The notes beneath the pieces are model-generated. The model was not told where the DNA came from and ran no database searches. It saw only the letters and a list, made by a program, of their open reading frames with translations. DNA of 64,000 nucleotides from Amyelois transitella (lineage: Eukaryota; Arthropoda; Insecta; Lepidoptera; Pyralidae), in NCBI RefSeq assembly GCF_032362555.1, contig NC_083512.1, forward strand, positions 7,242,001 to 7,306,000. Reading direction: 5' to 3'. The translations under genes and the position numbers were made by a program. Shown here piece after piece: positions 1 through 64,000 of this stretch. Numbering within the stretch: position 1 is the first letter of the stretch; the number at the start of each line of letters is the position of its first letter.

Positions 1-136
1 CTTCACCCAGCAACACACGATGGCCGCAGACGCAGAGAGCCAGTTCGCAGCGCCGGCGCCGCCCGTCCCCACCACACTCTCCGGCGGCGGCGCACCAAGA
101 ACCCCCTACTCCGTCGCCCCCTCCTGGGTCCATTGA
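1..136 (+). CDS. C-terminal end of an unidentified protein (partial, last coding exon)
   Basis: An open frame enters from the left edge with codons starting at position 2 and ends at TGA 134-136. It reads about 44 residues, rich in Ala, Pro, Thr and Ser, and ends in TPYSVAPSWVH. This stretch is strongly GC-rich while the DNA right after the stop turns AT-rich, as expected at a coding/3' UTR border. A possible splice acceptor (cttcacccag) ends at position 10, so the exon may be very short. Low-complexity Ala/Pro tails are common in developmental transcription factors, but nothing here identifies the protein, and I assign no function. Its start and domains lie outside the window. Confidence 0.5.
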   Translation, partial: FTQQHTMAADAESQFAAPAPPVPTTLSGGGAPRTPYSVAPSWVH

Positions 137-680
137 ACCAAACACCCAAACGTATGGACTAGTTACCTACTTATCAGTTCCAGGAACTGCCACGTTTCCT
201 AATGTAAATAATCATTTTTGTTAGTTTGGCATTGTAGTCGAGATTTTTGTTCATTTATCATGTTAACTAATGTTAGAGTTTTATTTAGTGTTAAGTGGAC
301 CGTTACCGATCGTTGTTGAAGTGTCAATTGTGTTAGTGTAGGCTTTAGTGCTAAGCTAGGTGGAAGCTTGTGATATAGATAGGATACTGTAATCCGAATA
401 GTTGGACCCGGAGGGGGCTGGGTAATAAGTGCGGCGACGAACAGTTTAGAATGAGGTAAGATATTTTCATACAAATATCAAATTTAACAGCTAAGATCTC
501 AACTGAATATAAATATAGCTAAAACGAACGTACCGTACCTATGTATATTCCTTTCAAAACGATAAGACATTAAAAAATGCAAATCCTAGAAAATATTTTA
601 CTGCCCACATAACGATCTAAATATGTTTCACATAATAAATCATTAAAATAACTATACGGACAAATAAAGATAAAACAAAA
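137..680 (+). other. Probable 3' UTR of the partial gene
   Basis: AT-rich sequence without a supported coding frame follows the stop codon. Canonical AATAAA hexamers occur at 634-639 and 663-668 and could end the transcript. This is inferred from position and base composition only. Confidence 0.35.
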
Positions 681-1197
681 GTTTTACCTTTTAAGTATAT
701 TTCACAACAGTACTAAATCCATCTCTAGCAGAAAGCAAAGCAAAAGACAAAAGTTTAAAGCAATGCTTGAACAAACTGCGAAGTACAGTCAAAGAGTCCG
801 GTCGCGAAATATTAGCGGACGTTTAACAATACAACGGGGCAATAAATCGTATAATATCAGCGATAATCTGCCGAAAGTTGGTCGCTGGTGAAATAACTTG
901 GACGGTATCACGGGTACAGCCACCGGTAAAACTACAACTCTATTGTTTTGCGGAAGCTGAATCAAGCGACCTACTTGACCACTTCCAACTTCATTTTTGA
1001 TGATATCGGGAAAGAATTCTGCTTTTGTCATGTGTTCAGCGTATGTAAGAGATAAATAGCGACGACCAATAGGAACCGTAAAATGCCGTAAATCTTTGGA
1101 GGTTTACATATACGATACGAAAATTATCAAGGAAACTCCGACTCGACTTCATTTAGGTACTAGTACCTACTATAAACGATAAAGTGATAAATGATGA

Positions 1198-1400
1198 CGA
1201 TGGGCTAGCAACCAGTAGATATTTACCATTTCCATAACATTTGAAAGTGATTCACTTTCAGCATTAAGCCAAACAGCTGAAAGTGGCGTACCAATTTTTT
1301 CGAGATTGTTGGCTCTGTCTTCCCCGTAAAGGCTAAAAACGTGATTTCGACGCGATTTTTTAATTTTGATAATATGTGTATGTATGATATATATGTATAA
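1198..1400 (+). repeat. SINE-like family A fragment, diverged
   Basis: It matches the family A segment that starts at gatgggctagcaacc and contains gccaaacagctgaa and ggctctgtcttccccg. A decayed GTAT-rich tail follows to about 1400. The head half is missing. Confidence 0.7.
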
Positions 1401-3777
1401 AAATAAAATAAAATAAAATCTCGCTAATAACCCTCGCACCCTGCCTTATAAGATAGCTTATCCGAAACCGTCAATTTGAAGAAAAAGATCTCCATTCGGC
1501 TTTACGATATTAGGTATTACAAAAATAAGTACGTCACTCATGTTTATGTTTCTTTGTACGCGGATTATGAGACGTGATGCCATCTTTATTTATGTAAGAA
1601 CCTAGAGAAAGGCCTTAGGTGAATCTCCCATAGAATTCTCTTGCAAATTATATTACGCTGTGAATAATTTCGCGCCTTTTCCGAGGGCTTTCTTATACGT
1701 GACTACTGAATACTAAACTATAGATGAAATAAGTAATGAAAGAATAGTTTTAATTTTTTTTATCATTAAAAATTATGGCTACAAAGAAAATGGCAATAAA
1801 ACAAACCAAATGCATTGTGATTTGTTGAGACGTACCTATTCAACCTTTTCTTACTTAATACATAAATAAAATTCTTGACTGTTATTCTTAAGCCGACTAA
1901 ATCAGGAAAACGTTTGATTGGTTTGCAATAAAATTCCATGAAATGCGCGAGCCATTTATTTAGTATTGCCGTGAATAATAATTATAATTAGACTTCGATT
2001 GAGCGGTCGCAGAGCGTTCGTGATTCAATTTCACCAATGAATGATCCTATTTGTGCGCTAATGAGGGACCCAACCAGTAATTAATCATATCATTTTAGCG
2101 TAAACGGACCGCTTTCGAATAATGGAATACCACGAAAAAAACCTCGAACAACGCTAGATTAAACCCGCTTCGGTAATGACTTGTTTTTTAGGGTTACAAA
2201 AGAACGTCTTGAGCAGACGGTGGGCGACGAAAAATCTTGTTAATTTTTTAAGCATAAGGCACTGTTAAAGTACAAGGGCTCAGAAATTAAAACAGAACGT
2301 GAGTCAGCTCGAGGTTTTTTACGCAAAGACTAATCTTTCGTAATAAAATAACATCAGCAGTTACCGTGATTTCTTAGTGACATTTTTATTATTCAAGCGG
2401 AAGGAAATTAGTACACTTCATTAATTTGATATTCCATTTCTTGGACGGAAAGATTTTGGCTCGAATCGGGCGGTCGGTCAACACTCAAAAGATTTTATTA
2501 ACAAGCTGATTTTAATAAAGAGTCCCGAAGGCGCGACGTCGTTTAAATTTCTGGACTCATCCCGTATTCCGGACGGCTAGCGCCGTAATTAGGTAGGGCC
2601 CACCTTTACACACGATTTCTCGGCACCCTTACGCGGAATTTATTCATTATATTCCCCTCTACTTAATAAAAAGCTCCTCTGCTCATTTTTTATTTCTTCG
2701 CTTGTCGTGGCCTTATAGGTAAGTACTTTAAATATTTGCCGCATGGCTTCTGATGAGTGATGAATTAAACAGATATTTTTGAATTTTTATTGCAATATTA
2801 AAAGTTACTTTGTTAAAACTTAATGTTTTCTTTTTAGATTGACGTTCATTCGTGAGTGACGTTGTAAATTATTATAAGAAGAACTTATGTACATATTAAC
2901 TTTAAATTAAAATAAACTACAGGCCGTCTACGACTTCGTCCGAGTGGAATCCCGCGGGAACTCCGGAATAAAAAGCTGTGTTATGCTGTGCTAATTCGTA
3001 ATCGGTTCAGTAGTATTTGTGTGTAAGAATAACAAACATACATACTCACAAACTTTCGAAACTATAATTAATTAAAAGGATAAAATATTAGTAGGATTTA
3101 TGATTTTTGTTCCAACTTTATGTCAAAGTAAACTTCCTACAATTAATACATTTAATTACATAATTAACGACCATTGTAGATTCTCCAAAATCTTCGTAAT
3201 GTAATGTTTTTTGTTTAAATCAAGTTGTTAAATGTTGTTTATAACAAAGAGATAAGGTTATAATAATTTTGCAATCAGAACTAGTTTCAGTTAATCCAAT
3301 AAGTACTTATATTAAACATTCTATATGAGGAGTCAGTCAAATAAAAAAAAAACTAAGAAAAATCTCAATCTTTCCACTCGCTTCCTTGTATATAAATTGA
3401 CGTCTATCTTATTAATATTTGACAATTTATGGTGAACGCTATTTAAATGAGATTCAACGCGGTTACTGCGCTTAGAGCCGTCAATATCTCGTGAACAGTA
3501 CGTGACTGGACTTCTACTTCTGGGTTCCTTACAAGAAGGCTGTCAAAGGGAACCTTAATTATACCTGAGCTACTGCGTAATCTATTTAGTTAATGCGTAG
3601 ATAAATAAAATAATCTATAATATTTTGATTTATTCGTAAGTGAAGCATAATGCGTAATGTAGAAATTGCAATTTTTGGTGTAATTCCCGAAATGGGAATT
3701 TCATTAGAAAAGTTTTCTGTTTGTTTTCATTAAAAGATAAAGCATTTATTTCTAATCAAGGAATTAAGTTTTAATTC

Positions 3778-3892
3778 ATACATACATACCTACATATAAT
3801 CAAGTCTATATCCCTTGCGGGGTGGACAGAGCTAACAGTCTTGAAATGACTGATAGACCACGTTCAGCTGTTTGGCTTAATTCATAATTATT
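3778..3892 (-). repeat. SINE-like family A fragment (tail half)
   Basis: A (CATA)n run is followed by atatcccttgcggggtgga and the cacgttcagctgtttggctt block. This is the tail-proximal half of family A in minus orientation, truncated before its head. Confidence 0.8.
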
Positions 3893-4895
3893 ATATAATT
3901 ACTTCACTGCTATTTAAAAACCAAACAAAATCTTTTTCAGAACAAAATTTGTCAAGACCTTATTTGCAACTCCTTATTTCAGAATTAATATTAAACCCCG
4001 CGTGTAAAGTTAATCTATTCAACTTTTAAAATTCCCCGTTCGTTCCGTAGTAGAAAATCTCCGAAGGTCGGATATACAGAAGTAATTTTGTTGAGCGCTG
4101 TTTTAACATTCTTCGACGGCCGCCTACAAATTGGATTACGTGTTAACTGTCGAGGCGCGCCTCACTCTAACGATTTTATGATTTTATTGCGAGACCCCAA
4201 ATGTGCGATTATGATGCGAACAAATTAGGGGGATATCAGGGCTTTGCAGTTTGAGAAGCGCTGATTATGACTGATGAAGTTCTCTTGGTGAATTAGAAAT
4301 TATCATCTACGACTTTTATTATGTATTGTATGTATGTATCTAAGGGAAATGAATACAGTTGCGATTTAAAAAAACCCTGGGATATGTATGGAATTTAGAT
4401 AAAATTAATTATATAACGGACTTCTTATTTTGACTTTTAATTTTTAATAAACAAATTTACCTCTGTTAGATAGAAGCATTACTCAGTATCTAGTATCTCT
4501 CGCCGTTGCGCATTCCCAGGTGCATTTTCATTAGTTGCTCTTCGGACCTAAGGATCAGCTTCGAAGGTCTTGTGACTATAACTCTGTCTATCCTTTAAAC
4601 CCCGGTTGAGGTAAAGCCGTAGTATTGTTTGCGAGTAGAGTAGAGATTTTTTCTTTTTGGATTGTCCTCATCTAAATAGGCTTGAATTTCAAAAATCAGA
4701 AAATAGAGTTCTGCTTGACACATATACTAGTTAATTAAGTTGGAACATGTTTATTAAACTTCGATATCTTGACATATAAAAATTATTATTCAGCAAAACG
4801 TTCTTTCGGCGAAATGTTTCTGTCAAAGCTACCATTATCCACCAATATTATAAATTGTATGACGCTTTGTAGAGGCTGAAAGTTTCTGAAGTTTG

Positions 4896-4990
4896 ATACA
4901 CGTGTCAGTTGGGCGTAGGGCGTGCCGGCCCGCCCCTCTGCAACAGGTGCCTCGTCTCCCGCACCCTGCACCCCGCAAACGTGGCCAACA
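4896..4990. promoter_or_regulatory. GC-rich patch with E-box-like sites
   Basis: A short GC-rich island in AT-rich surroundings holds a CACGTG core (acacgtgt near 4898), a CAGGTG site and a CCCGCCCC box. Minus-strand open frames cross it but have no recognisable protein content. It may be a regulatory module or an unrecognised small exon. Confidence 0.25.
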
Positions 4991-5170
4991 ATAAAGTTCT
5001 GCCAACTAAGGAATACATAAAAAACGAAAGATGTAGAGTAAATACATAGAACCAGAAAGAGTCGTAGAGGCTTGATTCGATTTTCAATTAGAAGTACCTA
5101 TTTCTTATTAATCTTTGGTGTTTTGGAGTAATAAGGTACAGCATCTAAACGTAGATTTTTAATAAACGTG

Positions 5171-5290
5171 TTATATGTCTCGTCCTTATGGGTAGACAGA
5201 GGCAACATTATTGATAAGACACGATGGCCATGTTCAGCTGGAAATTTATTTAGTGACAGGTTTCTAACCCATCGCCTTTAAGAATTTTAA
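5171..5290 (-). repeat. SINE-like family A fragment, strongly diverged
   Basis: The blocks gggtagacagaggcaac, catgttcagctg, tagtgacaggtt and cccatcgcct occur in family A order in minus orientation, with many substitutions and deletions. Confidence 0.6.
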
Positions 5291-5329
5291 GTTCGTTAGT
5301 GGGAATGGAAGCAGCTGACACACATTATG

Positions 5330-5455
5330 TTAACCATGACCGATCCAATACGGGTTAGGTTCCTCTGCAAAGGTTGTGGAGAACATACGGGAGTCGCTTC
5401 ATGGTCAAAGGCATACCCCGAGCACCTATTCAGAGTGGTGAGGACTAAAGCCTTT
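5330..5455 (+). repeat. Interspersed repeat family C copy
   Basis: It carries the family C landmarks ggttaggttcctctgcaaa, gggagtcgcttc and a decayed cctattcagagtggtgagg. Related copies lie near 37.1, 39.8, 40.4-41.1, 44.6 and 53.4 kb. The class is not known to me; no coding capacity is visible. Confidence 0.6.
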
Positions 5456-8400
5456 ATTTTTAATTTTTTTATATTATTCATTAAACAAAGGATTAACTTA
5501 AATTGCTGGTAGTTAAATGAGCAAGTCCTAGCGACGACACATACTTACTTCCCAATTATAAAATTTGTACATTAAAAGTTTTGCGTGAAAAACACTATGA
5601 TACTTAGTTAATTGGTTCGTAATTACAAAATTACGGAAAGGAGTCGCTGCTAAAATCTATAGCAAAAAATATTCATTCAATCATTCCACAATATATCACA
5701 AGACCGAAATAGCGTACACAGAACCGGAACAAATCTGAGAAATTAAGTCGGAATTACCATACCGGTGTAAACTCGAAAAAATTGCAAAACTTTCCCGATT
5801 TTTTTCCAGAGACAAGACAGTGTGATAATAAATCGAGTTTCGGATGTCACGGGTAATAAAGCATACTCGGTGGTTATCGAGAGATTCCGGGTAGGCGGAG
5901 ATCGCGTAAATTTATTCATACTTGTAGTAGGGGACGACCTCTCCGGCCGTTATTTAGGGCACACTTCCTTTATAGCCGCGATTGCCGAGATTTGTAACGC
6001 TTCGAGATGCGAACGTTTAAATGTCGCGACATGCCTATTAATTTGGTTTATAACCGTAACATATAGTTCGGTTTTTACTAAGATATCCCATTCAGTAATC
6101 TACATAACAACTTGATATGAAAAAATCACACCCTTTTGTACTCCCCTGCAGCATATTCTTGAATATTTTTTCAGCCGTTAGACTAAAAATTTTTAATCCA
6201 CTTAACAGTAAGATGTCCAAATGAAATTTATTATAATGTATATCATAACTTTAAAGTTATCTTTCATAGTGGTTATAGCTACGTAAATTAAAAAATATAT
6301 AGGTACTTTGATATCCATACGAAGAGATACAGTTGCCTTTAAACTAATATACTCGTATAGCTAAATCAATAGAGTATCACCAGATTAAGTAAAAAAATAT
6401 TTGTGCACAAAAACATACTATTTAGGCATTTTTCCCCTAGCATACAATATGTACTAATATATCTCATATACCTTCGGCTTTTATTTTACAACCCCGTAAG
6501 TAAGGAGTAGGTCGCCATATTCAATCCTTTGTCTGATGTAGTTTGTTTTTATCTGTTGGCCCACTTTTATTAGTCCTAATAAAACTGACTTCATTCTTCT
6601 GATATTTTATTGGAACTATTGACTACCTATTTATTTGGTATCATCATATAATTTTTTAAATTTATATAGAAATTATGAATTTACACTTTTTTACTTAAAT
6701 TATTTGTTATGTTTTATTTAGACTTGACTAAGTATTAAACGTCGTTTTTTAATTTAAATTCAAGGATCAATTTGAAATGTTATAAACTTCAAAGGATTAC
6801 ACAACGCTTTTATAGAAATGAAATTAATAAACGCGCAGTCTGAATACAGAATTTATTTCCCTCTTAACATTGTTTTATACCAGTCTTATTTCGGGATAAG
6901 TATGCCAATTATCTACATCACATATTAAGAGAGCACTTTATTCTGAGCAATGAGTCACAAGAGAAAGTCCGTTACATCGTTGAATATGCGACAGATTTAT
7001 CGTGGTTTGGTAGTGATGCCAAGTTAGCGTGACGTCTTATATCGATGTCGACAGATCTACTCAGAAGTTTATTTTTTTTTATAAATGATATATTGAAAGG
7101 TTTATTGTAAACTGTCTGATTGTCGTTATGAATTGTTTCTGTATGAAACGTTATTATCCTAAGTCTAAGTGACAATCGCCAGATAATTATATGAGCGGCC
7201 ATCTATGACACATGCTAGAAACGAAAAGCCTTAATAGCCTTTCTTGAAAAAAATGTATTATCAATATATTTTTTACCTATGTAGGTATTATATATATGTT
7301 AATATATACCTACATATAAAATCATTTCGCTTTATAAATACATATTTATAAAAAGCAAGATGCACTAACTAACCAAATTCACTAAGAAATAAAAAGCAGT
7401 GCGCTAAAAACCACATTCCTATGGGTTATTTTACCAAACAAACATGACTGATTTGATTGTATAGCGTAGGTACTAAAGTTTATTAACCTTTTGCTGAGTA
7501 AAGTTAGCGATATTTGCCTCATTAATTTGCTTATGGATAAGTCGCCAAATTGTTAACGAATATTTTGCAGACAATAATAATGAGAAATAAAAGAACACTT
7601 AATAAATATGTGTAGCTTATCATATTTGTCAATGCTTATAAATTTTATATGTTATTAAAATCTTCCCTGAGGTATATTGCACAATAAAAAAATATTTTAT
7701 CACTAAACTAATGATATTATGATATTGACGTGACATCTTATTTTTTAATAGGTACCTAATCTACATTCCTTAAAAATTTTAAAATGTCTTAATTGAGGTG
7801 TTATAAAGTAAATGTTAATATTTTTATATTTAATAAACAATAAAAACATTATTTATGTTATCTGCCATAAATAATTATTTTTTAACATGTTTGTTACACT
7901 ACCCAAAAATACCACCTGCCTAGCCATAGATATAGGGGATTGTTAAGTACTTACCTACAAAAAACGACATTAAAACGAGCAGTGTTCAACGTAACATAAT
8001 TTAAATTTGAAATTATAATTAATGCGCATCACGTAACACATCGATGCAAAAATAGGAATGTCGATAAAAAATAGTATCGAATCACTAACGGGTCGTCACC
8101 TGCGAGGCGCGGGGCGAGGGGGGACAGACTTGGCGTCGCTATGTCGGGCAGGTTACGATTTACACTCCACCAACTCAGCAGAAACTCTGCCCGGACGAGA
8201 AATGCTGATAATCCACATCCACAGACGCTGCGTGAGAATTACATCGAGATTACTATGATATCGCCCTCCATATGACATTTTTATTGGGCGTGCTATTTAA
8301 TTAGATGGAAAATGATATTGTGTAATACACGTGCGGCTAAAATGTTACAGGTTGTGGTAAAAAGTTATAATATCATCTATATGAAAATAGAAGTATCTGG

Positions 8401-11400
8401 TCAGTAGTCTTCAACTTCCCTTTAGCATCTCGTCAGCTGCAAGCTTTAAAACTGACTATCATTTTAGTGTCCTTGCAATATCGTGCAAATTCTTGTCAGG
8501 CAGTTATGGACACACTTTTGGTACATTTTAAAGAGTCAAAATATATACAGTACAGCCCTGGAAAAAGATTTATTTTATTTCAAATAAAAAATTATTAACA
8601 TCTGTTACTTTTCTTGTTACAGGTCATTCGGATACTGAAAATTATCAGATGCTGTTTTAATAATAGAGTCTGGATAATACTATCCTGAAATCAGGAACAA
8701 ATAAAATATGTGTGCAGTGTTCGACCACTGATGTTGTGGTTTGGCTCCAATAGCTGGTTGCAGAACAAGCACGAGGTTGTGACGGCATTCTAAAGAACCA
8801 TTTACAACGAGCATCACAATAATTACCAAACATGAAGACCAGTTAAAATCGAGACTGACACTAGTGTTCTAACAATTGTTATTGGCAAAGTAAATTGACG
8901 ATCAGATGTGCGTGATTTGAATTAAGTGATATTTTGGACGTTAAAATTTTAGGGTAAGATATTTGACCTCGCGATGTATGTAGTGCGACGCTGTAGCGGT
9001 TCAGTTATTTGTATATTCTCGCTGACCCCTCTATACCTGACAAATATGGACTAGTACCTAATTATCATCTTAGTGCGTGCCAGGGCCTTATCAGACTGAT
9101 TTACATGGAATTCGCAGCAGCTGTACAGAAGACGATAAATACTGTCTACACCTATATTATAGGTGTATCATAACGCCATCTTTTTTCTCTAGTTTATGTC
9201 TACAAATGCCATACTGATAGTAATTTTGCACATTTTAATTCGCATACATAATAGTGGGCCCAATATAACTGTTATTTATATCTGGAGAAACATTTGAGCG
9301 ATTTATACTGTTGACAGTGTTTCCAAAGAATATATATGTTTTTAATTAAAATGTACCATTTTTGGACAAAGTTTTCATAAAATAAACAATAAACTAGTTA
9401 TTATAAAGTCCTACATTGTTATTATGCCATAGAGTAAGGTTAGTTATTACTGTTAATAACACTACAGAAGCCATTATTAAACCAAAAACATTTTCATACG
9501 AACATTGCTCAATATTTCCGGTGTATGTAAGTATTTGATATATACAGAAATATTGCGAATAGAATTGATAAATAACTGACAAATTGTGCCTATACAAACT
9601 TTGATTTGAAATGAAAATGTTATGCTCATTATTCAAAGATTATAGTAATTAACCATAAGAATTTACAGTCTTTATGCGTACGCACAAACAAAATCCATTA
9701 TAGTCAGATCTCTAGTCCCAGATGTTAATTTGTATAAGCTACTTTTGCCTAATAAGTACAGATTTTACTCATAGATAAGCAGTGTCGAGGGCTAGCCCAT
9801 ATAATGTAGCAAAAATTCATTCTGTGAATTACCTCAGTGGACTGTTTGTGATAGATTTAGCCAATAAGTGTTCAAGTTAGTACGTGTATCAAATAAGTCA
9901 ATTCTTATACTTTTTGGCGTCCATTGTATGTGTATTTTTTATTGACATTTTCTAATGATTTAGCAAAGTTTTTATTTTTTTACGCCGATGATTCTTTTTA
10001 AACACTGCTTTTATACTTTACTATGTATATTTGCAGCTGATAGTGGTGCTATATAGATTATGAAATAGCGCATACAACTTTTGTTTTAAAGTATTTATCA
10101 CATTAATGAAATCAACGTACAAAATTCCAAATAAAGAACTATGCGATGTATTTTTCTAATAGTACTTCACTCAAATAAGAAGAATTTATTTACGAAATAT
10201 TTTATTGGTTTTAATTTTATAAATTATACAGTCAATTTTTGATAATATAATTATTGTGATTTGATAGGAATCCTATTAGAAAAATAGAACGTAACTCGTA
10301 CCTAGATTGTAAAATATTTATGAGTGTAAGTTGTGGACACGGCACGCGAGGGACGATCACACAATTATTTTTATTTAGATAGATAATGAATACATAGTTT
10401 TATTTTACGAGAGTTGGCTTAAAGTCATTCTATTAGTCCTCGGATGTCGAACATCAACCCTTTACTAGGTGATGGGGGTATGATAGTGACCATTTGCCAA
10501 ATATACATACGTAAAATTCAATAACTGTCCGAGTGAAACGAAATTATTGATAGTTGTATTATATGAGTGTTGTAGATTTGTTACTCTTTGGAGGTATCTC
10601 AATGTAGTTAAGTTAGACATAATAGCTATCTCCTGGTTGTTGAAATATTAAAATTTACAACGTCGAGACGTATTAGTTGTCAATCCATGTGGTCAATTAA
10701 ATATGGACCGAATTACGTCTGTCCCATTAAGGCCTAGCGTTAATGAGGAGATGGAATCGGCGTAGATAGTATGTGCTTTTAGTCCTGGTTATGCTTGCAT
10801 TAGGATCAAGTAGTAGTAGTATTGACCGTTAGGTGCGATCATTGTACTTCTTGTATATTAAATAAATAAAATAATGAATTGGTGTTAGTTGAATTTTTAT
10901 GTTCCGGAGTTTGAGATACTTATGTGATGAAACGTAATTTAAATTAAAAAAAAAATGTAAAATGGAATGTGAAATTGGTCACAATTGTGAAGATTACTTT
11001 TATTATTGAGGCATAAACTGTGACTAGAGGCACAAATTTTAACGATACATTTTTAATCATACTTATGCTAGATAAACTTTTAATTATTTTAATGGATTCA
11101 GTATCTTTTTACATTATAAACTTCTTTCAGCTTCTTGACGGAATTACTTATTAAGAAGTTTTACAAAATGAAAAATAAAGCTTCCAATTCTCAATACAAA
11201 AATAATTATGCACGAGACAAAATGAAAATGGTACCTGGTACAAGTTAATTCGGCCTAATTATCAAAGTATTCGACTGCATCGAACGATACGGTGTGATGC
11301 GTATGAAGATAGAAAAGTGAATGGGATAAGAAAGTTTAAATTTTCCTACTTCACTTCAGGATTTATGTAATTTAAAACATTACTCCACAGTCCAATTTAA

Positions 11401-12420
11401 ACAAAAATATTAAAATTAAATTATACAGAATACCTCTTAACCAAAAGGTGTTTAAAAACTACTAGATGGTTCCAAAAATTCTTAATAAATGCAGAGCACT
11501 AATTGACTCTGTCTGACTAAGTCATGATAAATTGCAAAAAAATTTTGATACGATTCGCTAGGCTAGATTTTCGGTATTCTCGTACCGAAGAAGCAGTGAA
11601 ATTGTGGCTTTATTTGCCTACATTAAAATAAAATATAACGTTTGTCATTGACAAAGTTTTCCTGGATTAGTTACATAACGTCGATCAAAGAAAAACCAAT
11701 TCTCGGAATATTCGTGGCGTCGAGTGACGTTTGACAAACGTAGGTATTTAGTTCACCAACCAGGCGCTAAAAATAAAATCATTAATGTACTATGATTTTT
11801 CCCATACATTGAACATGGGATCTGTGTCTAGATTGTAATAGATAAATATATTTTAATATTAGTCCATGGTTATTGCATTAGTAATCATGTATTTATAGGA
11901 CCTGGGTGCGTAACACGCAGCAGAGAAATGCTTCTATGTAAATTATTTTGTACAATGTTTAAATTTTTCTATGTTTGCATTATTGTGTTTATTATGTAAC
12001 AATTTACATTAATTTGTTGATTTTTCAGTTGCTTACTATTATTATTATTATGAAATGTGAAACATAGTTAAATTAGGAGGAATTATGTGTTTCAATGTAA
12101 ATATATAGACAAAAACATGTATGTAGGAGTACATAAATATTATTTTATGTATTAAATTTGATATTGTTTTCAAAATTTAATTGAATCTTTTATTTGAGTT
12201 AACCCTTTATAACCCTTAAAAGAATTGCCGAAAGAGTTTCATGAGGCCTATATGTATTATAATTAGATGTCCTATTTCTACTTATTGTAATAGTTTCAAG
12301 TCTTCGTTCTTCGGTTTTGGCTGTAAGTATAACAAATCATTGCTTATAATATAGGTATTATTGTTAAATGAAGTTTTGGATGTCGTTAAAGACTATAGAA
12401 AAGGTTAATAAGCTTGGGAT
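5456..12420. other. Gene-free AT-rich stretch
   Basis: No gene could be supported. A 97-codon open frame at 5822-6115 and others near 7.0, 8.1 and 9.5 kb lack homology that I recognise, splice context or start context. A better-balanced segment at 5820-6010 and a GC-rich patch at 8090-8235 stand out. A short AT-rich inverted repeat around 7271-7318 (arms with atgtaggtat) is the only other structure. Confidence 0.4.
8090..8235. other. GC-rich patch, function unknown
   Basis: The tract contains gcgaggcgcggggcgagg and cagcagaaactctgcccgg in otherwise AT-rich DNA. A 66-codon plus-strand frame runs through it (8058-8258), but no splice pair or known motif supports an exon. It could be a CpG-rich regulatory element. 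Confidence 0.25.
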
Positions 12421-12565
12421 TCTTGAAGGCGATGGGCTACTAACTTGTCATTATTTCAATCTCAATTCCACCATTAAACCAAAGAGCTGAACGTGGCATG
12501 TCCATCTTTCAAGACTGTTGGCTCTGTCTACCCCGCAAGTTTCATAAACGTGATGAGTATGTAAT
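12421..12565 (+). repeat. SINE-like family A fragment (tail half)
   Basis: ggcgatgggctactaac, agctgaacgtggcat and ggctctgtctaccccgcaag appear in family A order, ending in a weak tail. The head half is missing. Confidence 0.75.
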
Positions 12566-15500
12566 AATAACATACTACGAGTAGGTACTAGATAAGAGTA
12601 GCGAGCGAGCGATTCTTGAAGCCTCCGCCATCGAATTTGGCTATCGTTGAATTTAATCTAACGTAGGCCCGTAGCACGATAGCAAGAGCTACGAACGGCT
12701 ACGATGCTACGAGTATAAGGGATGATTTTCATTAGAACGGACGAACAACGAAAAAATTGTATTTTTAAAAAGTGCTGACCGTACTCGTGGAACGGACGGA
12801 TTTCATATAGTCTATAGGTACCTACAAATTGTTGCCACGCTATTAAACTAAAAAAAAAACATATTGGTTCAAATTTGCCAGTGTTTTTTATCCTAAGCTA
12901 TTCGTTCTTACAAGGCGTACACAAATGTTAGGAAACTGCTACTTGGGAGCCAGTTAGGGTATTTGACTATCGATGACTCGTTTTTATGCTTCGATGTGGC
13001 AGGTAAATGGGGGAACCGCCAACCGGCCTTACTAACAATGACAAATTTGTGTCCATACACACCATTGTCACGCAATCCATGGACCATCTTTTGTCACGCC
13101 CTAACTGCTGTTTGACCAAGGTCACGGTTTCGGTTATGTAGGTCGCTCCCACAGGTCTGAATATTATCATTTTATTCAAATCTTTAAATATAAACCTCTT
13201 CCGTTACTGAGTGCTTCATTGACAGACAACACATGTCGAAGCCCTGAGCCTTGAAATTTAGCATGGTGTTTACTCTTGGTCTTGTGTTGCAAAGCTTTCG
13301 TCAAATCTTGGGGGCATTGAATCAATAGCTCATTATACGAACCCCGCAACATAACACATTAGTTTCTCAGGGGACACTTTTATTATGAAACTTTTGGAAT
13401 ATTTAACGCTTTGTAGGTAAAGTAGATTTTTTATTGCAAGTGAGTGGGTGAAGTTTTTATTACGCCAAGAGCTATTTCTAAAGATTTTATACGAGTTTCA
13501 GCGTCTGAAAGTCATCAGTTTATAATAAAGTTATCATATAAAACTCGAGCCTCGTCCAGAGAGAATTGTCAGGCGAAGGTATGTAGATGGAACGTTATTA
13601 TTTATTTATTTATGTGCCACAGACAGGACTAATAATCTATAGAGAAGATTATGACTGATTAACAGATATCTAGACTCTGGTCTAGATTTCAAACAAAGCT
13701 TCATCCTCTCTTGACTTCCCTCATAATTTATCACAATTTGGTGTTTTTTTACTACTTAGGTACTCTTAGGTCTGTTTTATTAAATTGTCACTTGACAGAT
13801 ATCGCACGTTTTGTTTTTCGGGGACATGCTGGTGAAAATCGAGCTTGCAAGAAAATTTATGGGGATGACGCAGGGATGAGTTCTCTGCCTACACAAGCGG
13901 AAGAGACACGATGTCAAGTTTTCTTATTGTGGTATTCTTAATATAAAACATGCTCAGCTGTTGGCTGCAATTATCGCTACCAAAAACTTCCATGTAGATA
14001 AATGATATATATTTACAGCATGTAGAGTTGGTGTTTTTACGACATCTACAGAAATAGAATGTGAGTCCTGGAAACAACTAGTTTCAAATTCAAGTGATAA
14101 AAATAGGTATGGCGTAAGGATAAGACGATTCATAAAAAAAAATATAATTTTGTGCATATTATATTTTCAGCAACTATGGCTAAATTTGTTTACAAATAAA
14201 ATCAAAAAAGGTACAAGTAAACAACCCATCGACATACATATAGATAGATACAAGCTCCATTAGCATTAGCGAGCAAAGCATAAAGAGTCAAATAATTACA
14301 TGTCTACCAATAAATCACAGACAATATAAAACAAATTTTGAATGTAATGAAAACTTAGTTTTGGTTAAAATTATCTATATTTCCCCAAAAGTTGAGTCTA
14401 ATTGATCATTTGGTACAAAGCGTAATATATATTCCCAACACGAAATTTTTTGGATGCTATTTTAATTATTTGAATTCACAGGAAACTGAATCATAAAATT
14501 TTGATGTAAGCTGATATTTTTTCAACAACTACATCATCAAAAAGTAACATGATATCTGAACATGTATTCGATACAAAAAGAGTATAATATCATCACTTTA
14601 CCCTACGACAAGGCAGTTAATTCGTTGAAGATGGAACATGGACTCTAACAACTATTTATCTATTGAAATACTTACATATCACTTATTTATTTATTGCTTT
14701 TTATCGGTTTCAATATTTACACGCCACAAACTAAACATGCTGTTAACAGCGGAAAACCTGTTCGAAGAGGTGATTTTTTTTAGTTGCTATCTTTTAAATT
14801 ATCAAATTTTGAATTTTTAGGCATTCAAACACACCAATGCCTAAACAAAAGATTTAAAAGAAACGCTATTAAAAGTAACAAGTAGAACTAACACAGTTAC
14901 TTTACTATTTTTAATTTAAATGTTTTAAGCAAATTATACAGAACATAATTAATACAATCGCCTGTATACATTTTGTATTCGAATTAAATTCAATTAAGTT
15001 ATTTAAATCTTTGATAACCTCAAGCGATTAAAAATATAAGCACATCAAAAGTGCATAAAACCTCAAAGCAAAGATTTCTCGTCTATTAGAGATGTATGTA
15101 TAAAATGATGTATACCAAAAATGTATATTGGCATTACTTTCTAAAATAATCGACAATACAGTTAGATATTATTACTACTTTTTACAATACTATAAAAAAA
15201 CTGAAATAATGAGGCATAATAGATTCAACATTTTGGAAGCTTTGAGAATCAATTGTCATTATTAGACTTAAAAGGACTTAACTCTAAATCGGCGGCCTAC
15301 AATTTTCAAGAAATAAGTCTGATAGATATTACATTTGTTGAATACATCAAAAAAATCTGGCTCACTAAGGATATAAGAACTTCTAAATAAGTTGCGGCCT
15401 TCGTCTTGATATGGGTATCAGATACTGAATTATGTCTTTCTATTGAAAACTTTAGTCACCAAAGTTAGAATGTAGTAAAAGAAAATTACGCCGAAAGCTT

Positions 15501-15734
15501 TCATCAAGCTTTTAAAAACTCAGAAATCTACAGAAGACTCCTATTATATTTTATAATCTTCTTGTCGCCTTTACGCAGTAACTGTAATTCAACTGATGTA
15601 CTTTGATATGCAATAAAGATTTTGAATTGAAGGACTACATTAAACAAGAGTGAAGAATCAAAAACTATATGTATTTAATCAAAATTATTTCTCAAAAATG
15701 TAACATCCCCTTTACAATAAAACAAAGACACAAG
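12566..15734. other. Intergenic stretch between repeats and DNAJC8
   Basis: At 12650-12730 there is a self-complementary cluster of CTACGA/GCTACG words that may be a transposon remnant. Short open frames at 12967-13179, 13444-13941 and 14.6 kb show no recognisable protein content. The DNAJC8 3' UTR begins below 15735; a variant polyadenylation signal, ATTAAA on the minus strand, lies near 15672-15677. Confidence 0.4.
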
Positions 15735-18700
15735 TTATCTGCTTTCTGGCTTTGGCTTGGGTGGTTTAAAGCCCATGATTTTCTTCTTCTTCTTTTCTTT
15801 GTTCTTTTCTTTAGTACCTCCAGACTGGAATGTTTTCCAGCTGTCGACGCGGTTTTGCCGTGATTCCTGCAAAAAAGACATTATTTGTTTGTTTGTAATA
15901 TCTTTATTGCACCGAAATTTACAGTTTCAACAAATAGTTATAAAATAAATAAATCACTTACAATGACGGACTTATTTAATGAAGCATTGTTTTTGATAAA
16001 TAATTACATTATCACAACAACTTCTTCATATTTAATAAAATAAATGCACTTTGAGTGAAGTTAAGGTTTAGAGACTAATGCCTTGTCCCCGGACTGGGTT
16101 GCCAATATTAAAATAACTTTAATTACTGAATAAGGTGAAGCTTATTTAATAAAGATCTTTAAGTAAGCTAAGTCACATGATATCCAATAACGGGCCAAGT
16201 ACGAGTCGAACTCGCATACGCTCCTTCGTATGTGAGTTCGACTCGTACTTGGCCCGTTCCTACCATCACGTTTGTTACTTAAATATATATTTTTTTATAT
16301 TCACGTTTGTTTATTGAAATCGACCAAAAAATTGCTTAATCATATGAAGATATGCCAAATGCCAGCAATTTCTTGAATTTTTATATTATAGTGGCAAGAA
16401 AAAAATTAACTTTCTAGCTGACAACCTATAAGGTAGGGAACTCTAAAAAATACAGGTAATTAAGGAGAAACAATGCCTCACAAGGCTCTTACCTCGAAAT
16501 TCTTAGCCCACTCCTTCTCAAAGGACAGTTGTTCCTCTTGTTCTATCTCAGCTTCTCTTTTCCTTTTTCTCTCTTCCATGTCCCGAGTTTCCAAGTGTTG
16601 TCGTTTCCGCTCCATATCAGCAAATAACTAAAAAATATAACACATTTTATCATAACAATATTAAAATTGTTAATTTATTACTTTCTTGGCATGTAAATGT
16701 TGGAAAACTCTTGTAATATTTATTTCTTCAGTAGATGCCATAGAGTTGAACAAATCTTTTATATGGTTTAGATTTGCTTTGGCAATATTGGAATCATCTT
16801 GTCAGACATCAGCATGATATGAAGGCAAATATCTATTTTTCATAATTTACTTATCTACCTCCCATAGCAAGTCACAAGGGAAGCCGTTTTTATCGCGCGA
16901 AAAACTATCGCTGTGTCGCTTTTTATTATAGCGTGAAACGGGACAGCGACAGTTTTTGGCGCAATATACAACAGGGGCAGGAAGCTGAATCATTTGTAAA
17001 TTTGCAAAATTTTTTTTTTTTATATTTTATATTTAAGACATACCTTCATTGTCATGACATACACCGCATGTTTGTACTTTACTGGATCATCCTCTGGGAT
17101 GCCTTCTTCCAACCTACTTTCCTTTTTTAATTTCTTCCTCTTTTGTTCTATCTGTGAATAAAAAATTACATCAATTGCTGGTAAAAAAGTAATATAAAAT
17201 CCCTTTTATCTGTAACGATCTGGTTGTAAACAACCATTTAATACTCTTGGCTACCTGAGATATTGGGTCACATTATTCTGAATAACATTTCTTGGAATAC
17301 TTTTGCTAATCTTGCTCTTTTGAAGGTCTAATGATATATTACTGATGTAATTACAATGAAATAACATAAAATAAATGGTGTTTACAGAGTGATAGTTGCC
17401 ATATGTACTTCTTAGTATTTGCAGATCTAGAGTATTTGTACAGAAATATTTGGAGAGCCTTAGAGCTAATCGTCAGCTATAAAGTATCAGTACGATACAG
17501 CTGGTAGAAGTGTCAAAAAAAAAAAGAACTTAAGTATATTCTAAAGTAGTTACCATATGATCAGTTCTTTCCTTAGCTTCTTGGTAAATTTCTAGGCATT
17601 TTTTCCGAGCTTCATCATTTTCTAATGTTTTCCAAGATCTGTTGACTATCTCAAAAGCTTGTTGAGCACGCTCCGAGTCATCCTGTAATGTAAAAACAGA
17701 AAATATTTAATGATGTGAATATATACTATGTATTTGCTATACTCTTGTTATTTTATTACTATTGTTCTACTAATCTTATTCTTGTACTATTATATTCCAT
17801 TCCACTGCAAAATAGTTGCAGCCTCTGTTTTACTTTTAACTCTTTAGAAATCACTGACGTGATTACTCATTAGAATGTATTTATAGATAGCATAAACTTT
17901 TAATCACCCAATACTAGTCCAAAAATGAAACAAGGAATATTGAAAGCCTTAATTATTATCTATAAACTGCCCTGATTTTCATTTGAACTTTACATTTTTT
18001 TCAGGTTAAAATAGAATCTATGCAGCAATACATTCTAATATACTTGGTCTCGGTGAAAATATATTTTGTGATATTTTTCCTACTTTTCCATTTCACCTTT
18101 TTACTATGAGTTTGTGTCTTTTGCTGATAGTCCTCTTTTTCTTTTCCTTACCTAATCCGCATGTAGGTGGGTTGCTTCACGATACAGATGCCATCTGTGG
18201 ATAAAAAGGAAATGTTGACGGATGTAACCGTCTAAACTAAACACAGGAGAACACAAACTGAATGCAAGATTACAATGAAAATCTTCATATAAACTTGTTT
18301 AAGTAAAATCTGTAATTAGTTGACATTCCTGACATGTAAAAGGTTCTACAAATATGTAAGCATATCAAGCTAGTAAATATAATTTGTATTCAAAGTGAAT
18401 ATTTATGCTTTGCATGAAATGGTTATTTGCTATGTTCATTATATAATTATGATGCTGATAAATTGAGTCCTAATTGGTCTTAGAGATAAAAATTAGAGAA
18501 GAATTAATATTTCCTTACCATATTTTTATCTGGATGAACAAGAATAGACAGTCTTCTATATTTCTTCTTGATTTCATCTAGAGTTGCTTCTGGTTCAACC
18601 TGGAGGACCTCAAATGGGTTCAAATTGAAGTAAGTAGAGCCAGGGCGCAGTAGTCTATCAATTTGTTGTTTAGGTGTTAAGACAGAGTCACGTTTTTCAA

Positions 18701-18992
18701 TCTCTTTAACCTGAAATAAAGAAAAATGTCAAATATAAAGATACTAGTTTAAATAAAGCTTACTTCTTGTCAAGAATACAGGTGTTATAGTCAACCTCCA
18801 CTTTTTGTAAATCATGCTTCACCAATAAGACTTGGACTCTTAAAATCCTGTGAGATAAATCAAAATAGGAAAACCAGACAAGGCAAACCAAAATAAATGA
18901 AAAAGTGAAGAATAAAACAACAAATTGTTGATATATCATACCTCTGTGTAAAACTCATCAAACGACTCAGTGGCCGTAGATGTTGCACTCAT
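15735..18992 (-). CDS. DNAJC8: DnaJ homolog subfamily C member 8 (J-domain splicing-associated protein), six exons, complete
   Basis: Exons on the minus strand: 18992-18942, 18710-18519, 17682-17554, 17151-17044, 16627-16493 and 15866-15735 (stop TAA). All introns are GT-AG and phase 0. The product is 248 residues, against about 253 in vertebrates. Residues 18-46 match the family's pre-J segment (KRDSVLTPKQQI). A J domain follows from about residue 47, with the HSP70-stimulating HPD at 76-78 in LVHPDKN. The rest is a charged, Lys/Glu-rich helical tail ending in a Lys-rich stretch and KPPKPKPESR. DNAJC8 is a nuclear protein found with spliceosomes and SR-protein kinase in animals. The start codon is the first ATG of the frame, in context caaaATGA. 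There is no TATA box; a hAT-type element sits 162 bp upstream. Identification is by family knowledge from the read protein. Confidence 0.95.
16189..16258 (+). repeat. 32-bp-stem hairpin in DNAJC8 intron 5
   Basis: The arms 16189-16220 and 16227-16258 are complementary over 32 positions, with one G-U wobble on plus-strand RNA, and are separated by the 6-base loop ctcctt. Arm sequence includes gggccaagtacgagtcgaac. It lies antisense within a DNAJC8 intron. It may be a miniature foldback transposon or the end of a longer element; the size would also fit a small-RNA precursor. Confidence 0.8.
16895..16962. repeat. Imperfect inverted repeat in DNAJC8 intron 4 (MITE-like)
   Basis: The arms gcgcgaaaaactatcgctgt (16895-16914) and acagcgacagtttttggcgc (16943-16962) pair at 18 of 20 positions around a 28-base centre. 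This looks like a worn miniature inverted-repeat element. Confidence 0.55.
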
Positions 18993-19145
18993 TTTGGTAG
19001 CAAAATAAAGTTAAAAATCCCTTTTTAAACTTTGTTTCAAGGAACGTGGTAAGTAATTAAAGTTAGTTCGTAATAAACAAAATTATTTACGGAAAATAAC
19101 CCACGCATGACACACGGCCATTACCACAAACTAAATAGAGATACT

Positions 19146-19814
19146 ATGCCATATAGGAATGTGAAAAAAAAATCGATTATGGAAAAAATCGATTAAAAAT
19201 CGATTTTTTTAAAAGAAAAATCGATTTTTATACATGATTTTTTTTAAATTAATAATCGATTAAAAATCGATTTTTATAATCATACAATAAATGCACTCCA
19301 ACATACATTTTTGTCTTCTGGCTTGGAGCCCGGAACGCGAACTGCCAAAGAATACTATCATAGCTCCATAATATTACATCAACGCCATCTGTGCATTCTT
19401 TCTGTGCTCTTAAAACAGTTTAGAACTTTAGATGATTAATTTAATCAAACATTCTCTAGATGGAATTAGTCGATGAACAGTATTTTACCGACATTCGGTT
19501 GATATTTTATTCATTATTCGTTGCTGAAACTTCATTTTTCAAACTTGATTGTTAAAAACTTTAATTTGTGTTGATTTTATAAGAACTTCCTCTTTCTGTT
19601 GTTTATTTTTAATGAATAAATCTATTGATATAATGTAAATGGCGTTTATTTTGACATAAATTGAAAAATTAGGAAAAAATCTATCAATATAATAAAATCG
19701 ATTATTTTCTTAAGAAAAATCGATTATTTGTTAATCGATTTTTCATACTTAAAAAATTAATCGATTATATAAAAATCGATTTTTTATCAGCAATGTCACA
19801 TCCCTAATGCCATA
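19146..19814. mobile_element. Non-autonomous hAT-type transposon, 653 bp, with target-site duplication
   Basis: The element is 19154-19806. Its ends are TAGGAATGTGA (19154-19164) and tcacatcccta (19796-19806), an 11-bp terminal inverted repeat with one mismatch. It is flanked by a perfect 8-bp duplication ATGCCATA (19146-19153 and 19807-19814), the length typical of the hAT superfamily. Both subterminal regions carry many ATCGAT words in runs such as aaaaatcgattttt, resembling arrays of transposase-binding sites. No transposase frame is present. It is inserted just upstream of DNAJC8 and may contribute to, or displace, its promoter. Confidence 0.85.
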
Positions 19815-20958
19815 ACAACCAGAGACCACATCACAGATTAGTTAGGGATAGCGATCTGAGAACGATTAATCAAAAAATCGATTTTTCAAGACTAAAAGAT
19901 TGATTTTTTCATTTGATATGCAGTAAGCAGTACTAAATCAATCCAGGGAATCGATTTTTCACATTTGAAAATCGTCATACGATTTTTTTAAGATCAGAAA
20001 TGAACTTTTTCATGTATAATGTCCTTTCCAACCTGACTTTGATTTGTTAATAAAATGATTGCTATTATCGAATTTCCTGAACTAAAAAAAATATTTTACT
20101 GGTAAGGGATCACTTAATATGTGATCCATCTTTGTTTTCATAAAATAGATTATAAATGCAAACTTAAAAAAGTTTTTATCATATTCCTTCTTTGAGCTCT
20201 TGATTTTTTTGTAAATTGCAGCAGCACAGACAAACTTTTTTCTTTTTGTTTTAATTTCAATTAAAGGCAAACGATACGAATTTTTTAAACCGTCGTCTTT
20301 TTGATTATTTGTGCAGAATATTTTCAAATCCATATAACATCAGTTACACACAGTTGTACATGGATTATAAGATTTATAAATGTGGGTTATTGATTATTCT
20401 GCGCTCACAGTTAATACAAAATGCAGCAAATAAAGCACCACCTACAAAAACAACGAATTTAGAGACACCTATAACAAAGGAATATAGGGTTTTCACAAAT
20501 TAACCTAACCCTCAAAAATATTGATTTCAATTCCTGCCTATCCAGCCAGGTTATATTGAGAATAGATTTTTCTGATTGGCTATTAGCTTTGGATGTTCGT
20601 GTTGGTATATATATATATTTATTATAAAATGTCTATCGTTGAGTTATAATAATAATTATCTCGTAACTTCTGTCTCAAATTTATTTTCAGGCTAATTCAA
20701 TCTGTATCATTCTTTTTCCAGATTCCTAAGGAAATAGACGTAAAATTTCAAGAGAATTAGTTCAGAAGAGCAAAACAAACAAACTTACTTTCCCATTCAT
20801 AATATTAGTTGATATTTTAAGACGACTACTGCTTTAAACCTGTACTTTGAAGTTGTTTTTTTATCGATTATCTTTGTTGTTTATCGATTTTTTAAGGTCA
20901 CTGTCACGGGCAGTAATTGTCACAGTCAAAACGTCAATGTCAACATCGTTATCACATC
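19815..20958. other. Transposon-derived intergenic DNA
   Basis: A further hAT-like end (tagggatagcgatctgaga) occurs at 19843-19861 and more ATCGAT words near 19872, 19950 and 20864-20890. A minus-strand 83-codon frame at 20082-20333 is unrecognised. A family B repeat lies at about 20700-20811. No gene is supported. Confidence 0.5.
20700..20811 (-). repeat. Interspersed repeat family B copy
   Basis: It ends with acaaacaaacttactttc and cataatattagttg, the reverse of the family B head (actaatattataaatgcgaaag-like). The inner part is decayed. Confidence 0.65.
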
Positions 20959-21724
20959 TAGGGATGTGATTCTTTACGAACAACATAGATTTTTGAATTA
21001 ATGCGAATAGTTAGCGGATTTTACAATTTACGAAAAAAAAAATTGAATTTTTAAAGATCAATAAAAAAAAAAGTTTTTTTTAACATACATACATACATAT
21101 GATCACGTCTTTATCCCTTACGGGGTAGACAGAGCCAACAGTCTTGAAAAGACTGATAGACCACGTTCAGCTGTTTGGCCTGAATGATAGAATTAAGATT
21201 CAAATAGTGACGAGTTGCTAGCCCATCGCCTAAAAGAAGAATCCCAAGTTTATAAGCCTATCCCTTAGTCGCCTTTTACGATATCCATGGGAACGAGATG
21301 GAGTGGTCCTATTCTTTTTTTATTGGTGCCGGGAAACACACGGCACTGATTAACTTTTTTTTTTAAGTTTGCATTTATATGATAAATATAAATCCATTTT
21401 ATGAAAATCAACATAGGTAACATAATAACTGATCTCGTACCAGTAAAATCAGTTCTTTTGGCTCGGGCATTCGATAATAACAATAATTTTATTACCAAAA
21501 TGATCAGTCATACCTGTATGACGAAAAAGATGAGAAAAAGAAAGAAAAAGATGTATTTAGTATTACATGAAAAAATTAAAGCTCCCAATACTAAAATGGT
21601 TTATTTAATTTGAATGGAAGCAAAAAAACTAAGCATATAGCCATCTCGCGCGTTTTTGAGTAATTAACCCTGTTATCGATAACACCGTAATATTACGGAT
21701 ACGGATCTCAGATCGGCATCCCTA
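20959..21724. mobile_element. Candidate second hAT-type element carrying a SINE insertion
   Basis: The left end TAGGGATGTGA begins at 20959 and the right end GGCATCCCTA closes at 21724. Flanks atcacatc (20951-20958) and atctcatc (21725-21732) match at 7 of 8 positions, as a worn target-site duplication would. The ends share only the outer 8 bases, and the right end resembles the separate end at 19843 better, so nesting or a chimeric element is possible. A complete family A SINE lies inside at 21083-21346. Confidence 0.45.
21083..21346 (-). repeat. SINE-like family A, near full length
   Basis: It runs from an (ACAT)n tail on the left through ttacggggtagacagagcc, cccatcgcctaaaagaaga and tcgccttttacgat to the head ggtgccgggaaacacacggc on the right. 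About 264 bp. The open frames that overlap it on both strands are by-products of the repeat. Confidence 0.9.
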
Positions 21725-22675
21725 ATCTCATCTCATCCCTAGTTCCTAAGATTTGTAAAAAAATTAGTCAGGATAGCCGGCCTTTTGGAATAATAAAAGT
21801 AAAACGCTCTTTTTAAAGCAGTACCTATTGTTAATGTTACAACTTTTAAAGCCTCAGCTAATGTTCCAATTTACTTGTCATTTTGCTAGCCACGTTACGT
21901 ACCTACAATTGCAAAAAATCATTATTTTTCCCTTTTGTTTGTTTACATTACTAGTTTCATTTAAATCCCGGTCAGGTTATGATGAGAATATAACTTTTTC
22001 TTTGACATTTATGATAAAAAAAGTGCTTTGATATTTATCTAGGTTTATAGTTATTTATTATAAATATCGTACCTAGCGTTATTATCTTGTTACCTAGATA
22101 TATTCATTAAAGTTATCCCTGGTAGTAGATAGATAGTTTTTACCTTCACAGCTTTACCTGCAGCTTCACCCGCGCAAATTTAGTGCTTCACACATCAAAG
22201 ACAAGATCACAGATTTTTTCCCAAACCCCATGGGGATTCATTCAGTAGAAAATGTGAAGAGAAAAATAAACAAACCATTGTACTTTTACATTTATAATAT
22301 TAGTTGGGATTGCCTACAACTCAAAATGCAATTTCATCATTGCATTCTGAGCTTTTGCCTTTGCTTAAGATAGCCTATAATTATAATAATTTGTATAAAG
22401 ATAATTATTCTAATACATTCTGTAGATTTGGTGTAAAGATTTTTCATAGTAGAATTATTTTTACAGCTGATCATGGCATTGTTTCACCTTTCAGTCTTTT
22501 TTGAGACTATTCACTCTGTCTTCTCTATAAGGTGTTAAGATTTGAATAATTTTTTGTATCTAAAATCATAGCATGCAAACCTGACTGTTTAAAATAACAT
22601 GTTTTACAAAATTTGTCAATAACACAATGTTAATGAAATTCTATATCAAACTTCAATAATATTTTTGCAGGTACC
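21725..22675. other. Upstream region of the first SDR gene
   Basis: Contains another possible hAT-like end (tcatcccta, 21733-21741), a family B repeat at 22150-22308 and AT-rich DNA. A splice-acceptor-like string, atttttgcag, ends at 22670, five bases before the SDR start codon, so a 5' UTR exon may lie somewhere in this stretch. Confidence 0.4.
22150..22308 (-). repeat. Interspersed repeat family B copy
   Basis: It reads ctgcagcttcacccgcgc near the left end and ttataatattagttgggat at the right, the minus-strand form of family B seen also near 20.8, 26.3, 35.0, 38.3, 50.4 and 54.8 kb. Confidence 0.75.
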
Positions 22676-23455
22676 ATGTTTTCAAACAAGGTTGTGATTG
22701 TTACTGGCGCCAGTTCAGGGATTGGAGCAGAAACGGCGGAGCAATTTTCTAAGTTGGAAGCACTGATGGTGTTGACTGGCAGAAACAAAGAGAACTTAAC
22801 AAATGTTGCTAAAAGATGTGAAGAAATATCTCCTAAGAAATTAACACCATTAGTTGTAATAGCTGATATGAATAAGGAGAGTGATGTTGATAATATTATA
22901 AAATTGACTCTTGAAAAATATAATAAACTTGATGTTCTTGTTAATAATGCCGGAGTATTAGAGTCTGGTACCATTGAAACTACTACATTGGCACAGTATG
23001 ACAGGGTCATGAATACTAATGTTAGAGGTCCTTACTATTTAACAATGTTGGCAACCCCTCACCTAATTTCTACTAAAGGCAACATTGTGAATGTTTCCAG
23101 TGTGACTGGTCTGCGATCATTCCCAAATGTTCTTGCGTATTGCATGTCTAAATCAGCTTTAGATCAATTCACAAGATGTGTTGCTCTGGAATTAGGAGCT
23201 AAAGGTGTTCGTGTTAATGCAGTCAATCCTGGGGTCATAACCACAGGGCTGCACATGAAAGGGGAAGGCAGTATGAATGAACAAGAATATGAAACCTTTT
23301 TAAAGAAATGTGCAGAAACTCATGCTTTGAGACGACCTGGTGATGCCAGAGAGGTAGCAAATGTTATTACATTTTTATCTAGTGATGCAGCCAGCAATAT
23401 TACTGGGGCAACAATACCAGTCGATGGAGGCCGTCATGCCATGTGTCCACGATAA
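22676..23455 (+). CDS. Classical short-chain dehydrogenase/reductase, copy 1 (259 aa)
   Basis: NAD(P)(H)-dependent oxidoreductase of the classical SDR family; the physiological substrate is not predictable. Visible motifs: glycine-rich TGASSGIG at 10-17, NNAG at 90-93, and the catalytic tetrad Asn115, Ser142, Tyr155 and Lys159 (YCMSK). NPG is at 184-186 and the C-terminal PVDGG at 248-252. Arg36 just after strand beta2 (TGRNKE) is the kind of residue that favours NADP(H). The length is normal for the family. The coding sequence is a single exon; an acceptor-like string ends five bases before the ATG, so a 5' UTR intron is likely. Lepidopteran relatives are usually labelled FabG-like 3-oxoacyl-ACP reductase; roles in ecdysteroid, retinoid or isoprenoid alcohol metabolism are alternatives. 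AATAAA occurs at 23908-23913. Neighbour 24683-25462 is its tandem paralogue. Confidence 0.93.
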   Translation: MFSNKVVIVTGASSGIGAETAEQFSKLEALMVLTGRNKENLTNVAKRCEEISPKKLTPLVVIADMNKESDVDNIIKLTLEKYNKLDVLVNNAGVLESGTIETTTLAQYDRVMNTNVRGPYYLTMLATPHLISTKGNIVNVSSVTGLRSFPNVLAYCMSKSALDQFTRCVALELGAKGVRVNAVNPGVITTGLHMKGEGSMNEQEYETFLKKCAETHALRRPGDAREVANVITFLSSDAASNITGATIPVDGGRHAMCPR

Positions 23456-24682
23456 ACTTTCTGAACAATCTAAAATAGCATTTATTATGCTGCGATTAAG
23501 TATGAAGATTGAAAACAATTTCTTTTGCTTCAACTAAGGATATAAATTTGATGTATATTACATTACAATTTGAGATTGGGACCATTATTATTGTTAGACA
23601 AATTCCTAATATTTTTGTTATTGTTGGGTTTAAAAATTAAAATTTTATTTTTGAAAAAAATATTTATATTTTTTTATTTAGATCGATTCAGACACATGTC
23701 GAAAGGTTGCATAAAATCTTAGCATAGTTTATTATTCCACAACAGTTTCCAAAAACTTGCCTGCTTTGCCGCGTAGTCTTAGGAGTTCTAGTAACTTACT
23801 ACCACAGCCATTACCTCTTTTGATTTGTAATTGTGCAGTTTGTATTCAGAAAACAATTGCTTGATTAATTTCAATCAATTTATTTTTAGATGTCGATAAA
23901 TACTTCTAATAAAGAACCACCTTCATTTCTCTCTTCATCTACTCATTGTCATAAATTTCAAGATCAAGATAATGTAATTCTGAAGTCTTCAATCTAACTT
24001 AGGTCTGTATGTTTACCTATTGATATTTATTTTATACATACCTATAATCACGTCTATATCCCTTGCGGGGTAGACAGAGCCAACAGTCTTGAAAAGCTGT
24101 TTGGCTTAATGATAGATTGAGAGTTCAGCTGTTTGGCTTAATGATAGATTGAGAATCAAATAGTGACAGGTTGCTAGCCCATCGCCTAAAAGAATCCCAA
24201 GTTTATAAGCCTATCCCTTAGTCGCCTTTTACGACATACATGGGAATGAGATGGAGTGGCTCTATTCTTTTTTATTGGTGCCGGGAACCACACGGCACAT
24301 ATTTTTTTATATTCTCAAAATCGCGTCCGATTCCTTTGCTTCATTTTTGTGTTAATACCTACTAGGTACGTAGGATGTGTTTATTTTCTCAGGTTAAGGC
24401 TTTGGTCCTTAGAGTATTGATTTTAAAATGCTTGGCTCTGAGCGTTTGATAAAAAAGCTACGGAGAATGACAATCGTGAGAATGACTTTGTCTGTCGGTA
24501 TCTTCTGTGATGTTTTTTATAGTTTATTCTCTTTTATTCTGATTTGATTTTTGATTACCTATTGTCATGTAGTTGTAGAAGTAAACACAAACAATTTTTT
24601 TAGATTTAATTTTATAACTTTGATATCTATACTAAAATTCATGAGTACCTAGGTATATCTATTTATCTATCTAGTACCTAAT
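23456..24682. other. Spacer between the two SDR genes
   Basis: Holds the 3' UTR of copy 1 (possible AATAAA at 23908-23913), a family A SINE at 24034-24298, and about 380 bp of DNA that must hold the promoter of copy 2. The string tctatctag just before tacctaatATG resembles a splice acceptor. No TATA box is clear. Confidence 0.5.
24034..24298 (-). repeat. SINE-like family A, near full length with internal duplication
   Basis: From tail atacatacctataatcacg to head ggtgccgggaaccacacggc. The segment agctgtttggcttaatgata is present twice in a row (about 24095 and 24126), and the gactgatagaccacgtt part of the consensus is missing. Confidence 0.9.
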
Positions 24683-25462
24683 ATGTTTTCGAAGAAAGTC
24701 GTAATAATTACTGGTGCCAGTTCAGGCATTGGAGCAAAAACGGCAGAGGAGTTCTCTAGATTAGAAGCTCTCTTAGTGCTGACTGGCATAAACAAAGAAC
24801 AATTTTCAAAAGTTGCTGAAAAATGTGAGAAAGTATCTCCAAAGAAATTGAAACCTTTGGTCGTAATAGCTGATATGACCAAAACGAATGAAGTCGACGA
24901 TATAATAAAAATGACCCTAGAAAAATATAATAAACTGGACGTCCTAGTTAATAACGCTGGAATATTGGAGTCTGGTACCATTGAAACTACCACATTGGCG
25001 CAATTTGATAGGATAATGAATATCAACGTTAGAGCTCCGTATTATTTGACAATGTTGGCAGCACCTCACCTTATTTCTTCGAAAGGAAACATTGTTAATG
25101 TTTCCAGTGTCTGCGGTCTTCGATCCTTCCCTAACGTCCTTGCGTATTGCATGTCGAAAACTGCAGTAGATCAGTTCACAAGATGTGTTGCTCTCGAATT
25201 AGGCGGTAAAGGTGTTCGCGTTAACGCAGTAAATCCTGGTGTTATAACTACAGGTTTGCATTTGAAAGGAGAAAGAGCTATGACTAATGAAGAATACCAA
25301 GCGTTTTTGAAGAAAAGTGCGGAAACACACGCCTTACGACGACCTGGTGTTGTCAAAGAAGTTGCTGATGTTATAACATTTTTATCTAGTGATGCCGCGA
25401 GCAATATTACCGGTGCAACCATTCCTGTTGATGGAGGACGACATGCTATGTGCCCCCGATAA
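24683..25462 (+). CDS. Classical short-chain dehydrogenase/reductase, copy 2 (259 aa)
   Basis: Tandem paralogue of the gene at 22676-23455: same length, no gaps, and about 213 of 259 residues identical by hand count (82%). TGASSGIG (10-17), NNAG (90-93), Asn115, Ser142, Tyr155, Lys159 and the C-terminus HAMCPR are all kept, so the enzyme should be active. Position 36 is Ile (TGINKE) where copy 1 has Arg, which may change the preference between NADP(H) and NAD(H). Most other differences lie at 41-50, 66-70 and 198-207, the last being the substrate-loop region of SDRs. Third-codon bases differ widely, so the duplication is not recent. Single coding exon; possible ATTAAA signal at 25630-25635. 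The 119- and 103-codon antisense frames are shadows. Confidence 0.93.
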   Translation: MFSKKVVIITGASSGIGAKTAEEFSRLEALLVLTGINKEQFSKVAEKCEKVSPKKLKPLVVIADMTKTNEVDDIIKMTLEKYNKLDVLVNNAGILESGTIETTTLAQFDRIMNINVRAPYYLTMLAAPHLISSKGNIVNVSSVCGLRSFPNVLAYCMSKTAVDQFTRCVALELGGKGVRVNAVNPGVITTGLHLKGERAMTNEEYQAFLKKSAETHALRRPGVVKEVADVITFLSSDAASNITGATIPVDGGRHAMCPR

Positions 25463-25747
25463 GATTTGGAAAATGTGTTCAAACCTTGAGATTTTCCAGC
25501 CTACCTTAGTACCTATATACAAGGTACTTATACTACTTAAGGTATAATAATAGTAAACGTAAACAAATTTTGAGATTATTATCATCAGAAATTGAAAATG
25601 TGCAAAGTCAAGCTTAGTTTTGCATTGAGATTAAAACTTGATGATCAAAATGTTGCGAAGAGTTTGTTTTTCGGCCCATAATATTATCTACTAAAATTTG
25701 TTATTTACACCAAATTATTTGAGGCAATAAGCATTTTTCATGATCCC

Positions 25748-25916
25748 AAAGAATCCCAAGTTTATAAGTGATTTGAATATTGTGATCCAAATAGTGACAG
25801 ATTGCTAGCCCATCGCCTAAAAAAGAATCCCAAGTTTGTAAGCCTATCCCTTAGTCGCGTTTTACGACATCCACGGGCAAGAAATGAAGTGGTCCTATTC
25901 TTTTTGTTATTGGTGG
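25748..25916 (-). repeat. SINE-like family A, head half, joined to an inverted tail half
   Basis: Reads the segment from gaatcccaagtttataag through cccatcgcctaaaaaagaat to ctattctttttgttattggt in minus orientation. It stops before the gccgggaacc head and passes directly into a plus-strand tail half at 25917. Confidence 0.8.
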
Positions 25917-25994
25917 CCTATCAGTCTTTGCAGGACTGTTGGCTCTGTCTACCCCGCAAGGGATATAGACGTGATTATATGTATGTATGTATCT
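25917..25994 (+). repeat. SINE-like family A, tail half
   Basis: tatcagtctttgcaggactg, ggctctgtctaccccgcaag and atatagacgtgatta lead into (GTAT)n. Together with 25748-25916 it forms an inverted chimera of one family. Confidence 0.85.
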
Positions 25995-26072
25995 ATTAAT
26001 AATGACTCTAAGCTGCATTGACAGCATTAAAATAAACACCTACCAATATCTACTTTGAACACCTTTAATATA

Positions 26073-26145
26073 GCCGAAATAGCTCAGTTGGGAGAGCGTT
26101 AGACTGAAGATCTAAAGGTCCCCGGTTCAATCCCGGGTTTCGGCA
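26073..26145 (+). tRNA. tRNA-Phe, anticodon GAA
   Basis: A 73-base tRNA that folds without a misfit. The acceptor stem is GCCGAAA with TTTCGGC and discriminator A. The D arm is GCTC...GAGC with loop AGTTGGGA. The anticodon stem TTAGA/TCTAA encloses the loop CTGAAGA, with GAA at 26106-26108. The variable loop is AGGTC, and the T arm CCCGG/CCGGG carries loop TTCAATC. The internal promoter boxes A (TAGCTCAGTTGG) and B (GGTTCAATCCC) are intact. The Pol III terminator TTTT is at 26152-26155. CCA is not encoded and there is no intron, as expected for a nuclear eukaryotic tRNA-Phe. Confidence 0.97.
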
Positions 26146-26151
26146 TTAATC

Positions 26152-26155
26152 TTTT
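26152..26155 (+). terminator. RNA polymerase III terminator of tRNA-Phe
   Basis: A T4 run lies six bases after the mature 3' end of the tRNA, the usual stop signal for Pol III. Confidence 0.7.
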
Positions 26156-26788
26156 GTATACACAAACGTGTTTTCTTTTTTTAGAACAATAAAAATAAAT
26201 TGGCGCCTTCAGTTATATTGGTAGACATTATTTTTTTCATAAATCTTATATTATAAATGCGAAAGCGAGTTTGTTTGATACCTCTTCACGAGTTATCTAC
26301 TGAATTAAACCTTTGAAATATTCAAGCTTACCTATATAATTATGGGTCTGGAGAAGGACAAAGTGAACATCTCTAATCGAATTATTCTTTATCTTATTCT
26401 ATAAATAATTCTGAGCGTCGTAGGTCGCGCGGCTTAGGTAGTAACGATGACTCTTTTCTGAGTTTCATATTATGTACAAATGTAACTGTATGTACATTAC
26501 ATAGATATGATACGTACACTGCTAACTGATGTTCTTACGGTGAGGGACAATATCACAAGGAAACCTGCATGCAGGAGCGACGGCATGTTTATATGTTATG
26601 TATAAAAAAATGGTAAAAATAAAATGTCATTTAATAAGATCATGGAAACTTAAAAACAATGCCAATGATTTTATACGAATGCAATAAACATATTTTTAAA
26701 TATTTTTCGCTTAACAAAGCCTGATCTTTTTTAGAGTATGCTCCCTCAGAAATAATTTTGTTGTAATTTTTAGTTCATCATATTAAAT
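26156..26788. other. Spacer between tRNA-Phe and secreted gene 2
   Basis: Contains a family B fragment at 26243-26365 and the 3' flank of the minus-strand gene that ends at 26789. No canonical AATAAA was found close to that stop codon. Confidence 0.4.
26243..26365 (+). repeat. Interspersed repeat family B copy
   Basis: The head cttatattataaatgcgaaa followed by gagtttgtttg is the characteristic start. The inner part with gggtctggagaaggac is decayed and no GCGGGC end is seen. Confidence 0.7.
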
Positions 26789-29270
26789 TCATATAGGTAT
26801 TGCTTCCGTTCCAGTTTCGGATTCTTCTGCAGCGCATTTTACGACAGTAATTGCTTCCATTGTTATATTTGAAGAAGCAGCTATAAGTCCTTCTGTAGTA
26901 CAAGATATAATAGCTTGTAGAATATCTTCAGCTAAATTTCTAGATTGTTCTCCCTGTAAAGGTAAAATTGTTGTTTGAGTTGTAAAATTATTGCTTTTAA
27001 GATTATTGTGACGGGTTACCAGGGTGACGAAATATACTACTGCCTTATGCAAGATTTGGAAGGTACCTTTTTATCACAATTTATAATATTATAACTAGGT
27101 AGTATCGAATATAATAAACTTACGCGTTGAAGAACATCGATTTCGATCTTTTCCACTTCACAAAATAATTCTTCCCTTACTCCATGGAGACACTCTTCAT
27201 CAATATCTTCTTTTAAAACACACTCATCAAGTCTGATATCAAGCTTGTTTTGAAAGTCCTTTTCGTCAATGTAAATTTTAAGTGTTCCTTCCAAGTGAGA
27301 TAGTTGCAAAATGTTTTCAGATACACATGTAGTCACATTTCTCAATATTTCCTTTGCGATTTTGTCTATTGCTTCTTTTTCTTTCTATAAAAGAACAATT
27401 TATTTTAGTGTTACATTGTTACCACTGGAACCACTGGAATATTGTATAATAATAGGGACACAATAAGCTGTGGAAAAGCTCACAAAATATGGAAAGATTG
27501 CCGCTTAGCCAAATATACCAAGGTTCGCTTAATGAGATGCTTAGTTTTCCCTATTTACTGTCGTAATTGTTTTAGACCCGAATGACAGCTCTTTGGAATG
27601 TCTAAAGGTGCAAGGAGGAATTTAAAGTCAACGCTTTCGCGGTAGATCCCCCCAAGATGGACGAGCCTCATCAAGTCATCCACGAAGTCTTCCCTTAAGG
27701 AGTGTACCCACACGAATTGCCATGAACAGGAGGAAATGAAGCAGTATTGCAAAAGCTGCAACCAACCACACAGATAATACATTACTACGACAACTTGGTC
27801 AGGAGTGTACAATTAAGAAGACGAAATAATATTTACTTAGATATTCTACTCCAATCTCCTTACATCGTTCTCTAATTTTTGTGGATTTCTCCCTCAGTGC
27901 TTAAAGGCCAATTGCGTTAAATAAAAATTATAAGTTAGAAAATTATGGTTGAACTTTAAAACAGTTAGTTAGGTGTTGCTATTATTTAAAAAAAGGAAGA
28001 TCAAAAAACCTCACTTGTATACATTCCTTTATATTTTGTCCTGTGGTTATAGCTTTGTCAATCAAGTCGTTTACTTGATTTTGGAGCTCTTTTAAGCGTT
28101 CCTCAAAATTAGCTTGGATTTGAGCTATTTTATCTTTCATTTGTCCAATTATAGCTTGTATCTTGTCTTTTGTTTTAATAGCTATGTTCTTTATATGGTT
28201 CCAAGTACTGACAGCAGTATTTTTTATGCTTTGCCATAAATCTGAAATGCTTCTCAAATGTCTCTGATCATAGATTTCTAATATCTGTGACAATTCTTGA
28301 TTCCTATCCAAAGTATTATCATCATAGGATTGGATAATTTTTATATGATTGTTCCCATTTATTAAGTTTTTTGTTTGTGATATCTATAAGTCAAAAAATG
28401 AATTAGTTATGGTAATATCTAAAATTCTTCTTACAATTATATAATACTCTGTCACACATACCTGTGTAACATACCTATAATGCCTTAACTTATTATTACA
28501 TACATACATATGATCACGTCTATATCCCTTGCGGGGTAGACAGAGCCAACAGTCTTGAAAAGACTGAATGGCCACGTTCAGCTATTTGGCTTAATGATAG
28601 AACCGAGATTCAAATAGTGACAGGTTGCTAGCCCATCGCCTAAAAGAGGAATCCTAAGTTTATAAGCCTATCCCTTAGTCGCCTTTTACGACATCCATGG
28701 GAAAGAGATGGAGTGGTCCTATTCTTTTTTGTAATAGTGCCGGGAACCACACGGCACTGCCGGGAACCACACGGCACTTATTATTAGACATCGTTTAATA
28801 CGCTATGTTTTTGTGGTGAATACAATATCTTACATCTTACAAAGTCCAAGCACCTACAACATTTCCATGTCTTTTTACTTTCATTTCAATGAAGTTAAAT
28901 TATCTACTAATAAGAGTTGGCTGTGTGGTTCCCGGCAGTGCCGTGTGGTTCCCGGCACCAATACAAAAAAGAATAGGACCGCTCCATCTCTTTCCCATGG
29001 ATATCGTAAAAGGCGACTAAGGGATTGGCTTACAAACTTGGGATTCTTCTTTTAGGCGATGGGCTAGCAACCTGTCACTATTTGAATCTCAATTCTATCA
29101 TTAAGCCAAATAGCTGAACGTGGCCATTCAGTCTTTTTAAGACTATTGGCTCTGTCTTCCCCGCAAGGGATATAAACGTAATCCATACGACCATATGTAT
29201 GTAAGAGTTGGCTGACACAAACCTGACAATAAAGAATCACTTGGATACAAATCACTAGCACGACTTTCAT
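26789..29270 (-). CDS. Secreted helical cysteine-bearing protein, copy 2 (280 aa, four exons), family unknown
   Basis: Exons assembled by hand: 29270-29223, 28383-28015, 27384-27124 and 26953-26789 (stop TGA), all GT-AG and all phase 0. Exon 1 encodes 16 residues of signal peptide (MKVVLVICIQVILYCQ). Exon 2 is rich in amphipathic helix, with DKIQAIIGQMKDKIAQIQ and EERLKELQNQVNDLID, and ends in KECIQ. Exon 3 has cysteines at its codons 20, 55, 65 and 75. Exon 4 has cysteines at codons 18 and 41 and ends in EAIPI. No membrane segment follows the signal, so secretion is likely. A TATA box is at 29323-29316. Copy 1 lies about 0.4 kb upstream on the same strand and shares exon 1 length, most intron positions and the cysteine spacing. 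Its function is unknown to me. Intron 1 carries two inverted SINEs; intron 2 holds unclassified sequence at 27560-27830. Confidence 0.8.
27560..27830. other. Unclassified sequence in intron 2 of secreted gene 2
   Basis: A better-balanced, non-simple segment (for example gatccccccaagatggacga on the plus strand) differs from its AT-rich surroundings. An 85-codon minus-strand frame runs through it (27555-27812) but shows no motif I know. It may be a piece of an unidentified transposon. Confidence 0.3.
28497..28777 (-). repeat. SINE-like family A, full length, first arm of an inverted pair
   Basis: The tail (TACA)n is on the left. The head is on the right and its last element, gccgggaaccacacggcact, is present twice in a row. 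It lies in intron 1 of the secreted gene. Confidence 0.93.
28923..29203 (+). repeat. SINE-like family A, full length, second arm of an inverted pair
   Basis: The head starts with gtgtggttcccggcagtgcc and is doubled in the same way as in the copy at 28497-28777. The tail reads catatgtatgtaa. The two copies face head to head with 145 bp between them and also share internal variants such as aatagctgaacgtggccatt. Confidence 0.93.
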
Positions 29271-29315
29271 TTTGATGGATCTTTCAGAAGGTGTCCTGTT
29301 ATTTCGTGGCTAACC

Positions 29316-29323
29316 CTTTTATA
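29316..29323 (-). promoter_or_regulatory. TATA box of secreted gene 2
   Basis: Reads CTATAAAAGGG on the minus strand. Transcription should start roughly 30 bases downstream, near 29290, leaving a 5' UTR of only about 20 bases before the ATG at 29270. Confidence 0.7.
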
Positions 29324-29639
29324 GTTAAGAACAGATAAGCTGGAGTGATTGCATGGTAAATAGATAAAATAGCTAAGTAATTGATATTATGAAATTTTCT
29401 CTTATCAATCATTGGCCCAATTGTTAACTTCGAGTGCATTTGTCTAATATTAGCTGAAAATAAACTTGCCTTAAAATAGTTTTGAAAAAACAAAAAAGAA
29501 ACATTTTTAGACATACTTGATGAATCTTTCGTAATAATAAGCAGTCTTATTGCTTGTAGACGCAAACATGAAAAACAAAAAGGTGTTCAAATAAAAGAAG
29601 GTGTTTGGACAAGTGGGTTGTTATATGTATTATTCAAGG

Positions 29640-31760
29640 TTAGTATAACAGAGCTGTGGTGTCGACGAATGAAGAGAAAATGGATGAGGCAGAGCAGGTT
29701 CCTATTTCCATGACCAATCTTGCCGTTGCTACTCCAGCTTGAACCAGGCGTGTCCCTGCGCATACTTCAAGAGCAGCGGGTAGGGTTCCCAAAGCCAAAT
29801 TGAGGCGACCAATCTGATGAGTAAAAAAATTAAGAAAAAAGTCAGGCTGCTAGCAAATAAATGTAGTATGCTTAGTTAGTTTAGATAACATACTTTTTTT
29901 TGGTATGGACTGGATATTTACCAAAGCACAAAAAAGCACACAGCTTTCGATTGACAATGTTTAAGGTAAAGTGTAGATATACTCATATCAAGGTACTCAT
30001 GATTTTACAAAGTATTCAAAAAAGTTGAATAGTCTTACCCACATATTTACATGATCATTCTTGAGTATAAGAGCACAGAATGAATTTTACCTGAAGTCCA
30101 CTCTGAGTAACGAAAACAGCTCCTCTCATTTCAATTCTCAAAGCAACACTGCCCAAGCAGGACCCCACAGCTAGCATATTGGGCTGATTCTTGTCTATGC
30201 AATCTCTCATTTCTTCCATCGCTGAACTAGCGAAGTCTGAAGCATTGTTGGCTAGGGTCGTAAGACTGTCTAATTGTTCACCGATCTCCTTTATACGGTC
30301 GTCTGCGCAAGCAAGGCTATCTTTTAAAGTTTCATTGAAGACTACTTGTGCTTGTTGTCGTTGTTTCTGTAATTTGGAAGTGATAATGTTCGATTTCACT
30401 AAAAGTTCAAAAAATTCTTGATGCAAATTGAAAAGTTATGAGAATATTCAGTCAGGAGTAGGTTAAGACGAAAATAGGTTTGATGTTCACTGATTTTCAT
30501 TGTTTCAAATCAAACTCATAATGTAACAACAATTATTATTGCAACCCTAATGAATTTTGATTTGGTTTGGTCATTCTTTTCGCATCTGTCGAACCATTCG
30601 CGAACTCTTTTATGCCTTTTCTGCTCTCTTTTTACCTCTTAAGTTATGCTTTCGAAGGAGAATCCTGATAAGAAAGAGAGATATTACGACTTATCAACGT
30701 TCGTGACCTAGTGATTCAGCTAAAATGAATATCCAGAGTCTTATTCAGTATTACCCGATGGTATTTTACTCCCTTACATCTGTCGTCAAAATAATTTTGT
30801 TTCAAGGATAGGCAAGTATGTTTTGGATACTTACATCAATACATTCTCTGACTTGCTGTCCAGAGTTGGCGAATTTGTCATAAACTGTTTGTAAGGCACC
30901 TTCAACACGATCTCTCAGCTTCTGAATCTCCGCAACAATCTTCTCCCGGATCAACTTTGCTTGTTCAACAACGCCATCCCTGAAGTTGGAAACTGCATCG
31001 ATCGCCTCTCTTGCTGCTTTCTGAAGGTTCTCTACTAGTTGTTCGATAAGGCGCCTATAAAGTAAAATAAATTAATTTTGCTATAAAATGCTTCATTCGT
31101 ATTCATAGCGTCATAAGACGCGGGGAAATAAGTGATTTCTGTTTTATATATTCGGTAGATAACTATTTGAACTATTGCTTCTGTTTAATTATAATACGGT
31201 TGTTGAGGAAACTTTACCTAGTATTGCCAATAATATCCAGTTGCTGTTGACGTAAAGCTACACCAGTCTGTATTGGTAAAGATTCGCCAGTAGTAGGAAT
31301 CCCGAATGCTGAGCATGCCTGAAAATTATAACATTAGCTCAATGTTGCCAACACCATTATAGAGCAAAACTGTATATTTACTACCTACGAGTAACATTTA
31401 AAAATCTGTTGAAATCTGTCAAATTTTTTTTGGAAACCATAGTCGAATACCATAGCTGTAGCAACATTTCCACGTCAAAGTGAGTCTTTTTTGGTAGCCT
31501 AACTGTTTATCAAAAATACTCTAGATCTCCATTTTTATAGGATGACTAAATGAAGATATGTTAAAGGAAACGTAACACGAAGATATTTTGTAGTCACACA
31601 CAAAATATCTTCAAACCAATGAAATCCTAAACCTCCGATACTTTACTGAAGTTGTAAACCTATGCACAATGTATTAGGTACATATAAAGTATCTTGCTCT
31701 TATAAAACTTACTGAAAACACCGCGAGCAGCAGGCAGGCCACAGTAAAACAAGCACGCAT
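29640..31760 (-). CDS. Secreted helical cysteine-bearing protein, copy 1 (272 aa, five exons), family unknown
   Basis: Exons assembled by hand: 31760-31713, 31318-31218, 31054-30835, 30366-30091 and 29813-29640 (stop TAA). Borders are GT-AG; introns are phase 0 except intron 2, which is phase 2. Exon 1 encodes the hydrophobic core MRACFTVACLLLAVFS, and cleavage is likely within ACSAFG. Residues 52-124 are amphipathic helix (VENLQKAAREAIDAV, REKIVAEIQKLRDRVEGAL) ending in RECID. Exon 4 has cysteines at codons 20, 56 and 70; exon 5 has them at codons 18 and 41. These match copy 2 exactly or within a few residues. The start of exon 4 was chosen because aaattacag is the acceptor that keeps phase 0 and matches copy 2. 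I do not recognise the family. A hemolymph, cuticle or gland product is plausible but unproven. Confidence 0.8.
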
Positions 31761-31800
31761 TTTTGAATCACTTCAAAGTTTCGCGAATAGAAGCTGAGTT

Positions 31801-31834
31801 ATGGTGTTCAAGAACACCATAGTGAGTATTTATA
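31801..31834 (-). promoter_or_regulatory. Promoter of secreted gene 1: TATA box and short palindrome
   Basis: TATAAATA reads on the minus strand at 31834-31827. Between it and the start codon lies the inverted repeat atggtgttc-aa-gaacaccat (31801-31820). It contains TTCnnGAA, the core spacing of heat-shock-factor sites. An initiator-like TCAG follows at 31797-31794. Confidence 0.55.
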
Positions 31835-32229
31835 GTGGTTTCAGCAAATGAAGCAATTATCTCCGTTAAAAACAAATACTTACATCTTTATCTTATCAAA
31901 CCTATGGGATTCGATGTAATTTTTTATGAGCAAATAACATGCAAATAAGGCTCGGTTGACTTACGAAATTCGTTACGATCTCAGTACACAATTATATACC
32001 TTCGTTTGTTATAAGTAGAGTTAGTTAAGTTCGTTAGTTAAAATATTTACTTACTGTAATCGCCTTTACCTTGTACTCTTAACCTAAAGCTGATTAGTTT
32101 TTCAGTAGATATACAAATTTCTTAGGGTTCTCGAAATTTCTAAATTTTATGGGGGTGCTATATTTTATTGCAAGACACAGTATCGGTCGTCTTGTTAAGA
32201 GAGAAATATTATGTTTTTTCATTAAATCT

Positions 32230-32283
32230 TTTATTTTACATACACTTTCGTAATACCTATTACGAAAGTGTATGTAGAATAAA
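32230..32283. repeat. Near-perfect 25-bp hairpin
   Basis: The arms 32230-32254 and 32259-32283 pair at 24 of 25 positions around the 4-base loop acct; arm sequence includes acatacactttcgtaat. Pairing continues for some bases outside with one bulge. It lies about 470 bp upstream of secreted gene 1. Confidence 0.85.
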
Positions 32284-32460
32284 CGATTTATACATCAAGT
32301 GCCGTACGTGTTAAGTGCCCGGCACATAAAATTTAAGAGAGTAACATAAGGTGACTCATGACAACACAAATGTTTCACTCGTTTTTCAGCTATAGAAAAT
32401 TGTTTTCAATTGCAATTTATGATATATGAACAAAAACCAAATAAAAGTACATGTGATTCA

Positions 32461-32599
32461 TCTTTTAGGCGATGGGCTAGCAACCTGTCACTATTTGAAT
32501 CGCAATTCCGTCTTCTGAAGGTGACCTTTAAGTCTTTATGAGACTGTTGGTTCCGTCTACCCCGTAAGGCTTAAAGACGTGATTATATATATGTATGTT
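32461..32599 (+). repeat. SINE-like family A, tail half
   Basis: tcttttaggcgatgggctag, caacctgtcactatttgaat and gtctaccccgtaaggc lead to a gtatgt tail. The head is missing. Confidence 0.85.
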
Positions 32600-32651
32600 A
32601 CCAAGTTCATAGTCAAGATTAATTGATTAAAGGCTAAAGGTTATGTTTATT

Positions 32652-33010
32652 ATACATACATACAAATAATCACGTTTTTATCCCTTTGGGTATCGGGTAG
32701 ACAGAGCCAACGTAAAGATTGAAAGGTTAGGTTCAGCTGAATGCTCGTTTAACATACATCCCGTACGTAGGTATGTCCAACGTACATAAAGCTGGTAGAT
32801 TGGCCTACACCATTGATGGTGCAGTTGAGACTTAAGTAAATAGGTAGGTAGTTTCATTTGTAAATGGCTGAGATTCAAATAATGACAGATTGCTAGCCCA
32901 TCGCCTTAAAGAAAAATCCCAAGTTTATTAGCTTATCCCTTAGCTGACTTTAACGACATGTAAAAGAGATGGAGTGGTACCATTTTAAAGTGCCAAGAAC
33001 CACACGGCAA
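32652..33010 (-). repeat. SINE-like family A with about 120 bp of extra sequence
   Basis: It has the tail atacatacatacaaataatc, then gggtagacagagccaac; the family match breaks at about 32748 and resumes at about 32870 with gagattcaaataatgacaga. It ends in the head gccaagaaccacacggc. Confidence 0.8.
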
Positions 33011-33276
33011 GCTTAATTATTGGTTGTGGAAAGACATCCAGGCAGGTCGTTTCAAACTTCTAGTTGTAGAATCGTGTAGTGTCATTCGGTCGAGATGATC
33101 TGACTTACTTATTTTTTTTCTGGCTCTGCACTGGTTGACAAGTTGTAACCTATATGAAAACTCATCCCTGTTTTTGTTTTGATTTAAAAAACAAAGGTTT
33201 TTGCAGCTTTTGCTTCTCTTTGCTTTTCACATTTTAGTCAATAATGAGAAATCAATAAATCGAAATAAGACCATCC

Positions 33277-33360
33277 AGCTAAACGTGCCATTAAATTTTT
33301 GTGATGTAACTTATGGCTCTGTCTTCCCCGTGAGGGACAAAGACGATGTGTGTTTGTATT
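33277..33360 (+). repeat. SINE-like family A tail fragment
   Basis: agctaaacgtgccatt, ggctctgtcttccccgtgag and a GTGTTTGTAT tail; strongly diverged. Confidence 0.6.
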
Positions 33361-33732
33361 TAGGTCACAAATAAGTAAGCATGGTTCCCTATTTAACCGG
33401 CTTCTAAAAAGGAGGAGGTTCTCAATTCGACCGCTTTTTTTTCTTTAATTGTGTTGCAAGTGCACTGATATGATAACCCGCCATCGCGATTTCAAGGTCC
33501 AACTGTAAGCAAATACTGTTATCACCTACTCTTTACTTCAATTAGAGCAAATATACCTATTAAATCATTTAATTAACTAGTTCTCTGATATACTATTTTT
33601 TTGAATTGATCAACTGTTTGTTGCTCAGCTACTCATAGGTACTTAAGTATATTTACGGTTGTTGAACTTTTCGCTAAAAATATAATGTTTTTTTTTATTA
33701 TATTGACCATTTCCAATTACCTCTAACTAACT

Positions 33733-33830
33733 TACATACATACATAAAATCACGTTTTTTTCCCGGAAGGGAGAAAGCAGAGACTACATTCTTCCACTTC
33801 CCACGACCTCTGTATAATTCGTTCGCTTCA
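33733..33830 (-). repeat. Second SINE-like family with the same type of tail
   Basis: tacatacatacataaaatcacg leads into ttcccggaagggagaaagca and ccacttcccacgacctc. The tail and the atcacg junction resemble family A but the body does not. This may mean a shared 3' end, as when different SINEs use one LINE partner. Confidence 0.6.
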
Positions 33831-34904
33831 TTCACGGCTTCTGGTTCTCGGGTCATATGTAACTCTTATTATTTTGTAGACCCTAAGTTTCTCTTATACA
33901 TTTATTTATATTTTCAATGCATATTTATTATCCTACTGCTGAGACAAATAATTTCACATTATGAACCTCGAATTCTATCTAAGACTCCTACATAATTTTG
34001 TAAGCATTACATTTATTTACCATTATAAAGCAGTCTGTCATTTTTATCAGGCGTCTATTGTTCTTTTATATTTTAGAACATTGGTTTTATTGGTATAGGA
34101 AATGTAAAAGTAAAACCTGTTGACCTGCTGAGATCTGAGACTGTAATTTTGTGACTTATTAAGTATGGCCTGATATTTGTAAATTATTTAAATGAAAAAA
34201 TATTGTGAATTATGTGTACCTACTCGTACATATGTAAAAGCAATAAAGTTATTGAACAGACATAGGTAGGTGAACTATGAGTTCTTATGGATACGTAATC
34301 CTTCGTAATGGGTGATGCGGTAATCCTGCATAATGCGATATTATGCAGTTAGTTGCCATAATTAATTGGTGCAGAAAATTAAGTCACGTAAAATTATTGT
34401 TTGATGAGTGACAGAAATTAGCCTTCTAAATCGCACTTCAAAGCCTCTGTCTACGCTTCAAGGTTCGAGATCATCTAATAGATTTCATGTCAGTTATTCA
34501 TAACTACATAAATAATAGGTAATGATAGATTTTCTAAATTGCTCTTGTCCAAATCAATAGGAAGGAACGGAGTCGTGCTATAGGCCATAGGCTTGAAACA
34601 TAAAATGGTTTATTCATCCTTGTGGACCGAAAAATACAGGCTGACTTTATCCTTGTGGACCGAAACATACAGGCTGAACGTCGCAAATGATGATATACCT
34701 ACAAGCCAGTGGACTGAAAACTGAGGATGCGGAAAACCGGGCCGAGTATAGGTAGAGGGAAAGGTCGAAAGGCTTGGGCCTCTAAACACAGATGTAGAGG
34801 GTGCGGCCATAAACACGCAATTGAGAAAGTACTTTGATAACGTCTCTGATAGTTTTTCTTATACTTAGGTGTAATGAAAAGAAATCCCAAATAATTATGC
34901 ATTC

Positions 34905-35117
34905 CTAAATGCGAAAGTAAGTACCTAAAGTATTTGTTTGTTATCTAGTAAATCAATATTTTTGCGTAATATAGGTATAATTAAAAGTCTGAAGAAGGAC
35001 ACAGGCTCCTTTATATCCCGGAAAAAACTATAGTCCCTGTACTTTAGTATTTATAAGTATAGTATAAACCTGCATTATTTTGTAGGTAACCCCAAATTCG
35101 CGCAAGCGAAGCTAGTA
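34905..35117 (+). repeat. Interspersed repeat family B copy, nearly complete
   Basis: Starts at attcctaaatgcgaaagtaa and ends at cgcgcaagcgaagctagta, with the inner blocks gaagaaggacacaggct and ccctgtactt decayed. Confidence 0.7.
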
Positions 35118-35841
35118 AGTATATAAATTAGATCAATGTAGCGACGTATTTTACCATTACCTATTTATTTGGACACGCATATTAAGCATTGTCCTATAAT
35201 AGCGATCAGATATGCCATTGACGGTTCCATGAGCAAGGTTTTCTGGATCACCAATTTATTTGGACCTGTCCTGTTGTCCAAAGTAAAACAGTTCAAATTC
35301 AAATACGGTAATGTATAAGTGTCAACATAACACCTAAGTATATAAGATGTATGTACATATTAACTATTAATGTCATTTTTGTTTGCTATTCTGATGATGT
35401 AAAAGTATGTTTATATTTATGACATTATATATATTGTAATTAGAATACGTAGGAACCTTGTTATCTTTGTATATTAAGTAGATACGAGTACCTAAGTATC
35501 CCAAAACACAAGTTTCTAACTTGCTTTGACGCTAGCGCAATCTGTATAATACATATCTGCCGTACATATTTACATATAATTTTATATGGTTAATTTGGAA
35601 TAGCAATGAAAAAAATTTATTATATAATTTTATAATATAACCAATACGTTTTACTAACACCTGAAAAATATACAAGACCTTCAAAATATGATAAATATAA
35701 CATTTACTTATACATTTACCTACATATTAAAATAAGAATAGCTCATTTGGTATATCTACCTAATTCCTATTAGCTGAAACAAAAAAAAAAAAACATTACA
35801 AAATTATGCGTGAAAATTATTTCATATGTTCTATTTATTAA

Positions 35842-35989
35842 CAGTTTTGTAAAGACTAAAAGGCCACTTTCAGTATGGCATTTGATGGAATTGAGATCCA
35901 AATAGTGACAGGTTGCTAGCTTATCGCCAAAAAGAAGAAGCCTTAGTTTATTAGCCTTTCCCTTAGTCTCCTTGATCCATGGGAAAGGT
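35842..35989 (-). repeat. SINE-like family A fragment
   Basis: aaaggccactttcag, gagatccaaatagtgacagg and cccttagtctccttgatcc lie in family order; both ends are missing. Confidence 0.75.
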
Positions 35990-36024
35990 ATTAGTATGGA
36001 TTTATACTACCTATATTTTACTGA

Positions 36025-36145
36025 CGTGCAGTCTTTATCTTTTACGGGGTAAACAGAGCCAACAAAAGTCTCAAAGTCCAAAAGTCTCAAAAAGACTGAA
36101 AGGTTACGTTAAGCTGATAGAATTACGAGTAAGATTCAAATAGTC
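36025..36145 (-). repeat. SINE-like family A tail-side fragment
   Basis: ttacggggtaaacagagcc and aaagactgaaaggttacg are present, with the aaaagtctc segment locally repeated three times. Confidence 0.7.
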
Positions 36146-36540
36146 TAATTGAGTATCTACTAAATAAATAATGAATCTAAAGATTTTAAATAAGTGTCTC
36201 GATTAAGTATATTTATTTGTAAGGCAAGTTAGTAACATGATTGTAAAATAGTGTTTCACAAACAAATGCGACGAAATGCACGTGATGAGCATGATAATAG
36301 TTGAAGTTAAGTAACAGTTGTCTGATTTAACTCTTAAATTTTAGTCGCTGAATCAATAATAGCTATATAATCTCTTACTTGATGTAAAACGACAGAAACG
36401 ATACTGAGTCGTATGAGGTTGAAATATGGCATCTATGTTTTTGAGGAATGTATGTAGAGAAGCATTAGAAGAGGATATCCTTAAACATCCACGGAAAGGA
36501 TTATAAATCAGATTCTTTTTCAGATATTATAGTTCATACT

Positions 36541-36655
36541 ATATCCCTTGAGAGAAGAGCAGAGCCAACAGTCTCCTTCAACGGTGTGGCTTAATGATGG
36601 AATTGAGATTCAAATAGTGAGAAGTTCCTACCCCGTCGCCTATAAAAAGAATGAT
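36541..36655 (-). repeat. SINE-like family A fragment
   Basis: atatcccttgagagaagagc, gagattcaaatagtgaga and cgtcgcctataaaaagaat; diverged and truncated. Confidence 0.65.
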
Positions 36656-37094
36656 ACAGTAATTAGTAAAAAAAGACAATTACTGGTCATTTCTTTTTAT
36701 GAATGCGAAAAACTGTACAATATTAATTAGACAAGTTTAGATCACAATGTACCCTATGTTTCTTATGGACGTTGTCTAAGAGTTCAAGACTCAACAAGGT
36801 TCAATAAGAACGGTTGAACAGCTTCCTTCATCCAAGTCATGTGACTAGATAGCATGTGATGACCTGAACCCCTTTATCGCCCGCAAAGGAAGTACGAAAG
36901 CCGGCCATCTTTATTGCAAAATTACTCCAATGAAGGTCAATTATTGTTCACTGAGCATTGAAAGACATTTTTCCTAAGTACTAGATTTTTATTAGAGCTA
37001 GATACATAACTATTATTGCTCCGGTGGTCGAGCATTGTCGGTCGGTAAATAAAAGTCAAATTCTTCAGTACCCAGGACTCTTTTCGGAGTTATG

Positions 37095-37330
37095 TCTGTA
37101 AGTTTGATTACTTACCGATGCTCTAACGATGGTGGAAAAAAGTGAGAAAACCTGCACCATTCAGGCAACTGGTTAGGTAACCATGATCCAATATAGGTTG
37201 GGTTCCAAAACAATGTTTGAGGTGATCAGGCGGGAGTCGCTTTGTGTTAAAATCTGATTTATCTATCTTGGATCGTGCTCAGCACGGGCTCCTCTATAAA
37301 GAGGTTAAAACGACTAATGCCGGAAGGAAC
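37095..37330 (+). repeat. Interspersed repeat family C copy
   Basis: It carries gaaaacctgcaccattcagg, ccatgatccaatatagg, cgggagtcgctttgtg and a degenerate cacgggctcctctataaag. The 39.7-kb copy is in the opposite orientation. Confidence 0.65.
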
Positions 37331-38180
37331 TGCTTTTGGTTGAAATAATACTTATAAGATATAAGTGAAGTTTGACATATAGGATAATATTTATTACTTT
37401 GACCTACTAACATACGTAAACTCCATTCAAATATTCGTTCGTGATCGTGACATACCTTTTTCCGTGTTAGTGTTTATCTAACGTTATTTCTTATTTATTG
37501 TTGTTTGTAAGTCATATTTTTACGTGCAAATTTTTACTGAAAATATATCATGTGTAGGTAATGTGTGTCAAGGTATGGTGTGCAGTGAAATAGAATAATC
37601 TAGCTAAGGCCAGACACGTAAATGTACTTAATACTAATATGTGGGAATTATGTAATTCAAGACTTATGTACTTTAGCTTCGATCTTGTAGACTAAAAGTA
37701 GTCTAGTTTATCTCCGTAGAATTTTACCGAAGTCGTCCATCTTTACGTGTCTATAATAGTATAATGTAGGTATTTCTATGGCTACATGGAGAATTTTATG
37801 TTCTTGAACCTGAAAATGCTAAATATGTAGTTATTATTTTAAAAACAATTGCTACGCATATTAAATACCCATGAGATTTGTTGAATATAGAGCAGAACCG
37901 CTTGGAGAACAAACTCTTTCAAATCATGTCACAAAGAAAAAATCATAACGAAAATTAATTCAGAAAGCGACGAATAATCCTCTTTTTCAAAATTCTGTTA
38001 AAAAACGAAGACATAATAGTATGGCATGCACCGTCCCACATGTTCATGTTTAGACACACGTCTAGTAATCAAGGCAATTTAGTCATGACCTAGCCGATTA
38101 TCGATGATAGTATAGAACAGGTCTTCAAACAAAGTTGATAGGAAAACTTTCCGTTAGTTCCTATACATCACCATTCAATC

Positions 38181-38349
38181 CTAACTAATATCTATTATTT
38201 TAAATGTGAAAGTCAGTTTGTTTGTTTGTAATCTTTAAAAAATAATAAAACTCTGATATTTTGCATACATATGGTGTGGAACTGTGGAGTGTGGAAAAGG
38301 TTATAGGGTATTCATCACGCGAGCGGATCTGCGGGCGAAAGCTTTGTAA
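38181..38349 (+). repeat. Interspersed repeat family B copy, complete
   Basis: Starts with ctaactaatatctattattt and gtgaaagtcagtttg, ends with gcggatctgcgggcgaaagc. About 170 bp. Confidence 0.75.
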
Positions 38350-39326
38350 ATAATTGTTAAAATATATATTTTTTTTTAATAATAACTTTCGTAGCAGCTT
38401 TTGATTAAAGATGATACTTACTTATAGTACCTAAATAAGGTTACACAACACATTATTACAAGCATTAATTGATCTCCAGACTACTACGTCTCTTTCCTCA
38501 TGTTACGCTTAAACTCTTTTATTATTGCCTGCTACTTACTTACGTAAGAAATATTTCGGTATTTACACTTTAAACTTTATCGACCGGAAACATTACGAAC
38601 AGTTTTTTAAATTGTTTTGAGTGAAAGCATTATTCTATAAGCATACTCGTACATTGGCGCAATGACATAATCCACGATTTTGAACGGTTTAAGCGGCAAA
38701 TTGTATACGTTGTAGTAATTTGCCTCATTAGGGTTCAAGTTAAAATTTCAAAAATTTTCAATTATTTTTTTGAAAAAAATCATTTTCTTATCTAAACTAT
38801 ATAAAAATTAGGAAAAAGTGTGCGATAATCTCAAATTGATTCTTCGCAATTTCAAGGTAAAAAAAATCGTAATATCGTTTTTAAAAAAACTACCTACCTC
38901 TTCTGTTTAGAAGAGGTAGGTACTCAGGCTGTGGCACATTTTTTTTTCTTAATTGGGTTAGTATATAATTTTTCCATATCAATTCATACTCATAACATGC
39001 CGAGTATACAGTATCATTAACCATAATATGTTAATCAGAGCACGTGAGATGCTGAATCAATGCTACGATGTCAAGGATTCTTTAGCTTACGTTAAGCTTA
39101 GCAAATAAATTACTATACTAGTTCGACATAGAAGCATCGAAATCTTATTATATAGATAGAGTGGGCACTTGAGTGAATTTTTCTGTTGAATCATTTGAAG
39201 GAGATTCAAATTTCTTTTGCTTTGAAGGAGTCTTTTTGCGGGCTTCTTTTCTGTATTAGAATGATCTACTCTCAATTCTCATTTAAACATGCAAACATTT
39301 TATTCGTTACTGCTACTACTTTGCGT

Positions 39327-39420
39327 AGCTGGCTTGGTGATGGAATTAAAATTAAGATTGTGATAGGTTGCTAGCTCATCGCCGAAAACATGAACCCCAA
39401 GTCTATTAGACTTTCCCTTG
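39327..39420 (-). repeat. SINE-like family A fragment
   Basis: ggcttggtgatggaatt, gataggttgctagctcatcg and ccaagtctattagactttcc; truncated on both sides. Confidence 0.6.
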
Positions 39421-39714
39421 TTTGGTTTTTATAATCTGCACCTAGAAGAGAAGAAGCTGGCACGCACTATGTTTCTCTCACTACATCATGCAACAGCGTG
39501 GAAGCTCATTTGGACATGCGCACTCTTAATGAAACAAAACACGTATCAAACTACCTCTGAACTAAAGCAGGCATTCAGTACAAGGTTGCAAATATTAAGA
39601 TGTTAGACACACATTGTAATTTTGCTGCAAATGTAGTGCATTATTAAAACAATTCAAATGTTTTGTACAACTGTCTTCTTCCTCTTAGCATTAGTTCTGT
39701 TGACATTCTTATCG

Positions 39715-39945
39715 TTTTGGAGAAAGGACCAGGCCTTGCGCCATCGACCATGATCCATGATAGAGTAAGTCGGGTTTTTACACGAAGAGACTCCCATCTA
39801 ATCTCCAGAACATTTGCAGGGAACTAACCCATATTGCATCATGGTTACAAATCCAACTGCCTGAATGTGACGGTTTCCTCGCGCTGTTTATTCTTACCGT
39901 GAAAACATTGGTTAGCACTCAAGCTAATGTTCTTTTGCAACTGCA
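39715..39945 (-). repeat. Interspersed repeat family C copy, inverted
   Basis: Reads ttacacgaagagactcc, ccatattgcatcatggtta and ctgaatgtgacggtttcctc, the reverse complement of the 37.1-kb copy's blocks. Confidence 0.6.
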
Positions 39946-40479
39946 TTAATTTTTAGGGTTCTATATCCAAAGGGTTGGTCTGGCCAGGCAATAATCATGA
40001 ACCGTGACAGCGTACGAAACAATGTCAAGTTCCGTAAAAAGTTACATAATTTTAGGTATAATTATGATAAATATAAATTATTTCAGTTTTTTTTAAATAT
40101 AACAAAGGTTAGCAGCAATTGTTATCAGATAATAGGTATGTACCTATGTTTCTACATAAGCTTAAATTGCACCAGATATAGATACTGAACTACTTTGGTA
40201 AATTAATGACATAAAAAATATATAACATTATAAACTTCTTAAGGTTTGTGCAATTAGGTTTGAATAGCTTTGTAATAAAATTATATTGGCCATTAAATTT
40301 TCTCTGTACAACAGACATATTTTTTTTTTATTAAATTTAATAATTGGATACCGAAGACCAGAACATAACCAATGATTTGTTCAATGTATTGTTTGAAACA
40401 AAATGTCGTGCACCGTTCCTCGGGTCCCAAAGCATGGCGGAGGATGCAACCAGGAACTTTTAACGATGAATTAGAGAGA

Positions 40480-41065
40480 GTGTAGGTAGGATTCATGTAC
40501 CTACCTACGTGGTCATAGTGAGTGGCTCCTGGGTTCTTCTCTAGAGAGGTGGGGTCGCAACTGTAACTCGTCAGAAGGATGATGTGAAGGAGTATATAAT
40601 TACCCACTCCGAGAATTTGGACAGAAGCGGACCCTCTTTTCTCTTTCTCTGGAGAAGACGCAATTTGAACCATCGTTAGGAGGATAATATGAAGGAATAT
40701 GTGGGGTTATTTACCACTCCAGGATCATAGTTACAAGCGGACCCTGGGTGCTTCTCCAGATTGAGGTCTTAACTGTGACTGACGTCAGAGGAGTCATCTG
40801 AAAGAGTACCTATATAATTACCCACGCTAGAATCGTGGTCACGGGCGGACCTATGTTTTCTCCGGAAAAGTACAGACACAACTGGGAGTAACGCTAAGAC
40901 GAAGATAAGAGAAAGTAGATAATTAAAAAAAAACAGACGTTTTAAAGTAGTTTGTTTAGGAACGTGCTCAGAAACGAATCCTGGGCTCCTCTCCAGAGAG
41001 GACGTAAATGAGAGAAGCGCTAAGACGAAGATAAGAGAAAGTGGATAATGAATATAAAAACGTTC
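40480..41065 (+). repeat. Degenerate tandem array built from family C-like units
   Basis: Phrases recur about every 105-115 bp. The tataattaccca-type phrase is at about 40594, 40706 (diverged) and 40813. A gaccctgggtgcttctcc / tgggctcctctccagag phrase recurs at about 40528, 40741 and 40980, with ggcggacct variants near 40740 and 40850. A longer phrase, gctaagacgaagataagaga, occurs at about 40890 and 41020. Several minus-strand open frames here are by-products. Confidence 0.6.
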
Positions 41066-43824
41066 TCAAGTCGTTTTTTTTTCCTGCAATGCATCTATCC
41101 TCTGCGACACCGCTGCATTACCGAGGCACCTACTTTCTCCAATGCACAGTCGGCTTGTTTTCTGATGTATCATCGCTGCTATTTTATTTTAATTAGCAAT
41201 TAGTATTCGTTGTTGGAGAAATAGAGAGCAGTGTTAAAAATTATTACCTTGTATCGTAATCGCTGGTGATATGTATATAGTTTGAATTAAGCAGTAATTT
41301 GGTTCTTAGTGTTCATCTGGTTGAACGAAGTGTAGCTTGTCAATAGTATTGTTCAGCCGATATTAAAAATTATCTACATTATTATGTGTCCACTTTAATA
41401 GAAAAGGCATAAAATAAAATCAAACAATCTTCCAAAATGTTATTAAATAACAGTAGATTATAACTTAATAATTTATAGATTATTTGTGAAGTATTAAATT
41501 TAAAAATTAAATAATACTTTAAAAAAATTTTGAAAATACATAAGCGATAAACATTGCATTTATTGTACAAATAAATTGTTAATAATTTGTTTTCAAATAC
41601 CATATAAAGGAATACCAGACCGTAAATTATTTTGATCACTATCCACATAAACCAATGACACAGGTTCTAGTGTACTCGTATCTGTCCTGACTGTACATAA
41701 AACATTCGTACAGTATGTGTACGGTACAAAGAAGTTGTAACGTCATAAATACTTACGTATTTATCGACACAGCCATAAACAGTGCACGTTTGTAAACCAT
41801 ACACGCTGTAAAAACATGAATAAAAAATGCATCTCCTTTGTGTTCGCCGCTAAGATTGATAACTAATTTTGAAGGTTAATAGTGACGATAAAAAGACCGA
41901 AACAGGAAAACTTCGTGTTTATAGGGAAGCAAGAGTTTATGTGACAGCGATGAGTACGTTATTGAGTACTCTTTGTAAACAAGCAAGTAAATGATTCGTT
42001 ATTAACTTCCCAGTAATATTTCAGTCTCGGCAGTATATTGTGACGAGGAAGGGATGGTGACGCTAGGGAAAATAACTGGAATGGCTTTATTCTCTGAAGA
42101 GTAATTATTTTAATTTTATGAAATACTTATACGATTTAGCCACGCCAGACTAGTATTGCTGGTAAAAGATTTATTTCAATTGCGAAAAGAATATTGACTT
42201 TATAGCCCAGAAAAATATACGAAATAAAATAAAGATGTTGGAAAAAAAGGAAAAAGAAGGCAAAGGGCCCGATTGGCTAGGTGGACGTTGCTTTTCTATG
42301 TATATACAGTTTTATCGTTCAAGAGTAATTCTATTAACTTATAATTTTTGCCACTATAAGAAAATAAGAAATTTAAGTAGTCCCAATCAATTACTTCCTG
42401 CACTCGTACAACTTGTTTACCACCTATCCTATAAAAATATCTCTATCAATATGGTGTATAAAAATACGTTAAATACGTGTAAGTACATAAGTTGTTTAAT
42501 CAATACTTAGTCGGTAAATTTTTAATAGTTTGTACATAATGATTGATTAAAAACTATTTTCTTTTTGTTTACTCTTAAATAAATAAATAATCTTATTATG
42601 ATAACTAATTAAGAAAAGTTATGAGGGAAAGATGAATATAAATATAGGTCATATACATACAGTTCAAAATCATAATCCTCCTTTATGCTTCACCGTATTC
42701 GGGTAAAAAGAGTCAAATTTTAACCCGGATCTGCTGGCGTTATTATTATGAACCAATGTGCAAATACTTCGGCAAATACTATTTGCCGAAAAAACTTTCT
42801 AATCAGCAAAATATTTGTTGTTGGTGTTTAGCACAATTAAAGAGAAATTTTTGGACAAACGCATAATTTATGAATATTTGCTAGTTTCTTTTTTAGGTTG
42901 AAAAGGTTGGTATTGTTGAACGTTATAGCATTAAGTATCTATACATTTATATCCGTAGTTACTATAAAAAATAGAATCACAGTTTACTATTTATTTATAT
43001 TTTTAAAAAACCAAAATTGACTATTTTCAATGATAACTTATTTTGAAGGTTTTAGATTTATCCAAACATGTTTTGTGTCTGTCAGTTTGTCTGTTTCTAT
43101 AGAAGTGAGACGTCATACGAGTAGTAATGTAATATTTTCAATTTATTATATGTGTACATTAATATAATAATGATTGTTCATCATTATAAAAATTGTACGT
43201 ATAAATATAAGTATTTTTAACCTAACTACTATTTCTATGAGATTGCAAATATCTGTTTCTTAGAGATACCACATTAAAAGGCACGTAGGTATGTCCTACA
43301 GCAGTGTGCCATAAACTTAATTCATTACAGACTATTTAATGATCCATTTTAGAATTAAGCGCGGTGTCTTTAATAGCATGAGTATTTTTATTTACATGCA
43401 ACTTTAAAGGTCAACACTTACTTGATGCTGTTTGTCTGCTTTACAAATTTGTTTTTTTTTTATTTTAGTAACGTATTTGAAGGTACACAAACAAGATACA
43501 TACATATTCACACAATCAACATCAATATAAAATGCAAATAATATAAATACGAAATGAAAAATAATTAAAATATTTGAAGATGCTAACCACTGAGCGGCTT
43601 AAAACAGTTGTAAATTCAAAGTCAATCATAATGTAAAAAATACTCTCTTAGCGGATTCTTCATAACTTGTTTGTTCTACTATCTTCGCAATTTACCTCTT
43701 ACATCTAATTTCTGGGTCGTCAAATTCACATTAAGATCTTCATCATGGTTTTGATAGGCAAGTAAAGAGTTGTTCCAGTTTCCTTGAAAATAAAGATGAA
43801 ACTTAGTAACTAAAAAAGGACAGA

Positions 43825-43859
43825 CATCATTGTTAACACAATCAGTGTTAACAATGATG
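43825..43859. repeat. Perfect 15-bp inverted repeat
   Basis: catcattgttaacac (43825-43839) and gtgttaacaatgatg (43845-43859) around aatca. No family assigned. Confidence 0.8.
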
Positions 43860-44574
43860 ACGACGCACGCTTCACTATCTTCTCTTGATATAAAAATAAT
43901 GGAATGCTGTGATGATTCTATATTTATAAAATAGGTACTAAAATATGCATTTTTTGTGAAGAATTTAATATGCGTTGCGTCATTCTAGAATTGTGGAAAA
44001 GAAGGATCCAAATAACGGGTTTTTGATTGTGTTGATACAATTTTGCGAGATATTCGCTTATAAAGTAGTAAAAAGTCTATCGTCATCATTTTACTTTGCA
44101 GTGAGTACTTAATTATATTTAAATTTTAACAGAATTAATTAAGTAGTTTATGAGATAACATCTATGATATCTTCAAGGAACTCCTCTTCCTTCTTCAAAT
44201 AAAGGTTATCCTGTTCAATAATGTTACGTCATAATTATTGGTGTTTTTATTAATAAACCAAAATAAAATATTTCTTATAACAGAGTAGAGTCAAACTCTT
44301 AACTTCGTAAATTAATTGCTTATATAATTAAGGAGAAAGAATCTACCAGAACAGCACAGTAAGCATCAGTGCAACTTGTTTGTAGTTGTTAAAAACAACT
44401 TTCAGATATGTGGCCCATTGGCCAAAATATTTTGATCAAAGAGCTTTATTTGCCTACCATCGTTTATTTTATAGACATCCAAGTAGGTATGTTTGTTGTA
44501 CATTAGATTGATTACAAACTGATGCAATTACGGTAAGGGAAAACATCTTGAGTTGAGAAGAACTGTAAATGTAT

Positions 44575-44760
44575 AACCGTATGATCCAATTCACCTAATT
44601 CCATCAGAGTTAGGGTCTTCTGCAAAGGTTGCGGACGTCGGGCAAGAGTTGCTTCGTATAAAAAACTGACTTACCTAATCCAGACTCGAGGTCATAGGCC
44701 TTGCGGGCTCTTTTCCAGAGTAGTGACAACTCAACTGGGACTAAAGCTAGCTTTGGCAAA
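44575..44760 (+). repeat. Interspersed repeat family C copy
   Basis: gtcttctgcaaaggttgcgg, aactgacttacctaatcc, ggctcttttccagagtagtg and aactgggactaaagct follow in family order; the best-preserved single copy here. Confidence 0.7.
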
Positions 44761-45983
44761 ATATAGACGTATTTTGTCGTTTGACGCCTATTATAAACAT
44801 TATCATAGATAAATATGTAAAAAATTAGCATGTGACTCGAGGTCAATGTATCCAAACACCTCCTTTAATAAGATTCAAGTAGCCTTTGATGAAAAATGAT
44901 GTCCATTCAAAACATATTTGTGAAGGCTATTTCGTACTTGATGATTTATTTCACACCAGCAGCAAACACAAAATTTATGATTCTGTTTAACATATCAAGT
45001 CTAAATAGGGTAGTATTAGCAAATATAGCTTGTGTAGGTAATATCCGATGCTGTGTAATAATACTTTAAGATCGCTATTCAACAGAGCCTTATTCTGAAA
45101 AAAAACTTAGTTCTCGCTATATAAGATACTCAAATGTATTTTCGGAAAACGGTCAAATGAATAATTCTCAGTTTTAACAACTTGACACTAAGCTACTTCC
45201 GTACCTGTAGAAAGTTCCTGTAGAAACCCTAGTTTCTCCAATACTATGAAGCCGCTTCTAGGTCAGTTAGGCATCCACGTCAAGGTTTAACGACCCATGC
45301 GTCGGTCAAAAGCGATTTAATTGAAACACCATAAACAGCTTCGAGCCTCAGGCCACACCTGCATACAGAAACGCGTTGTAAGTACGTAATAATGATACTC
45401 CTACAGTAAGTACCTACTCATAACTGATGAATTTTTGAATATCAAAAAAACTAATTGTATATCGGGAACTTAAACTTCACAAACATAAAATACTTCAAAT
45501 TTTCACAAAATTCTTAATATCTCAAACAAATGAACCGATTCTGATGCCCCACGAAGTTAAACAGATCCTACAATACTCTTATATTTCTTCAAAATCTGAT
45601 TAACGGCGGTCCGAAAGTTTATAGCGTTACAACCCATGGTTACAAACATGCATAGGATAGGTACTATAAAAAAAATATTTTTGGCACTAATTTATTTATA
45701 GTATTACCCTTTCCTGAAATAATGAAATAAAATCATACATTACAAAAAATAATAGAATTACTATTGTTATTATTTTTAGTAATTTATGATTTTATTTCAT
45801 TATTCAAAACATATAATAATAATAAATGTTTATTTTCAAAAACTCTTTACATAAGTAACACAGTTGTAGATTGGTGCCTCCTTTTAAGCTTTACGCCTGT
45901 GCCAGGAGACGCCGCTCTTCTATTAACTACACTACTTATAGCTATAATATATATATATATATATTAAATTCTACTTTACAATT

Positions 45984-46157
45984 TACATACATCACATCAT
46001 CACGTCTATATCCCTTACGGGGTAGACAGAGCCAACAGTCTTGAGAAGACTGAAAGGCCACGTTCAGCTACCTGGCTTAATAATAGAATTGAGATTCAAA
46101 TAGTGACAGGCTAACCTGTCGCCTAAAAAAGAATCCCCAGTTTGTAAGCCTATCCCT
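45984..46157 (-). repeat. SINE-like family A, head truncated
   Basis: Tail acatacatcacatcatcacg, then ttacggggtagacagagcc to gtttgtaagcctatccct; the last 90 bp of the head are missing. Confidence 0.9.
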
Positions 46158-46901
46158 AATATAATTAACATTATGTACCTATGCATTAAATAAACAAATA
46201 GTCCTCTAATTTTATGCAACAAAAGTTTAGTTAAGTAATTCGTAAAAGAATCTGAGTTTTGTCACTGATAATTTAGAGCATTTGAGTTAAAATAACAACA
46301 CTTCTTAAAAATTATGTTTGTTATTTTTATAAAGAAAAAATTATCTGATTATTTTTAATAATTCTCTGCTTTCTTCGAATACTCAGCTCTTTAGGGTATT
46401 TCCTTACCTGTAGAATTTTTAAACTGAATTATCATGTACTTTTCCAAAAACAATGGGTGTAAACTTTAACCGTTTTTCATGTTTTCTTGAGACGCCTTCT
46501 TAAGTATTTGAAATTTAATTAGCGTCATAAATGCACTCGCACACGCGCCATCTAGAATATTCTCTGCAACTTCGCTTGAAGGCATATATGTTTTGCCGTT
46601 TCTCTTGTTTCAGGCTTTCTAATTTATTATGATGATTAGTGAAAGGGTCATAAACTTTTCACAAATTATGATTAATTCCCTTCTTACCATCCCTCGATTT
46701 ATATAAATTCTTATTTCGGCGTCGTGTACTGTACAACTTTTATTGACGACTGTCTAAAACAATTTCTTAAAAGGATTAGCATTCATTTTAGAAAAACTAA
46801 AGTTAGAATGCTTACCCAAATAAAGTGGGTTTTCTTAGTTCTACGTTATTACCATTTGGGAATTTTACTTACTTATAAATATTCAATTGTCAATGCTAAT
46901 A

Positions 46902-46954
46902 GAATAGGACCAGTCCATCTTTTTCTCGTCGAAAGAGATGGACTGGTCCTATTC
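46902..46954. repeat. 24-bp hairpin made of a SINE head segment
   Basis: The arms 46902-46925 and 46931-46954 pair at 23 of 24 positions. Each contains the family A string aataggacca(c/g)tccatct, so this is an inverted join of two SINE head pieces. A further cgtaaaacgcggctaa continues the right-hand copy. Confidence 0.8.
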
Positions 46955-47081
46955 GTCGTAAAACGCGGCTAAAGAAATAAGCACGTTTATCTAATACATG
47001 TTTCCACGGTGGACTGACATCGAAGAAAAAATATGTGAGCTGCTTTTATTTCTGCAAGTTTGTAAATTTTATCAAGGTTCA

Positions 47082-47220
47082 TAAAACTTGGGATTCATGT
47101 TTTAGGCGACCTGTCCTCAATTCCATCATTAAGCCGTTCGATGAAAATGACCTGAGTATTTTCGAGATTATTCGCTCTGTCTACTCCATAAGGGACAAAG
47201 ACGTGATATATGTATGTATT
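47082..47220 (+). repeat. SINE-like family A, tail half
   Basis: acttgggattcatgttttag, caattccatcattaagcc and gctctgtctactccataagg lead to a gtatgtatt tail. Confidence 0.75.
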
Positions 47221-47664
47221 GTATATGAGTATGTAATATTCTAATACAATAGTTATGATATCATTATTTTTTATGCAAAGTTCTCATCATTTATGCAAAT
47301 CTTCTGATTGACCCGCATTGCAAAAAACATTTCCGCGAATTCTTTAATATTGATAATGTTGTACTTATGTATTCGCAACTTGGATTTGTTTTTTGTTCGT
47401 TTGTCGGAAGTAATTTGGCTTATTCAATTTGGGTTCGTATTCCTGGCATTTAGTATTCAGTTGCAGCTTCTTTGGGAAGGAGCCTGGCACCTTTATGACT
47501 ACGATCCAAGGGTCAAAAGGAGACCCTCCTTATATTGTTTTGTGCGTTGTTATGGGTCAGTAGCATTACGTTTTGAAATTAGAACAGTTTCTTTAATTTC
47601 GATTAACTTAAAGGACTATAAACTTATGATTCCTAGCGATACACCTTCCTACCTATCGTAAACT

Positions 47665-47742
47665 TAATCTCAATGTGGCCTTCGAGTGTTTTTGAGACTG
47701 TTGTCTTTGTCTACCCCGTAAGGGATAAAGACGTGATATGTG
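47665..47742 (+). repeat. SINE-like family A tail fragment
   Basis: atctcaatgtggccttcgag, gtctaccccgtaagggataa and gacgtgatatgtg; only the last 80 bp are present. Confidence 0.75.
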
Positions 47743-48349
47743 TTTTAACATTTAACCATACTTTAATAACTGTGTTAAAGTTTCAGTTACTAGAAGTATT
47801 TCGTGATATTGTGCAAAAGACAAAGGTATTGTCATAATATAATGCATATTAATATCTAATGCGGTCTGCAATGCGTTCACTCTTCTAGAGACCTAGTACA
47901 GTGTGTATCACACAGATCACACTACATTCATCAGTCACTTGAAAGTATCACCAACACTATCTAGGTACGTTCAGGGCGAACAAGTATTTCGACCTTGAGG
48001 TACGCCGCGGATATTTTACTTGTATTTTACGCTTTTTCCGCAAATACACACTATATTAATTAAACTTGGCGAATCTTTATGATTTTTTTGCAAAAAATAA
48101 TAACATCAGTGAGAACATAATCACGTCTTTGGTGTTTTATATACTCGGAAAGCAAATGTAAATGTTGCACATAAACTATGAATAAATAAAACAGGTACTA
48201 GTTTCGACACAGCACCATTACCTTACCTGGTTACCTAAAGATAGGCCTAAAACAAGTTTTTCAATAAAGAGAAAATAACAAAATGGAAATGTCGACATGA
48301 TAATGAGAAACGGGCATTGAACGCTGCGTTATCCTCGAGAGGGCAAAAG

Positions 48350-48785
48350 GTGGCTTGATATGATAGCTTAGGGCTCCGGCAGTGCGGTCGAGGCCGGGTG
48401 CTCGGGAGTGGTGGCGGCGCACGCTCAGCCCATTCAGTATACAATCGCGCGCCTCAAGTGCTGCGCGCACGCATCGTTCACTGCAACCGCTCACTTGTCG
48501 TCGTTGAACGTCTTATCGACACCTTCCGGTTCTTCCTGAGGAATTTCGATCGACAGATGCAATCGGCCAAATAAATTACGTACCCCGCGGCGTCAGCGCA
48601 AGTAATGTCTTGATTGCGTACGCCACAGACTTCGCGGCGCCCAATGAACCAGCTTTTGTATCCCGCTTCTGTGTCCAAGGAGATAACGTGATGTGACAGC
48701 GATCCGTGCAGTGTCAGTGGAATAGTTTTGTGAAAGTGTGCATCAACCGTGAGCAGGCGGCCGGTGCGCCCGGCGCCCAGTGACA
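48350..48785 (+). promoter_or_regulatory. GC-rich promoter and 5' UTR candidate
   Basis: A CpG-rich stretch in AT-rich DNA contains the arthropod initiator core TCAGT at 48434-48438 (in cccattcagtatac). It leads without a TATA box into a likely first coding exon at 48786. The four minus-strand open frames across it are explained by the high GC content. Confidence 0.55.
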
Positions 48786-48882
48786 ATGTTGAATTGCACC
48801 GATCTGGAATGTATCCTCCACCACCATCATTACTATGCGCATCTGCATCACATACATCATCTGCAAAATGCTCAGGACTCAG
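48786..48882 (+). CDS. Candidate first coding exon, His-rich N-terminus (partial gene)
   Basis: ATG at 48786 opens 32 codons plus one base, ending at a strong donor (actcag|gtaagt). The N-terminal reading is MLNCTDLECILHHHHYYAHL followed by more His-rich sequence and LQNAQDS. The location at the end of a GC-rich island, the clean frame and the donor support a real exon. No downstream exon of phase 1 was found in the following 15 kb, so the gene probably continues beyond the window. I do not recognise the protein; a regulatory factor with a long first intron is a guess. Confidence 0.5.
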
Positions 48883-50369
48883 GTAAGTGCCACTTACTAT
48901 GTAATTAGTATTCCCGGCATCGGAACAATGAAAAAAATCGAAAGAACAATGATCTTGTTTGTTTTAAGAGCGGCCGATGAGTGTTAATGATAACAAATGA
49001 GACGAGAGAAATGATCAAGCCCCAGACAATAATTATGTGCGATATTTGGTTCGCACTAAACTATTAGATTGCACTGATTTTGACCTTAGCTAACAATAAA
49101 CCTGAAATGAGTGCGATTGTTCTCAGAGTATGAAATACAAGGTTCGTTGCAGTAACTTGCAGGTGTTAGAATCAGACATCATGCAACGCACGGCTCGTTG
49201 CGAACGTTTTCACTCGCAAACTCGCGACTGAGCCGGGCAACTTTAAAACCTGCCGACGAAGCTGTGTGACGCGAAATTTACGAAATATTTCTACAAACAA
49301 ATGTCTTCGTTTTCTCTTTCAACTCGTGAATATATTTTGCGTCTTGTAATGACGATGCTCGCATAATGAATTGAGTGATATACGTCGTCTAATTTTTAAA
49401 ATGCGATTGCTAGTGACGTCTTATACATTAGCCGAGGCGGCATATCCATGTCAATTAGTGAAACTGATATAAAGGCAAATGGGTTTGCTAATGAGTTGAT
49501 GTAATGAGCGGCAGAGTGAGAAAGCCGTCCCGGTGATGGACGATGATGATACCGTACAACACGTAAATAAAGTATCATTGATTCAGTGAAATTGTTTTCT
49601 GTACTATTCAAATCAAACAATTGTGTCAACAAGCATTACGTCTTCATTTATGTTTACATTTTAAATTTTCTTGAGTTTGTTCTTCAATACAATTTAAAAT
49701 AATTATTTTATATTAAAATAGAGCTACAAATTGTTACCCTTTTAAATTTTATAATATTTATATCGATATATTAGTATTTTCAGACACTTCTGTTTATTCA
49801 ACTTTTAAACAAAAGTTGTTCTTAAATGTCGATTTCGTCTTACACTTTTCCATCAGTTGGCCATTTTCTGAAAATTCAAAAATGATTATTAGTTGGGTTA
49901 AGATTTTAGTTAAATTTACTACAGATAGATAATTTTAACAAGGTCATTAACGAATAAATACCAAAGCAGTATTGCCCTAGTCGTGATATTTCAAATCAAA
50001 TCATAGTGTCGGTAGTACGGCGTTACATGCTTTAGTGATAGATTCATTCTTCTATTCATTGAATGCCATATTATAATATTTATTCTTGTATAATTATTGG
50101 ACAATGCCCGTCGCGTGCTTGTTCATAACATTCCCTGCAATCCATAGGTGCATATTGATAAAAACAAAACGCGTACCTACCTAGTTAGATCTACGAAGCA
50201 CGTATAGTGAGAGGGTTTATACACTTTATACTACCGAAACATCGGTCTCAAGTTCCTCCTTCTTGGGCCTTTGACCTAGGAATCATCAAAACAATAAGCA
50301 AAAGGATTTTTCAGGCAGCCATTCTGTCCCTAAATGACTTCAGTGTCTCATTTATCTAACTACATCAAT

Positions 50370-50524
50370 GCTAATATTATTCATTTTAGAGTTTGTTTGT
50401 GCGTTTGCTTGTTTGTTTTACGTCAAAACCACTGAACCAATATCCATGATATTTTGCATAAATAGGTATAGTGTGTACGGAGAAGAACTTTCCATGCCGG
50501 CGAAGCCGCGGGCAAAATCAAGTA
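50370..50524 (+). repeat. Interspersed repeat family B copy, complete
   Basis: Starts gctaatattattcatttta, has accactgaaccaatatcc and tgatattttgcataaatagg, and ends with cggcgaagccgcgggcaaaa. About 155 bp. Confidence 0.8.
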
Positions 50525-51019
50525 TGGAATAAATGTATTATTAATTCTAGCAACCTTCTGTCATTTCTGGGAAACTTTACCTAAGATAATACGAGTAACT
50601 CTCATTAAAGACAATTGAAATGACCTAGTATTTCAACGGCTTCGACGATTGCCCGAGAATTCCGGTTCCGACATTTAATTACCTACTCTTTATATATGAA
50701 CAATCATGCATAAAATACCACGCAATTAATTTTGTCATTACAATCTGAAACTAGTTTTCTACTTGCAAATCTTATCAGATGGCAGTAAGATTCATAAAGT
50801 GCACTTTGAATGTAAGCGCTTGTTATGCATTTAAAATTTCAGTCTTTATACTTTGCATCAAAGTGATGATAAATTTATGCACTTTTCATGATCCAAATCG
50901 TTTAACCTGATTAAAATATTTTATGTGATAATCTGGTTTTGCCATTGCGTAGATTACTTTTGTCTCTTATTTTAATTCGTATATTGTCCAAAGTTTTATA
51001 TCTTAACCACAACACAGGA

Positions 51020-51275
51020 TACATAAACATATTATCACGTCTATAACCCTTGCGGGGTAGACAGAGCCAACAGTCTTGAAAGGCTGATAGGCCACGTTCA
51101 GCTGTTTGGCTTAATGATAGAATTAAGATTCAAATAGTGATAGGTTGCCAGCCTATCGCCTACATAAAGAGAACCGTGTTTATAACAATATGCCTTAGTC
51201 GCCTATTACAACATCCATGAGAAAGGGATGAAATGATCCTATTTTATTTTCAATTGAACCAGGAACCACCGGCAC
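51020..51275 (-). repeat. SINE-like family A, full length
   Basis: Tail tacataaacatattatcacg, body cttgcggggtagacagagcc to gcctattacaacatccatga, head aggaaccaccggcac. Confidence 0.9.
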
Positions 51276-52486
51276 AAGACATGGAGGAAACAATTTTTTT
51301 TATAAGATGTATTAAAAATTGTTATTTTTTCTTTGTCCAATGTCTTTATTGTTTTTTAGTATTTAAACACGAAATATGTGAGAGAAGCTATTGAATATGT
51401 TGAATACAATTATAGGCTTGTTTGTTTAAACCAAGATGATAACAGGCTCTTATTATATTTGGACCAAATTCTACGTCTATAATGAGACTGATTTGATAAT
51501 TCATTGTTTGGACTGTGGCGCGATAACATTCGCTTTGCCGGGTTATATACTTATAGTTCTGTATTTTGTATATTGTTAAAATTACGTGTTTATGTCAATT
51601 GTTTTAACCCAGTTCAACTATCAGATAACCAATGCGAAATAAATGGCGCATTACTGTAAACTCGACAATCATCACCAACTATTTCAAAGGCGTCAAAACC
51701 CAAGCTTATTTCATAACCTTGGCAAATTTTAAAGAATATCAAGTATCATTTAAGTGTTGTTTTTAGCGCACCCCAATTTTTAGTTTAAATTAACGAAGCG
51801 GCATTCGTTAATTTACATTAATGTCAATGGTGGCAGTTTACCTGCGCTCGCCTATCGATCTCAAGCTTTATTGCTGGAATGCTCCGTTATTTTAACATTT
51901 CATTACAAGAAAACAATTAGGTAATTTACTTTATATTACCTACTTTTTCATTGGATTCTCAGTACAATGAGCAAAACTTATTGACAATACGCTACATATT
52001 ATCATTTAACAATGCTGTACGTTTTACTACTCACAATTTTTTACTAAAAAAATTTTTATTGCTAAAATTATTTATAAAAGATATGGGTGTAGCGCTCTTT
52101 AGTTTTATATACTTACATGTGCATAAAAATATGACAAATCTTAAAATATTAACAAAATCATCAAAGACATTGTGTATATGTAAGATAATCGGATTAAAGG
52201 GCTTGAAAGTAACATTTTGGTAGCTTATTATGTTTTAATAACTGTTGTTATGTATGCCCAAATTATTTAAAATGCAGAAACTAGGTTTCTTCGTAAGTAT
52301 TGTTTTGGTTTTTTGTTTAAAATAAAGAAGTAGAAAAAAAAATTATTCCAAAGACTTATTGATTTGCATATAACAGGTATTGAAACCGTGTTCATTAGGT
52401 CTTATGACATAATGTTTTATTACTTATTAAAACCATAAATATTTATAGAATAATATGGATACCGGTGTCAAGTGAAGTCAGGAAAT

Positions 52487-52494
52487 TATATAAA
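52487..52494 (+). promoter_or_regulatory. TATA box candidate
   Basis: TATATAAA within attatataaaaacg, about 130 bp before an ATG that opens a signal-like exon. There is no ATG between the expected start site (about 52518) and 52624. Confidence 0.4.
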
Positions 52495-52623
52495 AACGAT
52501 CGGTAATCGATTATACTAAATTCGAGTTGGGAAGCGGAACGTCGAAATCGAAGGCTACTGAAATCGAGTTTAGCGCACATTTATAGGAAGGGATTTAAGT
52601 TTTTTTATAACAATTTTAGGAAA

Positions 52624-52737
52624 ATGGACTTAAGTTTGTACTTGTATTTGAAATTAACTTTATCAATTAATTTTCTTGTTAGTAAAAACTTGAAATATGC
52701 ACTAAATTATGTAAAAGAAACATTAACTAAATTACAG
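52624..52737 (+). CDS. Candidate TATA-driven first exon with hydrophobic N-terminus
   Basis: ATG in context ggaaaATGG opens 38 codons that end exactly at a donor (ttacag|gtaagc), phase 0. The N-terminus (MDLSLYLYLKLTLSINFLVS) could be a signal peptide and is followed by a basic, Asn/Lys-rich part. No downstream exon was located. It could be an independent small secreted-protein gene or chance; its phase differs from the exon at 48786, so it is not a simple alternative start of that gene. Confidence 0.3.
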
Positions 52738-53339
52738 GTAAGCAGTTTAATAATTGTTTTACATACATCAATTTCTATCTATTTTTAAGGTTAACATAAT
52801 TTTTTTTAAAAAACAATTAAATGAAATATATTATCAGCCAGTTATCAGTTCGTATCAAATGTCCACAGAAATTCATATATATTAATTCGACTTTTGAAAA
52901 TATCTACGGTATTATATTATCCGTGTCTCTCCGCCTATATCTATTTATCCGGTAGAAATGATTTGTTGGACATACGGTTTTGCATGTGACCGGAGCCAAT
53001 TAAAATCGCGTGTCAGCCAATAGATCATTTACTTCAAATTAAATAGTGTGACTTCTAACTAGACGGTAATTGCTATTTCTCTCCGATGCTGATTATTGAC
53101 AGTGACAAAGTATCATTTTCTTTGGATTTAAACGTAAAATATATATTTTTCACACAAGGAACTAAAGTATTAAAAAAAAATAACTAAAGCTGAGTTATTG
53201 TAACTTATAATGTTTATTATGCTTGCTATAGGTACCGATATATTTATAAATATTTAATTTCGCAATGAGAAGTTTTCATAAAACGTTTGAATTGTTTGAA
53301 TTTTCGCTTACAAAGGCTTTCACTATAATCAAATTTGGA

Positions 53340-53500
53340 TGAACTTCCCCTGCAAAGGTTGCTAAGGTGATACCATAGTCGCTTCGTGTAGAAACCTGGA
53401 TCTTACTCAAACAAGGTTCATGGTCAAAAAGCACGCCCCGGGCTCCTGTCCAGAGAGGTGACGATGTAACCGGGACTAGAGCTTGGAGAAAGCAGACGTA
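53340..53500 (+). repeat. Interspersed repeat family C copy
   Basis: cttcccctgcaaaggttgc, tagtcgcttcgtgtagaaac, cgggctcctgtccagagagg and aaccgggactagagct in family order. Confidence 0.7.
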
Positions 53501-53587
53501 CTTTTGCCTGAATTTGCAAAATAAAATTTCACCGTTTTACCAATTCTATATAAGTACTTGAACACATACCTGTACATAAAAATAAAA

Positions 53588-53671
53588 AGCTGAACGCGGC
53601 CATTCAGTCCTTTCGAACCTGTTTGTTCTGTCAACCCTGCAAGGGATATAGACGTTACAATGTAGGCATGT
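53588..53671 (+). repeat. SINE-like family A tail fragment
   Basis: agctgaacgcggccattcag, ctgtcaaccctgcaagggat and gtaggcatgtaa tail. Confidence 0.75.
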
Positions 53672-54689
53672 AATTTTCTATTTCGATTGTTATACCGCTA
53701 CTCCAAATAATATCTATTCTTTTTTTGTTCTCAAAATATATCTTTTTGCAAAATGATAGCAGTTTGAACGGCACAGGGTCACAAACAAATAAAATTGAGG
53801 GGATCACGTGATTTACAACTTATATACCTACTCGTATAAGTAGTAGTAATCTAGATTGTACACTACAGTGAAGTGAAATAACAAGGCCATTATCGATTCA
53901 TAAGTAGTCTAGTCGGTGGATCGAAAATAAACAGTAAATGAAGTTCTTATGTTAGAAAACTTTTTCGTTGCACATCTTACTAAACAATCTACTTTATTTG
54001 TTTGAATTAAGAAAAATACAATTTAAAAATGTGTTCACGGTTGCATCCTATGTGATGTTGCTTCAAACCCCTCGGATCATCTGCATATTCTGGTTGATTT
54101 GAGAAATATAAAAATAAACCAAAATACAGTTATCTTATAAATATCAAACGAAGACATAGGTTGTGGTAAGTACTAAAATAAACTAACGTTTTATAATTTA
54201 AAATATTTGTACTTAAAAACATGCGTTTTAGTACAAATTATGACGTTACAATAACAATGAAGTACCTACTTAATGTGTTTTTTGCAATTTAATATTTTGA
54301 AATATTTTGTTGCTCAATAAGATAAAACTTACCAAATTTATACCAAAACTCTATGCGAACACTTTGTAGATAATTAATAAAGATAAAGAGTATATTTAAA
54401 AATGTAAATTAAATTCACTATTAAACATTAGTCCCCGATTTTTATTTAAGTGTTGAAAATAAATAGAGTAATAATTGTGCATTAACATTAATGAACACAA
54501 AGGTAGGTAATGTTTGACTGCTATAAAGATTTTATAAATCTTATCACCTTTACGTGTCAAAGCATTCATGCCTTTAGCCGTATTTTTCAAGATATAAAGA
54601 CCATCCATATTAGTATGTCATAATTTAAATTATTGTTGTTAAAAATTATGACTATGTTTATTGCAAAAATTTTATCAATCAATTCATAA

Positions 54690-54838
54690 TCTTTATACGT
54701 ATATAAAACGCAAAGGTGACTGACTGATCTATCAACGCACAACCCAAACTACTGGACCGATTAAGCTGAAATTTGACATGCAGATAGTTGCTATGATGAA
54801 AGCATCCGCTAAGCAAGGAGCCGCGGGCGCACTCTAGT
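54690..54838 (+). repeat. Interspersed repeat family B copy, complete
   Basis: aaacgcaaaggtgactgact, aactactggaccgattaagc and gagccgcgggcgcactctag mark start, middle and end. Confidence 0.75.
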
Positions 54839-56171
54839 TATTTATTTTGATTCGACGAAAAGTGTACCTTCCTTATGCTTGCAATAGATAAGGTGTCACA
54901 GTGTGTATGTTTTATAACCATATTTTACGTAAGATTCCGTAACATTAAGTTATCGAACGTCCTACATACTTTTACTTTATCTAACACTTGGCACTTTTCG
55001 ATAAACTCCAATGTGCTAGCGATCTATTTTAAGAATAGTATCGGATTATTTAATTATTTTTTTTTCATTTGAATACTAGCTAAAATGTTACATTAAATTC
55101 AATGTTACGTATTTTTTTTTATATATATTCTTAACAGGTAGGTACAATAAAGGAAATAATGACTGAATAAAAACTATCAAAACATAATTAAAACAAATTT
55201 CAACTTTTACAGATATGACGAAGGTGATCGGTACTACGAGTACTTTCCTTATTTTGTTCATGGTTCAAATTTAAGATCATTTGTAATTTCGGCAGTTTTT
55301 TGTTAGTTCCACGGCTTCTACACTTGCGATTGGGACGCGATAGTAGAGTACAGGTTATGTTGACGTCATGAAGTATGTCCTGTTTTGAATTTTACAAATA
55401 AATTTATTTATATAGGTACTATTTTAAAGTTAAATCTATTTCTTCTTCAAAGAATTTCGTAAATTCACACAACGTGCAAAAGCCCTAGTAAAACGGCACT
55501 TGATTTATATTTTGTTGCACAGTTTATCTATTCAAGGTATCTTTTGATTTTTTGGTCGATTTTTTAATATATTTGGTTTTTTGTTAGTCTGGAGGTCAAG
55601 CTTGTTGTTTTTATGGGACATACGGATATTTGCATTTGTTTATGATCTTTGATTTAAGTAAAAAAATTGCGCAATGTCAAGTTATTTAATCCTTGACATA
55701 CAACTTATGAACATACAGACGACGTTACTGAAAACAGACTCATAACAAAGACAATATGTTAATTCAGATAATACTTTTTTGAACTATGATAGTTTACGAA
55801 CTTATCTTGGGCTCTTCAAGAGAATTAAGGCCTCAGTCGACACCAATGCTAAGAAGATCCTGTAAATAATTATAAGGGTATATTTGTGCTACATAACCAT
55901 TTATTTTTAAAAATAAATACCTGCATTAAATAGGGTATTTTCATAAAAGGTCTCATACTTTTTCAATGACGTATAAATAACTATATAATTATTTATACCA
56001 AAATTGGCTTTTAAAGCTTCGCAAATAACAGATGAATGTTTAAACTTTTCAACGTAATTTAACCAAAATTATACTTACTTATTTTATCATTGAGTCACAA
56101 ATAAATGCCTTTATGTCAAAACTTGAACTTTGTGGCATCTGAAGTGTCAATTTATAGTAATAGGCTATTTA

Positions 56172-56330
56172 TATGTATAATCACCCTTTTGTCCCTTACG
56201 AGGTAGACAAAGCCAATACTCTCAAATTACTAAACAATTTCCACAATACAAAACAATAACCACGTTCAGCTATTGTAATATTAAAATAGTGACAGCTTGT
56301 CAACCCATCGCCTTAACGAAGAATCTTAAG
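56172..56330 (-). repeat. SINE-like family A fragment, diverged
   Basis: gtcccttacgaggtagacaa, aaccacgttcagctatt and agcttgtcaacccatcgcct; the middle has extra AC-rich sequence. Confidence 0.65.
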
Positions 56331-58377
56331 AGTTATTTTTCCTTGATAGATTTTTACAATCTTCATTTAAAGTGAAGCAGTTGGTACACACTTTTTTTAT
56401 ACTTAGTAACCAGACCACCCTTGCGCAGAAATATTAATGCGAAATCTAAACCTAGTTGACTGTTCATCGAGAGAGATTTATACTATTTATTGATTGATAC
56501 TACGCGAAATAACCACAACACAAGTGTACCCACCGAGGAACGGGAGTCAATTTGCCTTCACGACCAAATAGCTCATATCCTTTCCTGTTAACTGCTTGAT
56601 CGTTTAGACGAAATTTGCATCGAATTCGTTACATAACAGCACGTCTAGAAAGGCGTACGCTTCATTGGATGCAGTTTTGTGGGACATAATTGTTTTGACA
56701 CTGTTAGATATGCTACCGTAACAAGAGTTAAAAACTCTGTCAGTGTTTTTTGTAACATTACAAGTTATGACGTTATACGGCACGCTTTACTAAACGCGTC
56801 TTTCAATTGTTTATCAATGAAGTAGGTTAATTCAGCTTCTATAAATATGATTAAGAGAAGAAATTGCGTTAATAAGACTTTATGGCATATTGTGATAGCA
56901 GCAATATCTACTACATTTCTTTACCATCTATTATTTTGAAAAATTTAGTTTTTGAATAGAAAAAATCAAATACCTAATTGTAAGGAGACCTAACTTCAAA
57001 GAGTCTTTTGGTAAGTTATTTAAATTTAGAACCATTGTTGAATTTTAACTATTTACTTGTAGTATGTGCATCAGTGACCTCAACCATCCTCAAGTAGGAG
57101 GTACGTGATGCTTACCTGTTTACTTATGCAACCTGACGCTCTTTGCTTGAGAGACAAATATACTACATACAACGAAACTGTGAGATGCACTTGATAATTA
57201 TTTAAAGTAAAAAGGTGGAGAAAATTTTGAGATACTTTCTTGATTATAATGTTTATTTTTGTGTTGCATACTGCGTTTAACTCCTTCACTGCAAACGAGC
57301 AAAGTAAAAGCCTACTGTCGTCTTCTACAATAATATATCAGAAGATAATTTAGGTTAGACTTTAGAGTTGAACCCATTAGTCGGCATGAAAGAGTAATAT
57401 TCATTATATTATTATTACGGAGTTACATGACAAATTGAAGATAGTCTTATAATTTGCTGTTAAGTATTGAATTATATAAATATAGTAAAATTGAGAATGT
57501 TACAGCCCACAGGCAAATCTGTGAGAAAAATGACAGAAAGAGACAGAAGTTATTAAGTGTGACTGAGTTTAGATGAAGATTGAACAGATAGTATCTTACA
57601 CAAGTAATCAATATCAACATACAGCAAAATGTTAAGAAAATAAATATGTTAAAACTAAACAAGTGTCTGAATATGTTCAATAAAAAGTTTCAGTAGTCAT
57701 GTATGGATGCACTGTTCTCTCTGACGCAACCAGCGTTTCTCAACATTTGACACCGTTACGATATTCGTATTCATTGTCTTTTTACGATAGATACAATAAA
57801 GAGATATTGTAAAGAAATCTGCGATAAAAGTCGGATAAATCTTAAGCAACTTGTTATTATTTAGAAATGTTGTTACCGCGATTGATATTTCAATAGGTCG
57901 TAATTGAGACTTGGTTTTATTTTAGTTATTTATTTTGGATTAAAGTTTTGGTTTTCAAAGAAATGAACTAGTTTTTTTATTTGTTTTAATAAATTCATTG
58001 ATATTATAAGGTGTAAAGATTTAATTTTCCTACCTCACCTACCTACCTATCAATACTTTATATTTATATCAAGAGTTATTAAACTCTTTTAAAGTTTTAT
58101 AATTAAATTATAAGTGTACAGTGTATTCTATTAAATAAACTATTCAAAAGTTGCGTTGTTGTATTTGGTGATCTATTTGAAGAATTGTTTATATTTATTG
58201 ATATAAAACCGTCTAAGTGTGATCGGATTCGCTCACGAATGGTTCCGGACCATTATGTTTTCATTGAAATTATCCAAAAAACAACTTGATATTGCCCAAT
58301 TTTGTAGCGGTTCTTTATATACTTACATTTTCTTTCCAAATTACAACTTTGTACTAAGCACAGCCTCCGAATAAAAC

Positions 58378-58438
58378 AGAGACGTACATGCCGGAACTAT
58401 AAGGGTTCCGTTTTCGCCATAAGGCTACGGAACCCCAA
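58378..58438. repeat. Fragment of a widespread insect repeat end (ggttccgtttt motif)
   Basis: Contains aactataagggttccgtttt and ggctacggaacccc, which form a short inverted repeat and are known to me as a common end of lepidopteran interspersed elements. Class assignment (LINE tail or other) is from memory and uncertain. Confidence 0.5.
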
Positions 58439-58970
58439 AAAGGGCATGTGTCCAGACAATGTTAGTAGTGTCGTTCATTCTATAAATATAAATGAGAAAA
58501 CCGCTGCGATGTGCCACCGACCGGTTGCATAAACGATTCAATTGTGGCGGCCATGTTACATGGAGATCACGCACTTGACCCTGCCAATTGTTACGTACGT
58601 GGGAGGCGATGCCGCTAAATTGATTAAAATTTAATTACATTAAAGGCTGGATGCGAAATTGACGTCATGAAGATCATTTATCAGCAAATGTCTAATCAGT
58701 AGTTTTATTTTTTACATGTATGTCTTCTTCTCCTACCTGCCGTTATACCGGTAACGCCCTCACTACTTCTCACACTCAAATATTATATACTACTTACTCA
58801 AATATTATGTACTACTTCTTTTTATTTATTGCAAAAAACACACATTTTGTAGCAAAATTGGCAAAATTAATTTTAAATTTATTATCCAACAGTCAACATT
58901 GGGCCAATTAGAAAGCTTAAATATGTAACCCAAACATATCCTAAAATATGTAAAATTAATAAAAACAAAC

Positions 58971-59122
58971 TTTTAGGCGATGGGCTAGCAACCTGTCACT
59001 AGTTGAATCTCAGTTCTATCATTAAGCCAAATAGCTGAACGTGGCCATTCAGTCTTTTCAAGACTGTTGGCTCTGTCTACCCCGCAAGGGATATAGACGT
59101 GACCATATGTATGTATGTATGT
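58971..59122 (+). repeat. SINE-like family A, tail half, well preserved
   Basis: ttttaggcgatgggctagca to gggatatagacgtgacca and (TATG)n. It shares the variant aatagctgaacgtggccatt with the inverted pair at 28.5-29.2 kb, so it belongs to the same subfamily. A minus-oriented scrap of a head (aagagatggagtggttttat) follows at 59152. Confidence 0.9.
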
Positions 59123-61577
59123 AATAAAAACAAAAGAAGTACTAACACCAAAGAGATGGAGTGGTTTTATTCTAAAGTGTTAGGAACGTCACCATATGAG
59201 GATAGTGTGAGATAATACTCTTGAATATTTGACAGATATTTACATAATAAGTATTTACTAAATAGCAGTTAACCATTTTAAATAAATGAACATATAAGTA
59301 ACATGTCGTTAAAACACCTCTACTTCATCTTATATTAATTGATAAAACGGCAATGATATTAAAATTGATTGACTGGTGAAAATAAACAATTTTATGTATT
59401 TTTACATTTGATTTCCGGCCAGTTGTTCTTGCGGCTTATCAGGATTCTAGCTGTTACCCACGACTTACGCCGCGTATATAAAATAACAAGATTTTTTACC
59501 GACTTGAGAGTTATATGTAGAGGGGTATATTATGATCAAACAATAAAAAAATATAGAAATTTCAATTTGTTGTGTTAACTACAAAGTTTCATAAAAAATC
59601 AAGTAGTTTTTGCGTGAAACTGTTAAACACACACGCATCCACACATTTCGTTTTATTATTATTAGCAGGATAAAGTAGTAGAATTGCTAAATATATTAAA
59701 AAAATATGACTTGTCTACTTAGGTACTGCAGGTAGCGGTAATAAACACCTTATATGAAAAACAAACATGTTACAGTTAACGGCACTTGCGAAGTGCGGTA
59801 GTATTTTTCTATTTAGTACAACGTGACAGGTAAAATACAGAAATTATTATGTAAATAAAATGTCAATAACCCTAAGAAGGTTTTTTACTTTACCAAATAT
59901 TGGGTGGTTCATTGGTTTATAGCTTTTATTTGCTAATTGAAATACTTTCTGAATCATGACTTATGAATTAATGAAAGTATTATTTTGATATTGAAAGTAC
60001 TAATTATCCAACGTTTTAAGAAAATAATAGGTGTCACACGGGATTTGAACCTTTCAACTTCCTTAAGTAGGTCTCTTTGATAATCAGCATATTGTAAAAT
60101 ACATGCAATATGCGTGCATATGATGAGTGGAAACCCTGTTTGTTGCATCGCATCTATTAATTTAATCAACATGTAATGTCACCTTACGCACCAAATAAAG
60201 ACAAAAGATTAACCTTCTCCTAATGACAAAAAATATACCACTAGATCACAGAGTCGGTTATTGCTGACAATAAAAATATGTATTACAAATAAAGCTACAT
60301 TAAAAATCCAATACAGAAACGCTTTTGTACTGACTCTTAAATAACTCTTTTTGATAAGATATTAGATAAGGTACACTTGATTGACAACATTGTGAACTTC
60401 ATTAACCCAAATAAAGTTAATATAGCGACCAGAATCAATAGATCTTTCAAATCGTAGGTGTTCCTTGTCACGAAATGTCTTTTTAAAACGTATAGGAGGT
60501 AAGGTTATATTGGTTTTATGTAAGGTCAATGTTTAGATTGTTTACAGAAAGCCTAATGTAGGTCATGGGTGTTGAATCATGCGTGATACGGTCGTATTCG
60601 TAATCAGCTGGGTATAATTGAACGTTGTAAGGGACATTGACATTTTCGGTTCATTGGGCAGTTATGTAAATTATACTGTGGGATATATTGCGCGTGGTGA
60701 GCGATAGACCTTAGAGATAGGATTGAGCTGTGTGGTTACTGATTGCCTTATTAATTTGGTAAATAAGATTTCTCAGAACAAAATAAATTGTAAGTTCCAT
60801 TGCGTGATACAAGTTAATCGACTTTTAATTGAGATAATTTATGTTTCTGGTCGTTGTTCGTTTTTATGAGTACTTCTACAGAAACATGGTTCGTTAAAAT
60901 AATATTTCATTTAAAATAATTATGTCTTGCTAATGTACATTTGTCACCATTCACAATAGCATGTAGTCAGTTAACAAACCCAAGGTCTTAGCCATCTAAA
61001 GTAAATAAGTAACACTTCTTACCTGACTGCGCAGAAGAATAAGTCTTTAGGTATTTGTATAAGAAAAATTGATTACCTAATTGTAAACTTCAAGTAAACT
61101 TTAAGTAAGTAGGTATTTGCAAAGTACCTAAAAAATTTGGGATATTCTTTCTCAGCGGACTTTACTTTGACCAAAGCGTTCATATGACCCATTGTTTTTA
61201 TTTAAAGCTTCGAAAATTAATTTATTTATCGGATATGTAACACTTAAGTGATCCGATTGAGAAAGCGATTCGGACATTTATTCTCTAGATGTCGATATGG
61301 ATGGCGTATCGGAATTCCGCTACGCCTTATCAAAATTCATTCGTCGATTATAGTGGCTCTATACAACGTGATTTGTAACTGTGCGTATTATCGCAAGATT
61401 TAATGTTGAAAAATTCATTAATAATATTAGAGGAAAATAACAGTAAATTAAATGAGGACTAAGAATAATAATTTATGAATTTAGTCAAGTATAAAGGCTA
61501 TAAAGCGTAAGTACTCAGGTTAATTTTACGAACCGTCTCATATCAGACCTCCGTGAATGCAGTTTGAATTGTAGTTA

Positions 61578-61620
61578 TTCCTTTAATCGCCTCTTACGAC
61601 ATTTATGGGAAGGAGGTGGA
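61578..61620 (-). repeat. SINE-like family A scrap
   Basis: ctttaatcgcctcttacgac and atgggaaggaggtgga match the head-side part of the family. Confidence 0.45.
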
Positions 61621-62611
61621 ATGTATGTGGATGGACATTCTGAAAATGAACATTATTGAATACCCAATAATAATTCTAAAATATATTGGTATGCAGAACA
61701 CGCAGATGTGGACTATGCATGCTTTTTTATATTTTATGAGGCATTAGCCAATCATCGGATTCTCCTAAGGATAGCTTATTATCATACCTTTGAGGTCCTT
61801 GGCAATTCTGCCTGGCATTCACGTTTACAACTGACATTTTGGCCAAAAACCGCGCCTCGCAATATGTCGAAATAACTAGCTAGGTACTACCATATCGAAT
61901 TCAGTGTTGAAAATTTCCAAGTTATAACAATTAATTTATGTGATTTGTCTATTGATATATTTGTAAGAATTGCCTAAATTTATGGCCAGGTCATTTATAA
62001 AGTTTCGAAATTAATATGAAAAATGTACAATTATGTATTTACATTGTTATAGTTATAAAATATAGTTTTTATTGCACACATTCGTATACGTAGTCATGTT
62101 AGACGGTCGCAGGTTTCCGGGACCGATTAACGGTTAAGAGGGAAAATGACTTTATTTTTGGAATATGATTGAATCTTTTCGTTATAAAATATAATGTTAG
62201 AGTAGTAGGTAATTTGATTTCGGAATCAATCAAAATTTCAACAAACAACATCATAATTTTCTTCTTTTTTGTTGAAAAAAAGGAGGTTTTCTTCTTTTTT
62301 GTTGCAAAAACCAATTCAATACAATATTATTTCACTGTTAGGACAATTCAATTTCCAATTTACATAACATATCAAGTAGTCTTTTTCATATATGATATTC
62401 GCTAACTGCATAGTTGAATATTGCAGCTAGATGCAGTTATGTAATTACGCTTTATTAATAATGTGATTACAGCCCTATTTTTCTATTACAGTAGTAAATG
62501 TAAAAGATAAAAGGAAAATGAAGATAAATGAGAAAGAAATAAAGAGATTCATAATCATTATACATCATCATTATACAACAGCTTAAATTAAAAAAATGCA
62601 TTTGATAATAC

Positions 62612-63933
62612 TACTCTGTCAAGAAAGTAGCAGGAAAAGATCAATAATACACAAACTGTTTGTTATTCATTCAAATTTATTTTATCACCTTCAAAATATG
62701 CTCCTTTAGAAACGATACACTTACGCCAACGAATAATCCAATCATCAAAACATTTTTTAAACGCTGTTTCCGGAATTGAGGTCAGTTCTCGCCGCGAATT
62801 CTCTTTTATGTCTTCTACCGATTGAAAACGGGTGCCACGAAGTGGTAATTTGAGTTTAGGAAAAAGAAAAAAGTCGGCTGGAGCCATATCTGGTGAATAT
62901 GGTGGTTGCTCGATGGTATTTGTTGAGTGTTTGGTTAAAAATTCGTTCACAATGATGGCCTTGTGCGAAGGTGCATTATCATGGTGCAAAATCCAAGAAT
63001 TTTCTTTTCACAAATCTGGCCATTTTCGTCGGATTTGCTCTCTTAAACGCCGCATAACACTCAAATAATATTCCTTATTTACCGTTTGACCTTCCGGCAA
63101 GAATTCCGAGTGCACAACACCGCGATAGTCAAAGAAAACAGTCAACATGACTTTGACTTTTGAACGACTTTGGCGTGGTTTTTTCGGTTTCGGTTCAGTT
63201 GGAAGGCGCCACTCCGAAGCTTGTTGACTAGTTTGCATGTCAAACTCGTAAACCCACGTCTCGTCACCAGTAACAATGCGTTTCATGAATGTTGGGTCGG
63301 AATTGACTCGTTCTAGCATGTCCTCAGCGACTATCATGCGATTGAGTTTTTGAAAAAAAATCAGGTCTTTTGGGACTAGCCGAGCGGCAACATGTTTCAT
63401 ACCCAAATTATTAGTTAAAATGGTACGGATCGACTCGTGAGATACAGAAAGTTCGGTGGCTATCTCTCTCAAAGTTGAATGAGGATTTTCAGTCACTATT
63501 TCCTTCACTTTTGCGATGTTATCTTCAGTTGCAGACGTTGATGGCCTACCAGAGCGAGGCAAATCTTCCATCACATCTCGACCGCTTTTGAACGCTTTGT
63601 ACCACTCATAAGCACGAGTTTTTGAGAAAGTCGATTCACCGTAAGCCTTCTGTAACATTTTCAGTGACTCCGAACACGATATTCCATTGGCAATGCAAAA
63701 TTTAAGACAAACTCTTTGTTCGATGTTTTTATCCATTATGAAATTAGCAATACACACTAGATGTGATATAACTAAAAATAGCACTGTATTTAATGTAAAC
63801 AACAGATGCAACTCAAACTCCGCGCCAAAATGGAAAACAGTTGTGCCAATCTAACAACAACAAAAAAAACAAAAATTTGAATTTGGAACCATAAATAAAT
63901 AATCCATTCCCGATACTTTTCTGACTGAATGTA
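62612..63933 (-). mobile_element. mariner (Tc1/mariner, DD34D) transposon, nearly whole
   Basis: The element body is 62614-63931 (about 1.32 kb), flanked by TA at 62612-62613 and 63932-63933, the expected mariner target. The ends are imperfect inverted repeats: gtcaagaaagtagcagga from 62619 and, read inward on the other strand, gtcagaaaagtatcggga. A single transposase frame fills most of it. Except for one stop codon the coding frame is intact, so the copy is fairly young. Confidence 0.9.
62663..63736 (-). pseudogene. mariner transposase with one in-frame nonsense codon
   Basis: The start was placed at the ATG 63736-63734 (MDKNIEQRVCLKF), not at the upstream ATG of the longer frame, because family members begin here. 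The frame has 357 positions plus a stop. It contains the N-terminal helix-turn-helix region, PRSGRPST at 60-67, the first catalytic Asp158 (TGDETWVYEFD), Asp253 (HHDNAPSH) and Asp288 (APADFFLF); the last two have 34 residues between them (DD34D). Codon 243 (63010-63008) is TGA where relatives have Trp, and reading continues in the same frame to 62663. There is no frameshift. The stop removes both later catalytic residues, so the product would be inactive; the element could only be moved in trans. Confidence 0.93.
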
Positions 63934-63936
63934 CCA

Positions 63937-64000
63937 TGCAGATTGTAGAAGTCAATCAAGGGTAAAGCTTATTTAGGATTCTTCTTCTAAGCAACTTGTT
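63937..64000. other. Right edge of window
   Basis: About 60 bp of unclassified sequence; ttaggattcttcttctaagc may be the start of a family A fragment running out of the window. Confidence 0.3.

What the first reader, a model, noticed from the sequence alone, without database searches (positions are those of the whole stretch)
26789..31760. Tandem pair of undescribed secreted, helical, cysteine-patterned proteins
Neither gene is visible as one open frame, but both assemble cleanly from GT-AG exons into 272 and 280 residues. Sequence identity is very low, yet the architecture agrees closely. Both have a 16-codon signal exon, an exon ending in ECI(D/Q), the next exon with Cys at codon 20, and a last exon with Cys at codons 18 and 41. 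Both are TATA-driven with short 5' UTRs. Such fast-diverging pairs with a fixed cysteine frame suggest a lepidopteran secreted family under selection for change (hemolymph, cuticle, gland or immune roles are open).
Basis: partly seen in the sequence, partly recalled or inferred. Interest (0 to 1): 0.75.

Follow-up and report, generated by a model that had tools for sequence, protein, structure and literature searches.

The report
Tandem disulfide-stapled secreted moth proteins
Two neighbouring moth genes, distant duplicates of each other, encode secreted proteins predicted to fold into long helices clamped by three nested disulfide bridges; one has relatives in several families of butterflies and moths, and none of the relatives found has a named function.

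Summary
The gene models hold. Gene B (29640-31760, minus, 5 exons, 272 aa) has 10 single-protein lepidopteran homologues plus the first half of a fused Plodia record. Gene A (26789-29270, minus, 4 exons, 280 aa) has only a Galleria protein and that record's second half. A and B are distant paralogues: profile scores beat all shuffles, all three A introns match B introns, and six cysteines are present in 15 of 15 sequences with spacing 22/35-36/10-16/40/22. The spacing is mirror-symmetric; with an AlphaFold2 model of a B relative it predicts nested bridges C1-C6, C2-C5, C3-C4. Eight of 10 B homologues carry an RxKR/RxRR or QRR site before helix 1; window B lacks it. No curated family passes its cut-off. 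Apolipoprotein hits of B are matched by pattern-preserving shuffles, though four relatives carry precomputed apolipoprotein labels. 'Selection for change' is not shown: helix 3 is B's most conserved part, although A evolves about twice as fast. Function is inferred with low confidence: an extracellular amphipathic lipid-surface or ligand-carrying protein.

The parts
31713..31760 (-). gene B exon 1, signal peptide (16 codons)
   Evidence: GTAAGT donor
31218..31318 (-). gene B exon 2 (stretch between leader and helix 1, start of helix 1); ends in a phase-2 intron that A lacks
30835..31054 (-). gene B exon 3, amphipathic helix 1 and C1; ends ECID
30091..30366 (-). gene B exon 4, helix 2 with C2 and C3, then C4 and the start of helix 3
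29640..29813 (-). gene B exon 5, rest of helix 3 with C5 (codon 18) and C6 (codon 40), stop TAA
31827..31834 (-). TATA box of gene B (TATAAATA), 74 nt before the ATG
29223..29270 (-). gene A exon 1, signal peptide (16 codons); weak donor GTTTGT
   Evidence: by analogy with B and Galleria P0010; skipped in the Plodia model
28015..28383 (-). gene A exon 2, linker, amphipathic helix 1 and C1; ends ECIQ
27124..27384 (-). gene A exon 3, helix 2 with C2 and C3, then C4; also an extra Cys (residue 214) absent from Plodia and Galleria
26789..26953 (-). gene A exon 4, helix 3 with C5 (codon 18) and C6 (codon 40), stop TGA
29316..29323 (-). TATA box of gene A (TATAAAAG), 53 nt before the ATG

Best explanation
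A and B are tandem paralogues of one lepidopteran family of secreted all-helical proteins. SHOWN: homology, shared introns, six invariant cysteines, hydrophobic leaders. PREDICTED: an N-terminal amphipathic helix without cysteines packs beside an antiparallel hairpin of two long helices held by three nested disulfides, C1-C6, C2-C5 and C3-C4. INFERRED from the anatomy: the protein circulates or is secreted into a lumen; in most relatives found a short N-terminal propeptide is cut off at an RxKR/RxRR-type site; the stapled hairpin is a rigid scaffold, and the free amphipathic helix swings away to bind lipid surfaces or hydrophobic ligands, working like an exchangeable apolipoprotein without having been shown to be one. 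B is the widespread, more constrained member; A is a faster-evolving copy found so far only in three pyralid moths (the window's, Plodia, Galleria). My confidence by part: family and pair 0.95, secreted 0.9, nested disulfides 0.75, lipid or hydrophobic-ligand binding 0.3.
Confidence: 0.4

Rival explanations
1. Membrane-active effector: the hydrophobic, small-residue-rich helix 3 inserts into membranes after the N-terminal propeptide is cut, so that the family serves defence in hemolymph or gut or acts in saliva.
For: Helix 3 is the most hydrophobic of the three in all four proteins measured (mean H 0.25 in B, 0.33 in P0012, 0.09 in A, 0.13 in P0010) and the most conserved in B; RxKR/RxRR or QRR site in 8 of the 10 single-protein B homologues; faster evolution of A.
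Against: A helix 3 stapled by disulfides is not free to insert; window B and Plodia B lack the site; a conserved hydrophobic helix is equally expected in the core of a bundle. Between window A and Plodia A helix 1 is better kept than helix 3 (72% against 65%). ClyA appears among fold matches only at rmsd 9.8.
Confidence: 0.15
2. Structural or packing protein of a gland secretion (silk, saliva, seminal fluid or cuticle): long stapled helices form bundles or fibres without a ligand.
For: Long uninterrupted helices; coiled-coil-like background hits in Pfam; own TATA boxes, which strongly expressed secretion genes often have (recalled).
Against: No repetitive or low-complexity sequence seen in the proteins; no tissue data. 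No paper held in the library names the five loci or two peptides searched for (0 papers each); broader searches were seen as listings only.
Confidence: 0.25
3. One gene, not two: B and A are expressed as a single two-module protein, as in the Plodia record P0011, where A's signal exon is skipped and B's last exon joins A exon 2.
For: P0011 is 536 aa and aligns as B followed by A, the joint falling on A's exon 2 start.
Against: In the window B ends in an in-frame TAA with no GT donor at the corresponding place (by eye); A has its own TATA box and signal exon; Galleria P0010 stands alone with its own leader. Merged gene predictions are a known artefact (recalled).
Confidence: 0.08

Closest known systems
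Uncharacterised lepidopteran B homologues (for example Ostrinia LOC135074219, Maniola LOC123867590, Vanessa LOC124532363, Helicoverpa LOC124631834)
   Same: Gene B belongs with them: 42-56% identity, same six cysteines and alignable along the whole helical part.
   Different: Window B and Plodia B lack the R-X-K/R-R site that six of the ten others have.
Galleria mellonella LOC113510504 and the second half of Plodia LOC128671414
   Same: Closest relatives of A: 37.8% and 59.3% identity.
   Different: Window A has one extra cysteine (214); the Plodia model is fused to B and lacks the signal exon.
Exchangeable apolipoproteins: apolipophorin-III (PF07464) and apolipoprotein A1/A4/E (PF01442)
   Same: All-helical with amphipathic helices; profile hits at E up to 0.1 in 9 and 10 of 10 members; precomputed labels on four relatives.
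   Different: A and B are below the curated cut-offs, and B's hit is matched by shuffles; a six-cysteine stapled hairpin is not a feature of apoLp-III (recalled).
BAR-type and other long three-helix bundles
   Different: Those are cytosolic dimers without cysteine staples (recalled); Pfam BAR gives B 13.0 bits against a cut-off of 28.5.

Membership tests
Lepidopteran six-cysteine helical secreted family (defined here from B and its homologues) | six cysteines spaced 22/35-36/10-16/40/22 | tested here: met
   15 of 15 rows, A and B included; cysteines before residue 41 left out of the count; A has one extra
Lepidopteran six-cysteine helical secreted family (defined here from B and its homologues) | phase-0 introns after the signal exon, two residues after C1, and 17 residues before C5 | tested here: met
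   3 of 3 introns of A match B; gene structures of other species were not seen
Lepidopteran six-cysteine helical secreted family (defined here from B and its homologues) | three nested disulfides | not testable with these tools
   predicted from spacing and one AF2 model; coordinates not inspected
Apolipoprotein A1/A4/E (PF01442) | Pfam gathering score of 90 bits | tested here: not met
   B 24.8, A 15.6 bits; shuffles of B reach 25.1. Against this: four relatives carry precomputed PF01442 labels and the best of 10 members reaches E 1.5e-7
Apolipophorin-III (PF07464) | Pfam gathering score of 36.3 bits | tested here: not met
   19.2 bits for both A and B; the Plodia record P0011 carries a precomputed label
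Apolipophorin-III (PF07464) | reversible lipid-surface binding | not testable with these tools
   needs protein
DUF1397 (PF07165; recalled as including the 27 kDa hemolymph protein) | Pfam gathering score of 25.7 bits | tested here: not met
   B 16.0 bits, E 0.0078; not listed for A at E up to 1
DUF725 (PF05267) | Pfam family match | tested here: inconclusive
   3 of 10 members at E up to 0.1, best 0.041, bits not shown; the genome search with this family did not complete
BAR domain (PF03114) | Pfam gathering score of 28.5 bits | tested here: not met
   B 13.0 bits; the fold resemblance is to a common arrangement

The most novel reading that the evidence does not exclude
A lepidopteran class of secreted proteins built as a proteolytically primed, disulfide-stapled helical clamp: a hydrophobic helix is locked between an amphipathic helix and its partner, a convertase-type cut frees the N-terminal helix, and the protein then binds lipid or membranes. 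In pyralid moths a tandem copy has diverged fast, and in at least one (Plodia) both modules may be made as one two-clamp protein.
Probability: 0.12. Interest if true: 0.6.

Novelty: new variant of a known kind. Interest (0 to 1): 0.42.

Why it matters
A secreted protein family present in several families of butterflies and moths, passing no Pfam cut-off in the window's two members and with no function found in the searches made here, is a gap in lepidopteran physiology. The cysteine frame gives a clear test (three nested disulfides) and a rule for recognising members that pairwise searches miss, such as A, which is 21.3% identical to B.

Tried and rejected
Apolipoprotein kinship: not supported for A and B after the shuffle control (8 of the 10 shuffles printed were scanned, five of B and three of A), but not excluded for the family, since the best member (E 1.5e-7) beats the best shuffle (E 1.6e-5) and four relatives carry precomputed labels. 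Solved structures by sequence: a designed helical bundle (E 0.0015), then apolipoproteins among others (E from 0.003), read as amphipathic-helix background. NCBIfam: eight bacterial families, one or two of 10 members each, best E 2.5e-5, not plausible for a moth protein. Viral fold library: nothing at E<=0.001. No fold search was made with the A-side model because its confidence is too low. Tree: A stands on a very long branch (about 4.7 changes per column between the groups), 6 of 12 inner branches are well supported, and two A rows have odd letter make-up; a pyralid-only origin of A is neither shown nor rejected (AU p 0.24 with Pyralidae held together, 0.088 with Crambidae added). Other copies in the window: no frame of 25 aa or more outside A and B passes HMMER's inclusion threshold. 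Other copies in the genome: B's query finds only B's own four longer exons; it missed A too, so distant copies are not excluded. Papers: five locus names (0 papers), two conserved peptides, DUF725, '27 kDa hemolymph' (9 papers, listing only), silk proteomics terms (listing only), general terms (187 with 20 listed; listings only apart from the next). The Helicoverpa saliva paper PMC3203145 (passages; one section) reports an abundant saliva protein of unknown function, HaPUF-1; a search for that name gave this paper alone. An exon-like stretch in A's intron 2 (about 27822-27900) was considered by eye and dropped: the frame continuing from exon 2 meets a stop.
Full report
OBSERVATION. On the minus strand of the window (placed at C8:7242001-7306000 of a 327-Mb, 33-contig genome) two genes follow each other. 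Gene B: exons 31760-31713, 31318-31218, 31054-30835, 30366-30091, 29813-29640, 272 aa. Gene A: exons 29270-29223, 28383-28015, 27384-27124, 26953-26789, 280 aa. All junctions are GT-AG. TATAAA lies 74 nt before B's ATG and 53 nt before A's; 0.17 such words are expected per 100 nt of one strand.

ARE THE GENES REAL? B finds nine lepidopteran proteins, all named uncharacterized, at E 5e-79 to 4e-61: Aphomia sociella, Epargyreus clarus, Ostrinia nubilalis, Maniola jurtina, Maniola (Aphantopus) hyperantus, Pararge aegeria, Vanessa atalanta, Vanessa cardui and Helicoverpa zea. The combined-alignment search (only the 7999 candidates sharing most words were scored) adds Diatraea saccharalis and a Plodia record. 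A finds one protein, from Galleria, at 37%, and the second half of the Plodia record. That record (536 aa) reads as B (74.2% over 271 aa) followed directly by A without its signal exon (59.3% over 263 aa). The alignments run through the splice junctions. The host is therefore a moth close to Plodia (inference from identities). The database search needs shared 5-residue words, so absence of A elsewhere is not shown.

ARE A AND B RELATED? Identity is 21.3% over 258 aligned residues. The B-family profile scores the three A-family sequences at 25.0-26.6 bits; 300 local shuffles of each reach at most 8.6, reversed sequences 5.4-13.0. The A-family profile scores the four B-family members looked at (of twelve) at 18.0-37.2 bits; shuffles reach at most 7.0, reversed sequences 5.7-10.9. 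The reversed scores show some background from helix pattern. Profile-profile comparison gives E 5.4e-5 over 80 columns (probability 66.6, moderate alone). All three A introns match B introns in place and phase: after codon 16, two residues after C1, and 17 residues before C5; B has one more, in phase 2. In the combined alignments six cysteines are invariant. Counted over 15 sequences (11 database proteins, the two Plodia halves, A and B; cysteines before residue 41 left out), all 15 have them, spaced 22, 36 (12 rows) or 35 (3 A-family rows), 10-16, 40, 22; A has one extra at 214.

STRUCTURE. AlphaFold2 of the Diatraea relative (11-row alignment) gives three long helices, 26-100, 106-172 and 177-255, pLDDT 74.1, pTM 0.54; two of the five models are near 60. 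C1, C2, C3 lie on helix 2 and C4, C5, C6 on helix 3. In an antiparallel hairpin facing residues have a constant index sum. In the five rows computed C1+C6 equals C2+C5 and C3+C4 is 4 (B family) or 5 (A family) less, at the turn. Placing three cysteines at random in each helix of the model gave sums within 4 of each other and centred on the hairpin in 1.0% of trials; that rule was set after seeing the data, and the A family would miss it by one. Nested bridges C1-C6, C2-C5, C3-C4 are therefore predicted; no bond was measured and coordinates were not inspected. The Galleria A model is poor (pLDDT 54.3). Helix 1 is amphipathic (z 3.1-4.8 above shuffles in four proteins). Helix 3 is the most hydrophobic of the three in all four (mean H 0.25 and 0.33 in the B family, 0.09 and 0.13 in the A family) and little or not amphipathic (z 0.0-1.9). 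Fold matches are long helix bundles of many kinds, with BAR domains, designed bundles and apoA-IV among them, and give no clear functional signal.

PROCESSING. Just before helix 1, six of ten single-protein B homologues have R-X-K/R-R (P0001, P0002, P0004, P0005, P0006, P0012) and two have QRR (both Vanessa); Ostrinia and Helicoverpa have none, and window and Plodia B read RQQQ there. This looks like a convertase site (furin rule recalled) that some lineages lack. A and Plodia A have only R-X-L-R near the same place, Galleria none.

EVOLUTION. In the tree the well-supported B groups join close species (two Vanessa; Maniola with Pararge; window with Plodia), deeper forks are open, and A stands far off. 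Window-Plodia distance is 0.67 for A and 0.31 for B; to a galleriine relative 1.74 (Galleria A) and 0.97 (Aphomia B, another genus). So A changes about twice as fast. In B, helix 3 is 47-73% identical to nine relatives, against 30-52% for helix 2 and 45-58% for helix 1. In A the picture is mixed: helix 3 is best kept against Galleria (43%, helix 1 39%), helix 1 against Plodia (72%, helix 3 65%). Window and Galleria A share 15 identical residues in a row in helix 3; Plodia A differs at three of them. This is constraint with a loose N-terminus, not evidence of positive selection, which could not be tested without coding DNA of relatives.

KNOWN FAMILIES. For A and B Pfam gives only hits below the curated cut-offs; apolipoprotein A1/A4/E and apoLp-III are the commonest over ten members. 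A control that keeps the hydrophobic/polar/charge pattern but permutes residues within classes scored 19.7-25.1 bits on PF01442 in four of five shuffles of B, against 24.8 for B itself; for A one of three shuffles scored 13.7 against 15.6. For B the resemblance is thus one of helix pattern. Against that, the best of ten members reaches E 1.5e-7 and four relatives carry precomputed apolipoprotein labels. A similar way of working is therefore kept as first guess at low confidence, and true kinship is left open at lower odds.

PLODIA FUSION. The Plodia record joins B's last residues to A's exon 2. In the window B ends in an in-frame TAA with no GT donor at that point, and A has its own TATA box and leader. 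Either the Plodia model merges two genes or that species makes a fused product; RNA-seq would decide.

VERDICT. Anatomy is strong; mechanism is inference.

Noticed in passing
28488-29213: Two copies of a mobile element in opposite orientation (264-nt arms, 94% complementary) fill about two thirds of A's intron 1. Each is flanked by an 11-nt direct repeat (GCCAACTCTTA; TAATAATAAGT), so they look like two separate insertions; similar sequence is seen by eye near 25800-25990 and 32460-32720.
   Followed up: partly
31801-31820: Palindrome (9-nt arms, 2-nt spacer, ATGGTGTTC/GAACACCAT) between B's TATA box and ATG, about where transcription should start (read by eye).
   Followed up: no
22676-23455 and 24683-25462: Tandem pair of short-chain dehydrogenase genes open without introns on the plus strand, 259 aa each (Pfam adh_short_C2, E 7e-59 and 5e-59).
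   Followed up: partly
62663-63811: Mariner/Mos1-type transposase on the minus strand: the longer frame (63008-63811) matches Transposase_1 and HTH_48; the second frame (62663-62989) matches no Pfam family at 1e-5 and is linked only by eye.
   Followed up: partly
26073-26145: tRNA-Phe (GAA) on the plus strand, beyond the 3' end of gene A.
   Followed up: no
29270-29640: The Plodia gene record LOC128671414 fuses the relatives of B and A into one 536-aa protein; the window has a separate stop, TATA box and signal exon in this 370-nt gap and its edges.
   Followed up: partly
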